Of a stretch of 57,780 bases of DNA, positions 1 to 57,780 are shown in pieces (position 1 is the stretch's first letter; each line of letters starts with the position of its first letter). The DNA comes from Muribaculaceae bacterium (GTDB lineage: Bacteria > Bacteroidota > Bacteroidia > Bacteroidales > Muribaculaceae), in contig JAFSPZ010000036.1 of assembly GCA_017451225.1 (NCBI GenBank), forward strand, positions 1 through 57,780, read 5' to 3'. Made by a program: the position numbers and the translations under genes. The notes under the pieces are model-generated. The model worked only from the letters and a program-made list of their open reading frames with translations, was not told the DNA's origin and searched no databases.

Positions 1-30
1 TATCAGACATTGACTCCAGCAGGGACGTGA
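1..30 (+). CDS. possible 3' tail of an upstream coding sequence
   Basis: The first 30 bases can be read as the last nine codons of a plus-strand gene (YQTLTPAGT, then TGA at 28-30). The only support is a terminator-like hairpin that begins 15 bases after this stop. The fragment is too short to assign to any family. Confidence 0.3.
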   Translation, partial: YQTLTPAGT

Positions 31-44
31 TTGTCATATAACAA

Positions 45-79
45 TGGTGGGCATCGCGAGGTGTCCGCCATGTTTTTTT
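45..79 (+). terminator. rho-independent terminator
   Basis: A 9-bp stem with two G-U pairs (45-53 with 62-70) and an 8-base loop is followed by seven T residues at 73-79. It would end transcription of the gene lying left of the window. Confidence 0.65.
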
Positions 80-176
80 GGGGGACGCTTTATTTGTTTT
101 TGTTTTTTTGTGGTCTTCATTTGACATTAGTCTTTATTGCTGTCCTTTTGTTACCAGCCTGGGAATGTGGTGGTTT

Positions 177-287
177 ACATTTTTGAGGACGTAAAAGTGG
201 GAAATTTTACATTTTTAAGGACGTAAAAGTGTGAAATTTTACATTTTTAAGGACGTAAAAGTGTGAAATTTTACATTTTTAAGGACG
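177..287. repeat. 32-bp direct repeats (3.5 copies) before the ATPase promoter
   Basis: Units start at 177, 209 and 241, with a partial fourth at 273-287. Copies two and three are identical and the first differs at a few bases. Each unit contains GTAAAA, eight bases, then TTTTAC, an inverted repeat. The core GTGTGAAATTTTACAT lies at 229-244 and 261-276, with a variant at 197-212. The 32-bp period is about three helical turns, so the copies would face the same side of the DNA. The array stops five bases before the -33 box of the next gene, which suggests a regulatory array. The protein that would bind it is unknown. Confidence 0.85.
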
Positions 288-291
288 AAGT

Positions 292-322
292 TTTGTATTA
301 TTAGTATTTTTCATTAATTTTG
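292..322 (+). promoter_or_regulatory. Bacteroidota promoter of the ATPase gene
   Basis: TTTG at 292-295, a 19-bp spacer and TAATTTTG at 315-322 match the Bacteroidota -33/-7 form exactly. The expected transcript start is near 327, about 15 bases before the ATG. Confidence 0.75.
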
Positions 323-341
323 CGTCAAAAAATAAAGAGCT

Positions 342-1637
342 ATGTACCGCAAAGCAATAGAAGAACTGAAACAGTGGAAATCACGTAAGAATCGCAAGCC
401 GTTGATTTTGCGTGGCGCCCGTCAGGTGGGTAAAACTTGGCTCATGCAGGAGTTTGCTTCCACATGCTATGAGAAGCATGTCTACATCAATTTTGAGGAC
501 GAAGAAGCACTGCAGCAGGTGTTTGAAGACAACTTCGACATAGGTCGAATTATAGAGTCAATCGAGTTACGTTTTAGTGTGTCGATAGACGCTGACACGC
601 TGTTGATATTTGACGAGATACAATCGGCACATCGTGGAGTCACCTCGTTGAAGTATTTCTACGAGAAGTCTCCTGAATTACACATCATCGTAGCCGACTC
701 AATGCTTGGATTATCAACTGCCGAGAGCATCCCTGTGGGAAAAGTGGATTATTTAGACATCTACCCTATGACTTTTGATGAGTTTTTGATAGCAATTGGC
801 AAGGTGAAAGTTGTTGAAGCCATAAAGAATCGAAACTGGACGGCACTTCGCTCGGTGAATGACATACTCATACGTGACCTTAAAACCTATTATTTTGTAG
901 GAGGAATGCCCGAGGCTGTAAAAGAGTTTGTTGAGAGCCACGACTATAATGAAGTGAGACGTATACAGAACAACATTCTTGTTTCATACGACAGCAATTT
1001 TGTTAAGCATGCTCCCATAGATGTTGTTCCTCGCATCCGCATGGTGTGGAACTCACTGCCATCACAATTGTCACATGAGAACAAGAAATTCATATATGGT
1101 GCTGTTAAGCATGGTAGTCGTGCCAAAGATTTTGAAGTAGCGCTGCAATGGTTAGTGGATGCTGGTCTTGTGATAAAGGTGCATCGCACAAAGGCAGGAC
1201 GGCTGCCACTAAACGCCTTTGAAGACCTTTCAGCTTTTAAATTGTTCACTCTTGATGTTGGATTGCTATCGGCGATGAACAAAGTGACCCCCGACAGCTT
1301 AGTTTTGGGCAACGAACTCTTCACCACCTTTAAAGGGGCTCTAACTGAGCAGTTTGTAGCTCAACATCTTCACACGTTTGTAGATTTTCTTTATTATTGG
1401 TCGTCCGAGAATTCAAGTGGAGAGATTGACTTTCTAGTACAAGTGAATGACACTATTATACCTATTGAGGTTAAAGCTGAGGAGAACCTACGTTCAAAGA
1501 GTTTGCGAGTCTTTGTCGACAAAAATGACAACTTACATGGCGTCAGACTCTCGATGAGCTATTACCGCCAGCAAGAATGGATGGATAACTATCCTCTCTA
1601 CGCAATAGCATCACTTGAAGAAGCTGTTAAACCCTAA
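342..1637 (+). CDS. AAA ATPase with C-terminal DUF4143/nuclease-like domain
   Basis: This 431-residue protein belongs to the large, mostly uncharacterised family of AAA ATPases joined to DUF4143. Walker A is GARQVGKT (25-32) and Walker B ends in FDEIQ (90-94). The C-terminal part has the pattern GEIDF (about 360) then IPIEVK (about 373-378), as in PD-(D/E)XK nuclease folds. The usual sensor motif AGSLLG reads ADSMLG here, a small departure. These genes are often found as several paralogues per Bacteroidales genome and have been linked by inference to defence or mobile DNA; the real function is not known. It stands alone behind a 32-bp repeat array and a strong promoter, which suggests dedicated regulation. 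Confidence 0.85.
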   Translation: MYRKAIEELKQWKSRKNRKPLILRGARQVGKTWLMQEFASTCYEKHVYINFEDEEALQQVFEDNFDIGRIIESIELRFSVSIDADTLLIFDEIQSAHRGVTSLKYFYEKSPELHIIVADSMLGLSTAESIPVGKVDYLDIYPMTFDEFLIAIGKVKVVEAIKNRNWTALRSVNDILIRDLKTYYFVGGMPEAVKEFVESHDYNEVRRIQNNILVSYDSNFVKHAPIDVVPRIRMVWNSLPSQLSHENKKFIYGAVKHGSRAKDFEVALQWLVDAGLVIKVHRTKAGRLPLNAFEDLSAFKLFTLDVGLLSAMNKVTPDSLVLGNELFTTFKGALTEQFVAQHLHTFVDFLYYWSSENSSGEIDFLVQVNDTIIPIEVKAEENLRSKSLRVFVDKNDNLHGVRLSMSYYRQQEWMDNYPLYAIASLEEAVKP

Positions 1638-1737
1638 TCGGTCATTAGGCGACGACAGGTTTTTAATGGTCTTTTATGCTATAACAGTTTTTTCTGACTT
1701 GCCATGTCATCATTTTTGGAAGTTTATGCTTTTTAAA

Positions 1738-1770
1738 TTGTGGTATTTTCGCCAAAAATTACTAACTTTG
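1738..1770 (+). promoter_or_regulatory. putative promoter of the parC operon
   Basis: TTG at 1738-1740, 22 bp, then TAACTTTG at 1763-1770. The start codon of parC follows about 49 bases later. Confidence 0.6.
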
Positions 1771-1818
1771 TCGATTAATTGCTATTATAGGAGTTTTATA
1801 TACTCTAATAATTTATAA

Positions 1819-4629
1819 ATGAACGACGACAACAAAAATAAAGCTGAAGAACTGGAGCCCATCAAGGACGACAACTCCGAGGCAACCATTTCCCACTCTG
1901 AAAAAGAAGGGCCCGAGGGGAGCATGACCGATTCTTCTGAGTCAAGTGAGTCAAGTGAGTCAACCGACCCACAAGCCCCTAACACGCCCACTGAGCACGA
2001 TTCCCATGCCGCAAGCGCTGCCGCAACTGCAAAAAAAGACAAGCGCCTCAAGCTATCGGGCATGTATGAGAACTGGTTTATCGACTATGCAAGCTATGTA
2101 ATACTCGAGCGCGCCATTCCACACATTGAAGATGGTCTCAAGCCTGTGCAGCGACGCATCCTCCATGTGATGAAGGAAAGCGACGACGGCCATTACACCA
2201 AAGTGGCTGGTATCGTGGGCGACACCATGCACTACCACCCACACGGCGACGCCTCTATTGGCGACGCACTAGTGCAATTAGGACAAAAAGAACTGCTCAT
2301 CGACACCCAAGGTAACTGGGGTAACATCCTCACTGGCGACGGAGCTGCCGCACCACGTTACATCGAGGCACGTCTGAGCGAGTTTGCTCTCGAGGTGGCT
2401 TTCGACAACAAGGTTACCGATTGGACCATGAGCTACGACGGTCGCAACCGCGAGCCCATTACCCTGCCTGTGAAATTCCCATTGTTGCTTGCTCAAGGTG
2501 CCGAGGGCATCGCCGTAGGACTCTCTTGTAAGATTCTACCTCACAACTTCAACGAGATACTCGACGCTGCCGTCTCCTATCTCAAGGGCGAAGAGTTCCA
2601 GCTCTACCCCGACTTCCCCACAGGCGGATATGTCGACGTGAACAACTACCGTGACGGAGAGCGTGGCGGCAACGTGAGGGTTCGCACCAAAATTGAGAAA
2701 CTCGACAACAAGACCCTTCTTGTCAAAGACCTGCCCTACGGCAAGACCACAAGCACCCTCATCGACTCCATCTTGCGAGCCGCCGAGAAGGGTAAGATAA
2801 AAATCAAGAAGGTAGAGGACAACACTTCGTCTACCGCCGAGATTATCGTCACCTTGCAGCCTGGAACCTCGAGCGACAAGGCAATCGACGCACTCTACGC
2901 TTTCAGCGACTGCGAGACCAGCATCTCGCCCAACATATGCGTTATCAAAGACGAGAAACCGCAGTTCCTCACTGCAACCCACCTGCTGCAGTTCAGCGTT
3001 GACCACACCAAGGATATTCTCAAGCGCGAACTCGAGATTCAGCGCCTCGACACAATGGAGTCGCTGTTCTTTGCCTCACTCGAGAAAATTTTCATCGAGG
3101 AGCGCATCTACAAGGATCGTGGCTATGAGCAAGCCAAGGACGAGGACGCTGCCGTGAAGCACATCGACAAGCGACTCGAGCCCTTCAAGCCGCAGTTCTA
3201 CCGTGCCATCACCCGCGACGATATCCTGCGACTCATGGAAATCAAGATGAAGCGCATTGTCAAGTTCAACAGCGACAAGGCCGACAACTACATCGCAATG
3301 CTCAACGAGCGCTTAGCCGACATCGACTACAAGCTGGCACACCTCGTAGAGCACACCATCGAGTGGTATGAGAACCTTAAGAAGAAATATGGCCATCTGC
3401 ACCCTCGCCGCACTACCATACGCGACTTCGACACAATCGTCGCAAGCAAGGTTGCCGAGGCCAACGAGAAACTCTATATCAACCGACAAGAGGGATTCAT
3501 CGGCACCTCGCTCAAGAAGGATGAATACATCTGCAACTGTAGCGACATCGACGATATCATCGTCTTCTACAAGGACGGCAAGTACAAGGTCGTGAAGGTT
3601 GCCGAGAAGCTATATGTGGGCAAGCACGTTATGCACGTGGGAGTCTACAAGCGCAACGACACCCGCACCATCTTCAACGCACTGTATACCGACGGACGTG
3701 GCGGCACCACCTATATGAAACGTTTTGCCGTCACTGGTGTCACTCGCGACAGGGAATATGACATAACTCAAGGCAAGCCAGGCTCTAAAATCCTTTGGTT
3801 CACTGTTAACCCCAACGGAGAAGCCGAGGTGCTCAGAGTCACACTCAAGCCCAAGAAGCACTTGCGCGTACTGCAGTTTGACCTCGACCTAGCCGACCTC
3901 GCCATCAAGGGCAAGACAGCACGAGGCAACATGGTGACCAAGAACGAGATACATCGCATTACACTCAAGGAGCACGGACGCTCCACACTGGGCGACCGCG
4001 AGGTGTGGTTCGACCAGGACATCCTCCGCATCAACTACGAGGGACATGGCGTCTCGCTGGGTAAGTTCGCCGGCGATGACCGCATCTTGGTAATCATGAA
4101 GAATGGCGACTTCTACACCACTAGCAACGAGGCCACCAACCACTACGAAGAAGGCATCTTGCGCATCATGAAGTACGACCCCTCAATCGTGTGGACAGCT
4201 ATCCTCAACGATGCCGACCAGGGATATGTCTACCTCAAGCGATTCACCCTCGACGACAACAACAAGAAGCAGCGCATGATTGGCGACAACCCCGAGTCGA
4301 GCCTAATCCTGCTCTCATGCGAGAAATATCCGCGATTTGAAATCAAGTTTGGTGGCGACGACAGCGTGCGCGACAACCTCATAGTCGACGCCGAAGAATT
4401 TATTGCCGTCAAGAGCTTCCATGCCAAGGGCAAGCGACTCACTAACTACAAGGTCGACACCGTCACCGAGCTAGAGCCGCGCATTGTTGAGGAAGAAACC
4501 CCACAAGAACCCGAAAGCCAAGATTCTGAACAAGAAAACGGAGGCAACGATGAGATAAGTCAACAAGAAGTATTAGACAAACTCACAGGACAAACCAGAC
4601 TCTTTGACGAAGACGGGGACAACAATTAG
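1819..4629 (+). CDS. parC: DNA topoisomerase IV subunit A
   Basis: This is the breakage-reunion subunit of topoisomerase IV, which decatenates replicated chromosomes with ParE. The type IIA core starts near residue 80. The catalytic tyrosine is Tyr181 in AAAPRYIEARLS, and QRRILHVM (111-118) and HYHPHGDAS (138-146) are conserved parts of the cleavage domain. The 936-residue length and divergent C-terminal half fit Bacteroidota ParC better than GyrA. Residues 1-75 form an unusual acidic, Ser/Glu-rich extension encoded in part by a 9-bp repeat (about 1939-1962). The gene heads a plus-strand run with a DUF3316 gene 9 bases downstream. parE is not in the window. Confidence 0.93.
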   Translation: MNDDNKNKAEELEPIKDDNSEATISHSEKEGPEGSMTDSSESSESSESTDPQAPNTPTEHDSHAASAAATAKKDKRLKLSGMYENWFIDYASYVILERAIPHIEDGLKPVQRRILHVMKESDDGHYTKVAGIVGDTMHYHPHGDASIGDALVQLGQKELLIDTQGNWGNILTGDGAAAPRYIEARLSEFALEVAFDNKVTDWTMSYDGRNREPITLPVKFPLLLAQGAEGIAVGLSCKILPHNFNEILDAAVSYLKGEEFQLYPDFPTGGYVDVNNYRDGERGGNVRVRTKIEKLDNKTLLVKDLPYGKTTSTLIDSILRAAEKGKIKIKKVEDNTSSTAEIIVTLQPGTSSDKAIDALYAFSDCETSISPNICVIKDEKPQFLTATHLLQFSVDHTKDILKRELEIQRLDTMESLFFASLEKIFIEERIYKDRGYEQAKDEDAAVKHIDKRLEPFKPQFYRAITRDDILRLMEIKMKRIVKFNSDKADNYIAMLNERLADIDYKLAHLVEHTIEWYENLKKKYGHLHPRRTTIRDFDTIVASKVAEANEKLYINRQEGFIGTSLKKDEYICNCSDIDDIIVFYKDGKYKVVKVAEKLYVGKHVMHVGVYKRNDTRTIFNALYTDGRGGTTYMKRFAVTGVTRDREYDITQGKPGSKILWFTVNPNGEAEVLRVTLKPKKHLRVLQFDLDLADLAIKGKTARGNMVTKNEIHRITLKEHGRSTLGDREVWFDQDILRINYEGHGVSLGKFAGDDRILVIMKNGDFYTTSNEATNHYEEGILRIMKYDPSIVWTAILNDADQGYVYLKRFTLDDNNKKQRMIGDNPESSLILLSCEKYPRFEIKFGGDDSVRDNLIVDAEEFIAVKSFHAKGKRLTNYKVDTVTELEPRIVEEETPQEPESQDSEQENGGNDEISQQEVLDKLTGQTRLFDEDGDNN

Positions 4630-4638
4630 TTAAAAACA

Positions 4639-5517
4639 ATGACACGCAAAGGCTACATAGGGATTCTATTCATCATGCTTCTCACAGCATGGCAATCGCA
4701 ATGCGCTCTAGCGCAAAACGAAAGTAGCGAGAAACCCTTGCGACCCGTAGCCTCTATGTTCTCGGCACAATATGGACATTCTTCAGTGCTCGACTCCTAT
4801 CTCTCACCGCTGAAATATGGTGGACATGCCATCGCCATCAACTACGAGGCTCAGCAGGCAACTGGGTTCAACCCCGAGAAGTGGACAAGGCAACTGCGAC
4901 TGGGAGTGGACTATGACTACACCCACAACCCCGCCGGCAATCACAATATGCACTCACTCTTGGTCGATGCTAGCTGGGGAATGATGCACAGGTGGAAGGA
5001 CATCCTCACACCGGGGCTGCAACTCCAACTTGGCGGTGAGACGCAATTCAGAGGGGGAGCAGTGTATAATGCCTATAATAGCAACAATGTTGTCTCGGCA
5101 CGCATCCACTGGAATGTGGGGCTACTGGGACAAGCTGTCTACAACACCCACATCAAGCGATTACCTATAACCCTGCGTTACCAAGCCATTTTGCCGGTTG
5201 CAGGAGCTTTCTTCGCTCCCGACTACGACGAGGCCTACTACGAGATTTACCTGGGCAACCACAGCAATCTTGCACACTTTGGATGGTGGGGAAACCGCTT
5301 CGACCTCGACCACACCATCTCGGCCGACCTGCATCTGGGCAACACAATCCTGCGCATTGGCTACCGCAACCGCATCAACACGTCGTGGATAAACAACATC
5401 AACACCCGCGACATTGCCCACTACCTTGTCATTGGCATCGGAGGCGAGTTCTTGAATGTGGGAGCTAAAAACAAGTCAAAGTTGAACAACAACACTATAT
5501 CATCGATTTATCAATGA
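4639..5517 (+). CDS. DUF3316 outer-membrane-type protein
   Basis: A 292-residue protein with a signal peptide ending at about residue 25 (CALAQ). The rest is rich in alternating aromatic and polar residues, as in small outer-membrane beta-barrels. It resembles the Bacteroidales DUF3316 family, whose function is unknown. It follows parC closely and its last four bases overlap the start of the S41 peptidase gene (ATGA), so the genes are probably co-transcribed and translationally coupled. Confidence 0.75.
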   Translation: MTRKGYIGILFIMLLTAWQSQCALAQNESSEKPLRPVASMFSAQYGHSSVLDSYLSPLKYGGHAIAINYEAQQATGFNPEKWTRQLRLGVDYDYTHNPAGNHNMHSLLVDASWGMMHRWKDILTPGLQLQLGGETQFRGGAVYNAYNSNNVVSARIHWNVGLLGQAVYNTHIKRLPITLRYQAILPVAGAFFAPDYDEAYYEIYLGNHSNLAHFGWWGNRFDLDHTISADLHLGNTILRIGYRNRINTSWINNINTRDIAHYLVIGIGGEFLNVGAKNKSKLNNNTISSIYQ

Positions 5518-6533
5518 AACGCCTGTTCTACACATTGATCACAGCCCTGGTGCTGCTTCCGCTCGGCTCCTGCCACGACCAGGTGGAGTGGGACAATGAC
5601 CCCTATGGCAACTTCGATGCGCTATGGTCAATTCTAGATGAGCACTACTGCTTCTTTGCCTACAAGGATGTTGACTGGCAGGCTGTCAAGGCGCAATACA
5701 GAAGCAAGATTCACGATGACATCTCAAGCCGCGAACTCTTTGACCTGTGCAGCGACATGCTCAAGGAACTGCAAGACGGACACACCAACCTCATTTCATC
5801 GTTCGATGTGTCGAGATACTGGATATGGGAACAATATCCCATCAACTACGACGAGAGGCTTATAGACCAGTATTACCTCAATTTCAACTACCGCAGGGCA
5901 TCGGGAATCAAATACCAGATTCTGGGCAATAATTTCGCCTATATGTACTATGGCGACTTTGCAAGTGGGATTGGCGACGGAAACCTCGACCTCATTCTCA
6001 ACAACCTCACAGCAAGCGACGGGCTCGTTATAGACGTGCGCAACAATGGTGGTGGCTATCTAACCAACGTTGAAACGCTTGTGGGAAGATTTATTGATGA
6101 ACGCATCTACGCCGGTTCCATCCAGCACAAGAACGGTACTGGACACAACGATTTCTCCGAACCCTATGACTACTACTTCGAGCCGGCACACGGGCGCGTA
6201 CACTACAACAAGCCCATCGTCGTGCTTGCAAACCGTGGCTCGTTCAGCGCCACCAACAATTTTGTCTCCATCATGAAATCGTTGCCCAATGTCACCATCG
6301 TGGGTGACGTCACTGGGGGCGGATGCGGACTGCCTTTCACAAGCGAGCTGCCCAATGGCTGGAGCATACGATTCTCGGCAGCTCCCATCACTGGACCCGA
6401 CGGAAAACTCACCGAGTTTGGCGTGGAACCCGATGTGAAGGTCGACATGACACAAGAAGACATAGCTCGAGGCAAGGACACAATCCTAGAGAAAGCTTTT
6501 GAAATTTTAAAACAAGAACGAACAAATAGCTGA
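5514..6533 (+). CDS. S41-family peptidase, lipoprotein
   Basis: A 339-residue C-terminal-processing-type peptidase. A signal peptide ends in the lipobox LGSC with Cys20 as lipid anchor, so it is exported and probably sits on a membrane surface. The S41 fold is shown by QDGHTN (87-92), VIDVRNNGGG (172-181) and NRGSFSATN (240-248), in which Ser245 aligns with the nucleophile. The segment that normally supplies the catalytic lysine (GxxTxGKG) reads GDVTGGGCG and has no lysine, so catalysis may differ or be lost. It overlaps the DUF3316 gene by four bases. Its substrate is unknown. Confidence 0.85.
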   Translation: MKRLFYTLITALVLLPLGSCHDQVEWDNDPYGNFDALWSILDEHYCFFAYKDVDWQAVKAQYRSKIHDDISSRELFDLCSDMLKELQDGHTNLISSFDVSRYWIWEQYPINYDERLIDQYYLNFNYRRASGIKYQILGNNFAYMYYGDFASGIGDGNLDLILNNLTASDGLVIDVRNNGGGYLTNVETLVGRFIDERIYAGSIQHKNGTGHNDFSEPYDYYFEPAHGRVHYNKPIVVLANRGSFSATNNFVSIMKSLPNVTIVGDVTGGGCGLPFTSELPNGWSIRFSAAPITGPDGKLTEFGVEPDVKVDMTQEDIARGKDTILEKAFEILKQERTNS

Positions 6534-6538
6534 TAACT

Positions 6539-7216
6539 ATGGAAATTACCCCCATCGCCACATTCCACTCGCCTTTTAACGATAAGTTTGGCATTCCGCG
6601 TCAAAGTGGGATTGTGAGCGCGCTGGAAGGGACCATAGTTTTTGAACCACAGTTCCGAAACCCCGACAGTCTTAGGGGATTAGAGGAATTTGAATATATC
6701 TGGCTGATATGGGAGTTCTCGGCCAACAAACACGCAGCAGCGAGCCCAACGGTAAGACCTCCCAGGCTTGGTGGCAACACCCGGATAGGTGTTTATGCCA
6801 CGCGCTCGCCCTACCGCCACAATGCACTAGGGCTATCGGCAGTGAAACTGGCAAAAGTGGAGCTCAACACTCCGCAAGGGCCAGTAATCCATGTGGAAGG
6901 CGCCGACTTGATGAACGGCACCCCAATCTATGACATCAAACCCTACATAGCCTATGCCGACGCTCATCCCGACGCTCGATGCGGGTTCGTCGACACCAAC
7001 AACTGGCAATCGCTCGAGGTCACTATACCTCAAGAGGTGCAGCAGTTGTTCTCACAACAACAACTCGAGGCGCTGCGGCAATCTCTCGCTCTCGACCCAA
7101 GGCCACATTACCATAACGACCCTTCCAAAGTCTATGGTATGCACTTTGCAGGTCACGACATCCACTTCAGCGTTGATGGAAAACTACTCACTGTAATCAA
7201 TTCTAATAACGAATAA
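6539..7216 (+). CDS. trmO: tRNA (t6A37) N6-methyltransferase TrmO
   Basis: TrmO (TsaA/YaeB family) methylates N6-threonylcarbamoyladenosine at position 37 of threonine tRNA using S-adenosylmethionine. The N-terminal TsaA beta-barrel is clear: SPFNDKFGIPRQ (about 10-21) and RPPRLGGNTRIGVYATRSP (about 73-91) are the family signatures. The length of 225 residues is usual. It starts five bases after the S41 gene and is followed 15 bases later by the nucleoside kinase gene, so it appears to be part of the parC-led run. Confidence 0.92.
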   Translation: MEITPIATFHSPFNDKFGIPRQSGIVSALEGTIVFEPQFRNPDSLRGLEEFEYIWLIWEFSANKHAAASPTVRPPRLGGNTRIGVYATRSPYRHNALGLSAVKLAKVELNTPQGPVIHVEGADLMNGTPIYDIKPYIAYADAHPDARCGFVDTNNWQSLEVTIPQEVQQLFSQQQLEALRQSLALDPRPHYHNDPSKVYGMHFAGHDIHFSVDGKLLTVINSNNE

Positions 7217-7231
7217 AAATATTTACTCCCC

Positions 7232-8920
7232 ATGCTTCAAATCCGATGTAAAAACAACAATGAGACAAGAGAATTTCCGGAGGGAACGTCTCTACTTGAA
7301 GTCTACAACGCATTTGCCGATGAACTGAATTTTAAGTATCCTGTCGTTTCGGCCAAGGTAAACAATGCCTCACAAGGTCTAAAATTCAGGCTTTTCCAGA
7401 ACCGTGACGTGGAATTCATGGACGCTCGTCGCGGATCGGGATATCGAGTATATGTGCGCTCGCTCTGCTTCGTGCTCTACAAAGCCACTTCCGACATTTG
7501 CCCAGGAAGCAAATTATTTATTGAGCACCCCATTTCGGGAGGATACTATTGCAACCTGAGGAAGAAGAACTTCGAGCCGGTGACCGATGAAGACATCGAA
7601 AACATTCGCAAACGCATGCACGAAATTGTCGACAACGACATGGTGTTCCACCGTCATGAGGCAACTACCGAAGCGGCCGTGAAAGTCTTTGCCGAACGAG
7701 GATTTGCCGACAAAGTGAAACTGCTCGAGTCGAGTGGACAAATCTACAGTGATTACTACACCCTAGAAGACACTGCCGACTATTTCTATGGTCCGCTCGT
7801 GCCTTCGGCTGGATATCTCAAGGTGTGGGACGTGATTAGATATAAGGATGGTCTCATGCTGCGCACTCACGACTGGGACGACCCCGACAAACTTTCGGAA
7901 ATGCACGATATGCCACGCACTTTTGAAATGTTTGCCGAGAAAGTTCACTGGGATGTGATTATGCGCCAGTCTAATGCCGGCGATGTCAACAAGGCTATTC
8001 TCAAGGGACACGCTTCCGAACTCATTCAAGTGAGTGAGGCACTGCAAGAAAAGAAAATTGTACAGATTGCCGAAGAAATCGACCGCCGATTCCGTGACAA
8101 GGAAAACCCCATCCGCATTGTCCTTATCACCGGTCCTTCCAGTTCAGGTAAGACAACATTCTGTAAGCGTCTTTCAATCCAACTGCTGGCTTGCGGCCTG
8201 CGTCCGTTGTCATTCTCGACCGACGATTACTTTGTCAACCGCGTCGACACTCCGCTGCTGCCCAATGGGGACTATGATTTCGACAACATCAAGGCTGTTG
8301 ACTGTGAGCTCCTTGAGGACCACCTCATGCGACTCATGCAGGGCGAGAGAGTTGAAATTCCTGAGTACAACTTCGTCACCGGAGAAAGGGAGTACAATGG
8401 CAAGAAGCTCAAACTCAAGAACGACACAGTGCTCATCATCGAGGGTATTCACGCTCTAAACCCGATGCTAACCGAGAGAATTCCCGATTCGGCAAAATTC
8501 AAGGTTTACATTTCTACACTCACAAGCATCTCACTCGACGACCACAACTGGGTGCCCACAAGCGACAACCGACTGCTCAGGCGCATTATCCGCGACTACA
8601 ATAAGGGAGCATTCAGCGCCAAAGAGACCATAAGCCACTGGAAGAACGTGTGCCTCTCCGAGGAGCAGTGGATTGCACCCTATCAGGAGAATGCCGACGT
8701 CATGTTCAACTCGGCGCTCAACATCGAGTTTGCCGTTTTGAGACCGCATGCCGAGCTCATCCTCTCGTCGGTTCCCAAAAACTGCCCCGAGTATAGCGAA
8801 GCACACCGACTGCTCAAGTTCATTCATTACTTCATCCCAGTCGATGACAAGGAAATCCCGCCCACAAGCATCATGCGAGAGTTCCTTGGCGGTTCAAGTT
8901 TCAAGTACCCCAACCGATAA
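7232..8920 (+). CDS. TGS-domain nucleoside (uridine-type) kinase
   Basis: This 562-residue protein joins a TGS/ThrRS-like N-terminus (about 1-230, including the HRHEA segment typical of the ThrRS second domain) to a phosphoribulokinase/uridine kinase domain. The P-loop GPSSSGKT lies near residue 304, and the later FSTDDYF and LIIEGIHALN motifs match uridine kinase. The family is common in Bacteroidales and is annotated as nucleoside kinase; the real substrate is not established from sequence. It ends the parC-led gene run and is followed at once by a strong terminator. Confidence 0.88.
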   Translation: MLQIRCKNNNETREFPEGTSLLEVYNAFADELNFKYPVVSAKVNNASQGLKFRLFQNRDVEFMDARRGSGYRVYVRSLCFVLYKATSDICPGSKLFIEHPISGGYYCNLRKKNFEPVTDEDIENIRKRMHEIVDNDMVFHRHEATTEAAVKVFAERGFADKVKLLESSGQIYSDYYTLEDTADYFYGPLVPSAGYLKVWDVIRYKDGLMLRTHDWDDPDKLSEMHDMPRTFEMFAEKVHWDVIMRQSNAGDVNKAILKGHASELIQVSEALQEKKIVQIAEEIDRRFRDKENPIRIVLITGPSSSGKTTFCKRLSIQLLACGLRPLSFSTDDYFVNRVDTPLLPNGDYDFDNIKAVDCELLEDHLMRLMQGERVEIPEYNFVTGEREYNGKKLKLKNDTVLIIEGIHALNPMLTERIPDSAKFKVYISTLTSISLDDHNWVPTSDNRLLRRIIRDYNKGAFSAKETISHWKNVCLSEEQWIAPYQENADVMFNSALNIEFAVLRPHAELILSSVPKNCPEYSEAHRLLKFIHYFIPVDDKEIPPTSIMREFLGGSSFKYPNR

Positions 8921-8924
8921 CATG

Positions 8925-8958
8925 CTTTCCCCTCAATCTCAAGAGGGGAAAGTTTTTT
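8925..8958 (+). terminator. rho-independent terminator after the kinase
   Basis: A perfect 10-bp stem (CTTTCCCCTC, 8925-8934, with 8943-8952) is followed directly by six T residues. It closes the parC-led transcription unit. Confidence 0.9.
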
Positions 8959-9125
8959 GTCATTACTTTGAGTGATACCCCTTTTAAGAACAAGAGGGGC
9001 AGGTGAATTGTGGCGATACCAATGAGTTGAGCTCCTTCTTCGATGAACACTAACGATTTTTGTTGTTTTTTAGTGGTTAAAGTCGTTTTTTTATCACTTT
9101 TGATGTATTTGTCAAGCAAAAGTGT

Positions 9126-9133
9126 TATCTTTG
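9126..9133 (+). promoter_or_regulatory. -7 box for psd-pssA
   Basis: TATCTTTG matches the -7 form. TTTTG at 9098-9102 lies 23 bp upstream and is a usable but loose -33 box. The psd ATG is 31 bases downstream. Confidence 0.55.
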
Positions 9134-9164
9134 CAGATTAAAAAGCAAAGTTTTTATCTTTAAG

Positions 9165-9845
9165 ATGAAAGTCAAGATACATAGAGAAGGACAGAATATT
9201 ATTTTTGTGTTGCTACTCATTCTGTTGGCAATCAACATTCCAGCCTATCTGTTCATGGAGGTGAAGTGGATTCCCATTACTCTCTGCGTCATCAGCGTCA
9301 TCATGTTTGCCCTGGTGGTTAATTTCTTCAGGTTGCCACAGCGGCACTTCAAGGGTGACAACGACGGCGTCGTGGTATCGAGTGTTGACGGCAAGATAGT
9401 GGCCCTCGAAGAGGTCTATGAAGGTGAGTACCTGCACAAGAATGTCATTCAGCTATCGGTCTTCATGTCGGTTTTTAATGTGCATGCCAACTGGGTGCCC
9501 CTCAAGGGCAAAGTAAAATATGTGAAACACCATGCGGGACGTTTCCTTGCAGCCTACCTACCCAAATCGAGCACCGACAACGAGCGCTCGGCTATTGTCA
9601 TCGAGAGCGAGAAAAACGGCGAAGACGTGCTCGTACGCCAAATTGCTGGCGCCATAGCGCGACGCATCGTCACCTATGTCGAAGCTGGCGATCAAGTTGA
9701 CATCGACAACTTCATTGGATTCATCAAGTTTGGATCGCGTGTTGACATATACCTGCCACTCAACAGCGAGATTCTCGTTAAGCTGGGCGACACGACAACC
9801 GGCGGCATTACACCCATTGCACGACTCAAAGCAAAAGAAGATTGA
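9165..9845 (+). CDS. psd: phosphatidylserine decarboxylase proenzyme
   Basis: Psd decarboxylates phosphatidylserine to phosphatidylethanolamine at the inner membrane. This is the short (226-residue) form with two N-terminal membrane segments (about 13-55). Self-cleavage to give the pyruvoyl group should occur at Gly190-Ser191 in KFGSRVD. HANWVP (107-112) and the AGAIARR segment (161-167) are conserved in the family. The stop codon overlaps the pssA start (TGATG), so the two enzymes that make PE from CDP-diacylglycerol and serine are translationally coupled. Confidence 0.94.
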   Translation: MKVKIHREGQNIIFVLLLILLAINIPAYLFMEVKWIPITLCVISVIMFALVVNFFRLPQRHFKGDNDGVVVSSVDGKIVALEEVYEGEYLHKNVIQLSVFMSVFNVHANWVPLKGKVKYVKHHAGRFLAAYLPKSSTDNERSAIVIESEKNGEDVLVRQIAGAIARRIVTYVEAGDQVDIDNFIGFIKFGSRVDIYLPLNSEILVKLGDTTTGGITPIARLKAKED

Positions 9846-10558
9846 TGAAACTGCTCAAAGCCATAAAAAACAACATCCCTAACGCAATCACCTGCCTGAA
9901 CCTTCTCTTTGGGTCAATGGCGGTTATAGTTGCGTTCAAGCCCTTTGAGACCATTATGTGGGGGCTCCAAGGCTATCAACAGGCTTTTGTGCTCATAGCA
10001 CTGGCAGCCGTTGCCGACTTTTGCGACGGTCTTGTGGCACGATTGCTTCATGCCGTGTCACCACTGGGCAAGGAACTCGACTCCTTGAGCGACTGTGTGA
10101 GCTTTGGATTGGCACCAGCCATAATATTATATAATGTAATGGAGGCTGCAGGATGCGATACCTGGGTGTGCTTGATGTCACTGCTCATTCCCGTCTTTGG
10201 TGCTCTGAGACTTGCACGCTTCAATGTCGATACCAACCAAGCCACCGTTTTCACTGGCCTTCCCATCCCTGCCAATGCAATATTCTGGATAGGATTCATC
10301 AACTATTATGCCACCCATCACACCATCAGCCAGTGGATAGTGCTCGCACTCATTGTAGTGCTCTCGCTGCTTATGGTGTGCAACTTGCGCATGTTCTCGC
10401 TCAAGGTGCACGGCTTCGGCATCAAGGAAAGTTACAAGCAGTACATTCTGCTTGCAGCAGCGGTGACATTTATCGTGCTGGGCGGAGTGAGCGGTTTGGC
10501 TTGTGTCATAGCATTTTATGTTCTCATGTCACTGCTTTTTAAGGAAAAAGAGGCGTGA
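9845..10558 (+). CDS. pssA: CDP-diacylglycerol--serine O-phosphatidyltransferase
   Basis: PssA makes phosphatidylserine, the substrate of the preceding psd product. The CDP-alcohol phosphotransferase signature DGx2ARx8Gx3Dx3D is complete in the segment starting DFCDGLVAR and ending DSLSDCVSFG. The rest is a chain of hydrophobic membrane helices, 237 residues in all. I chose the ATG at 9845, which overlaps the psd stop codon; a TTG one codon earlier is possible but less likely. Confidence 0.94.
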   Translation: MKLLKAIKNNIPNAITCLNLLFGSMAVIVAFKPFETIMWGLQGYQQAFVLIALAAVADFCDGLVARLLHAVSPLGKELDSLSDCVSFGLAPAIILYNVMEAAGCDTWVCLMSLLIPVFGALRLARFNVDTNQATVFTGLPIPANAIFWIGFINYYATHHTISQWIVLALIVVLSLLMVCNLRMFSLKVHGFGIKESYKQYILLAAAVTFIVLGGVSGLACVIAFYVLMSLLFKEKEA

Positions 10559-10630
10559 CCAGCACCACTTGGCACGTTTTTTGCTGACTTTAGGTTCTGA
10601 ATCACTTTTTTAGTCTGAAACATCTATATC

Positions 10631-10969
10631 ATGTTCTGGTTTATCCTGTTTTTGATACTACTCTATTTCATCGCCGCTCCCATCTTCAGGGTGTGGCGCA
10701 AGATGCGTAGGTTCAGAAACGAATATGAGCAAGCTATGAACCAGCAGGGCAATTACCAGCCAGGTCATGCTAGCGACACACGCACCGACGAGCAACGTGA
10801 AATGGTGGAACGATACCGCCGTTATAGCGAGGAAAACGCCGAGAACGTTGATTACGAAGAGCTCGAAGGAAGAATGGAAGAAAAAGCCGACAACACCTCA
10901 GCTCAGCAAGAGCCATCTTCTCAATATCAAGAAGAGGCCATCAGCGACGCCGAGTACGAGGAAATCTAA
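10631..10969 (+). CDS. DUF4834 small membrane protein
   Basis: A 112-residue protein with one N-terminal membrane helix (about 2-18), a basic stretch (RVWRKMRRFR) and a long acidic, Gln/Glu-rich tail. It matches the Bacteroidales family DUF4834, which has no known function. It lies 72 bases after pssA, in the same direction. Confidence 0.75.
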   Translation: MFWFILFLILLYFIAAPIFRVWRKMRRFRNEYEQAMNQQGNYQPGHASDTRTDEQREMVERYRRYSEENAENVDYEELEGRMEEKADNTSAQQEPSSQYQEEAISDAEYEEI

Positions 10970-11017
10970 CCATATAATCATGCCACAGTATAATGTGGGA
11001 GGCCATGCAGCACGAGG

Positions 11018-11037
11018 GTGGGTGTTGCAACACCCAC
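11018..11037. repeat. perfect 20-bp palindrome between convergent genes
   Basis: GTGGGTGTTG followed by its exact reverse complement, with no loop. It sits between the ends of the DUF4834 gene and the convergent SUMF1-like gene. A T-rich stretch follows 15 bases later on the plus strand. It may act as a two-way terminator, a protein site or a copy of a dispersed palindromic repeat. Confidence 0.7.
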
Positions 11038-11102
11038 GAGTACCGTGATTTTCCTTTTTTCGCTCGCGTTACCGCTTCTTGCTCGTTTTTTGAAAGGGGA
11101 AA

Positions 11103-11879
11103 CTATAGGGCAAGTCGGAAACCCAAGTTGCCACCACAGCCATCGACTTTGTACCTGTTACGTTTCGCTACACAGCAGTCCCAGTCAAAGCAAATCCAGC
11201 TGCCATTACGATTCACACGGTAAGAACCCGAACTAGGTCCTTTCGGGTCTCTCTGTGCTTCGCTACTGTAACTCCCATACCAATCCTGGCACCATTCCAT
11301 CACATTGCCGCTCATATCGTAGAGTCCCAACTCATTGGATTGCTTTGTCGCCACATCATGGGTTCTTGAGCCGCTGTTGCCTTCATACCACGCCACATCA
11401 TCAACATTATTGCTGCCACTAAACTTGTAGCCATGGCTCTTGGTGCCGCCGCGGGCAGCAAATTCCCACTCAGCCTCAGTTGGTAATCGGAATTTCTTGC
11501 CTGTAAGCTGGTTCAGCTTTGTGATAAACGTCTGGCAATCGTTCCATGACACTTGTTCTACTGGCAAGTTCTTGCCATTCCATTTACTTGGATTATTGCC
11601 CATCACAGCCTGCCATAGCGCCTGTGTCACCTCAGTCTCGCCAATAAAGTAACTTGACAAGGTTACACAATGGGTAGGGATCTCATCGTCAAAGGCATCA
11701 TTACCTTGCTCGCTTATGGCGCCCATAGTGAATGTGCCACCTTCAACCCTTATCATTGTGAATGTAACACCATTCACTGTAAACTCTTTTATTTCATCTT
11801 CTTTTAAAGTCTGTGCCTGCCCAACCATTGCTACCATCAGCAGAACAATTGTAAATAATGACTTTTGGTTAAATATCAT
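11103..11879 (-). CDS. SUMF1/formylglycine-generating-enzyme-like secreted protein
   Basis: With the ATG at 11879 this is a 258-residue protein with a signal peptide ending GQAQ. A longer reading from 11909 would push the signal peptide inward, so I prefer the shorter start. The FGE-sulfatase fold is clear: EGGTFTMGA, PVEQVSWNDCQTF, RLPTEAEWEFAARGG, YDMSGNVMEWCQDW and the GFRLAL ending. Most secreted members in Bacteroidales are not proven sulfatase-activating enzymes. Here the C-terminus carries two cysteines spaced C-x4-C (GSWICFDWDC), the same spacing as the active-site pair of true FGE, so activity cannot be ruled out. Confidence 0.85.
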   Translation of the reverse strand: MIFNQKSLFTIVLLMVAMVGQAQTLKEDEIKEFTVNGVTFTMIRVEGGTFTMGAISEQGNDAFDDEIPTHCVTLSSYFIGETEVTQALWQAVMGNNPSKWNGKNLPVEQVSWNDCQTFITKLNQLTGKKFRLPTEAEWEFAARGGTKSHGYKFSGSNNVDDVAWYEGNSGSRTHDVATKQSNELGLYDMSGNVMEWCQDWYGSYSSEAQRDPKGPSSGSYRVNRNGSWICFDWDCCVAKRNRYKVDGCGGNLGFRLAL

Positions 11880-11948
11880 ATCGTATTTTTTTGCATTATT
11901 ACCTTTCAAAAATTAGTTAAGCACAAAGTAATAAAAAGTTGTCAGTAA

Positions 11949-12482
11949 TCATTTCACCATCACTTTGTGGGCTGTGCCGTCGCTCATCAGCACGATGTTC
12001 ACTCCTGGCTCTGGGCTCTCTATGCGCTGACCCTCGACATTGAAGCGAGCAAGCTCGGTGGCATTAGAGTCGGTTTGGATTGTCGACACCGCCTCCACTG
12101 GCGTCTCACCGCTGAAGAATACCACTCTGGGCATAAGGAACGCATCGGTCGCTATCCACTGAACCGAACTCGGTATCACCACGGCATAGAGCCAGTTGTA
12201 GCCCGTGGCAGCCTCACCAGCAGGGCCATAAAGGAAATGGCTGGGAATTACCTCGGCTCCCGATGGCACCTCGATGAGTTTCTCCACCAGAAAGTGCTGG
12301 TCCCAGTCGTCACGGCCATACCAACCGGTACGGACCAATGTGGTCATGTCTTTGGTGTAAATGTGGCCATGCTTACACTTAAATCCATCGGGGCTGAAGA
12401 AATATCCCTTTTCGGTTATCATGGGTTGCGCGCTGGCAACCATCGACACCATCGCAACTAGTAGTAACAAAATCTTTTTCAT
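11949..12482 (-). CDS. secreted protein with T9SS-like C-terminal tail
   Basis: Starting at the ATG at 12482 (MKKILLLLVAMVSMVASAQ) this is a 177-residue protein with a clear signal peptide. The C-terminus (FNVEGQRIESPEPGVNIV, then DGTAHKVMVK) looks like a type IX secretion sorting tail. The middle part is not recognised, though the segment around residues 100-140 (VVIPSSVQWIATDAF) resembles a single leucine-rich BspA-type repeat. It may be secreted or attached to the cell surface. A start at 12548 would bury the signal peptide and is rejected. Confidence 0.65.
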   Translation of the reverse strand: MKKILLLLVAMVSMVASAQPMITEKGYFFSPDGFKCKHGHIYTKDMTTLVRTGWYGRDDWDQHFLVEKLIEVPSGAEVIPSHFLYGPAGEAATGYNWLYAVVIPSSVQWIATDAFLMPRVVFFSGETPVEAVSTIQTDSNATELARFNVEGQRIESPEPGVNIVLMSDGTAHKVMVK

Positions 12483-12591
12483 AACGGTAATGTGATTGGT
12501 TATCGATGACAAATATAGCCAATTTTCTCGTGTTAACAAAAATTGCACATTATTTTAATAACGTTTTATGCCATTTTCAACAAAAAAGAAT

Positions 12592-12599
12592 TAAATTTG
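12592..12599 (+). promoter_or_regulatory. -7 box for rocD
   Basis: TAAATTTG fits the -7 form and lies 39 bases before the rocD ATG. No clear -33 box is seen. Confidence 0.5.
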
Positions 12600-12637
12600 C
12601 AGTGTCAGAACAAATTATTCTATAAAATCAACTAATT

Positions 12638-13909
12638 ATGGCAACTACCAAAAAAACTAAACCAACTACTAAGAAAAACGTGATTGGCGAAGCCAGCAAG
12701 CGTTGCATGGCTATGGAAGACAAGTACGGAGCACACAACTACCATCCACTACCTGTTGTCCTCAAGAAGGGCAAGGGCATCTATGTGTGGGATGTTGAAG
12801 GCAAGAAGTATTTCGACTTCCTTTCTTCTTACAGCGCTGTGAACCAAGGCCACTGCCATCCACGCATCGTGAAAGCTCTCAAGGACCAGGCAAGCAAGCT
12901 CTGCCTCACTTCTCGCGCTTTCTACAACGACGCACTGTGCGAGTATGAGAAATACATCCACCAGTTCTTCGGCTATGACAAGGTGCTTCCCATGAACACC
13001 GGCGCCGAGGGTGTGGAGACTGCCCTGAAGCTGGCTCGCCGCTGGGGTGCAGTAAAGAAAGGTATACCCAACGATAAAATCAAGATAATTTGCTGCGAAG
13101 GCAACTTCCACGGACGCACCGTGACCATCATCACCATGAGCGACGACCCAAGTTCGTTTGCCGACTATGGACCACTCACTCCTGGTTTCATCCGCATTCC
13201 TTACAACGATCCCAAGGCTCTTGAGAAAGCTCTCAAGAAATATGGCGACGAGGTGTGCGCATTCATCGCCGAGCCAATTCAAGGTGAGGCTGGTGTATTC
13301 GTTCCCGACGACGGCTACCTGAAGAAATGCTTCGACCTGTGCCACGAGCACAACGTGCTCTTCATTGCCGACGAGGTTCAGACTGGTATCGCCCGCACCG
13401 GCAAGATGCTCTGCTCTATGCACGACGGCATCCGTCCCGACATCGTAATCCTGGGCAAGGCCCTGGGTGGTGGTGTTCTTCCCGTTTCGGCTTGCCTTGC
13501 CGACGACGACATCATGCTCAACATCAAGCCAGGTGAGCACGGCTCTACCTTCGGCGGCTTCCCACTGGCAGCACGCGTAGCAGTTGAGGCTCTCAAGGTT
13601 GTGAAAGAGGAGAAACTCACTCAGAATGCCGAGAAGATGGGTAAGATTTTCCGCGAGGAAATCAAGAAAATCAACTCGCCATTCATCGTTCAGGTGCGCG
13701 GACGCGGCTTGCTCAACGCCATTGTTACCACCCCAATCAAGGGCAAGACTGCTTGGGACATCTGCCTCAAGCTGCGTGACAACGGCCTGCTTGCTAAGCC
13801 CACCCACGACCACATCATCCGTTTTGCTCCTCCCTTGTGCATCAACAAAGAGGAAATCCTCAAGGCTGTTGCTATTATCAAGAAGACCTTCGAGGAGATG
13901 TCGAAGTAA
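12638..13909 (+). CDS. rocD: ornithine--oxo-acid aminotransferase
   Basis: A class III PLP aminotransferase that converts ornithine and 2-oxoglutarate to glutamate semialdehyde and glutamate, linking arginine/ornithine and proline metabolism. Lys274 in LGKALGGG binds PLP, Asp245 in ADEVQTG contacts the ring nitrogen, and [17 protein letters not shown] (120-136) is the cofactor phosphate region. The length of 423 residues is usual, with a Lys/Thr-rich N-terminal leader. It is a single-gene unit with its own promoter and a strong terminator. Confidence 0.93.
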
Positions 13910-13937
13910 AAAAATCTTTGATTTATCACAAAAGAAA

Positions 13938-13972
13938 CAGGGTGTCCAAATCATTAGGACACCCTGTTTTTT
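13938..13972. terminator. two-way terminator between rocD and manC
   Basis: A perfect 10-bp stem (CAGGGTGTCC, 13938-13947, with 13957-13966) and a 9-base loop, followed by six T on the plus strand. The adjoining AAA/TTT pairs also give a T-rich tract on the minus strand, so it can serve both convergent genes. Confidence 0.9.
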
Positions 13973-13996
13973 ACATCATTTACTCTCAATTCACGT

Positions 13997-15076
13997 CTAT
14001 AGATATTTGTCGCCAAAGAAGGTTTTGGCCTCATTAACATAGTTCTTGATTTTCTGCTCGTCGTTCTTGGGAACTATGAGCAACGCATCGGGCGTGTCGG
14101 CAACAATGTAGCCGTTAAGCCCTGACACCACCACGAGCTTGTCGCCCTTGGCAGCTATCACGTTGTTGTTGCTCTCAAATGCCAGCACGCGAGTGTTGGG
14201 GGTCACATTTCCGTCACGGTTCTTAGGTGAGTTGTCATAAATCGAGCCCCAAGTGCCCAGGTCGCTCCAGCCAAAGTCAACTTTCTCGACAAAGACATTG
14301 CTAGATTTTTCCATCACAGCATAGTCAATCGAGATGTTTGGACAGTCGCTATAATGCTCGTTGATGTATTCCTGCTCCTGTGGAGTTCCATAGAACATGT
14401 TGGCATGGTCAAAGATGTCGGCTATTTCGGGGGCAAGTGTCCTAATCGCGTTGATAATGGTGTCAACACCCCAGAAGAACATGCCTGAGTTCCAATAAAA
14501 CTCACCGCTCTCAAGGAACACGTTGGCAAGTTCCTTATTGGGCTTCTCGGTAAAGGTCTTCACCTTTGAAAACAACTCATCAACGTGTTCTCCCTCCTGA
14601 ATGTAGCCATAACCGGTCTCGGGGCGGCTTGGCTTGACACCAAATGTTACAATAGCGTCATTTTTCTCCACAAACACAAATGCTTTGATTACATTCTCCT
14701 CAAAGTCATGCTGCTTGAGCACCATGTGGTCGCTGGGAGCGACCATAATCTTGGCGTCGGGATTTAGCGCCTTGATGTGCCACGCCGCCCATGCGTTGCA
14801 CGGAGCGGTGTTTCGACGGGCTGGCTCCAGCAGTATCTGCTCGGGCTTGAGTTCGGGAAGCTGCTCTTGGATTATTGATGAGTACTGCTCGTTGGTGAGC
14901 ATGATGATATTCTCGATGGGAACAATGCCTGCCAAACGGTCTACCGTGAGCTGCAACAGGCTGCGGCCTGTACCAAGAAAATCAATAAACTGTTTAGGCA
15001 TCGCTTCGCGGCTGTAGGGCCAAAATCGACTACCCACACCACCGCACATTATTACACAAAATCTATTATTTTCCAT
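13997..15076 (-). CDS. manC: mannose-1-phosphate guanylyltransferase
   Basis: The enzyme makes GDP-mannose from mannose 1-phosphate and GTP, for surface polysaccharides and fucose. The nucleotidyltransferase signature MCGGVGSRFWPYSREAMPKQ (about 10-29) is complete, and FTEKPN, FYWNSGMFFW and the SIDYAVMEKS segment are typical. At 359 residues it is the guanylyltransferase alone, without the isomerase domain of bifunctional ManC/AlgA proteins. It is divergent from ruvB, with separate promoters in the 170-bp gap. Confidence 0.92.
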   Translation of the reverse strand: MENNRFCVIMCGGVGSRFWPYSREAMPKQFIDFLGTGRSLLQLTVDRLAGIVPIENIIMLTNEQYSSIIQEQLPELKPEQILLEPARRNTAPCNAWAAWHIKALNPDAKIMVAPSDHMVLKQHDFEENVIKAFVFVEKNDAIVTFGVKPSRPETGYGYIQEGEHVDELFSKVKTFTEKPNKELANVFLESGEFYWNSGMFFWGVDTIINAIRTLAPEIADIFDHANMFYGTPQEQEYINEHYSDCPNISIDYAVMEKSSNVFVEKVDFGWSDLGTWGSIYDNSPKNRDGNVTPNTRVLAFESNNNVIAAKGDKLVVVSGLNGYIVADTPDALLIVPKNDEQKIKNYVNEAKTFFGDKYL

Positions 15077-15103
15077 TTAATATGTCGTAAAAAATTATTG
15101 CGT

Positions 15104-15134
15104 AAAGATAGGCATAAAATCGCAATCTGCAAAG
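15104..15134 (-). promoter_or_regulatory. promoter of manC
   Basis: Read on the minus strand: TTTG at 15134-15131, a 19-bp spacer, then TATCTTTA at 15111-15104, one base off the -7 form. The manC start is 28 bases downstream. Confidence 0.6.
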
Positions 15135-15192
15135 AAAACCAGCAAAACAATGCGCCAACTATGTGCAAAAAATGTGAAAATTAATCTTCTTC

Positions 15193-15223
15193 TTGTTGCT
15201 TTGATGTTTTATTAGTAATTTTG
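15193..15223 (+). promoter_or_regulatory. promoter of ruvB
   Basis: TTG at 15193-15195, a 20-bp spacer, then TAATTTTG at 15216-15223. The ATG is 24 bases downstream of the -7 box. Confidence 0.65.
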
Positions 15224-15246
15224 TGGTTTGACTTAGAATATTCTTT

Positions 15247-16275
15247 ATGAACGACGATTTCGATATAAGAGAAGAACGCACACAAGTTGACCGCGATTTT
15301 GAGAAAGCGCTAAGGCCGGCACGATTCAGCGATTTTGCTGGACAAGAGGGCATTATCAGCAATCTCAAGGTCTTTGTCGCTGCTGCACGCAAGAGAGGCG
15401 AAGCGCTTGATCACACACTCTTCTATGGACCTCCAGGACTGGGAAAGACAACCCTCTCAAGCATCATCGCCAACGAGATGGGAGTGGGATTCAAAGTGAC
15501 TAGCGGACCCGTGCTCGACAAGCCGGGCGACCTAGCCGGTCTGCTCACCTCGCTCGAGGAGAACGATGTGCTCTTTATCGACGAGATTCACCGCCTGAGC
15601 CCCATTGTGGAGGAATATCTTTACTCGGCAATGGAAGACTACCGCATCGACATCATGATCGACAAGGGACCAGGGGCTCGTTCGGTGCAGCTCACTCTCT
15701 CGCCGTTCACCCTCATTGGTGCCACCACACGAAGCGGACTGCTCACAGCACCGCTCAGAGCGCGCTTTGGCATCAACTGCCACCTGGAATACTATGGTCA
15801 CGAGACGCTCGAAGGCATCATCAAGCGCTCGGCAAGGCTCCTGGACGTGCCCATCGCCGACGATGCAGCACGCGAGATAGCACTGCGCAGCCGTGGCACC
15901 CCACGTGTAGCAAATTCTCTGCTTCGCCGCGTGCGCGACTTTGCCCAGGTGAAAGGCAGCGGCAAAATCGATAGTGCGATAGCTAAGTATGCGCTTGAAG
16001 CACTTAACATCGACACCTACGGTCTCGACGAGGTAGACCACAAGCTGCTCATCACCATCATCGACAAGTTTGGCGGTGGTCCAGTGGGACTCTCCACTCT
16101 AGCAGCCGCCCTCAACGAAGATGCCGGCACCATCGAGGAGGTTTACGAGCCTTTCCTCATCAAGGAAGGATTCATCAAGCGTACCCCGCGCGGACGTGTT
16201 GCCACCGACCTGGCGTTCCGTCACCTCAAGATTGACCGACCGGCCGACCGCAGCGGTCAAGCATCTCTTTTCTAA
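15247..16275 (+). CDS. ruvB: Holliday junction ATP-dependent helicase RuvB
   Basis: RuvB is the hexameric motor that drives branch migration of Holliday junctions with RuvA. Walker [10 protein letters not shown] (61-69), Walker [10 protein letters not shown] (110-118), the sensor segment GATTRSG and the arginine-finger region TAPLRARFG are all present. The C-terminal winged-helix domain ends with [16 protein letters not shown]. The length of 342 residues is standard. The flippase gene follows 23 bases later in the same direction. Confidence 0.97.
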
Positions 16276-16298
16276 ACGAACAATAAACCCAAACTATA

Positions 16299-17795
16299 AT
16301 GGCAAATCTCAAGTCTTTAGCTAAAGACACCGTGATATATGGCTTCACTGGCATGGTGGGCCGATTCCTCAACTATCTGCTGGTACCTTTATACACAGCC
16401 AAGATCAGCGCTATGTCGGGTGGATATGGAACCATTACCAACATCTACGCCTATATCGCCCTCATGATCATTATCCTCACCTTTGGAATGGAAACCACAT
16501 TCTTCAGGTTCTCCAACAAAGATGATGAAGACCCAAAATCGGTAATTTCCACTTCTCTCATAGCGGTGACAGCTGTGTCGGCGCTATTTGTGGCTCTCAT
16601 CTTCATCACGCTGCCATGGCTCGCACCGGCAATGGGATATGCCGACCACCCAAGCTACATTAGCGTCATGTCGATTGTCGTCGCACTCGATGCCGTGCAA
16701 TCCATTCTATATGCCTACTTGCGCTATCAGCACAAACCTCTTAAGTTTGCATCGCTCAAGTTTGCGTTCATCATTCTCAACATCTTCCTCAACGTGCTGT
16801 ATTTTGTCTGGCTACCCGACCTTTACAAGAGCTACCCCGAGGTAGTAGGCAAAATCTATGACCCAACAGTTGGCGTGGGATATGCTTTCTATCTCAACCT
16901 CGTGTGCACAGGATTGGTGACACTGCTTTTCTGGAAAGAACTGGCGAGCATCAAGTACCGAGTGGACTGGGCGCTGCTCAAGCGCATGCTCTCCTACACC
17001 TGGCCACTGTTGTTGCTGGGAATTGTGGGAATCCTGAACCAGACTGCCGACAAGATTCTCTATCCTTACATCGACCCAAGCCACAACGGAAAGGTGCAAC
17101 TGGGAATTTATGGCGCTGCCTGCAAGATAGCTATGATAATGGCGATTATTACCAACGCTTTCCGATGGGCCTACGAACCGTTTGTCTTCGGCAAGAGCCG
17201 TGACAAGGACAATCGCGAGGCCTATGCCGGCGCAATGCGATATTTCATCATCTTCACCTATCTGGCGTTCCTCATGGTGATGGCTTGGATGGACCTCTTG
17301 AAATACATCATCGGGCGTGACTATTGGGAAGGGCTAAAAGTGGTTCCCATTGTCATGGCAGCCGAAATCATGATGGGAATATATTTCAACCTCTCGTTCT
17401 GGTACAAACTCACCGACAAGACCATCTGGGGAGCTATCTTCTCCTTCATTGGCTGCGCGATTCTCGTTGCCATAAACTTCTTGTTTGTGCCCAAGTTCGG
17501 ATACTGGGCCTGCGCTTGGGGAGGTTTTGCAGGATATGGAATCTCGATGGTGCTTTGCTACTTCGTGGGGCGCAAATACTACCCCATCGACTATCCACTC
17601 AAGGACATCGCTATCTACACCCTGCTCACTGCTGCAATTTTCGCCATCTATTGCTTTGTAGACTTCGGCAACAGCTGGGCAAACATCACCTTCCGCACCG
17701 CTCTGCTGCTAGTTTTCTTTGCAGTCCTAATCAAAATGGAACACCTAGGACCCATGCTCAAGAAACTGCCTGTGATTGGGAAGCTCATTAAGTAA
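16299..17795 (+). CDS. polysaccharide/lipid-linked oligosaccharide flippase (Wzx/MATE-like)
   Basis: A 498-residue integral membrane protein with about 14 hydrophobic segments and the N-terminal pattern of polysaccharide biosynthesis (MVF/MATE-type) exporters. Such proteins flip lipid-linked glycans across the inner membrane. It directly follows ruvB, an order often seen in Bacteroidales. The transported substrate cannot be read from the sequence. Confidence 0.88.
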   Translation: MANLKSLAKDTVIYGFTGMVGRFLNYLLVPLYTAKISAMSGGYGTITNIYAYIALMIIILTFGMETTFFRFSNKDDEDPKSVISTSLIAVTAVSALFVALIFITLPWLAPAMGYADHPSYISVMSIVVALDAVQSILYAYLRYQHKPLKFASLKFAFIILNIFLNVLYFVWLPDLYKSYPEVVGKIYDPTVGVGYAFYLNLVCTGLVTLLFWKELASIKYRVDWALLKRMLSYTWPLLLLGIVGILNQTADKILYPYIDPSHNGKVQLGIYGAACKIAMIMAIITNAFRWAYEPFVFGKSRDKDNREAYAGAMRYFIIFTYLAFLMVMAWMDLLKYIIGRDYWEGLKVVPIVMAAEIMMGIYFNLSFWYKLTDKTIWGAIFSFIGCAILVAINFLFVPKFGYWACAWGGFAGYGISMVLCYFVGRKYYPIDYPLKDIAIYTLLTAAIFAIYCFVDFGNSWANITFRTALLLVFFAVLIKMEHLGPMLKKLPVIGKLIK

Positions 17796-17826
17796 AATAA
17801 ACTACAAATTAGTACACACATAATAA

Positions 17827-17866
17827 ATGGCGAGTATCAGCATCGATACCCGCCATGCATTTTTTT
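17827..17866 (+). terminator. terminator after the flippase gene
   Basis: A 12-bp stem with one mismatch (17827-17838 with 17845-17856), a six-base loop and a run of seven T at 17860-17866. Confidence 0.8.
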
Positions 17867-17902
17867 CATCAGCATGCAACTGTTTAATCTAAAGAAATCA
17901 TC

Positions 17903-18661
17903 TTAAAAAAGATCTTTAAAATAGTCCATCATAATTTCTTGTGTTACACTCATAGTGTCTTGGGTGATAGCTGGAGTCTTTTCACTGAATTTCTTCATTA
18001 TAGGCATCTTTGCCAAATCTGTAAGCTGTTTAATATCAGCTATAGTAAAATACTTAGAATAAACGCGAACCATGATATCGGGCAGCATGTCATTAAACCC
18101 ACCAACCGAGGATTGTGAACCTAAATTTTGCAAGAAGATTGACTGCAACTTCTCCATCTGTTTGCTAAAATCCGACACCTCAAGAAATTCTCTCATTGCC
18201 TTATCAAAGTCTTCTGGCACCACAATACCAGCCGAAGGGCTCTCCTTCCCTAATGCGTAGTATTGACCTTCCTGCATTAAATCCTTTGTATACTGAGCTT
18301 GCATAGACCTCACTTTAACCTGAACTTCATTGCTATTGACTTCCATCAATTGCTTAATTTCATCAAGAGTGAAATATTTAGCGTAAATATCCACCATTTT
18401 CTCAGGCATTTTCTCTACAAGTTCATTCACAATATCATCAACATATTGACCTTGAAGCCCCATTTGTGCATAGGTTGCAGTTAGATTATCCCTCATTGTA
18501 TTTCCAAAGCCCGTAACATTAAGCAAGCTTCTTACAGCAGTTCTATACTCCTGGGTAATGCCAGAATTTTGCTGTTGTTGAGGGACATTTGAACCTGTGG
18601 CATTGATTGTTACAAAAATCATTGCCAGCAATAATAATTGTTTCATGAAAGTTTTCATCAT
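17903..18661 (-). CDS. DUF2059 exported protein
   Basis: A 252-residue protein with a signal peptide ending near residue 22. It contains two related halves, each with the DUF2059 pattern: YAKYFTLDEIKQLMEV in the first and YSKYFTIADIKQLTDL in the second. DUF2059 proteins are periplasmic and of unknown function. The gene is convergent to the flippase gene, and no operon partner is visible. Confidence 0.75.
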   Translation of the reverse strand: MMKTFMKQLLLLAMIFVTINATGSNVPQQQQNSGITQEYRTAVRSLLNVTGFGNTMRDNLTATYAQMGLQGQYVDDIVNELVEKMPEKMVDIYAKYFTLDEIKQLMEVNSNEVQVKVRSMQAQYTKDLMQEGQYYALGKESPSAGIVVPEDFDKAMREFLEVSDFSKQMEKLQSIFLQNLGSQSSVGGFNDMLPDIMVRVYSKYFTIADIKQLTDLAKMPIMKKFSEKTPAITQDTMSVTQEIMMDYFKDLF

Positions 18662-18765
18662 CTTTTATGTTTTTAGAGGTTATAATAATTTGAAGACAAA
18701 ATTAAGAAAAACTATCCATAATTGCAACCATATCATGCAGATTTCATAAAAAACGACATAAAACA

Positions 18766-18807
18766 AAAGCCCGACAATCGTTGATTTTCAACCGATTATC
18801 GGACTTT
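18766..18807 (-). terminator. terminator of tRNA-Leu
   Basis: On the minus strand a 15-bp stem with two G-U pairs (18807-18793 with 18780-18766) is topped by an inner short stem and a small A-rich loop, and is followed by a T-rich tail. It lies just after the tRNA 3' end. Confidence 0.85.
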
Positions 18808-18811
18808 GCAG

Positions 18812-18893
18812 TGCCCAAGAAAGGACTCGAACCTTCACGCCTTGCGGCACACGCACCTGAAACGTGCGCGTCTACCAATTCCGCCACTTGGGC
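18812..18893 (-). tRNA. tRNA-Leu(CAG)
   Basis: An 82-nt class II tRNA with a long variable arm. The acceptor stem is GCCCAAG paired with CTTGGGC, with A as discriminator. The anticodon stem CACGT/GCGTG encloses the loop TTCAGGT, giving anticodon CAG. The T arm contains GGTTCGAGTCC. CCA is not encoded. A strong terminator follows. Confidence 0.95.
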
Positions 18894-19006
18894 TTTTTGC
18901 GGTTGCAAAGTTACTACTTTTTTTTGAACTGGCAATAAATTTCTTGATTTTTTTCTTAAGGCATCACCAATTCACCTATAAATGAGCGTTTTCCGTTCAC
19001 AAATCG

Positions 19007-20110
19007 TCATTTATCCTTTTCAAAAAGTTTATCGATTTGAACTTTCAAGTGTGGTGGCAGCGGTGGGATGTTGTGAGCCTTCTCATATCGCAGCAGGTCC
19101 TCATAAGACTTGTCTACATCGTTTTCCTTGCGTGTTTGATTGAACTCTTTCTTATCAATGTAGGCAGTCTCGGTGACATAGGATTCAAGGATGAGGATGA
19201 AGTCATGCCCCGATCTTCTTAATCTGCCTTTGGAAATCTGCTGTGTCATCACTAAATCGCCTATCGATGAGTAACCATCTTGATCCATGCGATAAACCTC
19301 AAAGTAGCTGGTCTCTTTTTCTTCTTGTCTTTCAGCAAGTGTAGCCTCCTTTTTCTGTTTCTTTTTCTCGTTTTTCTCTTTTGCTATATCTAGATGTTTT
19401 TTGAAGAGCCAATGGTTAAAAGTCGTGGTTCTTGTTCCTTCTTGTTTGTCTTCATCGATGTAGCCCAGTATCGACACAGAGTCACTTATCACTTTGCGGC
19501 CGGTGGAGTCGGTCGAGATGTTTAAACCAGCCCAATCGCCCTTGTTGCTGGTGACGAGAGCATAGGTCGACATTTTTTGAATCTTGCATCGGTCCTCTAT
19601 TTTGCCTCCAGAAATTGTGTTTATTAAGAATTTAAGGAGTCCTGTATATGCCTTTGAGATGCTCTTGGATTTGGTTTTAATCTTTTGATTAGCATACTCG
19701 TAGGTATTGTCAATGACTCCTGCCCTATAGTAAAGTGGGCCTTCGTCATCAATATAAGTGAGACGGTAATAGGTCTGCACATAGAGCAATTCTTTTGGCT
19801 TTACCTGAACATCGGGAAGGGAGTAACTTATCTCCTCCATTGTCACTACACCGTCGTTCAAGTCGGCGACATTGACCGTTAGGGGTTTGTAAGCGACATG
19901 CGACAAACACAACACATTGTTTCCCTTGGTGTCTTTGAGCAAGCCATCAACATCGGTAACACCAATAAGTGTACCTTGCTCGGTGGTTACTGTCGCATAA
20001 GCCACGGGTACCCCATCGGTATCTTTCACGGTTATTGACTGGGCACATACTTTAACAGCAAAGCCCATCGCAATCACTAAAAACAATAATAATCGTTCCT
20101 TCATAAACAA
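19007..20110 (-). CDS. CarboxypepD_reg-like secreted protein
   Basis: A 367-residue protein (365 if the second Met, at 20104, is used) with a signal peptide ending VCAQ. Residues 25-95 look like a carboxypeptidase regulatory-like beta-sandwich (VPVAYATVTTEQGTLIGVTDVDG). This module is also found at the N-terminus of TonB-dependent receptors, but no plug or barrel follows. The rest is unassigned and includes a highly charged Lys/Glu stretch (about 250-275) that is probably helical. Likely located at the periplasm or outer membrane; its role is unknown. Confidence 0.7.
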   Translation of the reverse strand: MFMKERLLLFLVIAMGFAVKVCAQSITVKDTDGVPVAYATVTTEQGTLIGVTDVDGLLKDTKGNNVLCLSHVAYKPLTVNVADLNDGVVTMEEISYSLPDVQVKPKELLYVQTYYRLTYIDDEGPLYYRAGVIDNTYEYANQKIKTKSKSISKAYTGLLKFLINTISGGKIEDRCKIQKMSTYALVTSNKGDWAGLNISTDSTGRKVISDSVSILGYIDEDKQEGTRTTTFNHWLFKKHLDIAKEKNEKKKQKKEATLAERQEEKETSYFEVYRMDQDGYSSIGDLVMTQQISKGRLRRSGHDFILILESYVTETAYIDKKEFNQTRKENDVDKSYEDLLRYEKAHNIPPLPPHLKVQIDKLFEKDK

Positions 20111-20167
20111 TTAATTATTAATGTGTTTCTTTAAATGATGTTCCAAAAACTTTTTGTGATTTTCTTG

Positions 20168-20201
20168 CAAAAATAAGTATTATCTTTGACTTGCAATCAA
20201 A
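20168..20201 (-). promoter_or_regulatory. putative promoter of the CarboxypepD_reg-like gene
   Basis: On the minus strand TATTTTTG at 20175-20168 is preceded by TTTG at 20201-20198, with a 22-bp spacer. Transcription would start about 55 bases before the gene. Confidence 0.45.
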
Positions 20202-20255
20202 TTCAAATTGAAAAACAACATTTTTTTCTTTAAATATCATTTTTTGCCTCCATTA

Positions 20256-20288
20256 TTGGTGCCGTTGACCCGAAAAGCAGTATCTTTG
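20256..20288 (+). promoter_or_regulatory. promoter of the suf operon
   Basis: TTG at 20256-20258, a 22-bp spacer, then TATCTTTG at 20281-20288. A second TATCTTTG at 20181-20188 could be an additional upstream start. The leader to sufB is about 58 bases. Confidence 0.6.
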
Positions 20289-20350
20289 CAGATTATTTCT
20301 ACTGTTGTGCCGCCAAGCGCAGCAAGTGGAAATTTCTCACAATACTTAAC

Positions 20351-21817
20351 ATGAGCGAAAACAACAATATAAAAAAGAAACAAGACGAGGAGTCGATTAT
20401 CAATCAAGCGGCCACCGAGGAATACCGCTACGGATTTGTGAGCGACTTTGAGACCGATGTTATCCCCAAGGGGCTCAACGAGGACGTGGTGCGCCGTATC
20501 AGCCAGCTCAAGAACGAGCCCGAATGGCTACTGGAGTTCCGCCTCAAGGCGTTCCGCCACTGGCAAACCCTAAAGCTGCCAAAATGGGGCAAGGTGAACA
20601 TGCCCGACATCGACTTCCAGGCCATCAGCTACTATGCCGCACCACAAACCAAGACTGGTGACAAAAAAGAGATTGACCCCGAGTTGAAGAAGACTTTCGA
20701 CAAACTGGGCATCCCTCTCGAGGAGCAAAAGCGCCTGAGCGGCATGGCGGTCGATGCAGTGGTCGACAGCGTGAGCGTGCACACCAGCTATCGTGAACGC
20801 CTCGCCGAGCTGGGAGTGATTTTCTGCTCGATAAGCGAAGCTGTCAAAGACTACCCCGACCTTGTCAAGAAATACATGGGTACTGTGGTGCCTTATACCG
20901 ACAATTTCTTTGCAGCACTCAACTCGGCTGTGTTCAGCGATGGTTCGTTTGTCTATATCCCCAAGGGAGTTAGATGCCCAATGGAGCTGTCGAGCTACTT
21001 CCGCATCAATGCGGCACAGACAGGACAGTTTGAGCGCACTCTCATCGTTGCCGACGATGACAGCTACGTGAGCTATCTTGAGGGTTGTACCGCCCCCATG
21101 CGCGACGAGAACCAGCTGCATGCCGCAATCGTCGAGATTATCGTCGAAGAGCGTGCCGAAGTGAAATACAGCACTGTGCAGAACTGGTATCCTGGCGACA
21201 AAGACGGCAAGGGAGGCATCTACAACCTCGTGACCAAGCGAGGCATATGCCGCGGCGATCACTCCAAGTTGTCATGGACTCAAGTTGAGACCGGTAGTGC
21301 CATCACTTGGAAGTATCCCAGCACCATCCTCAAGGGCAACAATACCGTGGGCGAATTCTACAGCGTGGCACTCACACGCAACTACCAGATGGCCGACACC
21401 GGCACCAAGATGATTCACCTGGGCAAGAATTCCCGTTCCACCATCGTGAGTAAGGGCATCAGCGCAGGGCACAGCGAGAACAGCTACCGAGGCATGGTCA
21501 AAGTCGCACCCGACGCTACCAACTGCCGCAACTACACCCAGTGCGACAGTCTGCTGCTGAGCGACACCAGCGGTGCCCACACCTTCCCCGTGATTGAGGT
21601 TGGCAACGACTCGAGCATCGTCGAGCATGAGGCTACCACAAGCAAAATCAACGAAGACCAAATCTTCTACTGCAACCAGCGCGGCATCAGCACCGAGGAT
21701 GCAGTTGGTCTCATCGTCAACGGCTATGCCCGCGACGTGATGAAGAAGTTGCCCATGGAGTTTGCAGTCGAGGCACAGCGCCTGCTAAGCGTCTCGCTCG
21801 AAGGCAGCGTGGGATAA
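20351..21817 (+). CDS. sufB: Fe-S cluster assembly scaffold subunit SufB
   Basis: SufB is the scaffold on which iron-sulfur clusters are built in the SufBC2D complex. The 488-residue length and segments such as [20 protein letters not shown] and [21 protein letters not shown] are typical of SufB and distinguish it from SufD. It is the first gene of a complete sufBCDS operon, with sufC 62 bases downstream. No sufA or sufE gene is in the window. Confidence 0.96.
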
Positions 21818-21879
21818 TGCACAATAGACAATAATCTCTAGATAATCTAGAATATCTAGAATCAATATAAAAAACGAAA

Positions 21880-22641
21880 ATGTTAGTTATTAAAGATTTA
21901 CATGCCACAATCGAGGGCAAGGAGATATTAAAGGGAGTGAACCTCACCGTTAAGCCTGGCGAGGTGCATGCCATCATGGGACCTAACGGCAGCGGCAAGA
22001 GTACGCTCAGCGCTGTGCTCACAGGCAACCCAGCCTACACCGTAACTGGCGGTGAAGTAGAATTCTATGGAAAAAACCTGCTGGAACTCAGCCCCGAAGA
22101 CCGCGCCCACGAGGGCATCTTCCTGAGTTTCCAGTATCCAGTCGAGATTCCTGGTGTGCTCATGAGCAACTTCATGCGTACTGCCATCAACGAGAAACGC
22201 AAGTACTATGGCGAAGAACCAATGAGCGCTACCGATTTCCTCAAGCTCATGCGAGAGAAACGTGCTGTGGTCGACCTAGACAACAAACTCGCCTCGCGCG
22301 CCGTGAACGAGGGATTCAGCGGTGGTGAGAAAAAGCGCAACGAGATTTTCCAGATGGCGATGCTCGAGCCACGTCTGTCAATCCTCGATGAGACCGACAG
22401 CGGCCTCGATATCGATGCCTTGCGCACCGTTGCCAACGGCGTTAACCGCCTCAAGAGCAAGGACAACGCCACTATCGTCATCACTCACTACCAGCGTTTG
22501 CTCGATTATATCAAGCCCGACCAGGTGCATGTGCTCTACAAGGGACGCATTGTCATGACTGGCGGCCCCGAGCTGGCTCTGGAACTTGAAGAGAAAGGCT
22601 ACGACTGGATTAAGGAACAAGTTGACAACAATCAGCTATGA
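21880..22641 (+). CDS. sufC: Fe-S cluster assembly ATPase SufC
   Basis: SufC is the ABC-type ATPase of the SufBC2D complex. Walker A GPNGSGKST (about 36-44), the SufC-type signature FSGGEKKRNEI and Walker B LSILDETDSGLD are intact. The length of 253 residues is usual. The gap between sufB and sufC carries a small run of TCTAGA palindromes (about 21837-21862) of unknown meaning. The gene overlaps the sufD start by four bases (ATGA), so the two are translationally coupled. Confidence 0.97.
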   Translation: MLVIKDLHATIEGKEILKGVNLTVKPGEVHAIMGPNGSGKSTLSAVLTGNPAYTVTGGEVEFYGKNLLELSPEDRAHEGIFLSFQYPVEIPGVLMSNFMRTAINEKRKYYGEEPMSATDFLKLMREKRAVVDLDNKLASRAVNEGFSGGEKKRNEIFQMAMLEPRLSILDETDSGLDIDALRTVANGVNRLKSKDNATIVITHYQRLLDYIKPDQVHVLYKGRIVMTGGPELALELEEKGYDWIKEQVDNNQL

Positions 22642-23972
22642 ACAATTCGCTCAAGCAATATATAGAACTGCATGACGAGCAACTAGCCGCAATAGAGCGA
22701 CTGGCGCCAGCACCTCTCAACGAGCTACGCAAGAAAGCACGTCAAGCGCTCGACGGTGCCGTGTTGCCACGCAAGGGCAGCGACGACTATGAGGCAACCG
22801 ACCTCAACACTGTGCTAGCGCCCGACTATGGTGTGAACGTCAATCATGTGGACCTGTCGCGAGAGTCTACCACCAAGTTCCGCTGCGAAGTGCCAAACCT
22901 GAGCACATGTCTCTACTATGTGTTCAACGACACCTTCCGCCCAAGCGAGACAGCGGGCAAGAGTGGTGACAATGCCAGCGTTGAGTCGTTCCAAGCAACC
23001 AAGCACCCCGAAGTGCTGGCTAAGCACTACGGCACAGTGGCAAACCTTGACAACTCTTGCACTGCGCTCAACACAATGCTTGCCCAGGACGGAGTACTCA
23101 TCTACATCCCCAAGGGCTCGCACACCACGCGCCCAATACAGATTATCAACGTCTTCGACGCCAATGCTCAACTCATGGCAGTGCGCCGCGTGCTCATCGT
23201 TTTGGAAGACGATGCACAAGCCAAAATTCTCGTGTGCGACCACACCAAGGGTGACAAGCAATATCTGAGCCTTGAGACGGTGGAAATTATCGTTGGTCGC
23301 AATGCCAAACTCGACTACTACCACATGGAGGAGAGCGGCATGGAGACTTCACGCTTGTCTCAACTGTGGGTGCGACAGCATGAGGGCAGCAACGTGCTCA
23401 TCGACGGTATCACGCTCACCAACGGCTACACACGCAACGACTATCACATTGATGTGGACGGCGAGCACTGCGACACTCAACTGTTGGGCATGGCTATCGC
23501 CAGTGGCGAGCAGCACATCGACAACCACACGCTCATCAACCACAACGCACCACGTTGCCAGAGCAACGAGATGTTCAAATATGTGCTCAACGATGACTCG
23601 GTGGGTGCATTTGCCGGCAAGATTCTAGTCAAACCTAACTGTCCCAAGATTGACGCCTATCAGGGCAACCGCAACATTGTGGCCTCGCCCACAGCACGCA
23701 TGTACACCAAGCCACAGCTAGAGATTTACACCGACGACGTGAAATGCTCACACGGCTCTACTGTGGGACAGCTTGACCAAGAGGCTCTCTTCTACATGCA
23801 GACCCGCGGCATATCGCTGCCCGTTGCGCAAAAACTGCTCATGCAAGCATTCATGAGCGACGTTATCGACGGAGTGCGTCTCGACACTCTTCGCGACCGA
23901 CTGCGTCACTTGGTAGAGATGCGACTGAGCGGCGACACTCTCATTTGCGAGAGTTGCGAACTAAAGAAATAA
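22638..23972 (+). CDS. sufD: Fe-S cluster assembly protein SufD
   Basis: SufD partners SufB in the scaffold complex and is needed for iron entry. The 444-residue sequence shares the SufBD core, with conserved patches YIPKGSHTTRPIQI, HCDTQLLGMAIASGEQHIDNHT and CSHGSTVGQLDQEALFYMQTRG. It overlaps sufC at its start and ends 23 bases before the sufS ATG. Confidence 0.95.
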   Translation: MNNSLKQYIELHDEQLAAIERLAPAPLNELRKKARQALDGAVLPRKGSDDYEATDLNTVLAPDYGVNVNHVDLSRESTTKFRCEVPNLSTCLYYVFNDTFRPSETAGKSGDNASVESFQATKHPEVLAKHYGTVANLDNSCTALNTMLAQDGVLIYIPKGSHTTRPIQIINVFDANAQLMAVRRVLIVLEDDAQAKILVCDHTKGDKQYLSLETVEIIVGRNAKLDYYHMEESGMETSRLSQLWVRQHEGSNVLIDGITLTNGYTRNDYHIDVDGEHCDTQLLGMAIASGEQHIDNHTLINHNAPRCQSNEMFKYVLNDDSVGAFAGKILVKPNCPKIDAYQGNRNIVASPTARMYTKPQLEIYTDDVKCSHGSTVGQLDQEALFYMQTRGISLPVAQKLLMQAFMSDVIDGVRLDTLRDRLRHLVEMRLSGDTLICESCELKK

Positions 23973-23995
23973 TCCTTTCTACCACAACAGAAACA

Positions 23996-25204
23996 ATGAA
24001 TATATATCAATTAAGAGAACAGTTCCCCATATTGGAACGAAAAATAGAAGGCAAACCGCTGGTGTATCTCGACAATGCTGCCACGTCGCAAACTCCCAAA
24101 TGCGTCGTCGACACCATCAACGACATGTACTTCAACCACAAGTCTAATGTGCATCGTGGCGTGCACACCATCTCGCAAGAGGCCACCAACATAATGGAGG
24201 CCACGCGCGAAAAGGTGCGCCAATTCATCAACGCCAAGTCTACGAGCGAAATAGTCTTCACACGAGGCACAACCGAGGCTATCAACCTCGTCGCATCATC
24301 TTTCGGCGACAGCCTCTACACTGGCGACGAGATTGTACTCACTGTCATGGAGCACCACAGCAACATCGTGCCTTGGCAGCTATTGCAGCGCAACAAGCGA
24401 CTTAAAATTCATGTTGTCCCCATCGACCGCAACGGCGATCTAGACCTTAATGCCTATGAGGACCTCTTCACCGAGAACATACGCTTTGTGGCTGTCACTC
24501 ATGTATCAAATGTGCTTGGTACTATCAACCCTGTGAAGAAAATGGTTGAGATTGCACACCGCAACGGTGTGCCTGTACTCATTGATGGTGCCCAGGCCGC
24601 TCCACACATGAAAATCGACGTGCAGGACCTTGACGCCGACTTCTACTGCTTCTCTAGCCACAAGATGTATGGACCGGCAGGCATTGGTGTACTTTATGGT
24701 AAGGAGCAGAGGCTCAGTCGCATGGTACCCTACCAGGGCGGTGGCGAGATGATTGGCAATGTCACTTTCGAGAAGACAACTTTTGCCGAACTGCCATTCA
24801 AGTTCGAGGCTGGTACGCCCGACTTTGTGGGAATCGCGGCATTTGGTGCAGCTATCGATTTCATCAACTCGCTTGGCATTGAAAACATAGCCAGTCACGA
24901 GCAACTGCTGCTAGATGCTGCAACAAGCCAACTGATGGAGATAGAAGGCATGCGAATCTTTGGCACAAGCGAGAACAAGGAAGGCGTGATTTCATTCCTA
25001 GTGGGAGACATCAACAGCTATGACATGGGTCTGCTGCTCGACAAGCTTGGCATCGCCGTGCGCACAGGCCACCATTGCGCCCAGCCATTGATGAAGCGCT
25101 TGGGAGTGACTGGCACCGTGCGAGCATCGTTCGCACTCTACAACACCCTCGAGGAAGTCACAGCCTTCACCCAAGCCGTTGCACGTGTCGCCAAGATGTT
25201 CTAA
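23996..25204 (+). CDS. sufS: SufS-type cysteine desulfurase
   Basis: SufS removes sulfur from cysteine as a persulfide and feeds the SufBCD scaffold. The PLP lysine lies in SSHKMYGPAGIG and the catalytic cysteine in RTGHHCAQPLM, the group II (SufS) form. I start at the ATG at 23996 (MNIYQLREQFPIL); a longer frame from 23945 would overlap sufD and add 17 residues with no family support. It is the last gene of the suf operon and is followed by a terminator. Confidence 0.95.
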   Translation: MNIYQLREQFPILERKIEGKPLVYLDNAATSQTPKCVVDTINDMYFNHKSNVHRGVHTISQEATNIMEATREKVRQFINAKSTSEIVFTRGTTEAINLVASSFGDSLYTGDEIVLTVMEHHSNIVPWQLLQRNKRLKIHVVPIDRNGDLDLNAYEDLFTENIRFVAVTHVSNVLGTINPVKKMVEIAHRNGVPVLIDGAQAAPHMKIDVQDLDADFYCFSSHKMYGPAGIGVLYGKEQRLSRMVPYQGGGEMIGNVTFEKTTFAELPFKFEAGTPDFVGIAAFGAAIDFINSLGIENIASHEQLLLDAATSQLMEIEGMRIFGTSENKEGVISFLVGDINSYDMGLLLDKLGIAVRTGHHCAQPLMKRLGVTGTVRASFALYNTLEEVTAFTQAVARVAKMF

Positions 25205-25227
25205 TCACAACACATAAAAAAACGAAT

Positions 25228-25256
25228 AAACCAGTTCTCATCGAGCTGGTTTTTCT
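25228..25256 (+). terminator. terminator of the suf operon
   Basis: AAACCAG (25228-25234) pairs with CTGGTTT (25246-25252), with a CTC/GAG inner stem, followed by more T residues. Confidence 0.8.
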
Positions 25257-25351
25257 ATTCTAAATAGGGTATATTTCTTAAAATCTGAATGTTAAAATAC
25301 AAGAAAAGCCAAAAATACCTTAAACATAACCACAAGCTCAATCTTTTTTTG

Positions 25352-25359
25352 TACCTTTG
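25352..25359 (+). promoter_or_regulatory. -7 box of the phosphatase gene
   Basis: TACCTTTG fits the -7 form. No -33 box is recognisable. It lies 26 bases before the proposed TTG start, which supports that start. Confidence 0.55.
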
Positions 25360-25385
25360 CACCCAATTATTACAATACGAGTATT

Positions 25386-26567
25386 TTGAAGAGAACAATC
25401 ACATATATCCTTACCGCCATTTTCATGTTTGTGACATTGGCGGCAAACGCGCAAGATTTCTTCAAGGATGGTCTTATAAATCAAGACTATCAAATCATCG
25501 ATATAGAAAACAATGGCGTAAAAGGATTTATTGATGACCGCACCTATGACATCCCTGAAATTGTCAGTGATTATAGCCACAGCATCGTAAGGAAGTATAG
25601 CAAAGGATTTCCATCAAGACCTATGGGTATTATGATTAGATGGAAGTCATCTACTCCTGTTGAGGAGATCTCTTCGCTTGTGGTGTCGGTTGTGGAATCG
25701 GACTTGCCGAAAAATGAGATATACTTTGACAATGGAAAAGAAAGGGTCAAGCGCTATTACCCTGCTACCAACAGCAAGGAGTATTTACTGTGCAACATGT
25801 GCCCGCAGAAGTATTGCTACTATAAAGTGGAGGAGGTTCTCAATAACGGACAACGAGTTCTAGTCAGAAGAGGCAAGTTTTTCACCGAAGGACAAGTAAG
25901 AATGCTTCGTGTTGACGGCATGGTCAATGTGAGAGACTTCGGAGGATGGCACACCACATTTGGCCGACCTGTGCTCTACGGAAGGATATTTCGTGGAAAC
26001 CGACCCGAAGGCATCACTTCTACTGGCAGAAACGACTTTGTGAAAAACGAACGCATAACTGCCGACCTCGACCTTCGTGGAAAGAACCTTTCAAAGTCGC
26101 CTTTGGGACCACTTAGTGAGGTGGAGTACTACTGCACCAACAATCAGCGCTACAAGCTGGCTCTCACAAGTAGCACGTCGGCACTGGCCAAAGATTTAAA
26201 CATCATTGCCGACGTACTTAGCCGAGGCGGCAACGTGTTTCTACATTGCAATCATGGCATGAACCGAGCTGGAACACTCTCGTTTCTAATAGAGGGCATA
26301 CTTGGCCTCAATGAGGCCGATCTCACTCGAGACTACGAGCTCTCGTCGTTTGCCTATGGTTCATCACGTTCCAGCACATATGGCGACATGCTTCCTTACA
26401 TTCGTTCCTATGGCTCACGCGATGATAACTTGACACAATGCTTCTATAATTATGCGCGCAGCATTGGCGTTTCAGAAAAAACCCTCGACACCATTCGTTG
26501 CGAAATGCTTGGAATGCTTCCCGACGACCCACTAATCCTTGATGCGCACAGGACAAAGAAAAATTAA
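25386..26567 (+). CDS. secreted tyrosine-phosphatase family protein with TTG start
   Basis: A 393-residue protein. The signal peptide MKRTITYILTAIFMFVTLAA is complete only if translation begins at the TTG codon at 25386; the first in-frame ATG (codon 13) would cut it in half. The C-terminal half (about 180-390) is a Y_phosphatase3-type domain: VNVRDFGGW near the start and the P-loop HCNHGMNRAG, a full Cx5R motif with the usual following Gly. Such enzymes may act on phosphotyrosine or on inositol phosphates; the exported location favours a dietary or surface substrate, which is inference. The N-terminal 160 residues are not recognised. Confidence 0.82.
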   Translation: MKRTITYILTAIFMFVTLAANAQDFFKDGLINQDYQIIDIENNGVKGFIDDRTYDIPEIVSDYSHSIVRKYSKGFPSRPMGIMIRWKSSTPVEEISSLVVSVVESDLPKNEIYFDNGKERVKRYYPATNSKEYLLCNMCPQKYCYYKVEEVLNNGQRVLVRRGKFFTEGQVRMLRVDGMVNVRDFGGWHTTFGRPVLYGRIFRGNRPEGITSTGRNDFVKNERITADLDLRGKNLSKSPLGPLSEVEYYCTNNQRYKLALTSSTSALAKDLNIIADVLSRGGNVFLHCNHGMNRAGTLSFLIEGILGLNEADLTRDYELSSFAYGSSRSSTYGDMLPYIRSYGSRDDNLTQCFYNYARSIGVSEKTLDTIRCEMLGMLPDDPLILDAHRTKKN

Positions 26568-26670
26568 AGAATTAATCATCTATATAGAACCTACAAACAA
26601 GGCAACAAAAGAGTTTTAGCAAGAATGGAATTGCACGAATTGCTTGTTATTGAAAAAACGACTATTGAGC

Positions 26671-28611
26671 ATGAAACTTAGTTATTATTATTTTGCATTT
26701 ATTATTACAGCAATACTGCTTGTTTCCTGCCACCGTGCCAACAGCAGCGAGCAAGAAGACTTCAGCAACGAGCTCGATCCTCCCGTGTGGACGTTCGACA
26801 CCGACGACGTGGAATTGGGAACTACCGACTTCTACACCTTCGATATCGAGCGTGACTACTCTAAATTGAACGAAAGATTGTATAAGGATCCTTCTAAAAA
26901 GATGTATGTTGAGAACTCCGAGTTCAATGATTCAATCGACATCACCTATAATGGAGACAAAGCTACAGTTACTTGTAGTAAGGCTTCGGGAGCATCGGTA
27001 ATGACCGATGGTGCTCACGTAATCATTAATACCACCAAGGATGTAGCATGCAACGTTAAGGGCAACTCACAAAACGGCTCTCTGAAAATTGTTGGAGAAA
27101 ACAAAGTACGCATCAACCTGAAGGGGTTGAACCTAAAGAACCTTAAAGGACCTGCCATCAGCAATCAATCCAAAAATCTCTGCTTTATAGTCACTGATGC
27201 GCAATCGTTATTGAGCGACGACAGCACTTACGTTGAAGCTGCAACCGAAGGTGAAAAGCTTAATGGCTGCATTTGCAGCCGAGGGTCACTTTCTATCAGC
27301 GGAAAGGCCCCATTGAAGATTATTGCCAATGGTGCCGATGCCATCCATTCAGGCAAGACCATCTTTGTGCGTCGCGGCTCCAACATCGACATCGAATCTA
27401 ATGCCGCCAGCGCTATCAAAGCAAAGAACAAAGTGAAAATCGAAGGTGGCATGATCAACATCAATTCAACTGGACGTGGTGGTCATGGCATCGCAGCCAA
27501 GGAGGAGGTACTCATTTCTGGTGGACGCACCACAATCATTAGCAATACCGGAGCTGGTAAGGACGGGAAGAACTCACGAGGAATTAAAAGCGACAGTCTT
27601 GTGACTATCGATGGTGGCATAGTACGCATCAAGGAGTCTTCCATTGGAGGCAAGGGCATACGTGCAGGACACAAGTTCTATGCCAAAAACTGTATTGTCG
27701 ATGTTCTCACCTTTGGCAACGACGATAAGGCCACAGGCAGCAAAAACCGAGGCATTAAAGCCGTTGATGAATTAAGAATCGACAGTGCTAGAGTGCGTGT
27801 TCGCACCGAGAATGGATGGAACGAAGGTCTCTCGTGCCGCTATAAGATTATGATAAATAACAGCCTTGTGGAATTGAAATCTCGAGATGACGCCATTAGT
27901 GCCGGCGAAAAGAATCAAGCCGACATCGAAATCAACAACTCTCGTGTTTATGCCGATTCAGGCATGGATTCTATGGATTCTAATGGAACTATACACATAA
28001 ACAGTGGACTGATTTTTGTCACTGCTCACAGTCACCTGTGCAGAGGTCTTGATTGCGACTTAAAGCTCCAGATTGGGCCCGAAGCTACTGTAGTAAGCCT
28101 TGGACAACAATATACACCTCCCACTCCCAGTCTGCTTAAGAGTCCTGTTTGTCTTGTTACACGACCACTCCGCGACAAGCAGTTCTGTTTATCAACAACA
28201 GGAAAAGAAGACAACATGGTTAGTTTCAACTTACCAACGGTACACTTTTTCGACTCAGGACTCGTAGTATTGCTCAGCATCCCTGAGTTCAAGCAGAACG
28301 TCTCTTATGACTTCTGCAATAGAGCCGATGTCAAACCTAAGCACACTTTCCATGGGCTCATGATTGGCGGAACAGCAACCAACAAGTCGGTTGCCGTGAA
28401 ACACACGTTTGCCAAGGATTACAACAACTTTGCAGACCCTGTTCCCAAACCAATTCCTGCTGGCATGGCCAAAGGTGGAGCAGCTACCACCACTGCCAAT
28501 GCTGCCACTGGTAAAACCACAACAACTACCAGCGACACTCAAAACAACACTCCAGCTAAGCCTAAGGCCAAAGCTAAAAATACCCAAGCTCAAGGTCAAA
28601 CCCAAGTATAA
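26671..28611 (+). CDS. beta-helix carbohydrate-binding-type lipoprotein (Cthe_2159-like)
   Basis: I start at the ATG at 26671, which gives a signal peptide ending in the lipobox LVSC; the frame is open to a TTG at 26644 but that would place a basic leader before it. The roughly 646-residue protein has many short beta-strand repeats (VKIEGGMININSTGRGGHGI, LVTIDGGIVRIKESS and similar), as expected for a right-handed beta-helix, and resembles the Cthe_2159/DUF4353 carbohydrate-binding family. The C-terminus is a low-complexity Thr/Ala/Lys tail of about 55 residues. Probably displayed on the cell surface. It may share a transcript with the phosphatase gene about 100 bases upstream. Confidence 0.75.
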   Translation: MKLSYYYFAFIITAILLVSCHRANSSEQEDFSNELDPPVWTFDTDDVELGTTDFYTFDIERDYSKLNERLYKDPSKKMYVENSEFNDSIDITYNGDKATVTCSKASGASVMTDGAHVIINTTKDVACNVKGNSQNGSLKIVGENKVRINLKGLNLKNLKGPAISNQSKNLCFIVTDAQSLLSDDSTYVEAATEGEKLNGCICSRGSLSISGKAPLKIIANGADAIHSGKTIFVRRGSNIDIESNAASAIKAKNKVKIEGGMININSTGRGGHGIAAKEEVLISGGRTTIISNTGAGKDGKNSRGIKSDSLVTIDGGIVRIKESSIGGKGIRAGHKFYAKNCIVDVLTFGNDDKATGSKNRGIKAVDELRIDSARVRVRTENGWNEGLSCRYKIMINNSLVELKSRDDAISAGEKNQADIEINNSRVYADSGMDSMDSNGTIHINSGLIFVTAHSHLCRGLDCDLKLQIGPEATVVSLGQQYTPPTPSLLKSPVCLVTRPLRDKQFCLSTTGKEDNMVSFNLPTVHFFDSGLVVLLSIPEFKQNVSYDFCNRADVKPKHTFHGLMIGGTATNKSVAVKHTFAKDYNNFADPVPKPIPAGMAKGGAATTTANAATGKTTTTTSDTQNNTPAKPKAKAKNTQAQGQTQV

Positions 28612-28625
28612 TATTAAGACACAAT

Positions 28626-28661
28626 AAAAAAGCCAGTATCCTGATGGGTACTGGCTTTTTT
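28626..28661. terminator. two-way terminator between the lipoprotein gene and gyrB
   Basis: AAAAAAGCCAGTA with a 4-base loop region and its reverse complement, flanked by A and T runs. It can stop transcription of both convergent genes. Confidence 0.92.
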
Positions 28662-28685
28662 AGTTTCGTTACGAACTATCGACTA

Positions 28686-30704
<2,019 letters not shown>

Positions 30705-30880
30705 TCAGGTAGCACAAAAGTCAACCAAAACCCTGATTAGCAAATAATTACATACACTCAAGCAACTCATATTGTTATAGTGCCGTAAAAACATACAAAG
30801 ATACAAAAAAATGGCTTACAAACCACCCATTTAAATCATAAAAAAAGTGAATATTTTAGTAGAAAAACAAACTTATTTCC

Positions 30881-30888
30881 TACATTTG
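30881..30888 (+). promoter_or_regulatory. -7 box only eight bases before the DUF6377 start codon
   Basis: TACATTTG matches the -7 form. Transcription would start at about 30892-30896, while the ATG is at 30896, so the mRNA would have almost no leader. A -33 box is not clear. Confidence 0.5.
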
Positions 30889-30895
30889 CACTATC

Positions 30896-32515
30896 ATGAA
30901 AACGAGACAATTTTTTACCATGATTTTTCTTTTGTGGACGGGCATTGCCACCGCATCAACAGACGGAGCATTCTCACGTCTCGACAATCTCATTGCCAAC
31001 CACGACCGCAACATCGCCAGCAAGGAAAAGACCATCAGCAATATCAAGAAAAAGCTCAACCGCAACATATCCCTAGAGAAGGAATATGAGATCAATAACG
31101 AACTCTACAATGCCTACGTTGAGTTCCAAAACGACTCGGCACAGAACTACATGAGGCGAAACATCCAAATCGCTAAAAGCCTGGTTGACAATGACAAAAG
31201 CACAGAGTCCATCCTTAACCTCATGCACCTGCTCACCAAAGCCTACCTGCTTGACGAAGTAGACAATATGGCGCAAAACATCGACACGACTCTATTGACT
31301 CAAACCCAGAAATCGTACTTCTATAAAATCCTCTCCGACACCTATCTCTTTAAACTCGAGTTCCACAAGGGAAGTGTCTACGAAAAACAGCTGCAAGAAA
31401 CACTCACCACTCTACGAAGCCGCATTGCAGAACTGGCTCCAGAAGGGTCTGAAAGGCATTTGCTCTACCATGCCAACTACCTAAACGATACAGGAAAAAC
31501 GGCCGAGGCAATAGCCCTGCTAGAGAAAATGCTTACCAACTATCACAGCGGCGAGCGCACTTTCTCGGTGATCACCAGCAGTTTAGCATTCTATTACAGC
31601 AGACTCGGAAAACGCGACAAACAGAAGGAACTCCTCGCAATGAGTGCAGCCAGCGACTTAGAAGGGTGCATAATGGAAAACTCGGCCCTGCGCCAGCTAG
31701 CCGACCTACTCTTCGACGAGGGAGACATAGACCGAGCCTACCAGTACATAAACAACAGCGTGTCTGATGCCAATTTTTACGGCACGCGTCTGCGCAACGT
31801 GCAGGCTTCGCAGCTTGTACCGCGCATCATCAAGGCCTATCAGGAAAAACAGGACAAGAATCAACGCAACATGCGCAATTTCATCATTGCCTTGAGCGTG
31901 CTGGCGATGATGCTGGTAGCCGGAATCATTGGCACTACATTGTTGTACCGCCGATACCGCCGCTTGAGCGACAGCCGTAAGGTCATTAACGACAAACTCA
32001 ACGACACTGTCGGCAAACTCGAGACCACCAACCAGCAGCTCCAGGAGCGCGACAAAATCAAGGAGCAATATCTAGGGCGTTTCCTCACCTTCAGCAGCTC
32101 GCTAATCGACAAGAACGAGACGCAGCGCAAAGCACTGAACCGCCTAGCCATGGAAGACAAGACCAAGGAGCTCAAGGCGCAGCTCAAGAGCCCGCATCTC
32201 GACTACGAGAACGCCACACTCTTCTACCAGAACTTCGACTCGGCATTCCTCAACATCTATCCAAGCTTTATCGAGGAAGTCAACAACCTCCTTGAGCCTG
32301 GCGACGCCATCGACACCAAAGACGAGCACCAGCTCACACGCGAACTGCGCATCTTGGCGCTCATACGCCTTGGCATCACCGACAACAAGGAAATCGCCAG
32401 CATCCTGAGGGCATCCATCGCCACAGTCTACACCTACCGCTCACGCCTCAAAGCCCGCGCAATCAACAAAGACACCTTCGAAGACGACATAAAGCACATC
32501 CAAGCGCTATCATGA
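30896..32515 (+). CDS. DUF6377 membrane-spanning transcriptional regulator
   Basis: A 539-residue protein with this order: signal peptide (1-21), helical TPR-like periplasmic region (about 25-320), one membrane helix (about 330-350), a coiled-coil (about 355-395) and a C-terminal helix-turn-helix of LuxR type (ELRILALIRLGITDNKEIASILR, then YTYRSRLKARA). This layout suits a one-component regulator that senses a periplasmic signal and binds DNA inside the cell, as proposed for SusR-like proteins of Bacteroidales. The target genes are not evident; no sus-type operon is adjacent. It is divergent from gyrB. Confidence 0.82.
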   Translation: MKTRQFFTMIFLLWTGIATASTDGAFSRLDNLIANHDRNIASKEKTISNIKKKLNRNISLEKEYEINNELYNAYVEFQNDSAQNYMRRNIQIAKSLVDNDKSTESILNLMHLLTKAYLLDEVDNMAQNIDTTLLTQTQKSYFYKILSDTYLFKLEFHKGSVYEKQLQETLTTLRSRIAELAPEGSERHLLYHANYLNDTGKTAEAIALLEKMLTNYHSGERTFSVITSSLAFYYSRLGKRDKQKELLAMSAASDLEGCIMENSALRQLADLLFDEGDIDRAYQYINNSVSDANFYGTRLRNVQASQLVPRIIKAYQEKQDKNQRNMRNFIIALSVLAMMLVAGIIGTTLLYRRYRRLSDSRKVINDKLNDTVGKLETTNQQLQERDKIKEQYLGRFLTFSSSLIDKNETQRKALNRLAMEDKTKELKAQLKSPHLDYENATLFYQNFDSAFLNIYPSFIEEVNNLLEPGDAIDTKDEHQLTRELRILALIRLGITDNKEIASILRASIATVYTYRSRLKARAINKDTFEDDIKHIQALS

Positions 32516-32562
32516 TGCAGAATGCACAAATGGGCTGCGCTGACGGCTTTGCTGTCGCATCT

Positions 32563-32936
32563 TTAACTCGCCTGAGTTTTCTTGATGTACATATACTTGG
32601 GATAGCGGTCTAGGACGAAGAGCATTACTGGGCAGAACCAGATTTCGCGCCCGATGCCTGGCAGACCGTTGACGGTGTAGAATGAACCACCTGTAAGGGA
32701 ATGCGCACCTTGTACCAGTTTGCGGCATATCCCGGCAGGTCTTTACGTTTGCTGCACGGAATGACATCGACATGAGTTGTCTTACCGTCATCGCTCAAGA
32801 AATCACATAGTTTATCGGCACCAGCCACCATGAGCAGGTTGTGATGGTCAAATGGCCAGTTGGGGAAATCAACATACCATAGCCCGTCATCCTCGTTATT
32901 GAACTTGAGTTGGTATTCACTTTGCTTGCCAAACAC
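32563..32936 (-). pseudogene. frameshifted small gene (possibly DUF6717-like)
   Basis: Two reading frames together make one protein-like sequence. Frame one starts at a GTG at 32936 and reads to LPGYAANWYKV. At about 32700-32715 the sense moves to another frame, which continues GGSFYTVNGLPGIGREIWFCP and ends at the TAA at 32563. The WFCPVML and YPKYMYIK ending recalls DUF6717 proteins, but I am not sure of that match. No ATG is found in frame upstream, although the frame stays open to about 33045, so the 5' end also looks damaged. Either a decayed gene or, less likely, an assembly error. Confidence 0.55.
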
Positions 32937-33055
32937 GCTGCTGGCAATAGTTTGAGCTCCATTTAATAAATCACTGATTGAATAATTAAAAATTTCGTCA
33001 TTTAAAAGATTAATAAAAAGGGAAGTGGAGAGAAAACAGGAAAGTGAGGATTAAT

Positions 33056-34177
33056 TTACATTTTCAAGCCAAGAATTTCCCAAAACTCGGCTGGCAGTGC
33101 CACGTTCTCGAGACGTACGCAGTTTTTAAACAACTGAGCCACATCATTGATATTGTGACCGGCAATGCCGCAGCCCACTCGGGTGACGAGGAACCGCAGC
33201 TCGGGATGCTGTTCGGCAAATGCGGTGAAGCGTTGCACCGCTTCGGCCATCTGCTCAAGCGGACAAGTAGTTGGGATAGCATAGCTCTTGCCTTGCAGGC
33301 CCTCGCCTTGTCCCCATACGGCACCGAAGCGGGCCATTGCAACGCTTGCCGCTCCACCGCTGTGAAATCCCTGCGGATTGCTGCCGAAGACAAAGATCTC
33401 GCCATCTCTTAAGTCCTCGATTTGGTTAGGAGTAACGCGGTTCTCGTAATACTCGCTTGCCATCTGACGCTTGCGCTTTAACCATTCCTCTTTTGATTGT
33501 CTGCGACCTTGGCGATACTCCATGTCCATCTTGCGGTAGTAATTGCGTTTTGCCGAACTCTCACGATTCCAGGTGGCACCCACTCCTGCCACGTCATGGC
33601 TGAACTCTATCACATTATTAATGGATAGATTGAAACTCACCTGCTTCACGTCGTGTGCGCTTCCCATGTAGGAGAACGACCAACCCTCTTGTGTTAGTTT
33701 CTCAATGAGAGCCTTCAATGCTGCACCACTCCACTCTTGCGACGAGTTCTCATAACCGTCGGTGAGCACAGTAACCACTGCGGTGGCATCTTCATCATCT
33801 TTAATGTACTTGTACAATTCAGTTAACGACTTGCCCATAGCATCATATAGGGGAGTGCAACCGCCAGGTTGATAGTTATTGAAGTCCCCAACCTCGCTAA
33901 TGGGCATACAATTAATCAATGTGTGTACATTCTTAGAAAACATAATATTCTTAAAAGTGACTAATGTGAGAAAATGCTCCTGCGTGTCGGCAAATTCCCT
34001 CTGTGCGCTACGAATAGATTTGATAGTCTCATTCACCCCATCCATGGTAGCTTTCTTGAGCGATTCCATCGAGCCGCTCTCATCCACAATGATGAGGTTG
34101 TAAATGCGTGCTTTCTTGGCACCTTCTTTTGATTTTTTCATTTCTTGTGGTCTTTCAGTTGTGTTTTTTGTTTTCAT
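33056..34177 (-). CDS. von Willebrand A domain protein fused to a macro-like domain
   Basis: With the ATG at 34177 (after the purine-rich AAAAAGAG) this is a 373-residue cytoplasmic protein. Residues 25-215 form a vWA domain with a full metal-ion site: DESGS (32-36), the Thr of GGCTPLYDAMG and LTDGYEN. The C-terminal part (about 250-373) reads IFVFGSNPQGFHSGGAASVA, then GQGEGLQGKSYAIPT and VTRVGCGIAG, a pattern found in phage A1S_2505-like proteins and related to macro/ADP-ribose-binding folds. A basic helical linker joins them. Function unknown; ADP-ribose or NAD-linked signalling is inference. Three palindromic operators lie upstream. The frame is open to 34378, but the extra residues cross the promoter and operators and are unlikely to be translated. 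Confidence 0.75.
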   Translation of the reverse strand: MKTKNTTERPQEMKKSKEGAKKARIYNLIIVDESGSMESLKKATMDGVNETIKSIRSAQREFADTQEHFLTLVTFKNIMFSKNVHTLINCMPISEVGDFNNYQPGGCTPLYDAMGKSLTELYKYIKDDEDATAVVTVLTDGYENSSQEWSGAALKALIEKLTQEGWSFSYMGSAHDVKQVSFNLSINNVIEFSHDVAGVGATWNRESSAKRNYYRKMDMEYRQGRRQSKEEWLKRKRQMASEYYENRVTPNQIEDLRDGEIFVFGSNPQGFHSGGAASVAMARFGAVWGQGEGLQGKSYAIPTTCPLEQMAEAVQRFTAFAEQHPELRFLVTRVGCGIAGHNINDVAQLFKNCVRLENVALPAEFWEILGLKM

Positions 34178-34330
34178 CTCTTTTTGATCTTTGATAGGTT
34201 TGTAACTCTTGTTGATGCTATCGGCGCTGCCGCAACCGTTACCAATGGTCCCGTCGCTGGCATTTAAGCCAATCATTTTCTTGTAAAAGCTTAATGAAAT
34301 CATAATCGAATTTGTGTCAAAATTTATTGT

Positions 34331-34403
34331 TGTGTAATTTTTACGCAACAAAATTAGTGTGTAAATTTTACACATCAAAATATTTTACGTGTAATTATTA
34401 CAC
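34331..34403 (-). promoter_or_regulatory. promoter with three GTGTAA-N3-TTACAC operators
   Basis: Minus-strand promoter: TTTG at 34379-34376, a 19-bp spacer, TAATTTTG at 34356-34349. Palindromes: GTGTAAATTTTACAC at 34359-34373, which extends by one pair and fills almost the whole spacer; GTGTAATTATTACAC at 34389-34403, just upstream; and a one-mismatch copy (GTGTAA, TTT, TTACGC) at 34332-34346, just downstream of the start. Centres are 27 and 30 bp apart. This is the layout of a repressor that blocks the polymerase. Confidence 0.8.
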
Positions 34404-34608
34404 ATTTAACATATTTTAATGTTTGCCATATCAAAAACGAAAGCTTCTACTTATCAAGAATCAACCCATATGCCCCTGTTTCCGCAAAAACTCCTTTTTG
34501 ATTTTGCCAGCGCTATAGAATGCCTAATCAATTGAAATACAGACCACTTATTTTCTAAAATGGTTTTGATTTTGATTTAATGGTGTTTATTTTATTTATA
34601 TAATGTGA

Positions 34609-34616
34609 TAATTTTG
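34609..34616 (+). promoter_or_regulatory. -7 box of the large T9SS protein gene
   Basis: TAATTTTG fits the -7 form and lies 50 bases before the ATG. The region upstream is very AT-rich and no -33 box stands out. Confidence 0.5.
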
Positions 34617-34666
34617 CGGTGTTGAATTCGCAACAATTTTCATTAACCAAATAAACACAACACAAA

Positions 34667-37600
34667 ATGAAAAAACACTTATTCTTATTTCTTGTTGCCA
34701 TGGTGATGCTCGGATGGAGCAGCTCACAGGCGCAAGATGTGGTTGAGGTCAACGCTTCTACCACACAAGTTACTCAAGACTTTGACGGCATGTGGGATGC
34801 CACAGCCGGCGAAGCCACGCTCAACATGCCTCAAGGATGGAGAGTGGATCGAAACCTCAGCGCCCCACGCACCGTGGGCAGTTTCGCTAGCGCCTCCACC
34901 ACTGTAATGTACACTGGTGGCACTAGTCTTGCCAGCAATGCCAAGAATGGCACCTGGAATTTCCAGTCGAGCAGCACACCTAGCGATTGCTCGGTGGGAG
35001 GCCTCTCAACCACCGTTGACGGCGGCACCCGCTGCATCAACGTGATGACATGCGTGAAAAACGCTGGCAACGAAGCCATTACAAAGCTTAACATTGCCTA
35101 CGACATCGAGAAGTACCGCGATGGTGACAACGCCGCTGGCTTTGCCGTGCAGCTCTACACCTCGACCGACGGTACCAACTGGACCAGCGCAGGCGAAGAC
35201 TTCTACACCTACTTCGCTCCCGACGCTGCCACTCAAGGCGCTGCAGTCGTGCCCATCAGCACCACCGCTATTAATGGCAAGCAGCTCAAAGTGAACATCG
35301 CTGCCGGCGAACAGCTCTACCTCGCGTGGAACATCAGCGTGGCAAGCGGCTCGAGCCCCAACAAGGCTATGGGTCTTTCTATAGATAATGTAGTTATCGA
35401 TGCTACATTTGCCTCACAGGACCTGAGCGCTTATATCTATGTAGAAGACGTGACCAAGTGGAGCAACCTCTACATGAACGGCTCGCTGCCCGAGAGCAGC
35501 GCTGTTGTGAACGGCGTTAATTATAAGGTGTGGGCCGTTGACATGGACGGTGCCGACCACACTCTCACCTTCACCGATGGCGGCAGCAACAGCCAGACCA
35601 CAAGCATCACCGCCAATCGCGACTACTATCTGTGCCTCACCTCAACTGAGGTCACCGAGATTACCGACCCCGAGAACTACACCGGTTGGGTAGACCCAAG
35701 CCGTCCACCATTTGTGGCTTCGGGCATCTTCCTGCGCGGCGAGGTCAACAGCTGGGGTGCAGTGACCGACTGGGAGTTCAGCGACGAGGGCAATGGCACT
35801 TATGTGCTTTACGACAAGACCCTGAGTGGAGCCTTCAAGGTTGCCGACGCCAACTGGAGCAGTGCTTGCAACTACGGCAGCAACGGCACTTCGGTAATGA
35901 TCGACACTCCTTACTCGCTCGTGCTTGGCACCAACGACAACATCTCCTGCGGTGGCAACACCTATGTGTGCAAGAAGATAATCCTCACCATCGCCGACGG
36001 CAACGCAACTCTGCTTCTCCAGAGCGATGACGACGAGACCGGCCTCACCGAGGTCTATGTTATGGGCGACAACAACGGCTGGAACTACATGGACACAAGC
36101 GGCAAGCTCCAGCTTACCGAGAACAACATCTTCACCGGACAAGTGACCATGAATGCTGGCGACGACGGCTACTGCCATTGGCGCATCTATCAGCGCCTGG
36201 GCATGGTGGGCGTGTGGGGAGCCGAGAGCGACCTCACTGGCGACAACACCAGCGGAACCCTCGTCAAGGGCAGCACAGGCACAGTTTCTACTGCCGCTGG
36301 CACCTACGACGTTACTTTCAACCTCACCACTGGCGAGTACACTCTCGTGAAGAGCGCTTCTACTCCCACTACCATGACTCTGCAACCTGCCGACGTGGTG
36401 CTCGTTCCCGAGCTTCCCGAGGAGGTTAAAGTCCTCTCGCTCAACAACAGTCTCATTTACTACAACGACCAGGATGCAGTGTTCAATGCCATTGCCGACG
36501 CTATGGGCAAAAACGCCAACTGGACCAAGCACACATTGCTCGGCAAATCGCTCAAGACTCATTGGGACGAGGGCGACGGCGTTGCCGAAGATGGCAACCC
36601 AGGTGCCAAGATGCTCGTGCGCAGCGAGGCTTGGAGCCACATCATCCTGCAAGAGCAGAGCTCGCTCCCACGCACCGACATCGAGACCTTCCGCGCCAAC
36701 GTGAAGCGCTGGGTCGACTACATTCGCGAATACTGCCCAAACCCCAACGCCGTTATCATCGTGCCCGTGAACTGGGCCTACAGCGGCTACTGGAGCAACT
36801 ACACCGCCTTCAACAGCACATTTGTGAAGAACTATCAAGACGTGGCTCTCGACCTGGGCGTGACTCTGTGCCCCGTGGGAGTAGCCTATCAGTCGGTATT
36901 TGACAACGAGGGAGCAACAGGCACCAACACCTGGTTCCTCGACGACCGTCACCCAACTCTCAAGGCCACCTATATGGCTGCCGCAATGGAATATGGCTTA
37001 ATCTTTGGCGAAGACCCAGCATCTATCACCTATGCGCCCAGCGACCTGAGCGCCAGTGATGCAGCAAGCATGCGCACCTACGCTAGCAACGCCCTTAACG
37101 GCTTCACCAACTATGTTGACCACACCGCAGGTCAGGTTCACTACAAGGTGACCGTTCGCGACCAGTTCGGCATGGAAATCGAGCCAACTGACCCAGTTGT
37201 GATGACCCTTAGCGACGGTGGAACTCTCGAAAACGGCATTTTCACCAGCAATGGCACCAACGGCACATTCAACGTGAACGCCGCCACCGGCAACTTCAGC
37301 GCCGACGCAACAGTCAAGGTGGCTGCAGCCGAGACCGAAGTTGTGGTATATCCCGCTATCGAACTCAACGAGCAGACGTTGAACGCCAGCGAGGACTTCA
37401 ACGCCATTGGCGATGAGGCAACCGCTACCCTGCCCGACGCTTGGCGCATCGACCGCATTCTCACCGCTCCACGCACCTTGGGACGCTTTGACATGGCCGA
37501 CACACAGACCATGTACAGCGGTGGCGTGAATCTGCCCAGCAATGCCAAGAACGGCACTTGGAACTTTGGTGCCGACGACACCACCGACCGCGCTCTTGGC

Positions 37601-38533
37601 GGCATCTCTACAGGCGTTGCCGATGCCACTCGCTGCGTCAATCTCTATGCCCACCTGCTCAACACAGGCAAGAAGAACATCGAGAACGTGAACGTGAGCT
37701 ACAACGTGGAGAAATACCGCAAGGGTTCAAATGGCGCAGGCTTTGCCGTGCAGCTCTACTACTCTATTGACGGACGCAACTGGACAAGCGCAGGCGACAA
37801 GTTCCGCACCTACTTTGCTCCCGACAGCGAGACTGCAGGCTATGCCAGCGTACCTGGCGAGACAGTGGCAGTGAGCGACGTGCTCGACGTGCCCATCTCG
37901 CGTGGCTGCGACCTTTACCTGGCTTGGAACATCACCGTAGCAAGCGGCGACGCTGCCAATGCTGCTATGGCAATTGGCATCGACGACTTCAGCCTCAGCG
38001 GCGAGCTCCCCACCATTCCTGCTTCCAACTACTACATTTATGTTGATGACCAAACTGGTTGGGACGCTCTGGGACTCTATGCATGGGGCGACAGCGAGCT
38101 CTTTGGCGCATGGCCCGGCGAGGCAAGCGTTGGCGAGGTCGAGATTAATGACAGCAAGACGCTCTACAAAGTGTTCCTGCTCGACACCGAGGGTGGCAAC
38201 TACAACCTCATCTTCAACAACTGGAACAACGGCAAGCAGTTGGATGATTACAACATCATCGCCAACCGTGACTACTACTTCCGCATCGACGAGAGCGGAG
38301 TTACCGAGTTGGATGTAGTGAGCGTAATAGAGAATGTTGCCGACAGCAAGACTCCTATTGTCATGAAAGGAAACACAGTGTCGTTTCCCGGAATGATTGA
38401 GGTTTACAGCGTTAATGGTCAAATGATTGCTAGAGGCTCCAATTCTCTCAGCCTTGACAATCTCACTAAGGGTGTTTATATCGTGAGAGCCAGCAACGGC
38501 AACCAAGTGAGCACACTCAAAGTGGCTAAGTAA
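34667..38533 (+). CDS. large secreted multidomain protein: SusE/F- and CBM-like modules, SGNH (DUF4886-like) domain, T9SS tail
   Basis: A 1288-residue protein with a signal peptide ending QAQ (about 23). Order of parts: module A (about 25-245), a starch-binding-like module (250-345), two SusE/F-like modules (350-450 and 455-560), an SGNH/DUF4886-like hydrolase (about 580-790), an Ig-like segment (795-895), a second copy of module A (about 901-1118), a CBM26-like module (1121-1215) and a T9SS type A tail (1235-1288). In the hydrolase, VLSLNNSL gives the block I Ser and DDRHPT the Asp-x-x-His pair. Copies of module A share NAKNGTWNF and GFAVQLY. Likely a surface or secreted glycan-binding esterase; its substrate is unknown. 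It stands alone, not in a sus operon. Confidence 0.8.
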   Translation: MKKHLFLFLVAMVMLGWSSSQAQDVVEVNASTTQVTQDFDGMWDATAGEATLNMPQGWRVDRNLSAPRTVGSFASASTTVMYTGGTSLASNAKNGTWNFQSSSTPSDCSVGGLSTTVDGGTRCINVMTCVKNAGNEAITKLNIAYDIEKYRDGDNAAGFAVQLYTSTDGTNWTSAGEDFYTYFAPDAATQGAAVVPISTTAINGKQLKVNIAAGEQLYLAWNISVASGSSPNKAMGLSIDNVVIDATFASQDLSAYIYVEDVTKWSNLYMNGSLPESSAVVNGVNYKVWAVDMDGADHTLTFTDGGSNSQTTSITANRDYYLCLTSTEVTEITDPENYTGWVDPSRPPFVASGIFLRGEVNSWGAVTDWEFSDEGNGTYVLYDKTLSGAFKVADANWSSACNYGSNGTSVMIDTPYSLVLGTNDNISCGGNTYVCKKIILTIADGNATLLLQSDDDETGLTEVYVMGDNNGWNYMDTSGKLQLTENNIFTGQVTMNAGDDGYCHWRIYQRLGMVGVWGAESDLTGDNTSGTLVKGSTGTVSTAAGTYDVTFNLTTGEYTLVKSASTPTTMTLQPADVVLVPELPEEVKVLSLNNSLIYYNDQDAVFNAIADAMGKNANWTKHTLLGKSLKTHWDEGDGVAEDGNPGAKMLVRSEAWSHIILQEQSSLPRTDIETFRANVKRWVDYIREYCPNPNAVIIVPVNWAYSGYWSNYTAFNSTFVKNYQDVALDLGVTLCPVGVAYQSVFDNEGATGTNTWFLDDRHPTLKATYMAAAMEYGLIFGEDPASITYAPSDLSASDAASMRTYASNALNGFTNYVDHTAGQVHYKVTVRDQFGMEIEPTDPVVMTLSDGGTLENGIFTSNGTNGTFNVNAATGNFSADATVKVAAAETEVVVYPAIELNEQTLNASEDFNAIGDEATATLPDAWRIDRILTAPRTLGRFDMADTQTMYSGGVNLPSNAKNGTWNFGADDTTDRALGGISTGVADATRCVNLYAHLLNTGKKNIENVNVSYNVEKYRKGSNGAGFAVQLYYSIDGRNWTSAGDKFRTYFAPDSETAGYASVPGETVAVSDVLDVPISRGCDLYLAWNITVASGDAANAAMAIGIDDFSLSGELPTIPASNYYIYVDDQTGWDALGLYAWGDSELFGAWPGEASVGEVEINDSKTLYKVFLLDTEGGNYNLIFNNWNNGKQLDDYNIIANRDYYFRIDESGVTELDVVSVIENVADSKTPIVMKGNTVSFPGMIEVYSVNGQMIARGSNSLSLDNLTKGVYIVRASNGNQVSTLKVAK

Positions 38534-38570
38534 CAACACATCCCCACCATAAAAACACACATTAATTGAA

Positions 38571-38612
38571 ATCCCGCGCAACCACTCTCGGTCGCGCGGG
38601 ATTATTTTTTTA
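38571..38612 (+). terminator. terminator after the large T9SS protein gene
   Basis: ATCCCGCGC (38571-38579) pairs with GCGCGGGAT (38594-38602), followed by a T-rich run to about 38610. Confidence 0.85.
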
Positions 38613-38638
38613 AAGTTTAAAATGATATCAAACAATTA

Positions 38639-39400
38639 TCATTTTTTTCCACTACCGCCGCACTCGGGGCATTTCATCTTTCCTGAGCCTCTGCGCACAT
38701 TGTTATAGTCGCCTTCGGCATAACCTGAGCCACCACATTTTTTGCATCCATAAGTACAACCATCTCCACCAGAATCGCGAGTGGTACCTCTTCCATGGCA
38801 CTTCGAGCATTTCACCTTGCCACTACCGCCACACTTGGGGCAAGTAGATGATCCGCTGGCAACCTCATTTTGAGCAGCAGCTGCAACCGGCGCTTCTGAT
38901 ACACCGCCAGATTGAAGCTTGAATGTCACAGGCAGTGTGTACAGCACTCTCACAGATTCACCATTTGCATCCTTACCTGGATTGAATTTCGGCAAGCTTT
39001 TGCACACTCTAATAGCTTCTTCATCAAGGTTCTTGTCCACGCCACGAACAACCTTTGCCTCACCAACACGGCCATCCTTCTCCACTACGAATTGAACAAT
39101 CACCTTGCCTTGAGTATTGGCGTCTTTGGCAGCTTGTGGATATCGGATGTTTTCACTTATATATTTCATCAAAGCTCCATTTCCTTCAGGGAATGAAGGC
39201 ATAGTAGGTGCCGATTTTAACACATCATCGCCCCAATCGACAACTGCATTATCAGTTGCATCTTCTAGGGTTTCAGCATTTGCCGCCATCTCTTCCTGTC
39301 TCTGTTTTTCGCTATCAGATGAGCCTTCACTTGACGATCCTCCACACGACACCAGCGTCATAGCTGCTGTCGCAAAAAACAATAAAAATAATTTCTTCAT
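38639..39400 (-). CDS. lipoprotein with TonB C-terminal-type domain and DnaJ-like zinc finger
   Basis: A 253-residue protein with the lipobox LVSC (Cys19). After an acidic linker, residues about 75-160 form a TonB C-terminal-like domain (YPQAAKDANTQGKVIVQFVVEKDGRVGEAKVVRG and on to LPVTFKL). The C-terminus carries four CxxCxGxG motifs (CPKCGGSG, CSKCHGRG, CKKCGGSG, CPECGGSG), the full set of a DnaJ-type zinc finger. A lipid-anchored TonB-like domain with a DnaJ finger is unusual; the zinc site would be outside the cytoplasm. Function unknown. It is convergent with the large T9SS gene. Confidence 0.82.
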   Translation of the reverse strand: MKKLFLLFFATAAMTLVSCGGSSSEGSSDSEKQRQEEMAANAETLEDATDNAVVDWGDDVLKSAPTMPSFPEGNGALMKYISENIRYPQAAKDANTQGKVIVQFVVEKDGRVGEAKVVRGVDKNLDEEAIRVCKSLPKFNPGKDANGESVRVLYTLPVTFKLQSGGVSEAPVAAAAQNEVASGSSTCPKCGGSGKVKCSKCHGRGTTRDSGGDGCTYGCKKCGGSGYAEGDYNNVRRGSGKMKCPECGGSGKK

Positions 39401-39489
39401 GATTTTTTGTTTTAAGTTTAATAGTTAATAATTCAAACCACAAAAATATAACAAAAATCTGACATTTCACTGGTCCATTTTGGTCCTTT

Positions 39490-39850
39490 TTCAAAAAAAC
39501 CAGAGGCGAGGCAAATTTTGTCCTTATGTTCTTATGTCCAAAAAAACAAGCGCGGCCCCAAAAAAAGACAAGAGCCACAAGAGCAGAACAAGAAAAACAA
39601 GAAATCTTGTAACTCCTGCCAAATCCTGTCACTCCTGTCAAAAAACCAGAGGCGAGGCAAATTTTGTCCTTATGTTCTTATGTCCAAAAAAACAAGCGCG
39701 GCCCCAAAAAAAGACAAGAGCCACAAGAGTAGAACAAGAAAAACAAGAAATCTTGTAACCCCTGCCAAATCCTGTCCCTCCTGTCAAAAAACCAGAGGCG
39801 AGGCAAATTTTGTTCTTATGTTCTTATGTCTAAAAACCCCAGGCGCAGCC
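39490..39850. repeat. 146-bp direct repeats, array 1
   Basis: The landmark CCAGAGGCG occurs at 39500, 39646 and 39792, an exact 146-bp period. Each unit includes ATGTTCTTATGTCC, GCGGCCCC or GCGCAGCCCC, an ACAAGA-AA-TCTTGT palindrome and CCTGTCACTCCTGTC. Because 146 is not a multiple of three, each copy shifts frame; the Lys/Arg-rich open frames here are not genes. Decayed pieces of the unit recur at about 39870-39900 and 39987-40017. This fills most of the gene-free stretch 39401-40104. Confidence 0.9.
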
Positions 39851-40059
39851 CCATTATGCATTGTGCATTGAATAAGTTCTTATGTCCAAAAAGGGAAGGC
39901 TAGCTCACCATCGCCCGCAATTGTCCTTAATACCTCAAGCCGAATGGCTAAAAATATAGATTGTCCTTAATTGTCTTAAAAACTATGTTCTTATGTCCAA
40001 AATCCACCCGGCGCAGCCAAAAACTAACAACTAAAAACCAATAACTAAAAACTATTTTG

Positions 40060-40067
40060 TACCTTTG
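40060..40067 (+). promoter_or_regulatory. -7 box of the phosphoethanolamine transferase gene
   Basis: TACCTTTG fits the -7 form and lies 37 bases before the TTG start or 82 before the first ATG. Confidence 0.55.
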
Positions 40068-40104
40068 CATGCTTTTTTAAGAAAACTCCTTTATAGCAAA
40101 ACAA

Positions 40105-41916
40105 TTGAAGCAAATTTTCAATCATATAAAACACGCAGCCCGATGGCTCATGAAGCCAATTGAGCAAGAGCTGAATTTCTTCCTGGTGATGTGGCTCATC
40201 AACGCCAGCGTCGCCATTGGCTACCTGGTGGGATGCTTCTTCATCGAAGACAACAGTGTGGCACACGCCATGCGATGCCTGGCGCTTGGCACCTTTGTCG
40301 CCTATCTGCTCACCACGCTGCTGCACTGCTGCAAGAAGAAATGGCTGCGCAAGAGTTTCAAGACCATCACCTATGTGGTCATTTTCACTCTTCAGGCCGT
40401 ATACACCTTCATCCAGCTCAATTTTGAGATGAGCCTTGGGCCCAAAGTCCTCATCCTCCTTGCCGAGACCAACGGAAAAGAGTCGAGCGAGTTCATCTCC
40501 ACCTATGCTTTCACTGCCAAGAGCCTGTGGTGCTACGGCATCATGCTGGCACTTATTGCCTGGGCCGTTGTCATGGAATGGAAACGCCGGGAATTCAACT
40601 CGACAACCAAATTCAAAGCAACGAAATGGGTTCTCGCACTGCTCTTCATCCCGCTGATTCTTAGCGGTGCCTATCTCAGCCACAACTACGTCAAGCTAGC
40701 GTTTTGCAAGCATTCCAAGGAGCTCAACCAGTGGGTTCAAAACTTCGGCATCGACGCCCTCGACCACCTGAGCGTGAGCTACTACTCGATGTGCTACCTC
40801 AACGTGAGCGACGCCGACATTGCACAGGCCATTCAGGTTGCCAAGCAGGTGAAACAAACCGCCCCAACCATCACCGAGCCCGACTCACTAAATGTGGTCT
40901 TCGTTCTGGGCGAGAGTTATATCAAGAGCCATTCGGCGCTCTACGGCTATTCACTCAACACCACTCCATGCCTCATTAAAGAGCGCGACCGTGGCAACCT
41001 CATCGTCTTCACCGACATGATAACGCCCTACAACGCCACCTCGCAGGTGCAGAAGAACGTCTTTGCCCTCAACGACAAGAGCAATGGCGAGATGTGGTAT
41101 GAGAAACCCATGGTGCCCACCGTCCTCAAGCAGGCAGGCTACAAAGTGTTCTTCTGGGACAACCAGCGCAACTACAGCAAGAATGAGCTTTTCACGATAA
41201 CAGTCAACTCGTTCATCTACAACCCCAGCATTGCCGCTCTGAGCTATGACGAGATTTCAAACCGGAGCATCTCTATCGACGGAAACCTCATCCACGACTT
41301 CAAGAATAAATCCAAGGTGCCTCGAGGCAAGTACAACTTCTACATCTTCCACCTCATGGGACAGCACGTGCACCCCATTGGACGATATCCCAAGAAATCG
41401 GGATATGACGTGTTCACTCCCGACTCGGTGCCTTTCAATGGCCCCTATCTCAACAAGGACAAGCGCACCTACATAGCCCAATATGACAACGCCACTCTCT
41501 ATAACGACAACGTGATGAAGCGCATCTTCGACTTGTGGCGCGACAAGAACACGGTTGTTATCTACTTCTCCGACCACGGCGACGAGGCCTACGACTACCG
41601 CGACCACGTGGGACGCGGCAATGTAACCACGGCAAGCCCCGAGCTCTTCCACTGCGACAACGACGTGCCGTTCATGGTTTGGTGCAGCGACAAGTTCATA
41701 GCAACCCATCCCGCCCTGGTCAACGACTTGCGCAATGCCGCCAGCCGCCCTGGAATGATCAACGACGCCAGCTACCTCATGCTCAGGCTCGCAGGAGTCA
41801 ACACCCAGTACTATGTGCCACAGCGCGACATCTCCAGCCCCAGCTACAAGCCCACCAAGCGCATAGTTTACGACAAATTCGACTACGACAAAGTGATAAA
41901 CAAAAAGAATAAATAA
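40105..41916 (+). CDS. sulfatase-fold phosphoethanolamine transferase (EptA/CptA-like)
   Basis: A 603-residue inner-membrane enzyme with about five N-terminal membrane helices (to about 200) and a periplasmic alkaline-phosphatase-like domain. GESYIKSHSALYGY and SDHGDEAYDYRDHVGRGN carry metal ligands, and the Thr of NATSQVQKNVF is in the place of the nucleophile. Such enzymes add phosphoethanolamine to lipid A or LPS core and can lower sensitivity to cationic peptides; the exact acceptor is not known. The frame starts at TTG (40105), with the first ATG at 40150; either is possible, and the shorter form keeps all membrane helices. A heptamer array follows its stop codon. Confidence 0.85.
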   Translation: MKQIFNHIKHAARWLMKPIEQELNFFLVMWLINASVAIGYLVGCFFIEDNSVAHAMRCLALGTFVAYLLTTLLHCCKKKWLRKSFKTITYVVIFTLQAVYTFIQLNFEMSLGPKVLILLAETNGKESSEFISTYAFTAKSLWCYGIMLALIAWAVVMEWKRREFNSTTKFKATKWVLALLFIPLILSGAYLSHNYVKLAFCKHSKELNQWVQNFGIDALDHLSVSYYSMCYLNVSDADIAQAIQVAKQVKQTAPTITEPDSLNVVFVLGESYIKSHSALYGYSLNTTPCLIKERDRGNLIVFTDMITPYNATSQVQKNVFALNDKSNGEMWYEKPMVPTVLKQAGYKVFFWDNQRNYSKNELFTITVNSFIYNPSIAALSYDEISNRSISIDGNLIHDFKNKSKVPRGKYNFYIFHLMGQHVHPIGRYPKKSGYDVFTPDSVPFNGPYLNKDKRTYIAQYDNATLYNDNVMKRIFDLWRDKNTVVIYFSDHGDEAYDYRDHVGRGNVTTASPELFHCDNDVPFMVWCSDKFIATHPALVNDLRNAASRPGMINDASYLMLRLAGVNTQYYVPQRDISSPSYKPTKRIVYDKFDYDKVINKKNK

Positions 41917-41928
41917 CAACATCCGAAG

Positions 41929-42187
41929 TCTGACTTCTGATTTCCGACTTCTGACTTCTGATTTCTGACATCTGATCTCTGACATCTGATCTCTGACATC
42001 TGATCTCTGACATCTGACTTCTGATTTCTGACATCTGACTTCTGACATCTGACTTCTGATCTCTGACATCTGATCTCTGACATCTGACTTCTGATTTCTG
42101 ACTTCTGATTTCTGACTTCTTATTTCTGACTTCTTATTTCTGACATCTGACTTCTGATTTCTGACTTCTGATTTCTGACATCTAACA
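41929..42187. repeat. 37-copy heptamer array before trmD
   Basis: The 259 bases divide exactly into 37 heptamers. Nearly all are TCTGACT, TCTGATT, TCTGACA or TCTGATC, with four variants (TCCGACT, TCTTATT twice, TCTAACA last). The array fills the gap between the transferase gene and trmD, ending six bases before the trmD ATG. It leaves no room for a separate promoter or a usual leader. Array length is likely to vary by slippage. Confidence 0.97.
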
Positions 42188-42193
42188 ACTACT

Positions 42194-42874
42194 ATGATGC
42201 GAATAGACATACTCACCGTGATGCCCGAGGCGCTGGAGTCGCCTCTGCACTGCAGCATCGTCCAGCGAGCACAAGACAAAGGCCTCGTCGAGATACACAT
42301 CCACAACCTGCGCGACTGGTCCACCAACAAGCACCGCAAGGTCGACGACTACCCCTTTGGCGGTGAAGCTGGCATGGTCATGCAAATCGAGCCCGTGTTC
42401 CTCGCCATCGAGCAGCTCAAGAGCGAGCGAGACTACGACGAGATAATCTTCACCTCGCCCGACGGTGACATGTTTGACCAGCCCATGGCAAACCAGCTCT
42501 CCATGGCACAGAACATCATCATCCTGTGCGGGCACTACAAGGGAGTGGACTATCGCATCCGCGAACACCTCATCACCCGTGAGATTTCAATAGGCAACTA
42601 TGTGCTCACCGGCGGCGAACTGCCCGCAGCTGTCATCGCCGACGCCATCGTAAGGCTCATTCCCGGCGCCATTGGCGACGAGCAGAGCGCACTTAACGAC
42701 TCCTTCCAGGACAACCTCCTCGAAGCACCAGTCTACACACGCCCTGCCGAGTTCAACGGATGGAAAGTCCCCGAAATCCTCCTCAGCGGCAACTTCCCAA
42801 AAATCGAAGAATGGAAAATGCAGCAAGCCCTCGAGCGCACCAAGAAACTCCGCCCAGGCCTGCTGGAAGAATAA
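42194..42874 (+). CDS. trmD: tRNA (guanine37-N1)-methyltransferase
   Basis: TrmD methylates G37 of a subset of tRNAs to prevent frameshifting and is normally essential. The SPOUT knot is intact: [26 protein letters not shown] and [15 protein letters not shown] (S-adenosylmethionine site). The length of 226 residues is usual. Two ATG codons stand in tandem (42194 and 42197). The start codon lies directly after the heptamer array, and no promoter is visible in the array, so it is probably read with the transferase gene. Confidence 0.96.
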
Positions 42875-42998
42875 AATAGGGGACATTGCTCCCAATACTG
42901 CAACAGTCTGATACATTCTAACAAGTATTCAAGTTGTTTATTACATTCTACCCACATAGGTTGTATCAGATAATTGGCGGCAATAGGCCAAATGTATT

Positions 42999-43706
42999 TT
43001 ATATGAGATATTGATTTACAGGATCATTAGGATGTTCCTTTTTATATTTATGGGATTTTATGATTGGTATGTAAGCCCCAGCAAATAACAATAATATAGA
43101 AACAAATAAAAATATGAAAGCAAACAAAGGTTTTTGTGAAGCGGTATAAGAAAGAGTAAAAATAATCGATATAATAGCGAGACAAAAAATAAATGATTTG
43201 ACAAAATTTGCAGTAGCAAGTATTTCTTTAGCCTTTTTTTCTAATTTTTTTTCTTCTCTCTTTTTTTCTTCTTTAAGTCGCTTCCTTTCCTTGGTTTCAA
43301 TTGCCTTTCTTTCGATATCTTCAAAATATTGCTGAAGTTCCGAAAGAGTTTGTGGCTTAAAATTTTGTCTATTCTTCTCGTCAATCAAAAAAGAATATTT
43401 CTGTGTACCATCAAGGTTTAACGCCAATACTGTGTCATTAACAAATTCAGGATGCAACATAATGACAGTGTCATTCTCCATGTTTATTGTCAACGAATTG
43501 TTTGCAGACACCCAATTCCATGTTTTTCTTACACCAACACCATTATTTATCATAAGAACAGTTTTGTCTCTGTCAAATATATATAACTCTTTCGCTCCAG
43601 TATTGTTAAAAACAACCCATGGTTTATTGCAAAGAATTGTAGAAACATCTAAAGATTGGCTGAATCTTTTAATGCGTTTTACTGTATCAAGAAGATATGT
43701 TTTCAT
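42999..43706 (-). CDS. hypothetical membrane protein with charged helix
   Basis: I do not recognise this 235-residue protein. Residues 1-120 look like a soluble beta-rich domain (VLMINNGVGV, SLTINMENDTVIML). A very basic and acidic helix (about 130-165, rich in Lys and Glu) and two membrane helices (about 168-190 and 193-212) follow, with a short C-terminal tail. Codon use is AT-rich compared with trmD next door, which marks the left side of an accessory island. A 9-bp inverted repeat (42907-42915 with 42962-42970) lies in the gap between the two genes. Confidence 0.6.
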   Translation of the reverse strand: MKTYLLDTVKRIKRFSQSLDVSTILCNKPWVVFNNTGAKELYIFDRDKTVLMINNGVGVRKTWNWVSANNSLTINMENDTVIMLHPEFVNDTVLALNLDGTQKYSFLIDEKNRQNFKPQTLSELQQYFEDIERKAIETKERKRLKEEKKREEKKLEKKAKEILATANFVKSFIFCLAIISIIFTLSYTASQKPLFAFIFLFVSILLLFAGAYIPIIKSHKYKKEHPNDPVNQYLI

Positions 43707-43865
43707 ATTATTAAATATTTCATGTTAATATATCTCAGCAAGTTCTTTAAATTCGAGGATATAAACTAATTTATTATTTGCACCTTCAAGTATTTCGACA
43801 TTATTGGTATTGATTTTTTGCATTGATTGTGCCAGTTACATAATCTCAGTAGCGATTCGGGTTTG

Positions 43866-44330
43866 TTAATCATCTAACCATGAGTCAATACTACGAGTAA
43901 ATATAATTTTGTGTTGTTTATCAAGATAAACCTTTTCTATTATACCAACTCTGCTATTTAATAATCCATTATAAAAACTATATTCTGCCTCATAAATATA
44001 TCCAATCACTTCATTACTTCCTTCTTTTGCTAATCGATTAAGGGCACGTCTTTGATGTTCTGAAAATTCTGGATAATCGTAATCTTCATTATTAATTAGT
44101 TGAAATGCATCATTTGCTGTCATATCAGCGACATACTCACATGAAATCCATCTAAGTTTGATAGAAGATTTTATACCGAACGCTTTTGCATCAGTTTGTT
44201 TTTTATGAACAACAGCTGATTTTACTCTTTCAACAGGATTGGGATTTGCTTTACGTTTTTGTGGAGTTTTTGCGATTGTTACACCTCCAAGAAAGGAAAA
44301 AATGAAAAATAAAATGATTAATTTTTTCAT
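43866..44330 (-). CDS. hypothetical exported protein
   Basis: Starting at the ATG at 44330 this is a 154-residue protein with a signal peptide (about 1-20, ending TIAK). The mature part has a short basic N-terminus and a small alpha/beta domain (residues about 55-154) that I cannot assign. It is AT-rich like its neighbours and lies on the same strand as the rest of the island. The 159-base gap to the previous gene shows nothing definite. Confidence 0.55.
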   Translation of the reverse strand: MKKLIILFFIFSFLGGVTIAKTPQKRKANPNPVERVKSAVVHKKQTDAKAFGIKSSIKLRWISCEYVADMTANDAFQLINNEDYDYPEFSEHQRRALNRLAKEGSNEVIGYIYEAEYSFYNGLLNSRVGIIEKVYLDKQHKIIFTRSIDSWLDD

Positions 44331-44497
44331 GAATATATTCTTTAGCATTTAAGTAACAAATGTACGAAATTTATATTGAATTAAAGAGTTATTTGTAAAA
44401 AAAAATGTTCTAAAAATTCACCTTAACTATAAGGGGTATGCAATTTGCAACTTATTTTGCCATAATATAATTGAAGATGTTTTTATTTTTCGTTTGC

Positions 44498-44761
44498 CTA
44501 TGAAAGTTTCAAGTAGAAATTTATCATCGAGTTTCGAAGTCCCATATCGACATATGGAATTTCGCCATGCTGTAGTAGACTGATGCACTCCGAGAGATAC
44601 TCTGGTGGCGAGGTTTTAAAGCTCGCCAACCAATAGGCGTTTGCGCCTCTAGGCGATAGTGTGTATGTGTGGCCATAACCAAGTTTATGCCATACATAGA
44701 ACATTGGAACCTTTAACGCCTCCACATTTGCGACTTTCGGTTCTTGCAGAAAGTCTGGCAT
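44498..44761 (-). CDS. hypothetical protein, second part after an in-frame TGA
   Basis: An 87-residue frame starting with ATG directly after TGA (TGAATG). The stop and start are in the same frame, so this and the 27-codon frame upstream (44762-44845) may once have been one gene of about 115 codons broken by a nonsense change, or a reinitiation pair. No family recognised. The segment FYVWHKLGYGHTYTL may be a small folded domain. Confidence 0.45.
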   Translation of the reverse strand: MPDFLQEPKVANVEALKVPMFYVWHKLGYGHTYTLSPRGANAYWLASFKTSPPEYLSECISLLQHGEIPYVDMGLRNSMINFYLKLS

Positions 44762-44845
44762 TCAGTGTTCTGCTTTAATCTTGTCTTGAATGAGGCACAG
44801 CCCATTCACAAGGTCTATCATATCTCCTTTACTCGGTCTTACCAT
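44762..44845 (-). other. 27-codon leader frame in phase with the next gene
   Basis: ATG at 44845 to TGA at 44762, reading MVRPSKGDMIDLVNGLCLIQ and seven further residues. It begins three bases after the stop codon of the exonuclease III remnant, an operon-like spacing, and ends in phase with the ATG of the next frame. Confidence 0.4.
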
Positions 44846-44848
44846 AAT

Positions 44849-44990
44849 TTATATATCGATATCAAGCAATATAGGGCAATGATCTGAGCCCCATATATCA
44901 TCTCGGATTATTGAAGATTTAACTTTCGGCATGATTGATTGAGAAACGAGAAAATAATCAATAAGGCGAAAGGGGTGTTCGAGATTTTAA
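44849..44990 (-). pseudogene. truncated C-terminus of exonuclease III
   Basis: The minus strand encodes [14 protein letters not shown], a short linker and [15 protein letters not shown], then TAA at 44849. The R-x-IDYFLVS and GSDHCP motifs are the last conserved boxes of exonuclease III (xth/ExoA), the AP endonuclease family, and include the catalytic Asp-His pair. The remaining five-sixths of the gene is missing: the next gene's stop codon lies at its 5' edge. The remnant shows that an insertion or exchange replaced the upstream part. Confidence 0.8.
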
Positions 44991-44992
44991 TA
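44966..44992. repeat. 27-bp direct repeat, left copy
   Basis: Starts GCGAAAGGGGTGTT. It matches 45771-45797 at 24 of 27 positions, same orientation. It overlaps the 5' end of the exonuclease III remnant. Confidence 0.8.
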
Positions 44993-44995
44993 TAT

Positions 44996-45739
44996 TTATT
45001 TGATGATTTTCTTCCTTTGAATATTACCAATTGCATTACATTTTTTTATATGATTTAAACTTGGTGTTTCAAATGGTTTTTTAGGTTTAATTTGAAAATG
45101 AGTGCCAATATTTAGTAACAAATATGGAATTGCCATTATGAGCATAGATAAAATAGATAATCCAAACATAGACATAATGATGTCTACAAAATCATTTTTT
45201 CTTATTATGCCTAAAACAATTGCTGCAATATTTACTATAAGCAAAATTATTAAAGAGACACAACCAACCCAATCAGGCATTTCTTTTTTTGAACTTTTTC
45301 TATAATAAGAGTTTATATTTTGTTCGTATTCTTGTTCTAGTGCATCACAATTGTTACAATATTTCACATAACCGACAATAACTTCATTGCCTTCAGGAAA
45401 CATTTTTAAATGTTTTGAAAAATTATCATCTGTAACTTGTTTTCCACAAATGGGGCAAATAAAACCACCGTCTTCAATGACCTTTTTATTATCATTTGAT
45501 CTCTTATAATCAATTTCATTTTGGCGTTTGGTCTTTCTTTCAGAATTGTCTTTAATTATCGTGTATATCAACCAAATTACAAAAATTATAAAAGCAACAA
45601 TTAAAATACCAAATATTGTGTAACCGTCAAACACAGCTCCTTCATGAGCTACATCATCCTCATAATAATCATATTGAGTTTGTCCTAAAATTAGATTATT
45701 AATAAATAAACAAAAAATTGATAGTAGGATTTTTTTCAT
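44996..45739 (-). CDS. hypothetical membrane protein with zinc-ribbon-like cysteines
   Basis: A 247-residue protein with a signal peptide (about 1-19), a membrane helix at about 42-64, a cytoplasm-like segment with CPICGK and CNNCD (two cysteine pairs, a zinc-ribbon pattern) near 95-130, and two more membrane helices at about 158-180 and 187-212. Not recognised. It is strongly AT-rich and is enclosed by 27-bp imperfect direct repeats 805 bp apart, as if it had been inserted as a cassette. Confidence 0.55.
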   Translation of the reverse strand: MKKILLSIFCLFINNLILGQTQYDYYEDDVAHEGAVFDGYTIFGILIVAFIIFVIWLIYTIIKDNSERKTKRQNEIDYKRSNDNKKVIEDGGFICPICGKQVTDDNFSKHLKMFPEGNEVIVGYVKYCNNCDALEQEYEQNINSYYRKSSKKEMPDWVGCVSLIILLIVNIAAIVLGIIRKNDFVDIIMSMFGLSILSMLIMAIPYLLLNIGTHFQIKPKKPFETPSLNHIKKCNAIGNIQRKKIIK

Positions 45740-45770
45740 AATGATAGGAAATTGGTATGTTTGAGTTTAA

Positions 45771-45797
45771 GCGAAGGGGGTGTTTGAAATTTTAATA
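45771..45797. repeat. 27-bp direct repeat, right copy
   Basis: Starts GCGAAGGGGGTGTT. It matches 44966-44992 at 24 of 27 positions. It contains the stop codon of the next gene (45792-45794). Confidence 0.8.
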
Positions 45798-46272
45798 GAT
45801 TGACTGTTTGACGGCCCAGCCTGGGGGTGGGTAGGGCAGTGTGTCTTCGGTGCCTGTCAGTGGCACGCAGCCGTCACGCCATGCGTTGCGGCCTTCGCTC
45901 AGGGCATAGAAATAGTGCCCTTGTCGGCACTGCTCCAGTGCCAGCCGCCACCAAGCGGCGTAGTGCTCATCATGCCCTTTGGCCAGGCGTGCCATCTCGG
46001 GATAGTCGGCTATGATCTTCAATGCGATTTGAGTTGGAGTCATGTCGGTGGTGTCCCATGGAAACTTGCAGTTGGGTGTAAAAAGCACAAGCTCTCCGCT
46101 GGTGAGGTGCGGGAAAATACCGCACCGCTGCCATGTGTTTAGCTTCACTGTGAGCCAGCAGCGGTATGCTGAGCCATTTGGACTGATTGCTGCGCAAACA
46201 CGAAATTCCTCATAGCCCATGCGGTGCAACTCGGCCACCGCCTCAAAATATTTTTATGAATTGCTTTTCCAT
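45792..46272 (-). pseudogene. hypothetical gene with single-base frameshift near its start
   Basis: The main frame reads to 45792 and is open back to a GTG near 46238, but lacks an ATG. An ATG at 46272 begins MEKQFIK, runs through an A5 run on the minus strand (46255-46251) and stops after IF. Removing one A from that run joins the two parts as MEKQFIKYFEAVAELHRMGY, a natural-looking N-terminus. The full product would be about 159 residues. No family recognised; the Trp/Pro-rich end (LPYPPPGWAVKQSIY) is distinctive. Base composition is clearly more GC-rich than the genes on both sides, so its origin differs from theirs. Confidence 0.6.
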
Positions 46273-46276
46273 GTTG

Positions 46277-46380
46277 CTATTTGAAATAAGTTTCAATTAT
46301 TGTTCTTTCTAAGATTTGTCTTGGCTCTTGTAATGAAAGCAACTTAAAAAGTCTATCATCAATTTCAGCGTGGGAATAGT
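46277..46380 (-). pseudogene. headless C-terminal fragment
   Basis: Between the stop of the next gene and the frameshifted gene, one frame reads YYSHAEIDDRLFKLLSLQEP and continues to ERTIIETYFK before TAG at 46277. It has protein-like composition but no start codon, so it looks like the end of a lost gene. The family is not recognised. Confidence 0.4.
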
Positions 46381-46381
46381 A

Positions 46382-46780
46382 TTACCAAATTCTCCAGAGA
46401 CCAACTTCTTCAGGCTTTGTTGACCATTGTACTTGCCATGCTCTGCCATCAGTTTGGTCAAGGAGAATGAAATTGAATATATTTTGTGTTGGGTATAGAG
46501 TAAACCGACCTGGTTTAGATGTGGATTCATCATCCACTAAAGAAATATCGCTCAAGTTGTATGTGAATGAATTGGATGTACTTCCTGTGCTGTATTGAAC
46601 CATGCGCATTTTTCCAGTTTGAGTATCGAGGTTAATGAAGTTCCATCTATTTTCTGTAGGAAAGAGTTGATAACGTGCATTTGGGTTTACATAATACCTT
46701 GGCGGTACATTAGATGATGACTGCGCAAAGCTACAAATAGCAATGATAGCAAAAAGCAAGAATATTAAAATCTTTTTCAT
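46382..46780 (-). CDS. small secreted protein with two tandem modules
   Basis: With the ATG at 46780 this is a 132-residue protein with a signal peptide ending FAQ. The mature part holds two copies of a roughly 40-residue beta-rich module: RYQLFPTENRWNFINLDTQT and RFTLYPTQNIFNFILLDQTD, each followed by a Gln-Val/Tyr-Ser strand. Such modules occur in small exported Bacteroidales proteins; the function is unknown. The frame is open to 46840, but the earlier start would bury the signal peptide. Confidence 0.6.
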   Translation of the reverse strand: MKKILIFLLFAIIAICSFAQSSSNVPPRYYVNPNARYQLFPTENRWNFINLDTQTGKMRMVQYSTGSTSNSFTYNLSDISLVDDESTSKPGRFTLYPTQNIFNFILLDQTDGRAWQVQWSTKPEEVGLWRIW

Positions 46781-46805
46781 ACCTGTATTATTATGGAGAT
46801 TATTA

Positions 46806-47678
46806 TTACTCGGATTTGAAGTCCCGCACTTTGTTTTCATTGTCCGACATTTCTACGGTTTTGCTTTTTGCATTAACCATTGTCTCAGAAACCCAGATAA
46901 GTTTTCCTCTATTCTCCTCTTTATAGAAATCAGATGATAAACGTCTAAAATGTCCTTTGCGGAAATGAGGTCTCATTGAACCTTTTTCTATTGTAGAAAC
47001 CTTATCAGATACTCCTAATTGTATGCTATGTTCTTTATAGCGATAAGTGTTACTGTTATTAATATCAGGAACACCATTTTTTACACATTCAGGAAAGCAT
47101 TTCATATATGCTATAAGGTTGACTGCCAGTGTAAAATCTTTTATAAGATTTACAGAGTATTCGTCAGACTTTTTCTTTATTTCTTCATATTGGCTTTCGT
47201 GCATTTGTCCGACACCAGTGTCGCTACAGTAAAGCAATGAGAATGTGCCATCATGCATTATGGCAAACGAGAAAGTGTAACCATCGGTTTCGAATGGGAC
47301 ATGCAAAGCAATGTCATAGCGTACATATTCTAGATCATTCTGAGTATTTTCGTCAGATGCGATATTGTTTTCGCCTTCCTCTTTAAGATATTGCTTGATT
47401 CCTTCGAGGTCTTTAAGAGGAATTACATCGCGAAGGAAATCACGCAACTCTTTCAGTTCAAACCAAACATGAAGAATCTCTTTTCGATAGTCCTTCAGCC
47501 ACAAGTTTAAAGAAAGATATTCACTTTGTCTGATGAATGGGTCTGGATTAGAGTCAGCATACAATCTTGAATCACGATAAAAGCTCAATCCATCTGAACT
47601 TTTCTTCACCTTACACCATTTCTTATACATTTTCCACATTAGGCGTAGTGGTGTGCTATATGATATTTTTTTTGCCAT
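46806..47678 (-). CDS. hypothetical protein with AcrVA2-like C-terminal motif
   Basis: A 290-residue soluble, helix-rich protein. Most of it is unrecognised. Near the C-terminus it reads MRPHFRKGHFRRLSSDF, then GKLIWVSETMVNAKS. This RPHxRxGHxRR...W pattern is common in proteins of phages and plasmids, including the family named after the anti-CRISPR AcrVA2. The match is by motif only, and an anti-CRISPR role is not shown. It lies in the AT-rich island on the same strand as its neighbours, 25 bases before the small secreted protein gene. Confidence 0.55.
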   Translation of the reverse strand: MAKKISYSTPLRLMWKMYKKWCKVKKSSDGLSFYRDSRLYADSNPDPFIRQSEYLSLNLWLKDYRKEILHVWFELKELRDFLRDVIPLKDLEGIKQYLKEEGENNIASDENTQNDLEYVRYDIALHVPFETDGYTFSFAIMHDGTFSLLYCSDTGVGQMHESQYEEIKKKSDEYSVNLIKDFTLAVNLIAYMKCFPECVKNGVPDINNSNTYRYKEHSIQLGVSDKVSTIEKGSMRPHFRKGHFRRLSSDFYKEENRGKLIWVSETMVNAKSKTVEMSDNENKVRDFKSE

Positions 47679-47702
47679 TAGTATTAAGCTATTGATTATG
47701 TT

Positions 47703-47990
47703 TTAATCCCAGTCGTTGTACATGGTGGCGTCGTTGCGAGAGGGCGGCTGAGGCTGTGCCCAGTCGCCAGACTCAGCGATATTGCGATACTCCTCCTCAG
47801 ATATTTCCTCTATCGGACTGTAGGCAGGTTGATACCAGTCGGGTGCAACAAAGCTTATGCCATTATTAAAAACGGTGCGTCTGTTACACTCGTCGATAGT
47901 GACTAATATTTTATGTCTTGTGTTCTTAAAATATCTCATTATGAAATGGATGATTTCTAAAATGTCTTTATAAATGAAATTGTTCTTCAT
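47703..47990 (-). CDS. hypothetical 95-residue protein
   Basis: Not recognised. It has a short hydrophobic N-terminus, a basic strand (RHKILVTIDECNRRTVFNNG) and a C-terminus rich in Pro, Glu and Trp that may be unstructured. A later Met (codon 18) is also a possible start. It starts five bases after the exonuclease-BRCT gene stop, so the two may be co-transcribed. Confidence 0.5.
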   Translation of the reverse strand: MKNNFIYKDILEIIHFIMRYFKNTRHKILVTIDECNRRTVFNNGISFVAPDWYQPAYSPIEEISEEEYRNIAESGDWAQPQPPSRNDATMYNDWD

Positions 47991-47995
47991 TATAT

Positions 47996-49060
47996 TTAGA
48001 TATTTGATAAGAATTCAGCTTCTGACATAATTTCAATTTCAACTCCTTCGTCCTTTAGTTTCATAGCCTTTTTTTGTTTGCCACTCATGCCGTCTTGACC
48101 TACCACACGATAATCTTGTTGACCTACAACAAGTATATCGGTTTTCTTTGTAACAGAGTCAACAGGTATGCCACCTACATCAGCAATTATTTGCAAAAGA
48201 TCTTTGCGTGTACCATACAAACATTTACCTGTAAAACACACAGCTTTTCCAAAGAAATAGCTGCCTTCATCAATCTTTGACGGGTCTCCAACGATTTCTG
48301 ATACGTTTAATCCAGATCCACTTTTCTTTGTGGAAAGTTGGGGACGGAAATAGTTATTAGAGAAGCGGCCACATCGAACTTCAGTTGCATTTTGAAGAGC
48401 AGCAAAAGATTCCGCTTCGGCTAGTTGTATACATCTAAGGAATAATTCAGCGCACGCTTTTGAGTCATCACCTGCACGGTGATAGTTGCCCAATTCTATA
48501 CCTAAAGCTTCGCAAACAATAGGAAGAGAATAACTATAGCATCCTTTGACCACCTTTGTTGACAGCCTATAAGAACAGAAGAATGCAAAGTTTGGGAATT
48601 TCATTTGACGAAGAAGAAATGAGTCGCGAAGTACATACATATCGAAAGCTGTGTTGTGTGCAACAACAACTTTGCCTTCTAGGTATGGCAAAACCTCTTG
48701 CCAAACCTCGTTAAAATCGGGAGAATCTTTCGTGTCTTCAGGTCTAATCCCATGAATCTCCATATTGAAATAGTCATATTCATTGTCGTTAGGTTGAACC
48801 AGCCATGACTTAGTTTCTTTTATTTGCGATTTTTCGACAATCGTGATACCTATTTCGCATATAGAATTGCGCTCAAATGTTGCTGTTTCCAAGTCTAAAG
48901 CGACAAAATTGATTCCGTTTTCGGAGAATAAAGAATCAAGTTTAAATGATTCTTTATCATTTACTTTATCATATGTATTTCGCGGCAATAGTTGTTCTGC
49001 TAAAGCGCTAGCTTTATTTGACTTTATATCACCGAAAGAAATGTTGATTGTTAATGCCAT
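47996..49060 (-). CDS. DEDDh exonuclease with C-terminal BRCT domain
   Basis: Starting at the ATG at 49060 this is a 354-residue protein. The N-terminal part after a 45-residue leader is a DnaQ-type 3'-5' exonuclease: FVALDLET (Asp, Glu), VVAHNTAFDM (Asp) and YHRAGDDSKA (His, Asp), a full DEDDh set. A linker of about 50 residues leads to a BRCT domain (GKAVCFTGKCLYGTRKDLLQ, then GGIPVDSVTKKTDILVVG) like that of NAD-dependent DNA ligase. Such fusions are thought to act in DNA repair or to process DNA ends. Here it lies within the accessory island. Confidence 0.85.
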   Translation of the reverse strand: MALTINISFGDIKSNKASALAEQLLPRNTYDKVNDKESFKLDSLFSENGINFVALDLETATFERNSICEIGITIVEKSQIKETKSWLVQPNDNEYDYFNMEIHGIRPEDTKDSPDFNEVWQEVLPYLEGKVVVAHNTAFDMYVLRDSFLLRQMKFPNFAFFCSYRLSTKVVKGCYSYSLPIVCEALGIELGNYHRAGDDSKACAELFLRCIQLAEAESFAALQNATEVRCGRFSNNYFRPQLSTKKSGSGLNVSEIVGDPSKIDEGSYFFGKAVCFTGKCLYGTRKDLLQIIADVGGIPVDSVTKKTDILVVGQQDYRVVGQDGMSGKQKKAMKLKDEGVEIEIMSEAEFLSNI

Positions 49061-49121
49061 ATATTCTATTTTAAAAACTGTATGCTTAATGTTGCCCAAT
49101 TCTAAATTAAAAACCTGTTAT

Positions 49122-49733
49122 TTACAGCTCATCAGAGACATTTTCTACAAGATTTTCATCCATATATCCAAGTGTTGCAGCATAAAAGATTTCTTTGTCT
49201 ACGGATTCATAACGAAAACATGAAACCACAGCCCTTAGACCAGACTTGCAGTATGCTCTTTTTTTGCCATATATTGTTGTGTCCTCAGGTTCTATTACTG
49301 TAAGCTTATATTTTTGAGAAACCTCTTCTGCAATGTCTTTGAAATATGAAATTGCAGTTGCTTTATCTTTTGTTGGTGTGTAGAATCTGATACAATAAAA
49401 TTTATCATTTGCGAGATGAACATTAAGATTCTCCCATGTCATCCCACCGAATTCAAATCTATTTTTGGGTGTGTGATAAAAAACAAGAAAATCTTTTTCA
49501 GAATATTCTTTATCAAGTCTAAATCCATGCTTAGCAAAGTTTTTAATCACTTCCTCTTTTGAAGCGCCAAACTTTGTGTCAAAGAATGTATCCTGAACTT
49601 TTGCATTCCATAGAGTATCTACTTTTGTGGAATCCTCGCTTGATGTGTTTTTGCTTCCCGTTCCTTTGCAGGCTGTTTCGCCAATTATCATTGCGATGAT
49701 AGCGATGACAAAAAATAATCTCGTAGTTTTCAT
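49122..49733 (-). CDS. hypothetical lipoprotein
   Basis: A 203-residue protein with a hydrophobic signal and a Cys at residue 22 (GETAC) that is a fair lipobox. After a Ser/Thr linker it has a single alpha/beta domain (about 45-195) of unknown type, with FDTKFGASKEEVIKNF near its start, a pattern seen in small exported proteins of this phylum. It is the first gene of the minus-strand island series when read in its own direction. Confidence 0.55.
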   Translation of the reverse strand: MKTTRLFFVIAIIAMIIGETACKGTGSKNTSSEDSTKVDTLWNAKVQDTFFDTKFGASKEEVIKNFAKHGFRLDKEYSEKDFLVFYHTPKNRFEFGGMTWENLNVHLANDKFYCIRFYTPTKDKATAISYFKDIAEEVSQKYKLTVIEPEDTTIYGKKRAYCKSGLRAVVSCFRYESVDKEIFYAATLGYMDENLVENVSDEL

Positions 49734-49945
49734 ATTGATAAGTAATATATGGTTATAATCTGCAAATATAACAAAAACTGAGCAATTCTCCCCAAATTAA
49801 CTGATAATTTATGACCAATTCATGGTAATTTGTGTAAAAGTCTCCCACACCATTTTCCAATATTGCCTGCACCGCCCTTGCCACATTACCTTTGCACGCA
49901 CACGTTCATTGACATAATGCCACCCCCCTGTTCATGCTCCCCCAA

Positions 49946-50573
49946 TTTTTTTTCAAAAACTGTCCCACGTCCCGATCCCCGATCACGATCCCCGATCCTC
50001 TATCCCCGATTTACCAAAAAAGAGACAAGAGCAACAAGAGTAGAACAAGAAAAACAAGAAATCTTGTACCCCCTGCCAAATCCTGTCACTCCTGTCAAAA
50101 AACCAGAGGCGAGGCAAATTTTGTCCTTATGTTCTTATGTCCCAAAAACCAGGCGCAGCCCCAAAAAGAGACAAGAGCCACAAGAGTAGAACAAGAAAAA
50201 CAAGAAGTCTTGTAGCTCCTGCCAAATCCTGTCACTCCTGTCAAAAAACCAGAGGCGAGGCAAATTTTGTCCTTATGTTCTTATGTCCAAAAATCCAGGC
50301 GCGGCCCCAAAAAAAGACAAGAGCCACAGGAGCAAAACAAGAAAAACAAGAAATCTTGTAACCCCTGCCAAATCCTGTCACTCCTGTCAAAAAACCAGAG
50401 GCGAGGCAAATTTTGTCCTTATGTTCTTATGTCCCAAAATCCACCCGGCGCAGCCCCAAAAAGAGACAAGAGCAACAGGAGCAGAACAAGAAAAACAAGA
50501 AATCTTGTAACTCCTGCAAAATCCTGTCAATCCTGTCTAAAAAATTTTTTTTTCAAAAACTGTCCCACGTCCC
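49946..50573. repeat. 146-bp direct repeats, array 2, inside a 28-bp direct repeat
   Basis: CCAGAGGCG occurs at 50103, 50249 and 50395, again a 146-bp period, with partial units at 50025-50102 and 50445-50540. The units match array 1 closely and lie in the same orientation. A 28-bp sequence (eight T, then CAAAAACTGTCCCACGTCCC) occurs at 49946-49973 and again at 50546-50573, exactly 600 bp apart; a shorter copy is at about 50611-50627. CGATCCCC-rich low-complexity DNA adjoins both ends. This accounts for nearly all of the gene-free stretch 49734-50755. Confidence 0.9.
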
Positions 50574-50689
50574 ATCACGATCCTCCATCACGCTCCCCGA
50601 TTATTTTTCCCAAAAACTGTCCCACGCCCCATTCACGTTCCACGTTCACGATCCCCCTAACATAAATAATGTGAAATCTCCAATAGATA

Positions 50690-50721
50690 TTTGCAAGCAT
50701 TCAATATTATTGCTAACTTCG
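50690..50721 (+). promoter_or_regulatory. promoter of the divIC-like gene
   Basis: TTTG at 50690-50693, a 20-bp spacer, then TAACTTCG at 50714-50721, one base off the -7 form. The ATG is 35 bases downstream. Confidence 0.55.
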
Positions 50722-50755
50722 CACGTTAATAGTAAAAACAGTAAGACGACGAGAC

Positions 50756-51064
50756 ATGAAATTGAAGAAAATAAAACGACCCAAGTGGATTCCCTTGTGG
50801 CTGAGTCTGCCATTTGTGATTTTCATCGCATTCATTGCGATGCTGCTTTTCTTTGGTGACAACAACTACATGCAAATCAACGAGCAGAAAAAGGAAATTG
50901 ACAAACTCAATGCGCAAATCAAGCAACAAGAAGACTCGGCAAAATACTATGAGCAGAAAACACAGGAACTGAACACCGACAAAGAAACGCTCGAAAAGCT
51001 GGCACGAGAGCAGTACAACATGAAACGTGCCAACGAGGACGTTTTCATCACCGACATTCCCTAA
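50756..51064 (+). CDS. DivIC/FtsB-like septum formation initiator
   Basis: A 102-residue protein with a basic N-terminus (KLKKIKRPKW), one membrane helix (about 13-33) and a periplasmic coiled coil (INEQKKEIDKLNAQIKQQED and on). The LEKLAREQYNMKRANEDVFI ending is typical of the septum formation initiator family, which joins FtsL and FtsQ in the divisome. It starts a plus-strand run with the next membrane protein gene 14 bases downstream. Confidence 0.85.
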   Translation: MKLKKIKRPKWIPLWLSLPFVIFIAFIAMLLFFGDNNYMQINEQKKEIDKLNAQIKQQEDSAKYYEQKTQELNTDKETLEKLAREQYNMKRANEDVFITDIP

Positions 51065-51078
51065 CAAAATTAGCATCA

Positions 51079-51447
51079 ATGAAACTGAACATCAATAAAA
51101 ATGTCGTAAACCTGATGCTGTGCATCGGCATGACAGTACTTCTGATAATAGCATTCCTTCCAATCTTGGGATTGAAATGGACATGGCTCAGATATGCATT
51201 TGCTGCAGGAGCAGTACTCACTCTCATAGCGCAAATTCTCACCAAATATCCAGGCAAGGGATTCAGAGAGAAACGCCTGAAACACATGAACGTGTGGTCG
51301 GCTATCCTATATTGCGTGTCGGCAGGATGCCTGTTCACCACAAGCCAGGACATGCAAAACAGCTGGGTTGCTTTCCTGCTTGCTGGAGCCATACTTCAAA
51401 TCTATGCCACAATGATGCTCTCAAAGCTCGCAAACAAAGAGAAATAA
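51079..51447 (+). CDS. small four-helix membrane protein
   Basis: A 122-residue hydrophobic protein with about four membrane helices (10-29, 36-53, 72-88, 96-114). It is often found next to the septum initiator gene in this group, but its role is unknown. Probably co-transcribed with the divIC-like gene. It ends before a separate promoter for the porin gene. Confidence 0.7.
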   Translation: MKLNINKNVVNLMLCIGMTVLLIIAFLPILGLKWTWLRYAFAAGAVLTLIAQILTKYPGKGFREKRLKHMNVWSAILYCVSAGCLFTTSQDMQNSWVAFLLAGAILQIYATMMLSKLANKEK

Positions 51448-51490
51448 TGCTAAAAAATGTAGAAATACGTCTTATTTGAATAGTATTTAC

Positions 51491-51498
51491 TAACTTTG
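51491..51498 (+). promoter_or_regulatory. -7 box of the FadL-like gene
   Basis: TAACTTTG fits the -7 form and lies 29 bases before the ATG. The nearest TTTG (51475-51478) is too close to be a normal -33 box. Confidence 0.45.
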
Positions 51499-51526
51499 CA
51501 CTTTGTAGTAAATTTTAAAGACCAAG

Positions 51527-52798
51527 ATGAAAGGCATCAAAAACATAATAGCAGCTACCATACTGATTGCCACAGGCTCTACAGCAGCTCTGGCGCAATC
51601 TTCAACTAGCCCCTATTCCAAGCTTGGATATGGCATTTTGAACGACAATGCAACAGGCATACAGCGTTCGATGGGAGGAGTGGGCTATGCAATGCAGAAC
51701 GGACGACAAATCAACGTGATGAACCCCGCAAGCTACTCGCAAGTGGACTCGCTCACCTTCCTGCTCGACATGGGAATGGACGTGACCAACTGCTGGTCGA
51801 AAGAGAACGACAAAAAAGGATACAGCTTCGGAGGTGGTCTCGATTATATAACTTCTGAATTCAGACTCTCAAAGAACTTGGGAGCCGCAATAGGTGTGGT
51901 TCCTTTCTCCAGCGTGGGCTACAGTTTTGGTGGCGAAATCGACAACGGTAACGAGAGCCGAGCCGGTTCGGGCGGCATGAGCGAGTTATTCGCCGGAGTT
52001 GGCTGGCAGCCATTTAAGGGTTTTTCGATTGGAGCGAATTTCTCTTACCTGTTTGGCTCCACTACCAACACAACCGAGGTGTATTCAAGTTCGACCACTC
52101 AGTTCATACGCACCATGGAAGTAAGAGACTGGAACATGAGAGCAGGTCTGCAATATGGATTCAACATCTCACGTAAGAGCCGATTTGTGCTCGGTGTAAC
52201 CTACTCACCCAAGAAAACCCTGCATGGAACAGCTTTAGGCAGGAAGGCCGACATCGACCAAGATGTCGTAGTTGACAGCCATGGCAATAGGGTGGTAGTG
52301 TATGACACAATTGCAAACATGTCGATGAAGGGCAACTATGAGCTACCCAACACCTTTGGCGCCGGATTGAGCTACACCTACGACAACCGACTGAATTTGG
52401 AAATAGACTACACCTATCAGCAATGGTCAAAGTCTAAATACACTCCCATCAACTACTTTGATGTTGACGAGACCAAGTGGAACGACCGCTGGAAAATAGC
52501 AGCCGGAATGAGCTATACTCCCAACCCACGAGGAAACTACCTGAATAGAATGACCTACCGCGTGGGAGCGTTCTACAACAACGACTACATGAACGTGAAT
52601 GGCAATAACGTGAAAGACTACGGAGCAGGCCTCGGATTCTCGTTCCCGGCTTTGAGTGGAAAGACTCTCGTGAACCTGGGAGTAGAATGGAAACACCGCT
52701 ACACCACGCCCAAGAATCTCATCAGCGAAGATTACTTGAACATCACTCTGAGCGTGAACTTCAACGAGATGTGGTTCTGGAAGAACAAGATTAGGTAA
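51527..52798 (+). CDS. FadL/OmpP1-like outer-membrane beta-barrel
   Basis: A 423-residue protein with a signal peptide ending ALAQ. SPYSKLGYGILNDN and RSMGGVGYAMQNGRQINVMNPASYS near the mature N-terminus, followed by many amphipathic strands and a final aromatic strand (ITLSVNFNEMWFW), are typical of FadL-type barrels of Bacteroidota, which may carry hydrophobic compounds. It precedes lptC by 94 bases; the gap is purine-rich low-complexity DNA. Confidence 0.78.
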   Translation: MKGIKNIIAATILIATGSTAALAQSSTSPYSKLGYGILNDNATGIQRSMGGVGYAMQNGRQINVMNPASYSQVDSLTFLLDMGMDVTNCWSKENDKKGYSFGGGLDYITSEFRLSKNLGAAIGVVPFSSVGYSFGGEIDNGNESRAGSGGMSELFAGVGWQPFKGFSIGANFSYLFGSTTNTTEVYSSSTTQFIRTMEVRDWNMRAGLQYGFNISRKSRFVLGVTYSPKKTLHGTALGRKADIDQDVVVDSHGNRVVVYDTIANMSMKGNYELPNTFGAGLSYTYDNRLNLEIDYTYQQWSKSKYTPINYFDVDETKWNDRWKIAAGMSYTPNPRGNYLNRMTYRVGAFYNNDYMNVNGNNVKDYGAGLGFSFPALSGKTLVNLGVEWKHRYTTPKNLISEDYLNITLSVNFNEMWFWKNKIR

Positions 52799-52892
52799 GA
52801 AAGAGGAAGAAAGAAGTAAATAGTAAGAAGAAAGAAGGCAAGAAGGACTGAGGAACCGTTCACAATCACGATTCCCAATCCCCGATTAAATA

Positions 52893-53564
52893 ATGAAACA
52901 AAGTAGATATTATTTTATAATAGCAATACTAATCGTTATCTTGATAGCTTCGGGCTGTAAAGATGAAGTGGAACCTTCATCCAAAAAGAAAATAGACCCA
53001 TCAAAACTGCCAACTATGGTATCCCGAAATGTGCAGACACTGCTCAGCGACTCGGGAGAAACACGATATCGCATTACCACCAAGACTTGGATGGCATTTG
53101 AAGACCCCAAAAATCCTCACTGGATATTCCCCGACGGCCTCATTGCCGAAGAGCTTGAAAAAGACGCTAAAGACTTTAAAGTCAAGATGTCGATGAAATG
53201 CGACTCGGCTCACTATGACCGAAACACACGCATGCTGAACCTGGTGGGAAACGTCACAATTCATGACAACACCGGAGGCGAAATAACATGCGACTCGGCC
53301 TTTTATGACGAAGAAAAATCGCTATGGAGCCTTAACAGCATGGTCACAATAACCAATGCCAATGGAGGCAAAATTGAGACTAACCAGATGTACTGGGATA
53401 GAAAGGCAAACAAATACTATAGCGAGTCGTTCATCAGAATGCAGGCACAAGAAAAAGTGCTCGAAGGATACGGATATGAGTCAAACGACAAGCTCACCAA
53501 CTACCGCGTGCGCAAAGTCCAAGCGATGGTTCCTTCAGGAAGCATGAGTCTGCCGTCGTTCTAA
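52893..53564 (+). CDS. lptC: LPS export protein LptC
   Basis: LptC is the bitopic periplasmic link of the Lpt bridge that moves LPS from the inner membrane to LptA. The 223-residue protein has an N-terminal helix (about 5-20) and ends it with SGC, so it may be a lipoprotein. The OstA-like beta-jellyroll is shown by repeated strands such as CDSAHYDRNTRMLNLVGNV and CDSAFYDEEKSLWSLNSMV. It is followed 46 bases later by the CorC/GldE-like gene, a common order in Bacteroidales. Confidence 0.88.
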   Translation: MKQSRYYFIIAILIVILIASGCKDEVEPSSKKKIDPSKLPTMVSRNVQTLLSDSGETRYRITTKTWMAFEDPKNPHWIFPDGLIAEELEKDAKDFKVKMSMKCDSAHYDRNTRMLNLVGNVTIHDNTGGEITCDSAFYDEEKSLWSLNSMVTITNANGGKIETNQMYWDRKANKYYSESFIRMQAQEKVLEGYGYESNDKLTNYRVRKVQAMVPSGSMSLPSF

Positions 53565-53610
53565 GAACAACATGAGAGATAAGATTCTTATTATTAAAAC
53601 CTAATATAAC

Positions 53611-54915
53611 GTGGATCAGCTGATTCCATATATCATTCTCACAGCAGCAGCGTTAGTACTCGGAGCTTTCTTCTCGGGTATGGAAATCGCTTTTGTCTCG
53701 TCTAACAAAGTAAAAACCGAGATCGACATTAAGAAAGGCGGACTGGTAAGCCAAATTCTTAACATCTTCTACGCTCACCGCGAGACATTCATCTCGACCA
53801 TGCTCGTTGGCAACAACATCGTGCATGTGGTCTACGGTATTGGCATCGCTTGGCTACTCAAATCGCCTCTTGAAGGGTGGTTAGGAGAGAACAACGAAGC
53901 ACTAGTACTGCTTGTGCAGACTCTTATCTCAACAGCCATTGTGCTGGTGATGGCAGAATTCCTGCCAAAAACTGCTTTCCGCATCAACCCTAACCGTTCG
54001 CTAAGAATCTTTGCAGTGCCACTGCTTTTCCTCTACCTTATCCTCTACCCCATCTCGCAGTTCACCTCATGGCTGTCGATGGTTCTCATGCGACTGTTCG
54101 GCATCAAGAACGAGAAGAATGAGATAAGGCTCATTTCGGTGGGAGAACTTGACGACTACCTACAAGAGAACATTGACAAGAGCGAGGATGAAAACCGAGA
54201 AGTGGAGCGTGAGGTGAAATTGTTTGAGAACGCTCTCGACTTCAGCGACACCCGCCTGCGCGACTGCATGATTCCCCGCAACGAGATTGTGGGAGTGGAT
54301 ATTGCCGAGACAAGCCGCGAAGAGCTGAGCGAGATTTTCACACGCTCAGGACTGTCGAAGCTGGTCGTATACCACGACGACATCGACAATGTGCTGGGAT
54401 TCATTCAGGTGAGCGAAATGTTCAAGCCTGCCGACACCAACTGGAAAGACCAGATAAAACCTGTGATAATTGCCCCCGAGACTATGCTCGCCAAGAAAAT
54501 GATGCAAAATCTGCTCAAGGAGAAGAAGAGTATGGCAATCGTGGTCGACGAGTTCGGCGGAACAGCAGGAATGATTACACTAGAAGACCTGGTAGAGGAA
54601 ATCTTCGGCGATATAGAGGACGAGCATGACCGCCGCAAACTCGTGGCTCGCAAGATTGGCGAGAACACCTATGAACTCTCGGGACGCATGGAAATTGAAC
54701 GCATCAACGAGCTCTTCGACCTTGACTTGCCTGAAAGCGACGACTACCAAACCATTGCCGGTTACATCGTCAACAAGCTCGAGGTAATCCCCAACCAAGG
54801 CGAGGAACACAACATCGACAACTACACAATGCGAATCAGCAAGAAAACCGGAGCTCGTCTAGAACTCATCACTGTCACGGTGAACGATAAGGAAAACGAA
54901 AAAACAGACGATTAA
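53611..54915 (+). CDS. CNNM/CorC-type transporter protein (GldE-like)
   Basis: A 434-residue protein with a DUF21/CNNM membrane domain (about 1-180, three to four helices, SGMEIAFVSSNKVK), a CBS pair (about 205-330, MIPRNEIVGVD and KSMAIVVDEFGGTAGMITLEDLVEEIFGDIEDEHD) and a C-terminal CorC/HlyC domain. The family is linked to Mg2+ or Co2+ efflux; the related GldE of Bacteroidota is linked to gliding and T9SS function. Translation appears to start at GTG (53611), since no ATG is near and the N-terminus fits the family. Confidence 0.85.
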   Translation: MDQLIPYIILTAAALVLGAFFSGMEIAFVSSNKVKTEIDIKKGGLVSQILNIFYAHRETFISTMLVGNNIVHVVYGIGIAWLLKSPLEGWLGENNEALVLLVQTLISTAIVLVMAEFLPKTAFRINPNRSLRIFAVPLLFLYLILYPISQFTSWLSMVLMRLFGIKNEKNEIRLISVGELDDYLQENIDKSEDENREVEREVKLFENALDFSDTRLRDCMIPRNEIVGVDIAETSREELSEIFTRSGLSKLVVYHDDIDNVLGFIQVSEMFKPADTNWKDQIKPVIIAPETMLAKKMMQNLLKEKKSMAIVVDEFGGTAGMITLEDLVEEIFGDIEDEHDRRKLVARKIGENTYELSGRMEIERINELFDLDLPESDDYQTIAGYIVNKLEVIPNQGEEHNIDNYTMRISKKTGARLELITVTVNDKENEKTDD

Positions 54916-54944
54916 AGATATTATATAAATAAGTAATAAAAATT

Positions 54945-54977
54945 GAGTCCACTTTAAAACAGAATTAAAGTGGACTC
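54945..54977. terminator. two-way terminator between the CorC-like gene and tdh
   Basis: A perfect 13-bp stem (GAGTCCACTTTAA, 54945-54957, with 54965-54977). T-rich DNA follows on both strands. Confidence 0.88.
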
Positions 54978-54997
54978 ATATTTATATAAATAGCTGA

Positions 54998-55954
54998 TTA
55001 CTTGCCAAACTTCACTTTGAGCTTCTCAATCATGTCTTGGGTCATTGTGTCGAGGTCATACTCGGGCTTCCAATCCCACTCCACGCGAGCGCAAGTGTCG
55101 TCGAGGCGGTTGGGCCACGAGTCGGCAATGCCTTGTCTCAATGGATCAAATTCATACTCCATCTCGAAGTCGGGGATATATTTCTTGATGCAGTTGTAAA
55201 TGATTTCTGGGTCGAAACTCATAGAAGCAATGTTGAACGAGTTGCGATGAACGAGACGGCTGGGATCAGCCTCCATTATCTCAACAGCGGCACGAAGTGC
55301 ATCGGGCATGTACATCATGTCCATGAATGTGCCAGCCTTGATGGGGCATTTAAACTTCTCGCCCTTGACAGCGCTGTAATAGATGTCGACAGCATAATCG
55401 GTTGTACCTCCACCCGGAGGAGTCACATAAGAGATGAGTCCTGGGAAGCGTACCGAACGGGTATCAACGCCAAAACGGGTGAAATAGTAGTTGCTAAGAA
55501 GCTCGCCGCTCACCTTGGTAACACCATACATAGTGCGAGGCTGCTGGATGGTGTCTTGAGGAGTGCCGTCCTTGGGTGCATTGGGACCAAAGGAACCAAT
55601 TGAGCTGGGAGTAAACACAGCACACTTGCACTCGCGTGCCACCTCGAGGGTGTTCATCAGTCCGCCAATGCCAATCTTCCATGCCAAGAGAGGTTTGCTT
55701 TCGGCAACTGCCGAGAGCAATGCTGCAAGGTTGTAGATAGTGTCGATGTCATATTTCTTTACGGCATCGGCTATCTGCTGCGCATTAGTGATGTCAACCA
55801 CTTCTTTGGGACCTGTCTCAGCAAGCTCTCCTTTGGGTTCTGCGCCAGGGATATAACCGGCTACTACGGCATTGTTGCCATAAATGCTTCTAAGTTTCAT
55901 GGTGAGTTCAGAGCCAATCTGCCCTGTTGACCCAATTACTAGAACGTTCTTCAT
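54998..55954 (-). CDS. L-threonine 3-dehydrogenase, short-chain (epimerase-like) type
   Basis: A 318-residue NAD-binding SDR protein with GSTGQIG (8-14), the catalytic Tyr-x3-Lys in MYGVTKVSGE and SSIGSFGPN before it. The pattern RFPGLISYVTPPGGGTTDYA is typical of the GalE-like threonine dehydrogenases. It would oxidise threonine to 2-amino-3-ketobutyrate, and the divergent neighbour kbl uses that product. The family assignment is firm; the enzyme name rests on this pair and the motif. Confidence 0.88.
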   Translation of the reverse strand: MKNVLVIGSTGQIGSELTMKLRSIYGNNAVVAGYIPGAEPKGELAETGPKEVVDITNAQQIADAVKKYDIDTIYNLAALLSAVAESKPLLAWKIGIGGLMNTLEVARECKCAVFTPSSIGSFGPNAPKDGTPQDTIQQPRTMYGVTKVSGELLSNYYFTRFGVDTRSVRFPGLISYVTPPGGGTTDYAVDIYYSAVKGEKFKCPIKAGTFMDMMYMPDALRAAVEIMEADPSRLVHRNSFNIASMSFDPEIIYNCIKKYIPDFEMEYEFDPLRQGIADSWPNRLDDTCARVEWDWKPEYDLDTMTQDMIEKLKVKFGK

Positions 55955-56129
55955 ATTTCAATAAAAATAGTTGTTTTAAAGTTTAGCAGTGCAAAATTAA
56001 TCACTAACAATCAAATTTAATAAAAATTTGGGCAAAAAATTCTTCTATGTCGCATTTTTTTTAGAACTTTGTGGGTGTAGAAGAGAACATAACCAAAATA
56101 AACAACTATTTTTAAGTATTAAAATCGCT

Positions 56130-57320
56130 ATGTACGGCAAATTTCAAGAACACCTTAGCAATGAGCTGGCAGCAATCAAAGAGGCCGGCTTGTACAAAGA
56201 AGAAAGACTAATCACCACTGCCCAGAGGGCAGCTATCAAAGTGAAACCCGGAACCGACGTGCTCAACTTCTGCGCCAACAACTATCTTGGCCTTAGCGAC
56301 AACAGCCGTCTCATCAAGGCTGCTACCGACATGATGGCCGAGCGCGGCTTTGGAATGTCTAGCGTGCGCTTCATCTGCGGAACTCAAGACATCCACAAGG
56401 AACTTGAGGCAGCTATCAGCGACTATTTCCATACCGAGGACACAATCCTTTACGGATCGTGCTTTGATGCCAACGGCGGACTCTTTGAGGCCCTTCTCGG
56501 TCCAGAGGACGCCATCATCAGCGACGCTCTGAACCACGCATCAATCATCGACGGTGTGCGTCTGTGCAAGGCTAAACGCTATCGCTATGCCAACGCCAAT
56601 ATGGAAGAACTCGAGCAGTGCCTCAAGCAGGCTCAAGAGCAGCGTTTCCGCATCATCGCTACCGATGGCGTGTTCTCAATGGACGGCAATGTGGCTCCAG
56701 TCGACAAGATTGTTGAACTTGCCGAGAAATATGACGCCATGGTAATGGTCGACGAATCTCACTCAGCAGGCGTTGTAGGTCCCACTGGCCATGGTGTAGC
56801 CGAGCAATTCAACCTCTATGGCAAGATTGACGTGTTTACAGGCACACTTGGCAAGGCATTTGGCGGTGCCATGGGTGGCTTCACCACTGGTCGCAAAGAG
56901 ATTATCGCAATGCTTCGCCAGCGTTCTCGTCCATATCTGTTCTCTAACTCAGTGGCTCCTGTTATCGTAGGTGCCAGCCTTGAGATGTTCAAGATGCTCA
57001 AGGAGAGCAACGAGATTCATGACAAGCTCATCGACAATGTTAACTACTTCCGCGACAAGATGATGGCTGCAGGCTTCGATATCAAGCCCACTCAGAGCGC
57101 CATCTGCGCTGTGATGCTCTATGATGCCAAGCTGTCGCAAGACTTCGCTGCAGCAATGCAGGAAGAAGGCATCTATGTTACCGGCTTCTACTATCCAGTA
57201 GTTCCCAAGGGCGAGGCTCGCATTCGCGTTCAGCTCTCGGCAGGTCACGAGCGTGAGCACCTTGACAAGGCAATCGACGCGTTCATCAATGTTGGCAAAA
57301 AACTTGGCGTGATTAAATAA
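56130..57320 (+). CDS. kbl: glycine C-acetyltransferase (2-amino-3-ketobutyrate CoA ligase)
   Basis: A PLP enzyme of the alpha-oxoamine synthase family, 396 residues from the ATG at 56130. It cleaves 2-amino-3-ketobutyrate with CoA to glycine and acetyl-CoA. NFCANNYLGLS, HASIIDGVRLCKAKRYRYAN and VDESHSAGVVGPTGHG are family hallmarks, and the PLP lysine lies in GTLGKAFGGAMGGF. The frame is open to 56028, but the added 34 residues are not family-like. It is divergent from the threonine dehydrogenase gene, so both steps of threonine breakdown share one intergenic region of about 175 bp. Confidence 0.93.
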   Translation: MYGKFQEHLSNELAAIKEAGLYKEERLITTAQRAAIKVKPGTDVLNFCANNYLGLSDNSRLIKAATDMMAERGFGMSSVRFICGTQDIHKELEAAISDYFHTEDTILYGSCFDANGGLFEALLGPEDAIISDALNHASIIDGVRLCKAKRYRYANANMEELEQCLKQAQEQRFRIIATDGVFSMDGNVAPVDKIVELAEKYDAMVMVDESHSAGVVGPTGHGVAEQFNLYGKIDVFTGTLGKAFGGAMGGFTTGRKEIIAMLRQRSRPYLFSNSVAPVIVGASLEMFKMLKESNEIHDKLIDNVNYFRDKMMAAGFDIKPTQSAICAVMLYDAKLSQDFAAAMQEEGIYVTGFYYPVVPKGEARIRVQLSAGHEREHLDKAIDAFINVGKKLGVIK

Positions 57321-57351
57321 TAGTCATTTCGCGACATTATTATAACGACTC

Positions 57352-57385
57352 ATCTCCCAGGCTAAAGCTTGGGAGATATCTTTTA
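57352..57385 (+). terminator. terminator of kbl
   Basis: ATCTCCCA (57352-57359) pairs with TGGGAGAT (57370-57377), with a GC inner stem, followed by TCTTTTATT. Confidence 0.75.
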
Positions 57386-57556
57386 TTATCCTACCCAATA
57401 ATGGGAAATGGTTGTTAATAACTTTTTTCACAAAACACTTTCCTATTTACAAAAAAGCATTATTTTTGTAAAAAATATTGCCTTTTCTCAACCGATAGGC
57501 AATGATTATCAACTTGATTTATATAGAAATATATAAATTATACCAAATCAAAACGT

Positions 57557-57588
57557 AAAATCACCCGAGGTTTGCCTTGGGTGGTTTT
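57557..57588. terminator. hairpin with A/T flanks between kbl and 5S rRNA
   Basis: AAAATCACCC and the following GAGG pair imperfectly with CCTTGGGTGGTTTT around a TTTG loop. It may be a second terminator for either direction. The rest of 57386-57640 is AT-rich and shows no gene. Confidence 0.6.
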
Positions 57589-57639
57589 ATATTATTATCT
57601 ATTAAGGTGGAAAGGAATTAAAGGGGAAAAACAGGCAAC

Positions 57640-57675
57640 AAAAAAGAGGAGGCTCGGATTGCTCTGAGTCTCCTC
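57640..57675 (-). terminator. terminator of the rRNA operon
   Basis: On the minus strand GAGGAGACTC (57675-57666) pairs with GAGCCTCCTC (57655-57646), one mismatch, and six T follow (57645-57640). It lies directly after the 5S gene. Confidence 0.88.
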
Positions 57676-57680
57676 TCTTA

Positions 57681-57780
<100 letters not shown>

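What the first reader, a model, noticed from the sequence alone, without database searches (positions are those of the whole stretch)
34331..34403. Three palindromic operators at the vWA-macro gene, one filling the promoter spacer exactly
Seen: GTGTAA-N3-TTACAC occurs three times, with centres near 34339, 34366 and 34396. The middle copy extends to 8+1+8 bases and lies exactly inside the 19-bp spacer between TTTG and TAATTTTG on the minus strand. Inference: a dedicated repressor keeps this gene off until a signal arrives. The tight design points to a product that is needed rarely or is harmful. An NAD- or ADP-ribose-sensing regulator (for example of NrtR type) is one candidate because of the macro-like domain, but nothing in the window identifies it.
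Basis: partly seen in the sequence, partly recalled or inferred. Interest (0 to 1): 0.8.

Follow-up and report, generated by a model that had tools for sequence, protein, structure and literature searches.

The report
Three repressor sites guard ADP-ribose-linked gene
Three matching palindromes cover the promoter of a gut-bacterium gene of unknown function, and related genomes indicate that they are docking sites for an NrtR-type repressor that probably lets go when an ADP-ribose-like molecule builds up.

Summary
The palindromes are real: two exact GTGTAA-N3-TTACAC copies plus one with a single mismatch, at the stated centres; the middle one fills the 19-bp promoter spacer with one base at each side. 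With the motif relaxed to TGYGTAA-N3-TTACRCA and one mismatch allowed, the 2.28-Mb assembly has four sites: these three and one on the promoter of an NrtR-type (Nudix plus winged-helix) gene on another contig (reversed control 3). In Bacteroidales, 26 of 41 loci encoding the vWA-A1S protein have such operators (reversed control 0 of 41), and 26 of 41 hold an NrtR-type gene, one further locus an AraR-like one. Geometry is fixed around the -7 box; the spacer operator is an extra. The motif equals the GTGT-N7-ACAC operator of the solved BtAraR-DNA complex, and the main recognition-helix contacts are kept. Best reading: an autoregulated NrtR-family repressor, sensing an ADP-ribose-type ligand, holds the gene off. 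ADP-ribose-removal systems with Nudix repressors were already predicted (PMC9503650); the operator code and this regulon were not found in the searchable literature.

The parts
34388..34404 (.). upstream operator, TGTGTAATAATTACACG on the minus strand, just upstream of the -33 element
   Evidence: one mismatch to TGYGTAAN3TTACRCA
34376..34379 (-). TTTG, candidate -33 element
   Evidence: consensus from passages of PMC7366714
34358..34374 (.). middle operator inside the 19-bp -33/-7 spacer
   Evidence: same place in G060, G156, L132, L133 and L163
34349..34356 (-). TAATTTTG, candidate -7 element
34331..34347 (.). downstream operator over the expected transcript start
   Evidence: no mismatch to TGYGTAAN3TTACRCA
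33056..34303 (-). controlled gene: vWA-like N-terminal part with DxSxS motif plus A1S_2505-type C-terminal domain (415 aa from ATG 34303)
   Evidence: NF049995 E 2.3e-40; PF13519 only 14.5 bits, below its cut-off of 27; N-termini of orthologues align
32566..33020 (-). DUF6717-like gene remnant downstream, in two reading frames
   Evidence: tblastn with G060 and G156 proteins; PF20475 on the G060 protein

Best explanation
The three palindromes are operators for the NrtR-family (Nudix plus winged-helix) transcription factor encoded on contig C9 (36224-36910, minus) of the same assembly. The factor binds as a dimer to GTGT-N7-ACAC. In the common arrangement two dimers flank the core promoter, one just upstream of the -33 element and one over the start; the window's lineage has a third in the -33/-7 spacer. 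Middle and downstream sites start 27 bp apart, about one dimer footprint, so three dimers could tile the promoter and exclude RNA polymerase. The factor also controls its own gene. When an ADP-ribose-type molecule rises it binds the Nudix domain, the dimer leaves and the vWA-A1S gene is expressed. Shown: sites, geometry, conservation, linkage to nrtR, match to a solved operator, conserved recognition-helix contacts. Inferred: binding by this protein, repression, ligand and biological role.
For: Four near-match sites in the assembly, three here and one on the nrtR promoter overlapping its -7 box. 26 of 41 named vWA-A1S loci have an operator within one mismatch, reversed control 0 of 41, shuffle mean 0.0; top 6-mer inverted repeat found without a prior motif is GTGTAA-N3-TTACAC, 12 loci. 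NrtR-type gene in 26 of 41 loci plus one AraR-like, most frequent neighbour; divergent with two sites between in L155. Zero-mismatch motif 26 times in 20 of 198 genomes against 9 for the control, 20 of 26 before nrtR, vWA(-A1S), ADP-ribosylglycohydrolase or DUF1810 genes by my reading. -7 box at offsets -6, -9, +46, +47 (26, 20, 21, 19 of 250 oriented contexts). BtAraR operator is GTGT-N7-ACAC; residues matching its K179, R180, N181, K184 are R, R, N, K in the C9 protein and R 58, R 56, N 59, K 42 of 59 homologues. ADP-ribose-type pocket arginine in 58 of 59, the exception being AraR-like.
Against: No binding or expression data. 15 of 41 vWA-A1S loci lack an operator within one mismatch by the automatic rule; the NrtR homologues of G141 and G129 have no site within two mismatches in the stretches fetched, and G068 (nrtR 73% identical) has none within one. 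At one mismatch the reversed control is not rare: 29 against 45 sites in 16 genomes, 3 against 4 in the window's own. Six of 26 zero-mismatch sites are not at such genes, among them a well-spaced pair in G002, where no NrtR homologue was found at E 1e-20. The closest solved relative senses arabinose. R183 and the wing contacts of BtAraR are not conserved or were not tested.
Confidence: 0.85

Rival explanations
1. The sites are bound by another dimeric regulator (for example of the CRP/FNR kind), and nrtR is merely a further target or a neighbour.
For: TGTGT...ACACA resembles CRP-like half-sites (recalled, from no call); binding by NrtR is untested; a well-spaced pair occurs in G002, where no NrtR homologue was found.
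Against: NrtR-type genes are the only regulator recurring in 4 or more of the 41 loci, as far as labels and inspection of the 7 clusters show. The motif matches half-sites and spacing of the BtAraR operator. The site is odd-length with a 7-bp gap between GTGT and ACAC.
Confidence: 0.08
2. The NrtR-family protein binds here but senses a sugar or another metabolite, as AraR and XylR of Bacteroides do, so the link to ADP-ribose is indirect.
For: The closest solved relative is BtAraR (E 1.3e-48, against 6.7e-25 for Shewanella NrtR). NrtR-family AraR and XylR of Bacteroides were assigned to sugar pathways (passages of PMC3878776).
Against: The pocket-closing glycine of AraR is arginine in 58 of 59 homologues, as in ADP-ribose-binding NrtR; the catalytic Nudix glutamates lost in AraR are kept. 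Operon partners include ADP-ribosylglycohydrolase, SIR2 and PARG-type genes.
Confidence: 0.2
3. AT-rich chance palindromes, or an RNA hairpin rather than operators.
For: The region is AT-rich, and the one-mismatch motif has background hits.
Against: 0 of 100 shuffles reach the count; conservation; fixed place relative to the -7 box. Two of the three sites lie upstream of the expected start, so they would not be in the transcript.
Confidence: 0.01

Closest known systems
BtAraR (BT0354) and its operator, NrtR family (PMC4666351; PDB 5bs6, 5dd4, 5ddg, 5deq)
   Same: Nudix plus winged-helix architecture; GTGT-N7-ACAC operator; recognition-helix R180, N181 and K184; tandem operators in promoters
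   Different: AraR senses arabinose and controls sugar genes; its pocket glycine and leucine are arginine and glutamate here; targets here are ADP-ribose-linked genes
Classical NrtR (Shewanella, Synechocystis, Mycobacterium; passages of PMC4666351 and PMC6800001)
   Same: ADP-ribose-responsive repressor family; autoregulation in M. smegmatis
   Different: They control NAD metabolism genes and have an impaired Nudix signature; the M. smegmatis palindrome is different. Here no NAD biosynthesis gene is a visible target and the Nudix signature of the C9 protein is intact
ADP-ribosylglycohydrolase-centred host systems predicted to counter viral ADP-ribosylation (PMC9503650 section 3.8)
   Same: Nudix one-component regulator, ADP-ribosylglycohydrolase, phosphatase, vWA and Macro/NADAR accessory genes; proposed to be off until ADP-ribose appears
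   Different: Lineages named there are actinobacteria, planctomycetes and proteobacteria, and 'operator' does not occur in the text. Here the vWA is fused to an A1S_2505-type domain and, in the window's genome, lies apart from nrtR and from the glycohydrolase gene

Membership tests
NrtR family (regulator) | N-terminal Nudix plus C-terminal NrtR winged-helix domain | tested here: met
   PF00293 76.5 bits and PF21906 63.8 bits, both over cut-off
NrtR family (regulator) | palindromic operator overlapping target promoters and the regulator's own promoter | tested here: met
   half-sites and spacing equal BtAraR's
NrtR family (regulator) | impaired Nudix signature, as reported for known members | tested here: not met
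   strict signature intact in the C9 protein and in 33 of 59 homologues; R64, E65, E68, E69 kept in 58-59 of 59, E56 in 53, G71 in 38
NrtR family (regulator) | release from DNA by ADP-ribose | not testable with these tools
   only indirect: pocket arginine in 58 of 59
Classical NrtR regulon | control of NAD biosynthesis or salvage genes | tested here: inconclusive
   the four near-match sites in the assembly lie at the vWA-A1S gene and nrtR; the assembly is 85.5% complete and weaker sites were not assigned
AraR (arabinose regulator) | G89 and L67 filling the nucleotide pocket | tested here: not met
   R and E in the C9 protein; AraR-type residues only in one of 59, L140_9
ADP-ribosylglycohydrolase-centred host system (PMC9503650) | Nudix regulator, ADP-ribosylglycohydrolase and vWA gene together | tested here: inconclusive
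   met in relatives, e.g. L096, L097, L114, L149; in the window's own genome the three are on different contigs and the glycohydrolase gene has no near-match site
Macro domain (target's C-terminal domain) | match to the Macro family | tested here: inconclusive
   no PF01661 match; hhalign with 11 Macro sequences probability 21%, P 0.0011, motifs in register; vWA control P 0.019

The most novel reading that the evidence does not exclude
A self-resetting alarm: the NrtR-type repressor keeps a working Nudix active site, so it both senses and destroys its inducer (free ADP-ribose). It thereby times the expression of a small gene set that deals with ADP-ribosylated macromolecules, for example after attack by phage or rival toxins, and the third operator in the window's lineage raises the threshold for switching on.
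Probability: 0.3. Interest if true: 0.75.

Novelty: new variant of a known kind. Interest (0 to 1): 0.58.

Why it matters
It gives a concrete regulator, operator code and promoter geometry for a group of ADP-ribose-linked genes in gut Bacteroidales whose control had only been predicted for other lineages, so the idea that such genes are switched on by ADP-ribose becomes testable with a gel shift and a reporter. The operator is also a search key for further members, such as DUF1810 genes and stand-alone vWA genes.

Tried and rejected
Considered and rejected: chance repeats; RNA hairpin (two sites lie upstream of the expected start); CRP-type site (7-bp gap, no recurrent CRP gene seen); arabinose sensing (pocket residues).

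Led nowhere: a search for the motif letters in print (14 papers hold three of four terms, 10 listed, none relevant by title). A search for the A1S_2505 or DUF6717 names gave two Acinetobacter papers. The profile of the target against solved structures gave weak hits only (best 2.6e-05, in the vWA part). PADLOC gave no match for the target. The ADP-ribosylglycohydrolase control is invalid because one row of that set is fused to the same A1S domain; only the vWA control counts.

Caveats on counts. One search used 41 of 80 named loci; the other 39 did not yield one plus-strand ORF with both domains (L156, which has nrtR and operators, was lost to the ORF caller). Its operon rule left out sites within two mismatches that lie at nrtR in L139, L141 and L170. 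One of the 27 homologues it counts (L140) is AraR-like. Five named loci are contigs of the unnamed panel (L135, L138, L142, L145, L146, by equal contig length), and some are near-duplicates (L156-L158), so the sets are not independent; the 59 regulators include such duplicates. The assignment of sites to gene classes was by eye, with Pfam checks; G095 contig C42 rests on match positions.

Full report
Observation. The stretch 34331-34404 holds three 17-bp palindromes with centres 34339, 34366 and 34396. Two match GTGTAA-N3-TTACAC exactly; 34332-34346 has one mismatch. Read on the minus strand: upstream operator, TTTG, one base, middle operator, one base, TAATTTTG, one base, downstream operator, then 27 bases to the ATG at 34303. 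TTTG and TAnnTTTG are the -33 and -7 elements described for Bacteroides (passages of PMC7366714). At one mismatch the window has 3 matches against a shuffle mean of 0.10. In the 2.28-Mb assembly (85.5% complete) the two exact copies are the only exact matches.

The regulator. The NrtR winged-helix profile finds one gene in the assembly: C9:36224-36910 minus, 229 aa, with Nudix and NrtR_WHD domains over their cut-offs. Its promoter carries TGCGTAAATAATACACA, overlapping TACCTTTG and ending 6 nt before the ATG. With TGYGTAA-N3-TTACRCA and one mismatch allowed the assembly has four sites: the three of the finding and this one. The reversed control has 3 at this threshold, so it is the places, not the number, that carry the argument.

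Unnamed panel. Among 198 genomes of the family the relaxed motif without mismatch occurs 26 times in 20 genomes, the reversed control 9 times in 8. By my reading, 20 of the 26 lie before vWA-A1S (7), nrtR (5), ADP-ribosylglycohydrolase alone or with nrtR (3), vWA (3), a phosphatase-glycohydrolase operon (1) or a DUF1810 gene (1); 6 do not (G002 two, G028, G041, G096, G112). The four nearest full-length orthologues (G060, G156, G135, G122; 66-75% identical) all have operators. In G017, G146, G180, G193 and G049 nrtR lies immediately upstream of the vWA-A1S gene. In 16 selected genomes, one mismatch allowed, there are 45 sites against 29 for the control; G068 has none.

Named panel. A scan of GTDB genomes with an alignment of 13 such proteins returned 80 loci whose titles are Bacteroidales or Bacteroidetes-type MAGs and isolates, with one plain 'bacterium'. 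In 41 one ORF holds both domains. An operator within one mismatch lies before the gene or its operon in 26 of 41 (29 of 41 within two), the reversed motif in 0 of 41 at either threshold, shuffles 0.0 on average. An NrtR-family homologue is in 27 of 41 loci; the one in L140 is AraR-like. Counting exact 6-mer inverted repeats without a prior motif, GTGTAA-N3-TTACAC ranks first (12 loci). NrtR homologues are the most frequent neighbour (27 of 41), then ADP-ribosylglycohydrolase (11 of 41); the other four clusters seen in 4 or more loci do not look like regulators by eye. In L155 the two genes are divergent with two sites between them. Fifteen of 41 loci lack a site by this rule; for 8 of them (L136, L137, L143, L145, L146, L147, L160, L164) no nrtR lies in the stretch held either.

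Geometry. In 250 oriented contexts (each palindrome read both ways) TAnnTTTG starts 6 nt (26) or 9 nt (20) before the site, or 46 (21) or 47 nt (19) after it; the next commonest offset has 9. A count anchored on 1257 TAnnTTTG contexts and on the bare GYGT-N7-ACRC half-sites gives the same main peaks (37, 36, 23, 22). The usual design is operator, promoter, operator, with starts mostly 52-57 bp apart; a further class is 65 bp (7 pairs). A middle operator in the spacer is seen in the window, G060, G156, L132 and L133 and imperfectly in G135, some copies with two mismatches. A distant locus, L163 (38% identical in the vWA part), has the same triple arrangement with the middle site directly before TATATTTG, so it is either old or arose twice. 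In the six clear cases middle and downstream sites start 27 bp apart.

Molecular fit. In the BtAraR-DNA complex the operator reads GTGT at positions 7-10 and ACAC at 18-21, i.e. GTGT-N7-ACAC; the authors write that the contacts define a GTGT motif and that the dimer covers 25 bp (PMC4666351, section 15 read). The motif here has identical half-sites and spacing. Contacts K179, R180, N181 and K184 correspond to R, R, N, K in the C9 protein; over 59 homologues these are R 58, R 56, N 59 and K 42. R183 is variable; wing contacts were not tested.

Ligand. The closest solved relative senses arabinose. But AraR G89, which closes the nucleotide pocket, is an ADP-ribose-contacting arginine (R98) in Shewanella NrtR (section 14 of PMC4666351) and is R in 58 of 59 homologues here. 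The one exception, L140_9, also has the AraR-type residues L67 and K179 and serves as an internal contrast. Nudix residues R64, E65, E68 and E69 are kept in 58-59 of 59, E56 in 53; the strict signature is intact in 33 of 59, the C9 protein included, whereas it is reported impaired in AraR and NrtR regulators (passages of PMC4666351), and M. smegmatis NrtR showed no hydrolase activity (passages of PMC6800001). nrtR operons of relatives hold ADP-ribosylglycohydrolase, SIR2, microbial PARG, DUF1810 and DUF6939 genes; the last has a sub-threshold NADAR match.

What is known. PMC9503650 section 3.8 (read) predicts host systems built on ADP-ribosylglycohydrolases with Nudix or WYL repressors, phosphatases and vWA domains, induced by ADP-ribose, as a counter to viral ADP-ribosylation. 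The present circuit fits that proposal and is not a new kind of system. Searches for an operator, a Bacteroidales version or the target protein found none in a library of open-licence papers that lacks two of the original NrtR papers. What appears new is the operator code, the fixed promoter geometry, control of an unlinked vWA-A1S gene and the extra spacer operator.

Open points. The C-terminal domain matches NF049995 (A1S_2505 family phage non-structural protein), not Pfam Macro; a comparison with 11 Macro sequences is weak but in motif register. In the window's genome a glycohydrolase and a SIR2 gene lie on other contigs without near-match sites. Whether the product is harmful or rarely needed cannot be judged from sequence.

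Noticed in passing
window 32566-33020, minus: The DUF6717-like gene behind the vWA-A1S gene is in two reading frames here, while G060 and G156 have single ORFs. Described only.
   Followed up: partly
L098 (G002:C18) 7334 and 7391: A zero-mismatch operator pair 57 bp apart in a genome with no NrtR homologue found at E 1e-20; no ADP-ribose-type gene recognised beside it.
   Followed up: partly
L222 (G041:C17) 4768 and 4823: An operator pair 55 bp apart before a 366-aa protein with an Endoribonuclease L-PSP (RidA-type) domain, a possible further target.
   Followed up: partly
L112 7390-8790; L117 6729-7790; L123 2411-4714; L122 2301-3872; L173 4131-5375: The A1S_2505-type domain is fused to microbial PARG, DUF1810 or ADP-ribosylglycohydrolase-like parts in relatives (L122 and L173 by BLAST label or eye).
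   Followed up: partly
L163 4849-4920: The triple-operator promoter recurs in a distant locus with the same 27-bp step between middle and downstream site.
   Followed up: yes
window 39480-39871, plus: Overlapping ORFs whose translations contain the same stretches more than once, suggesting a repeated DNA block.
   Followed up: no
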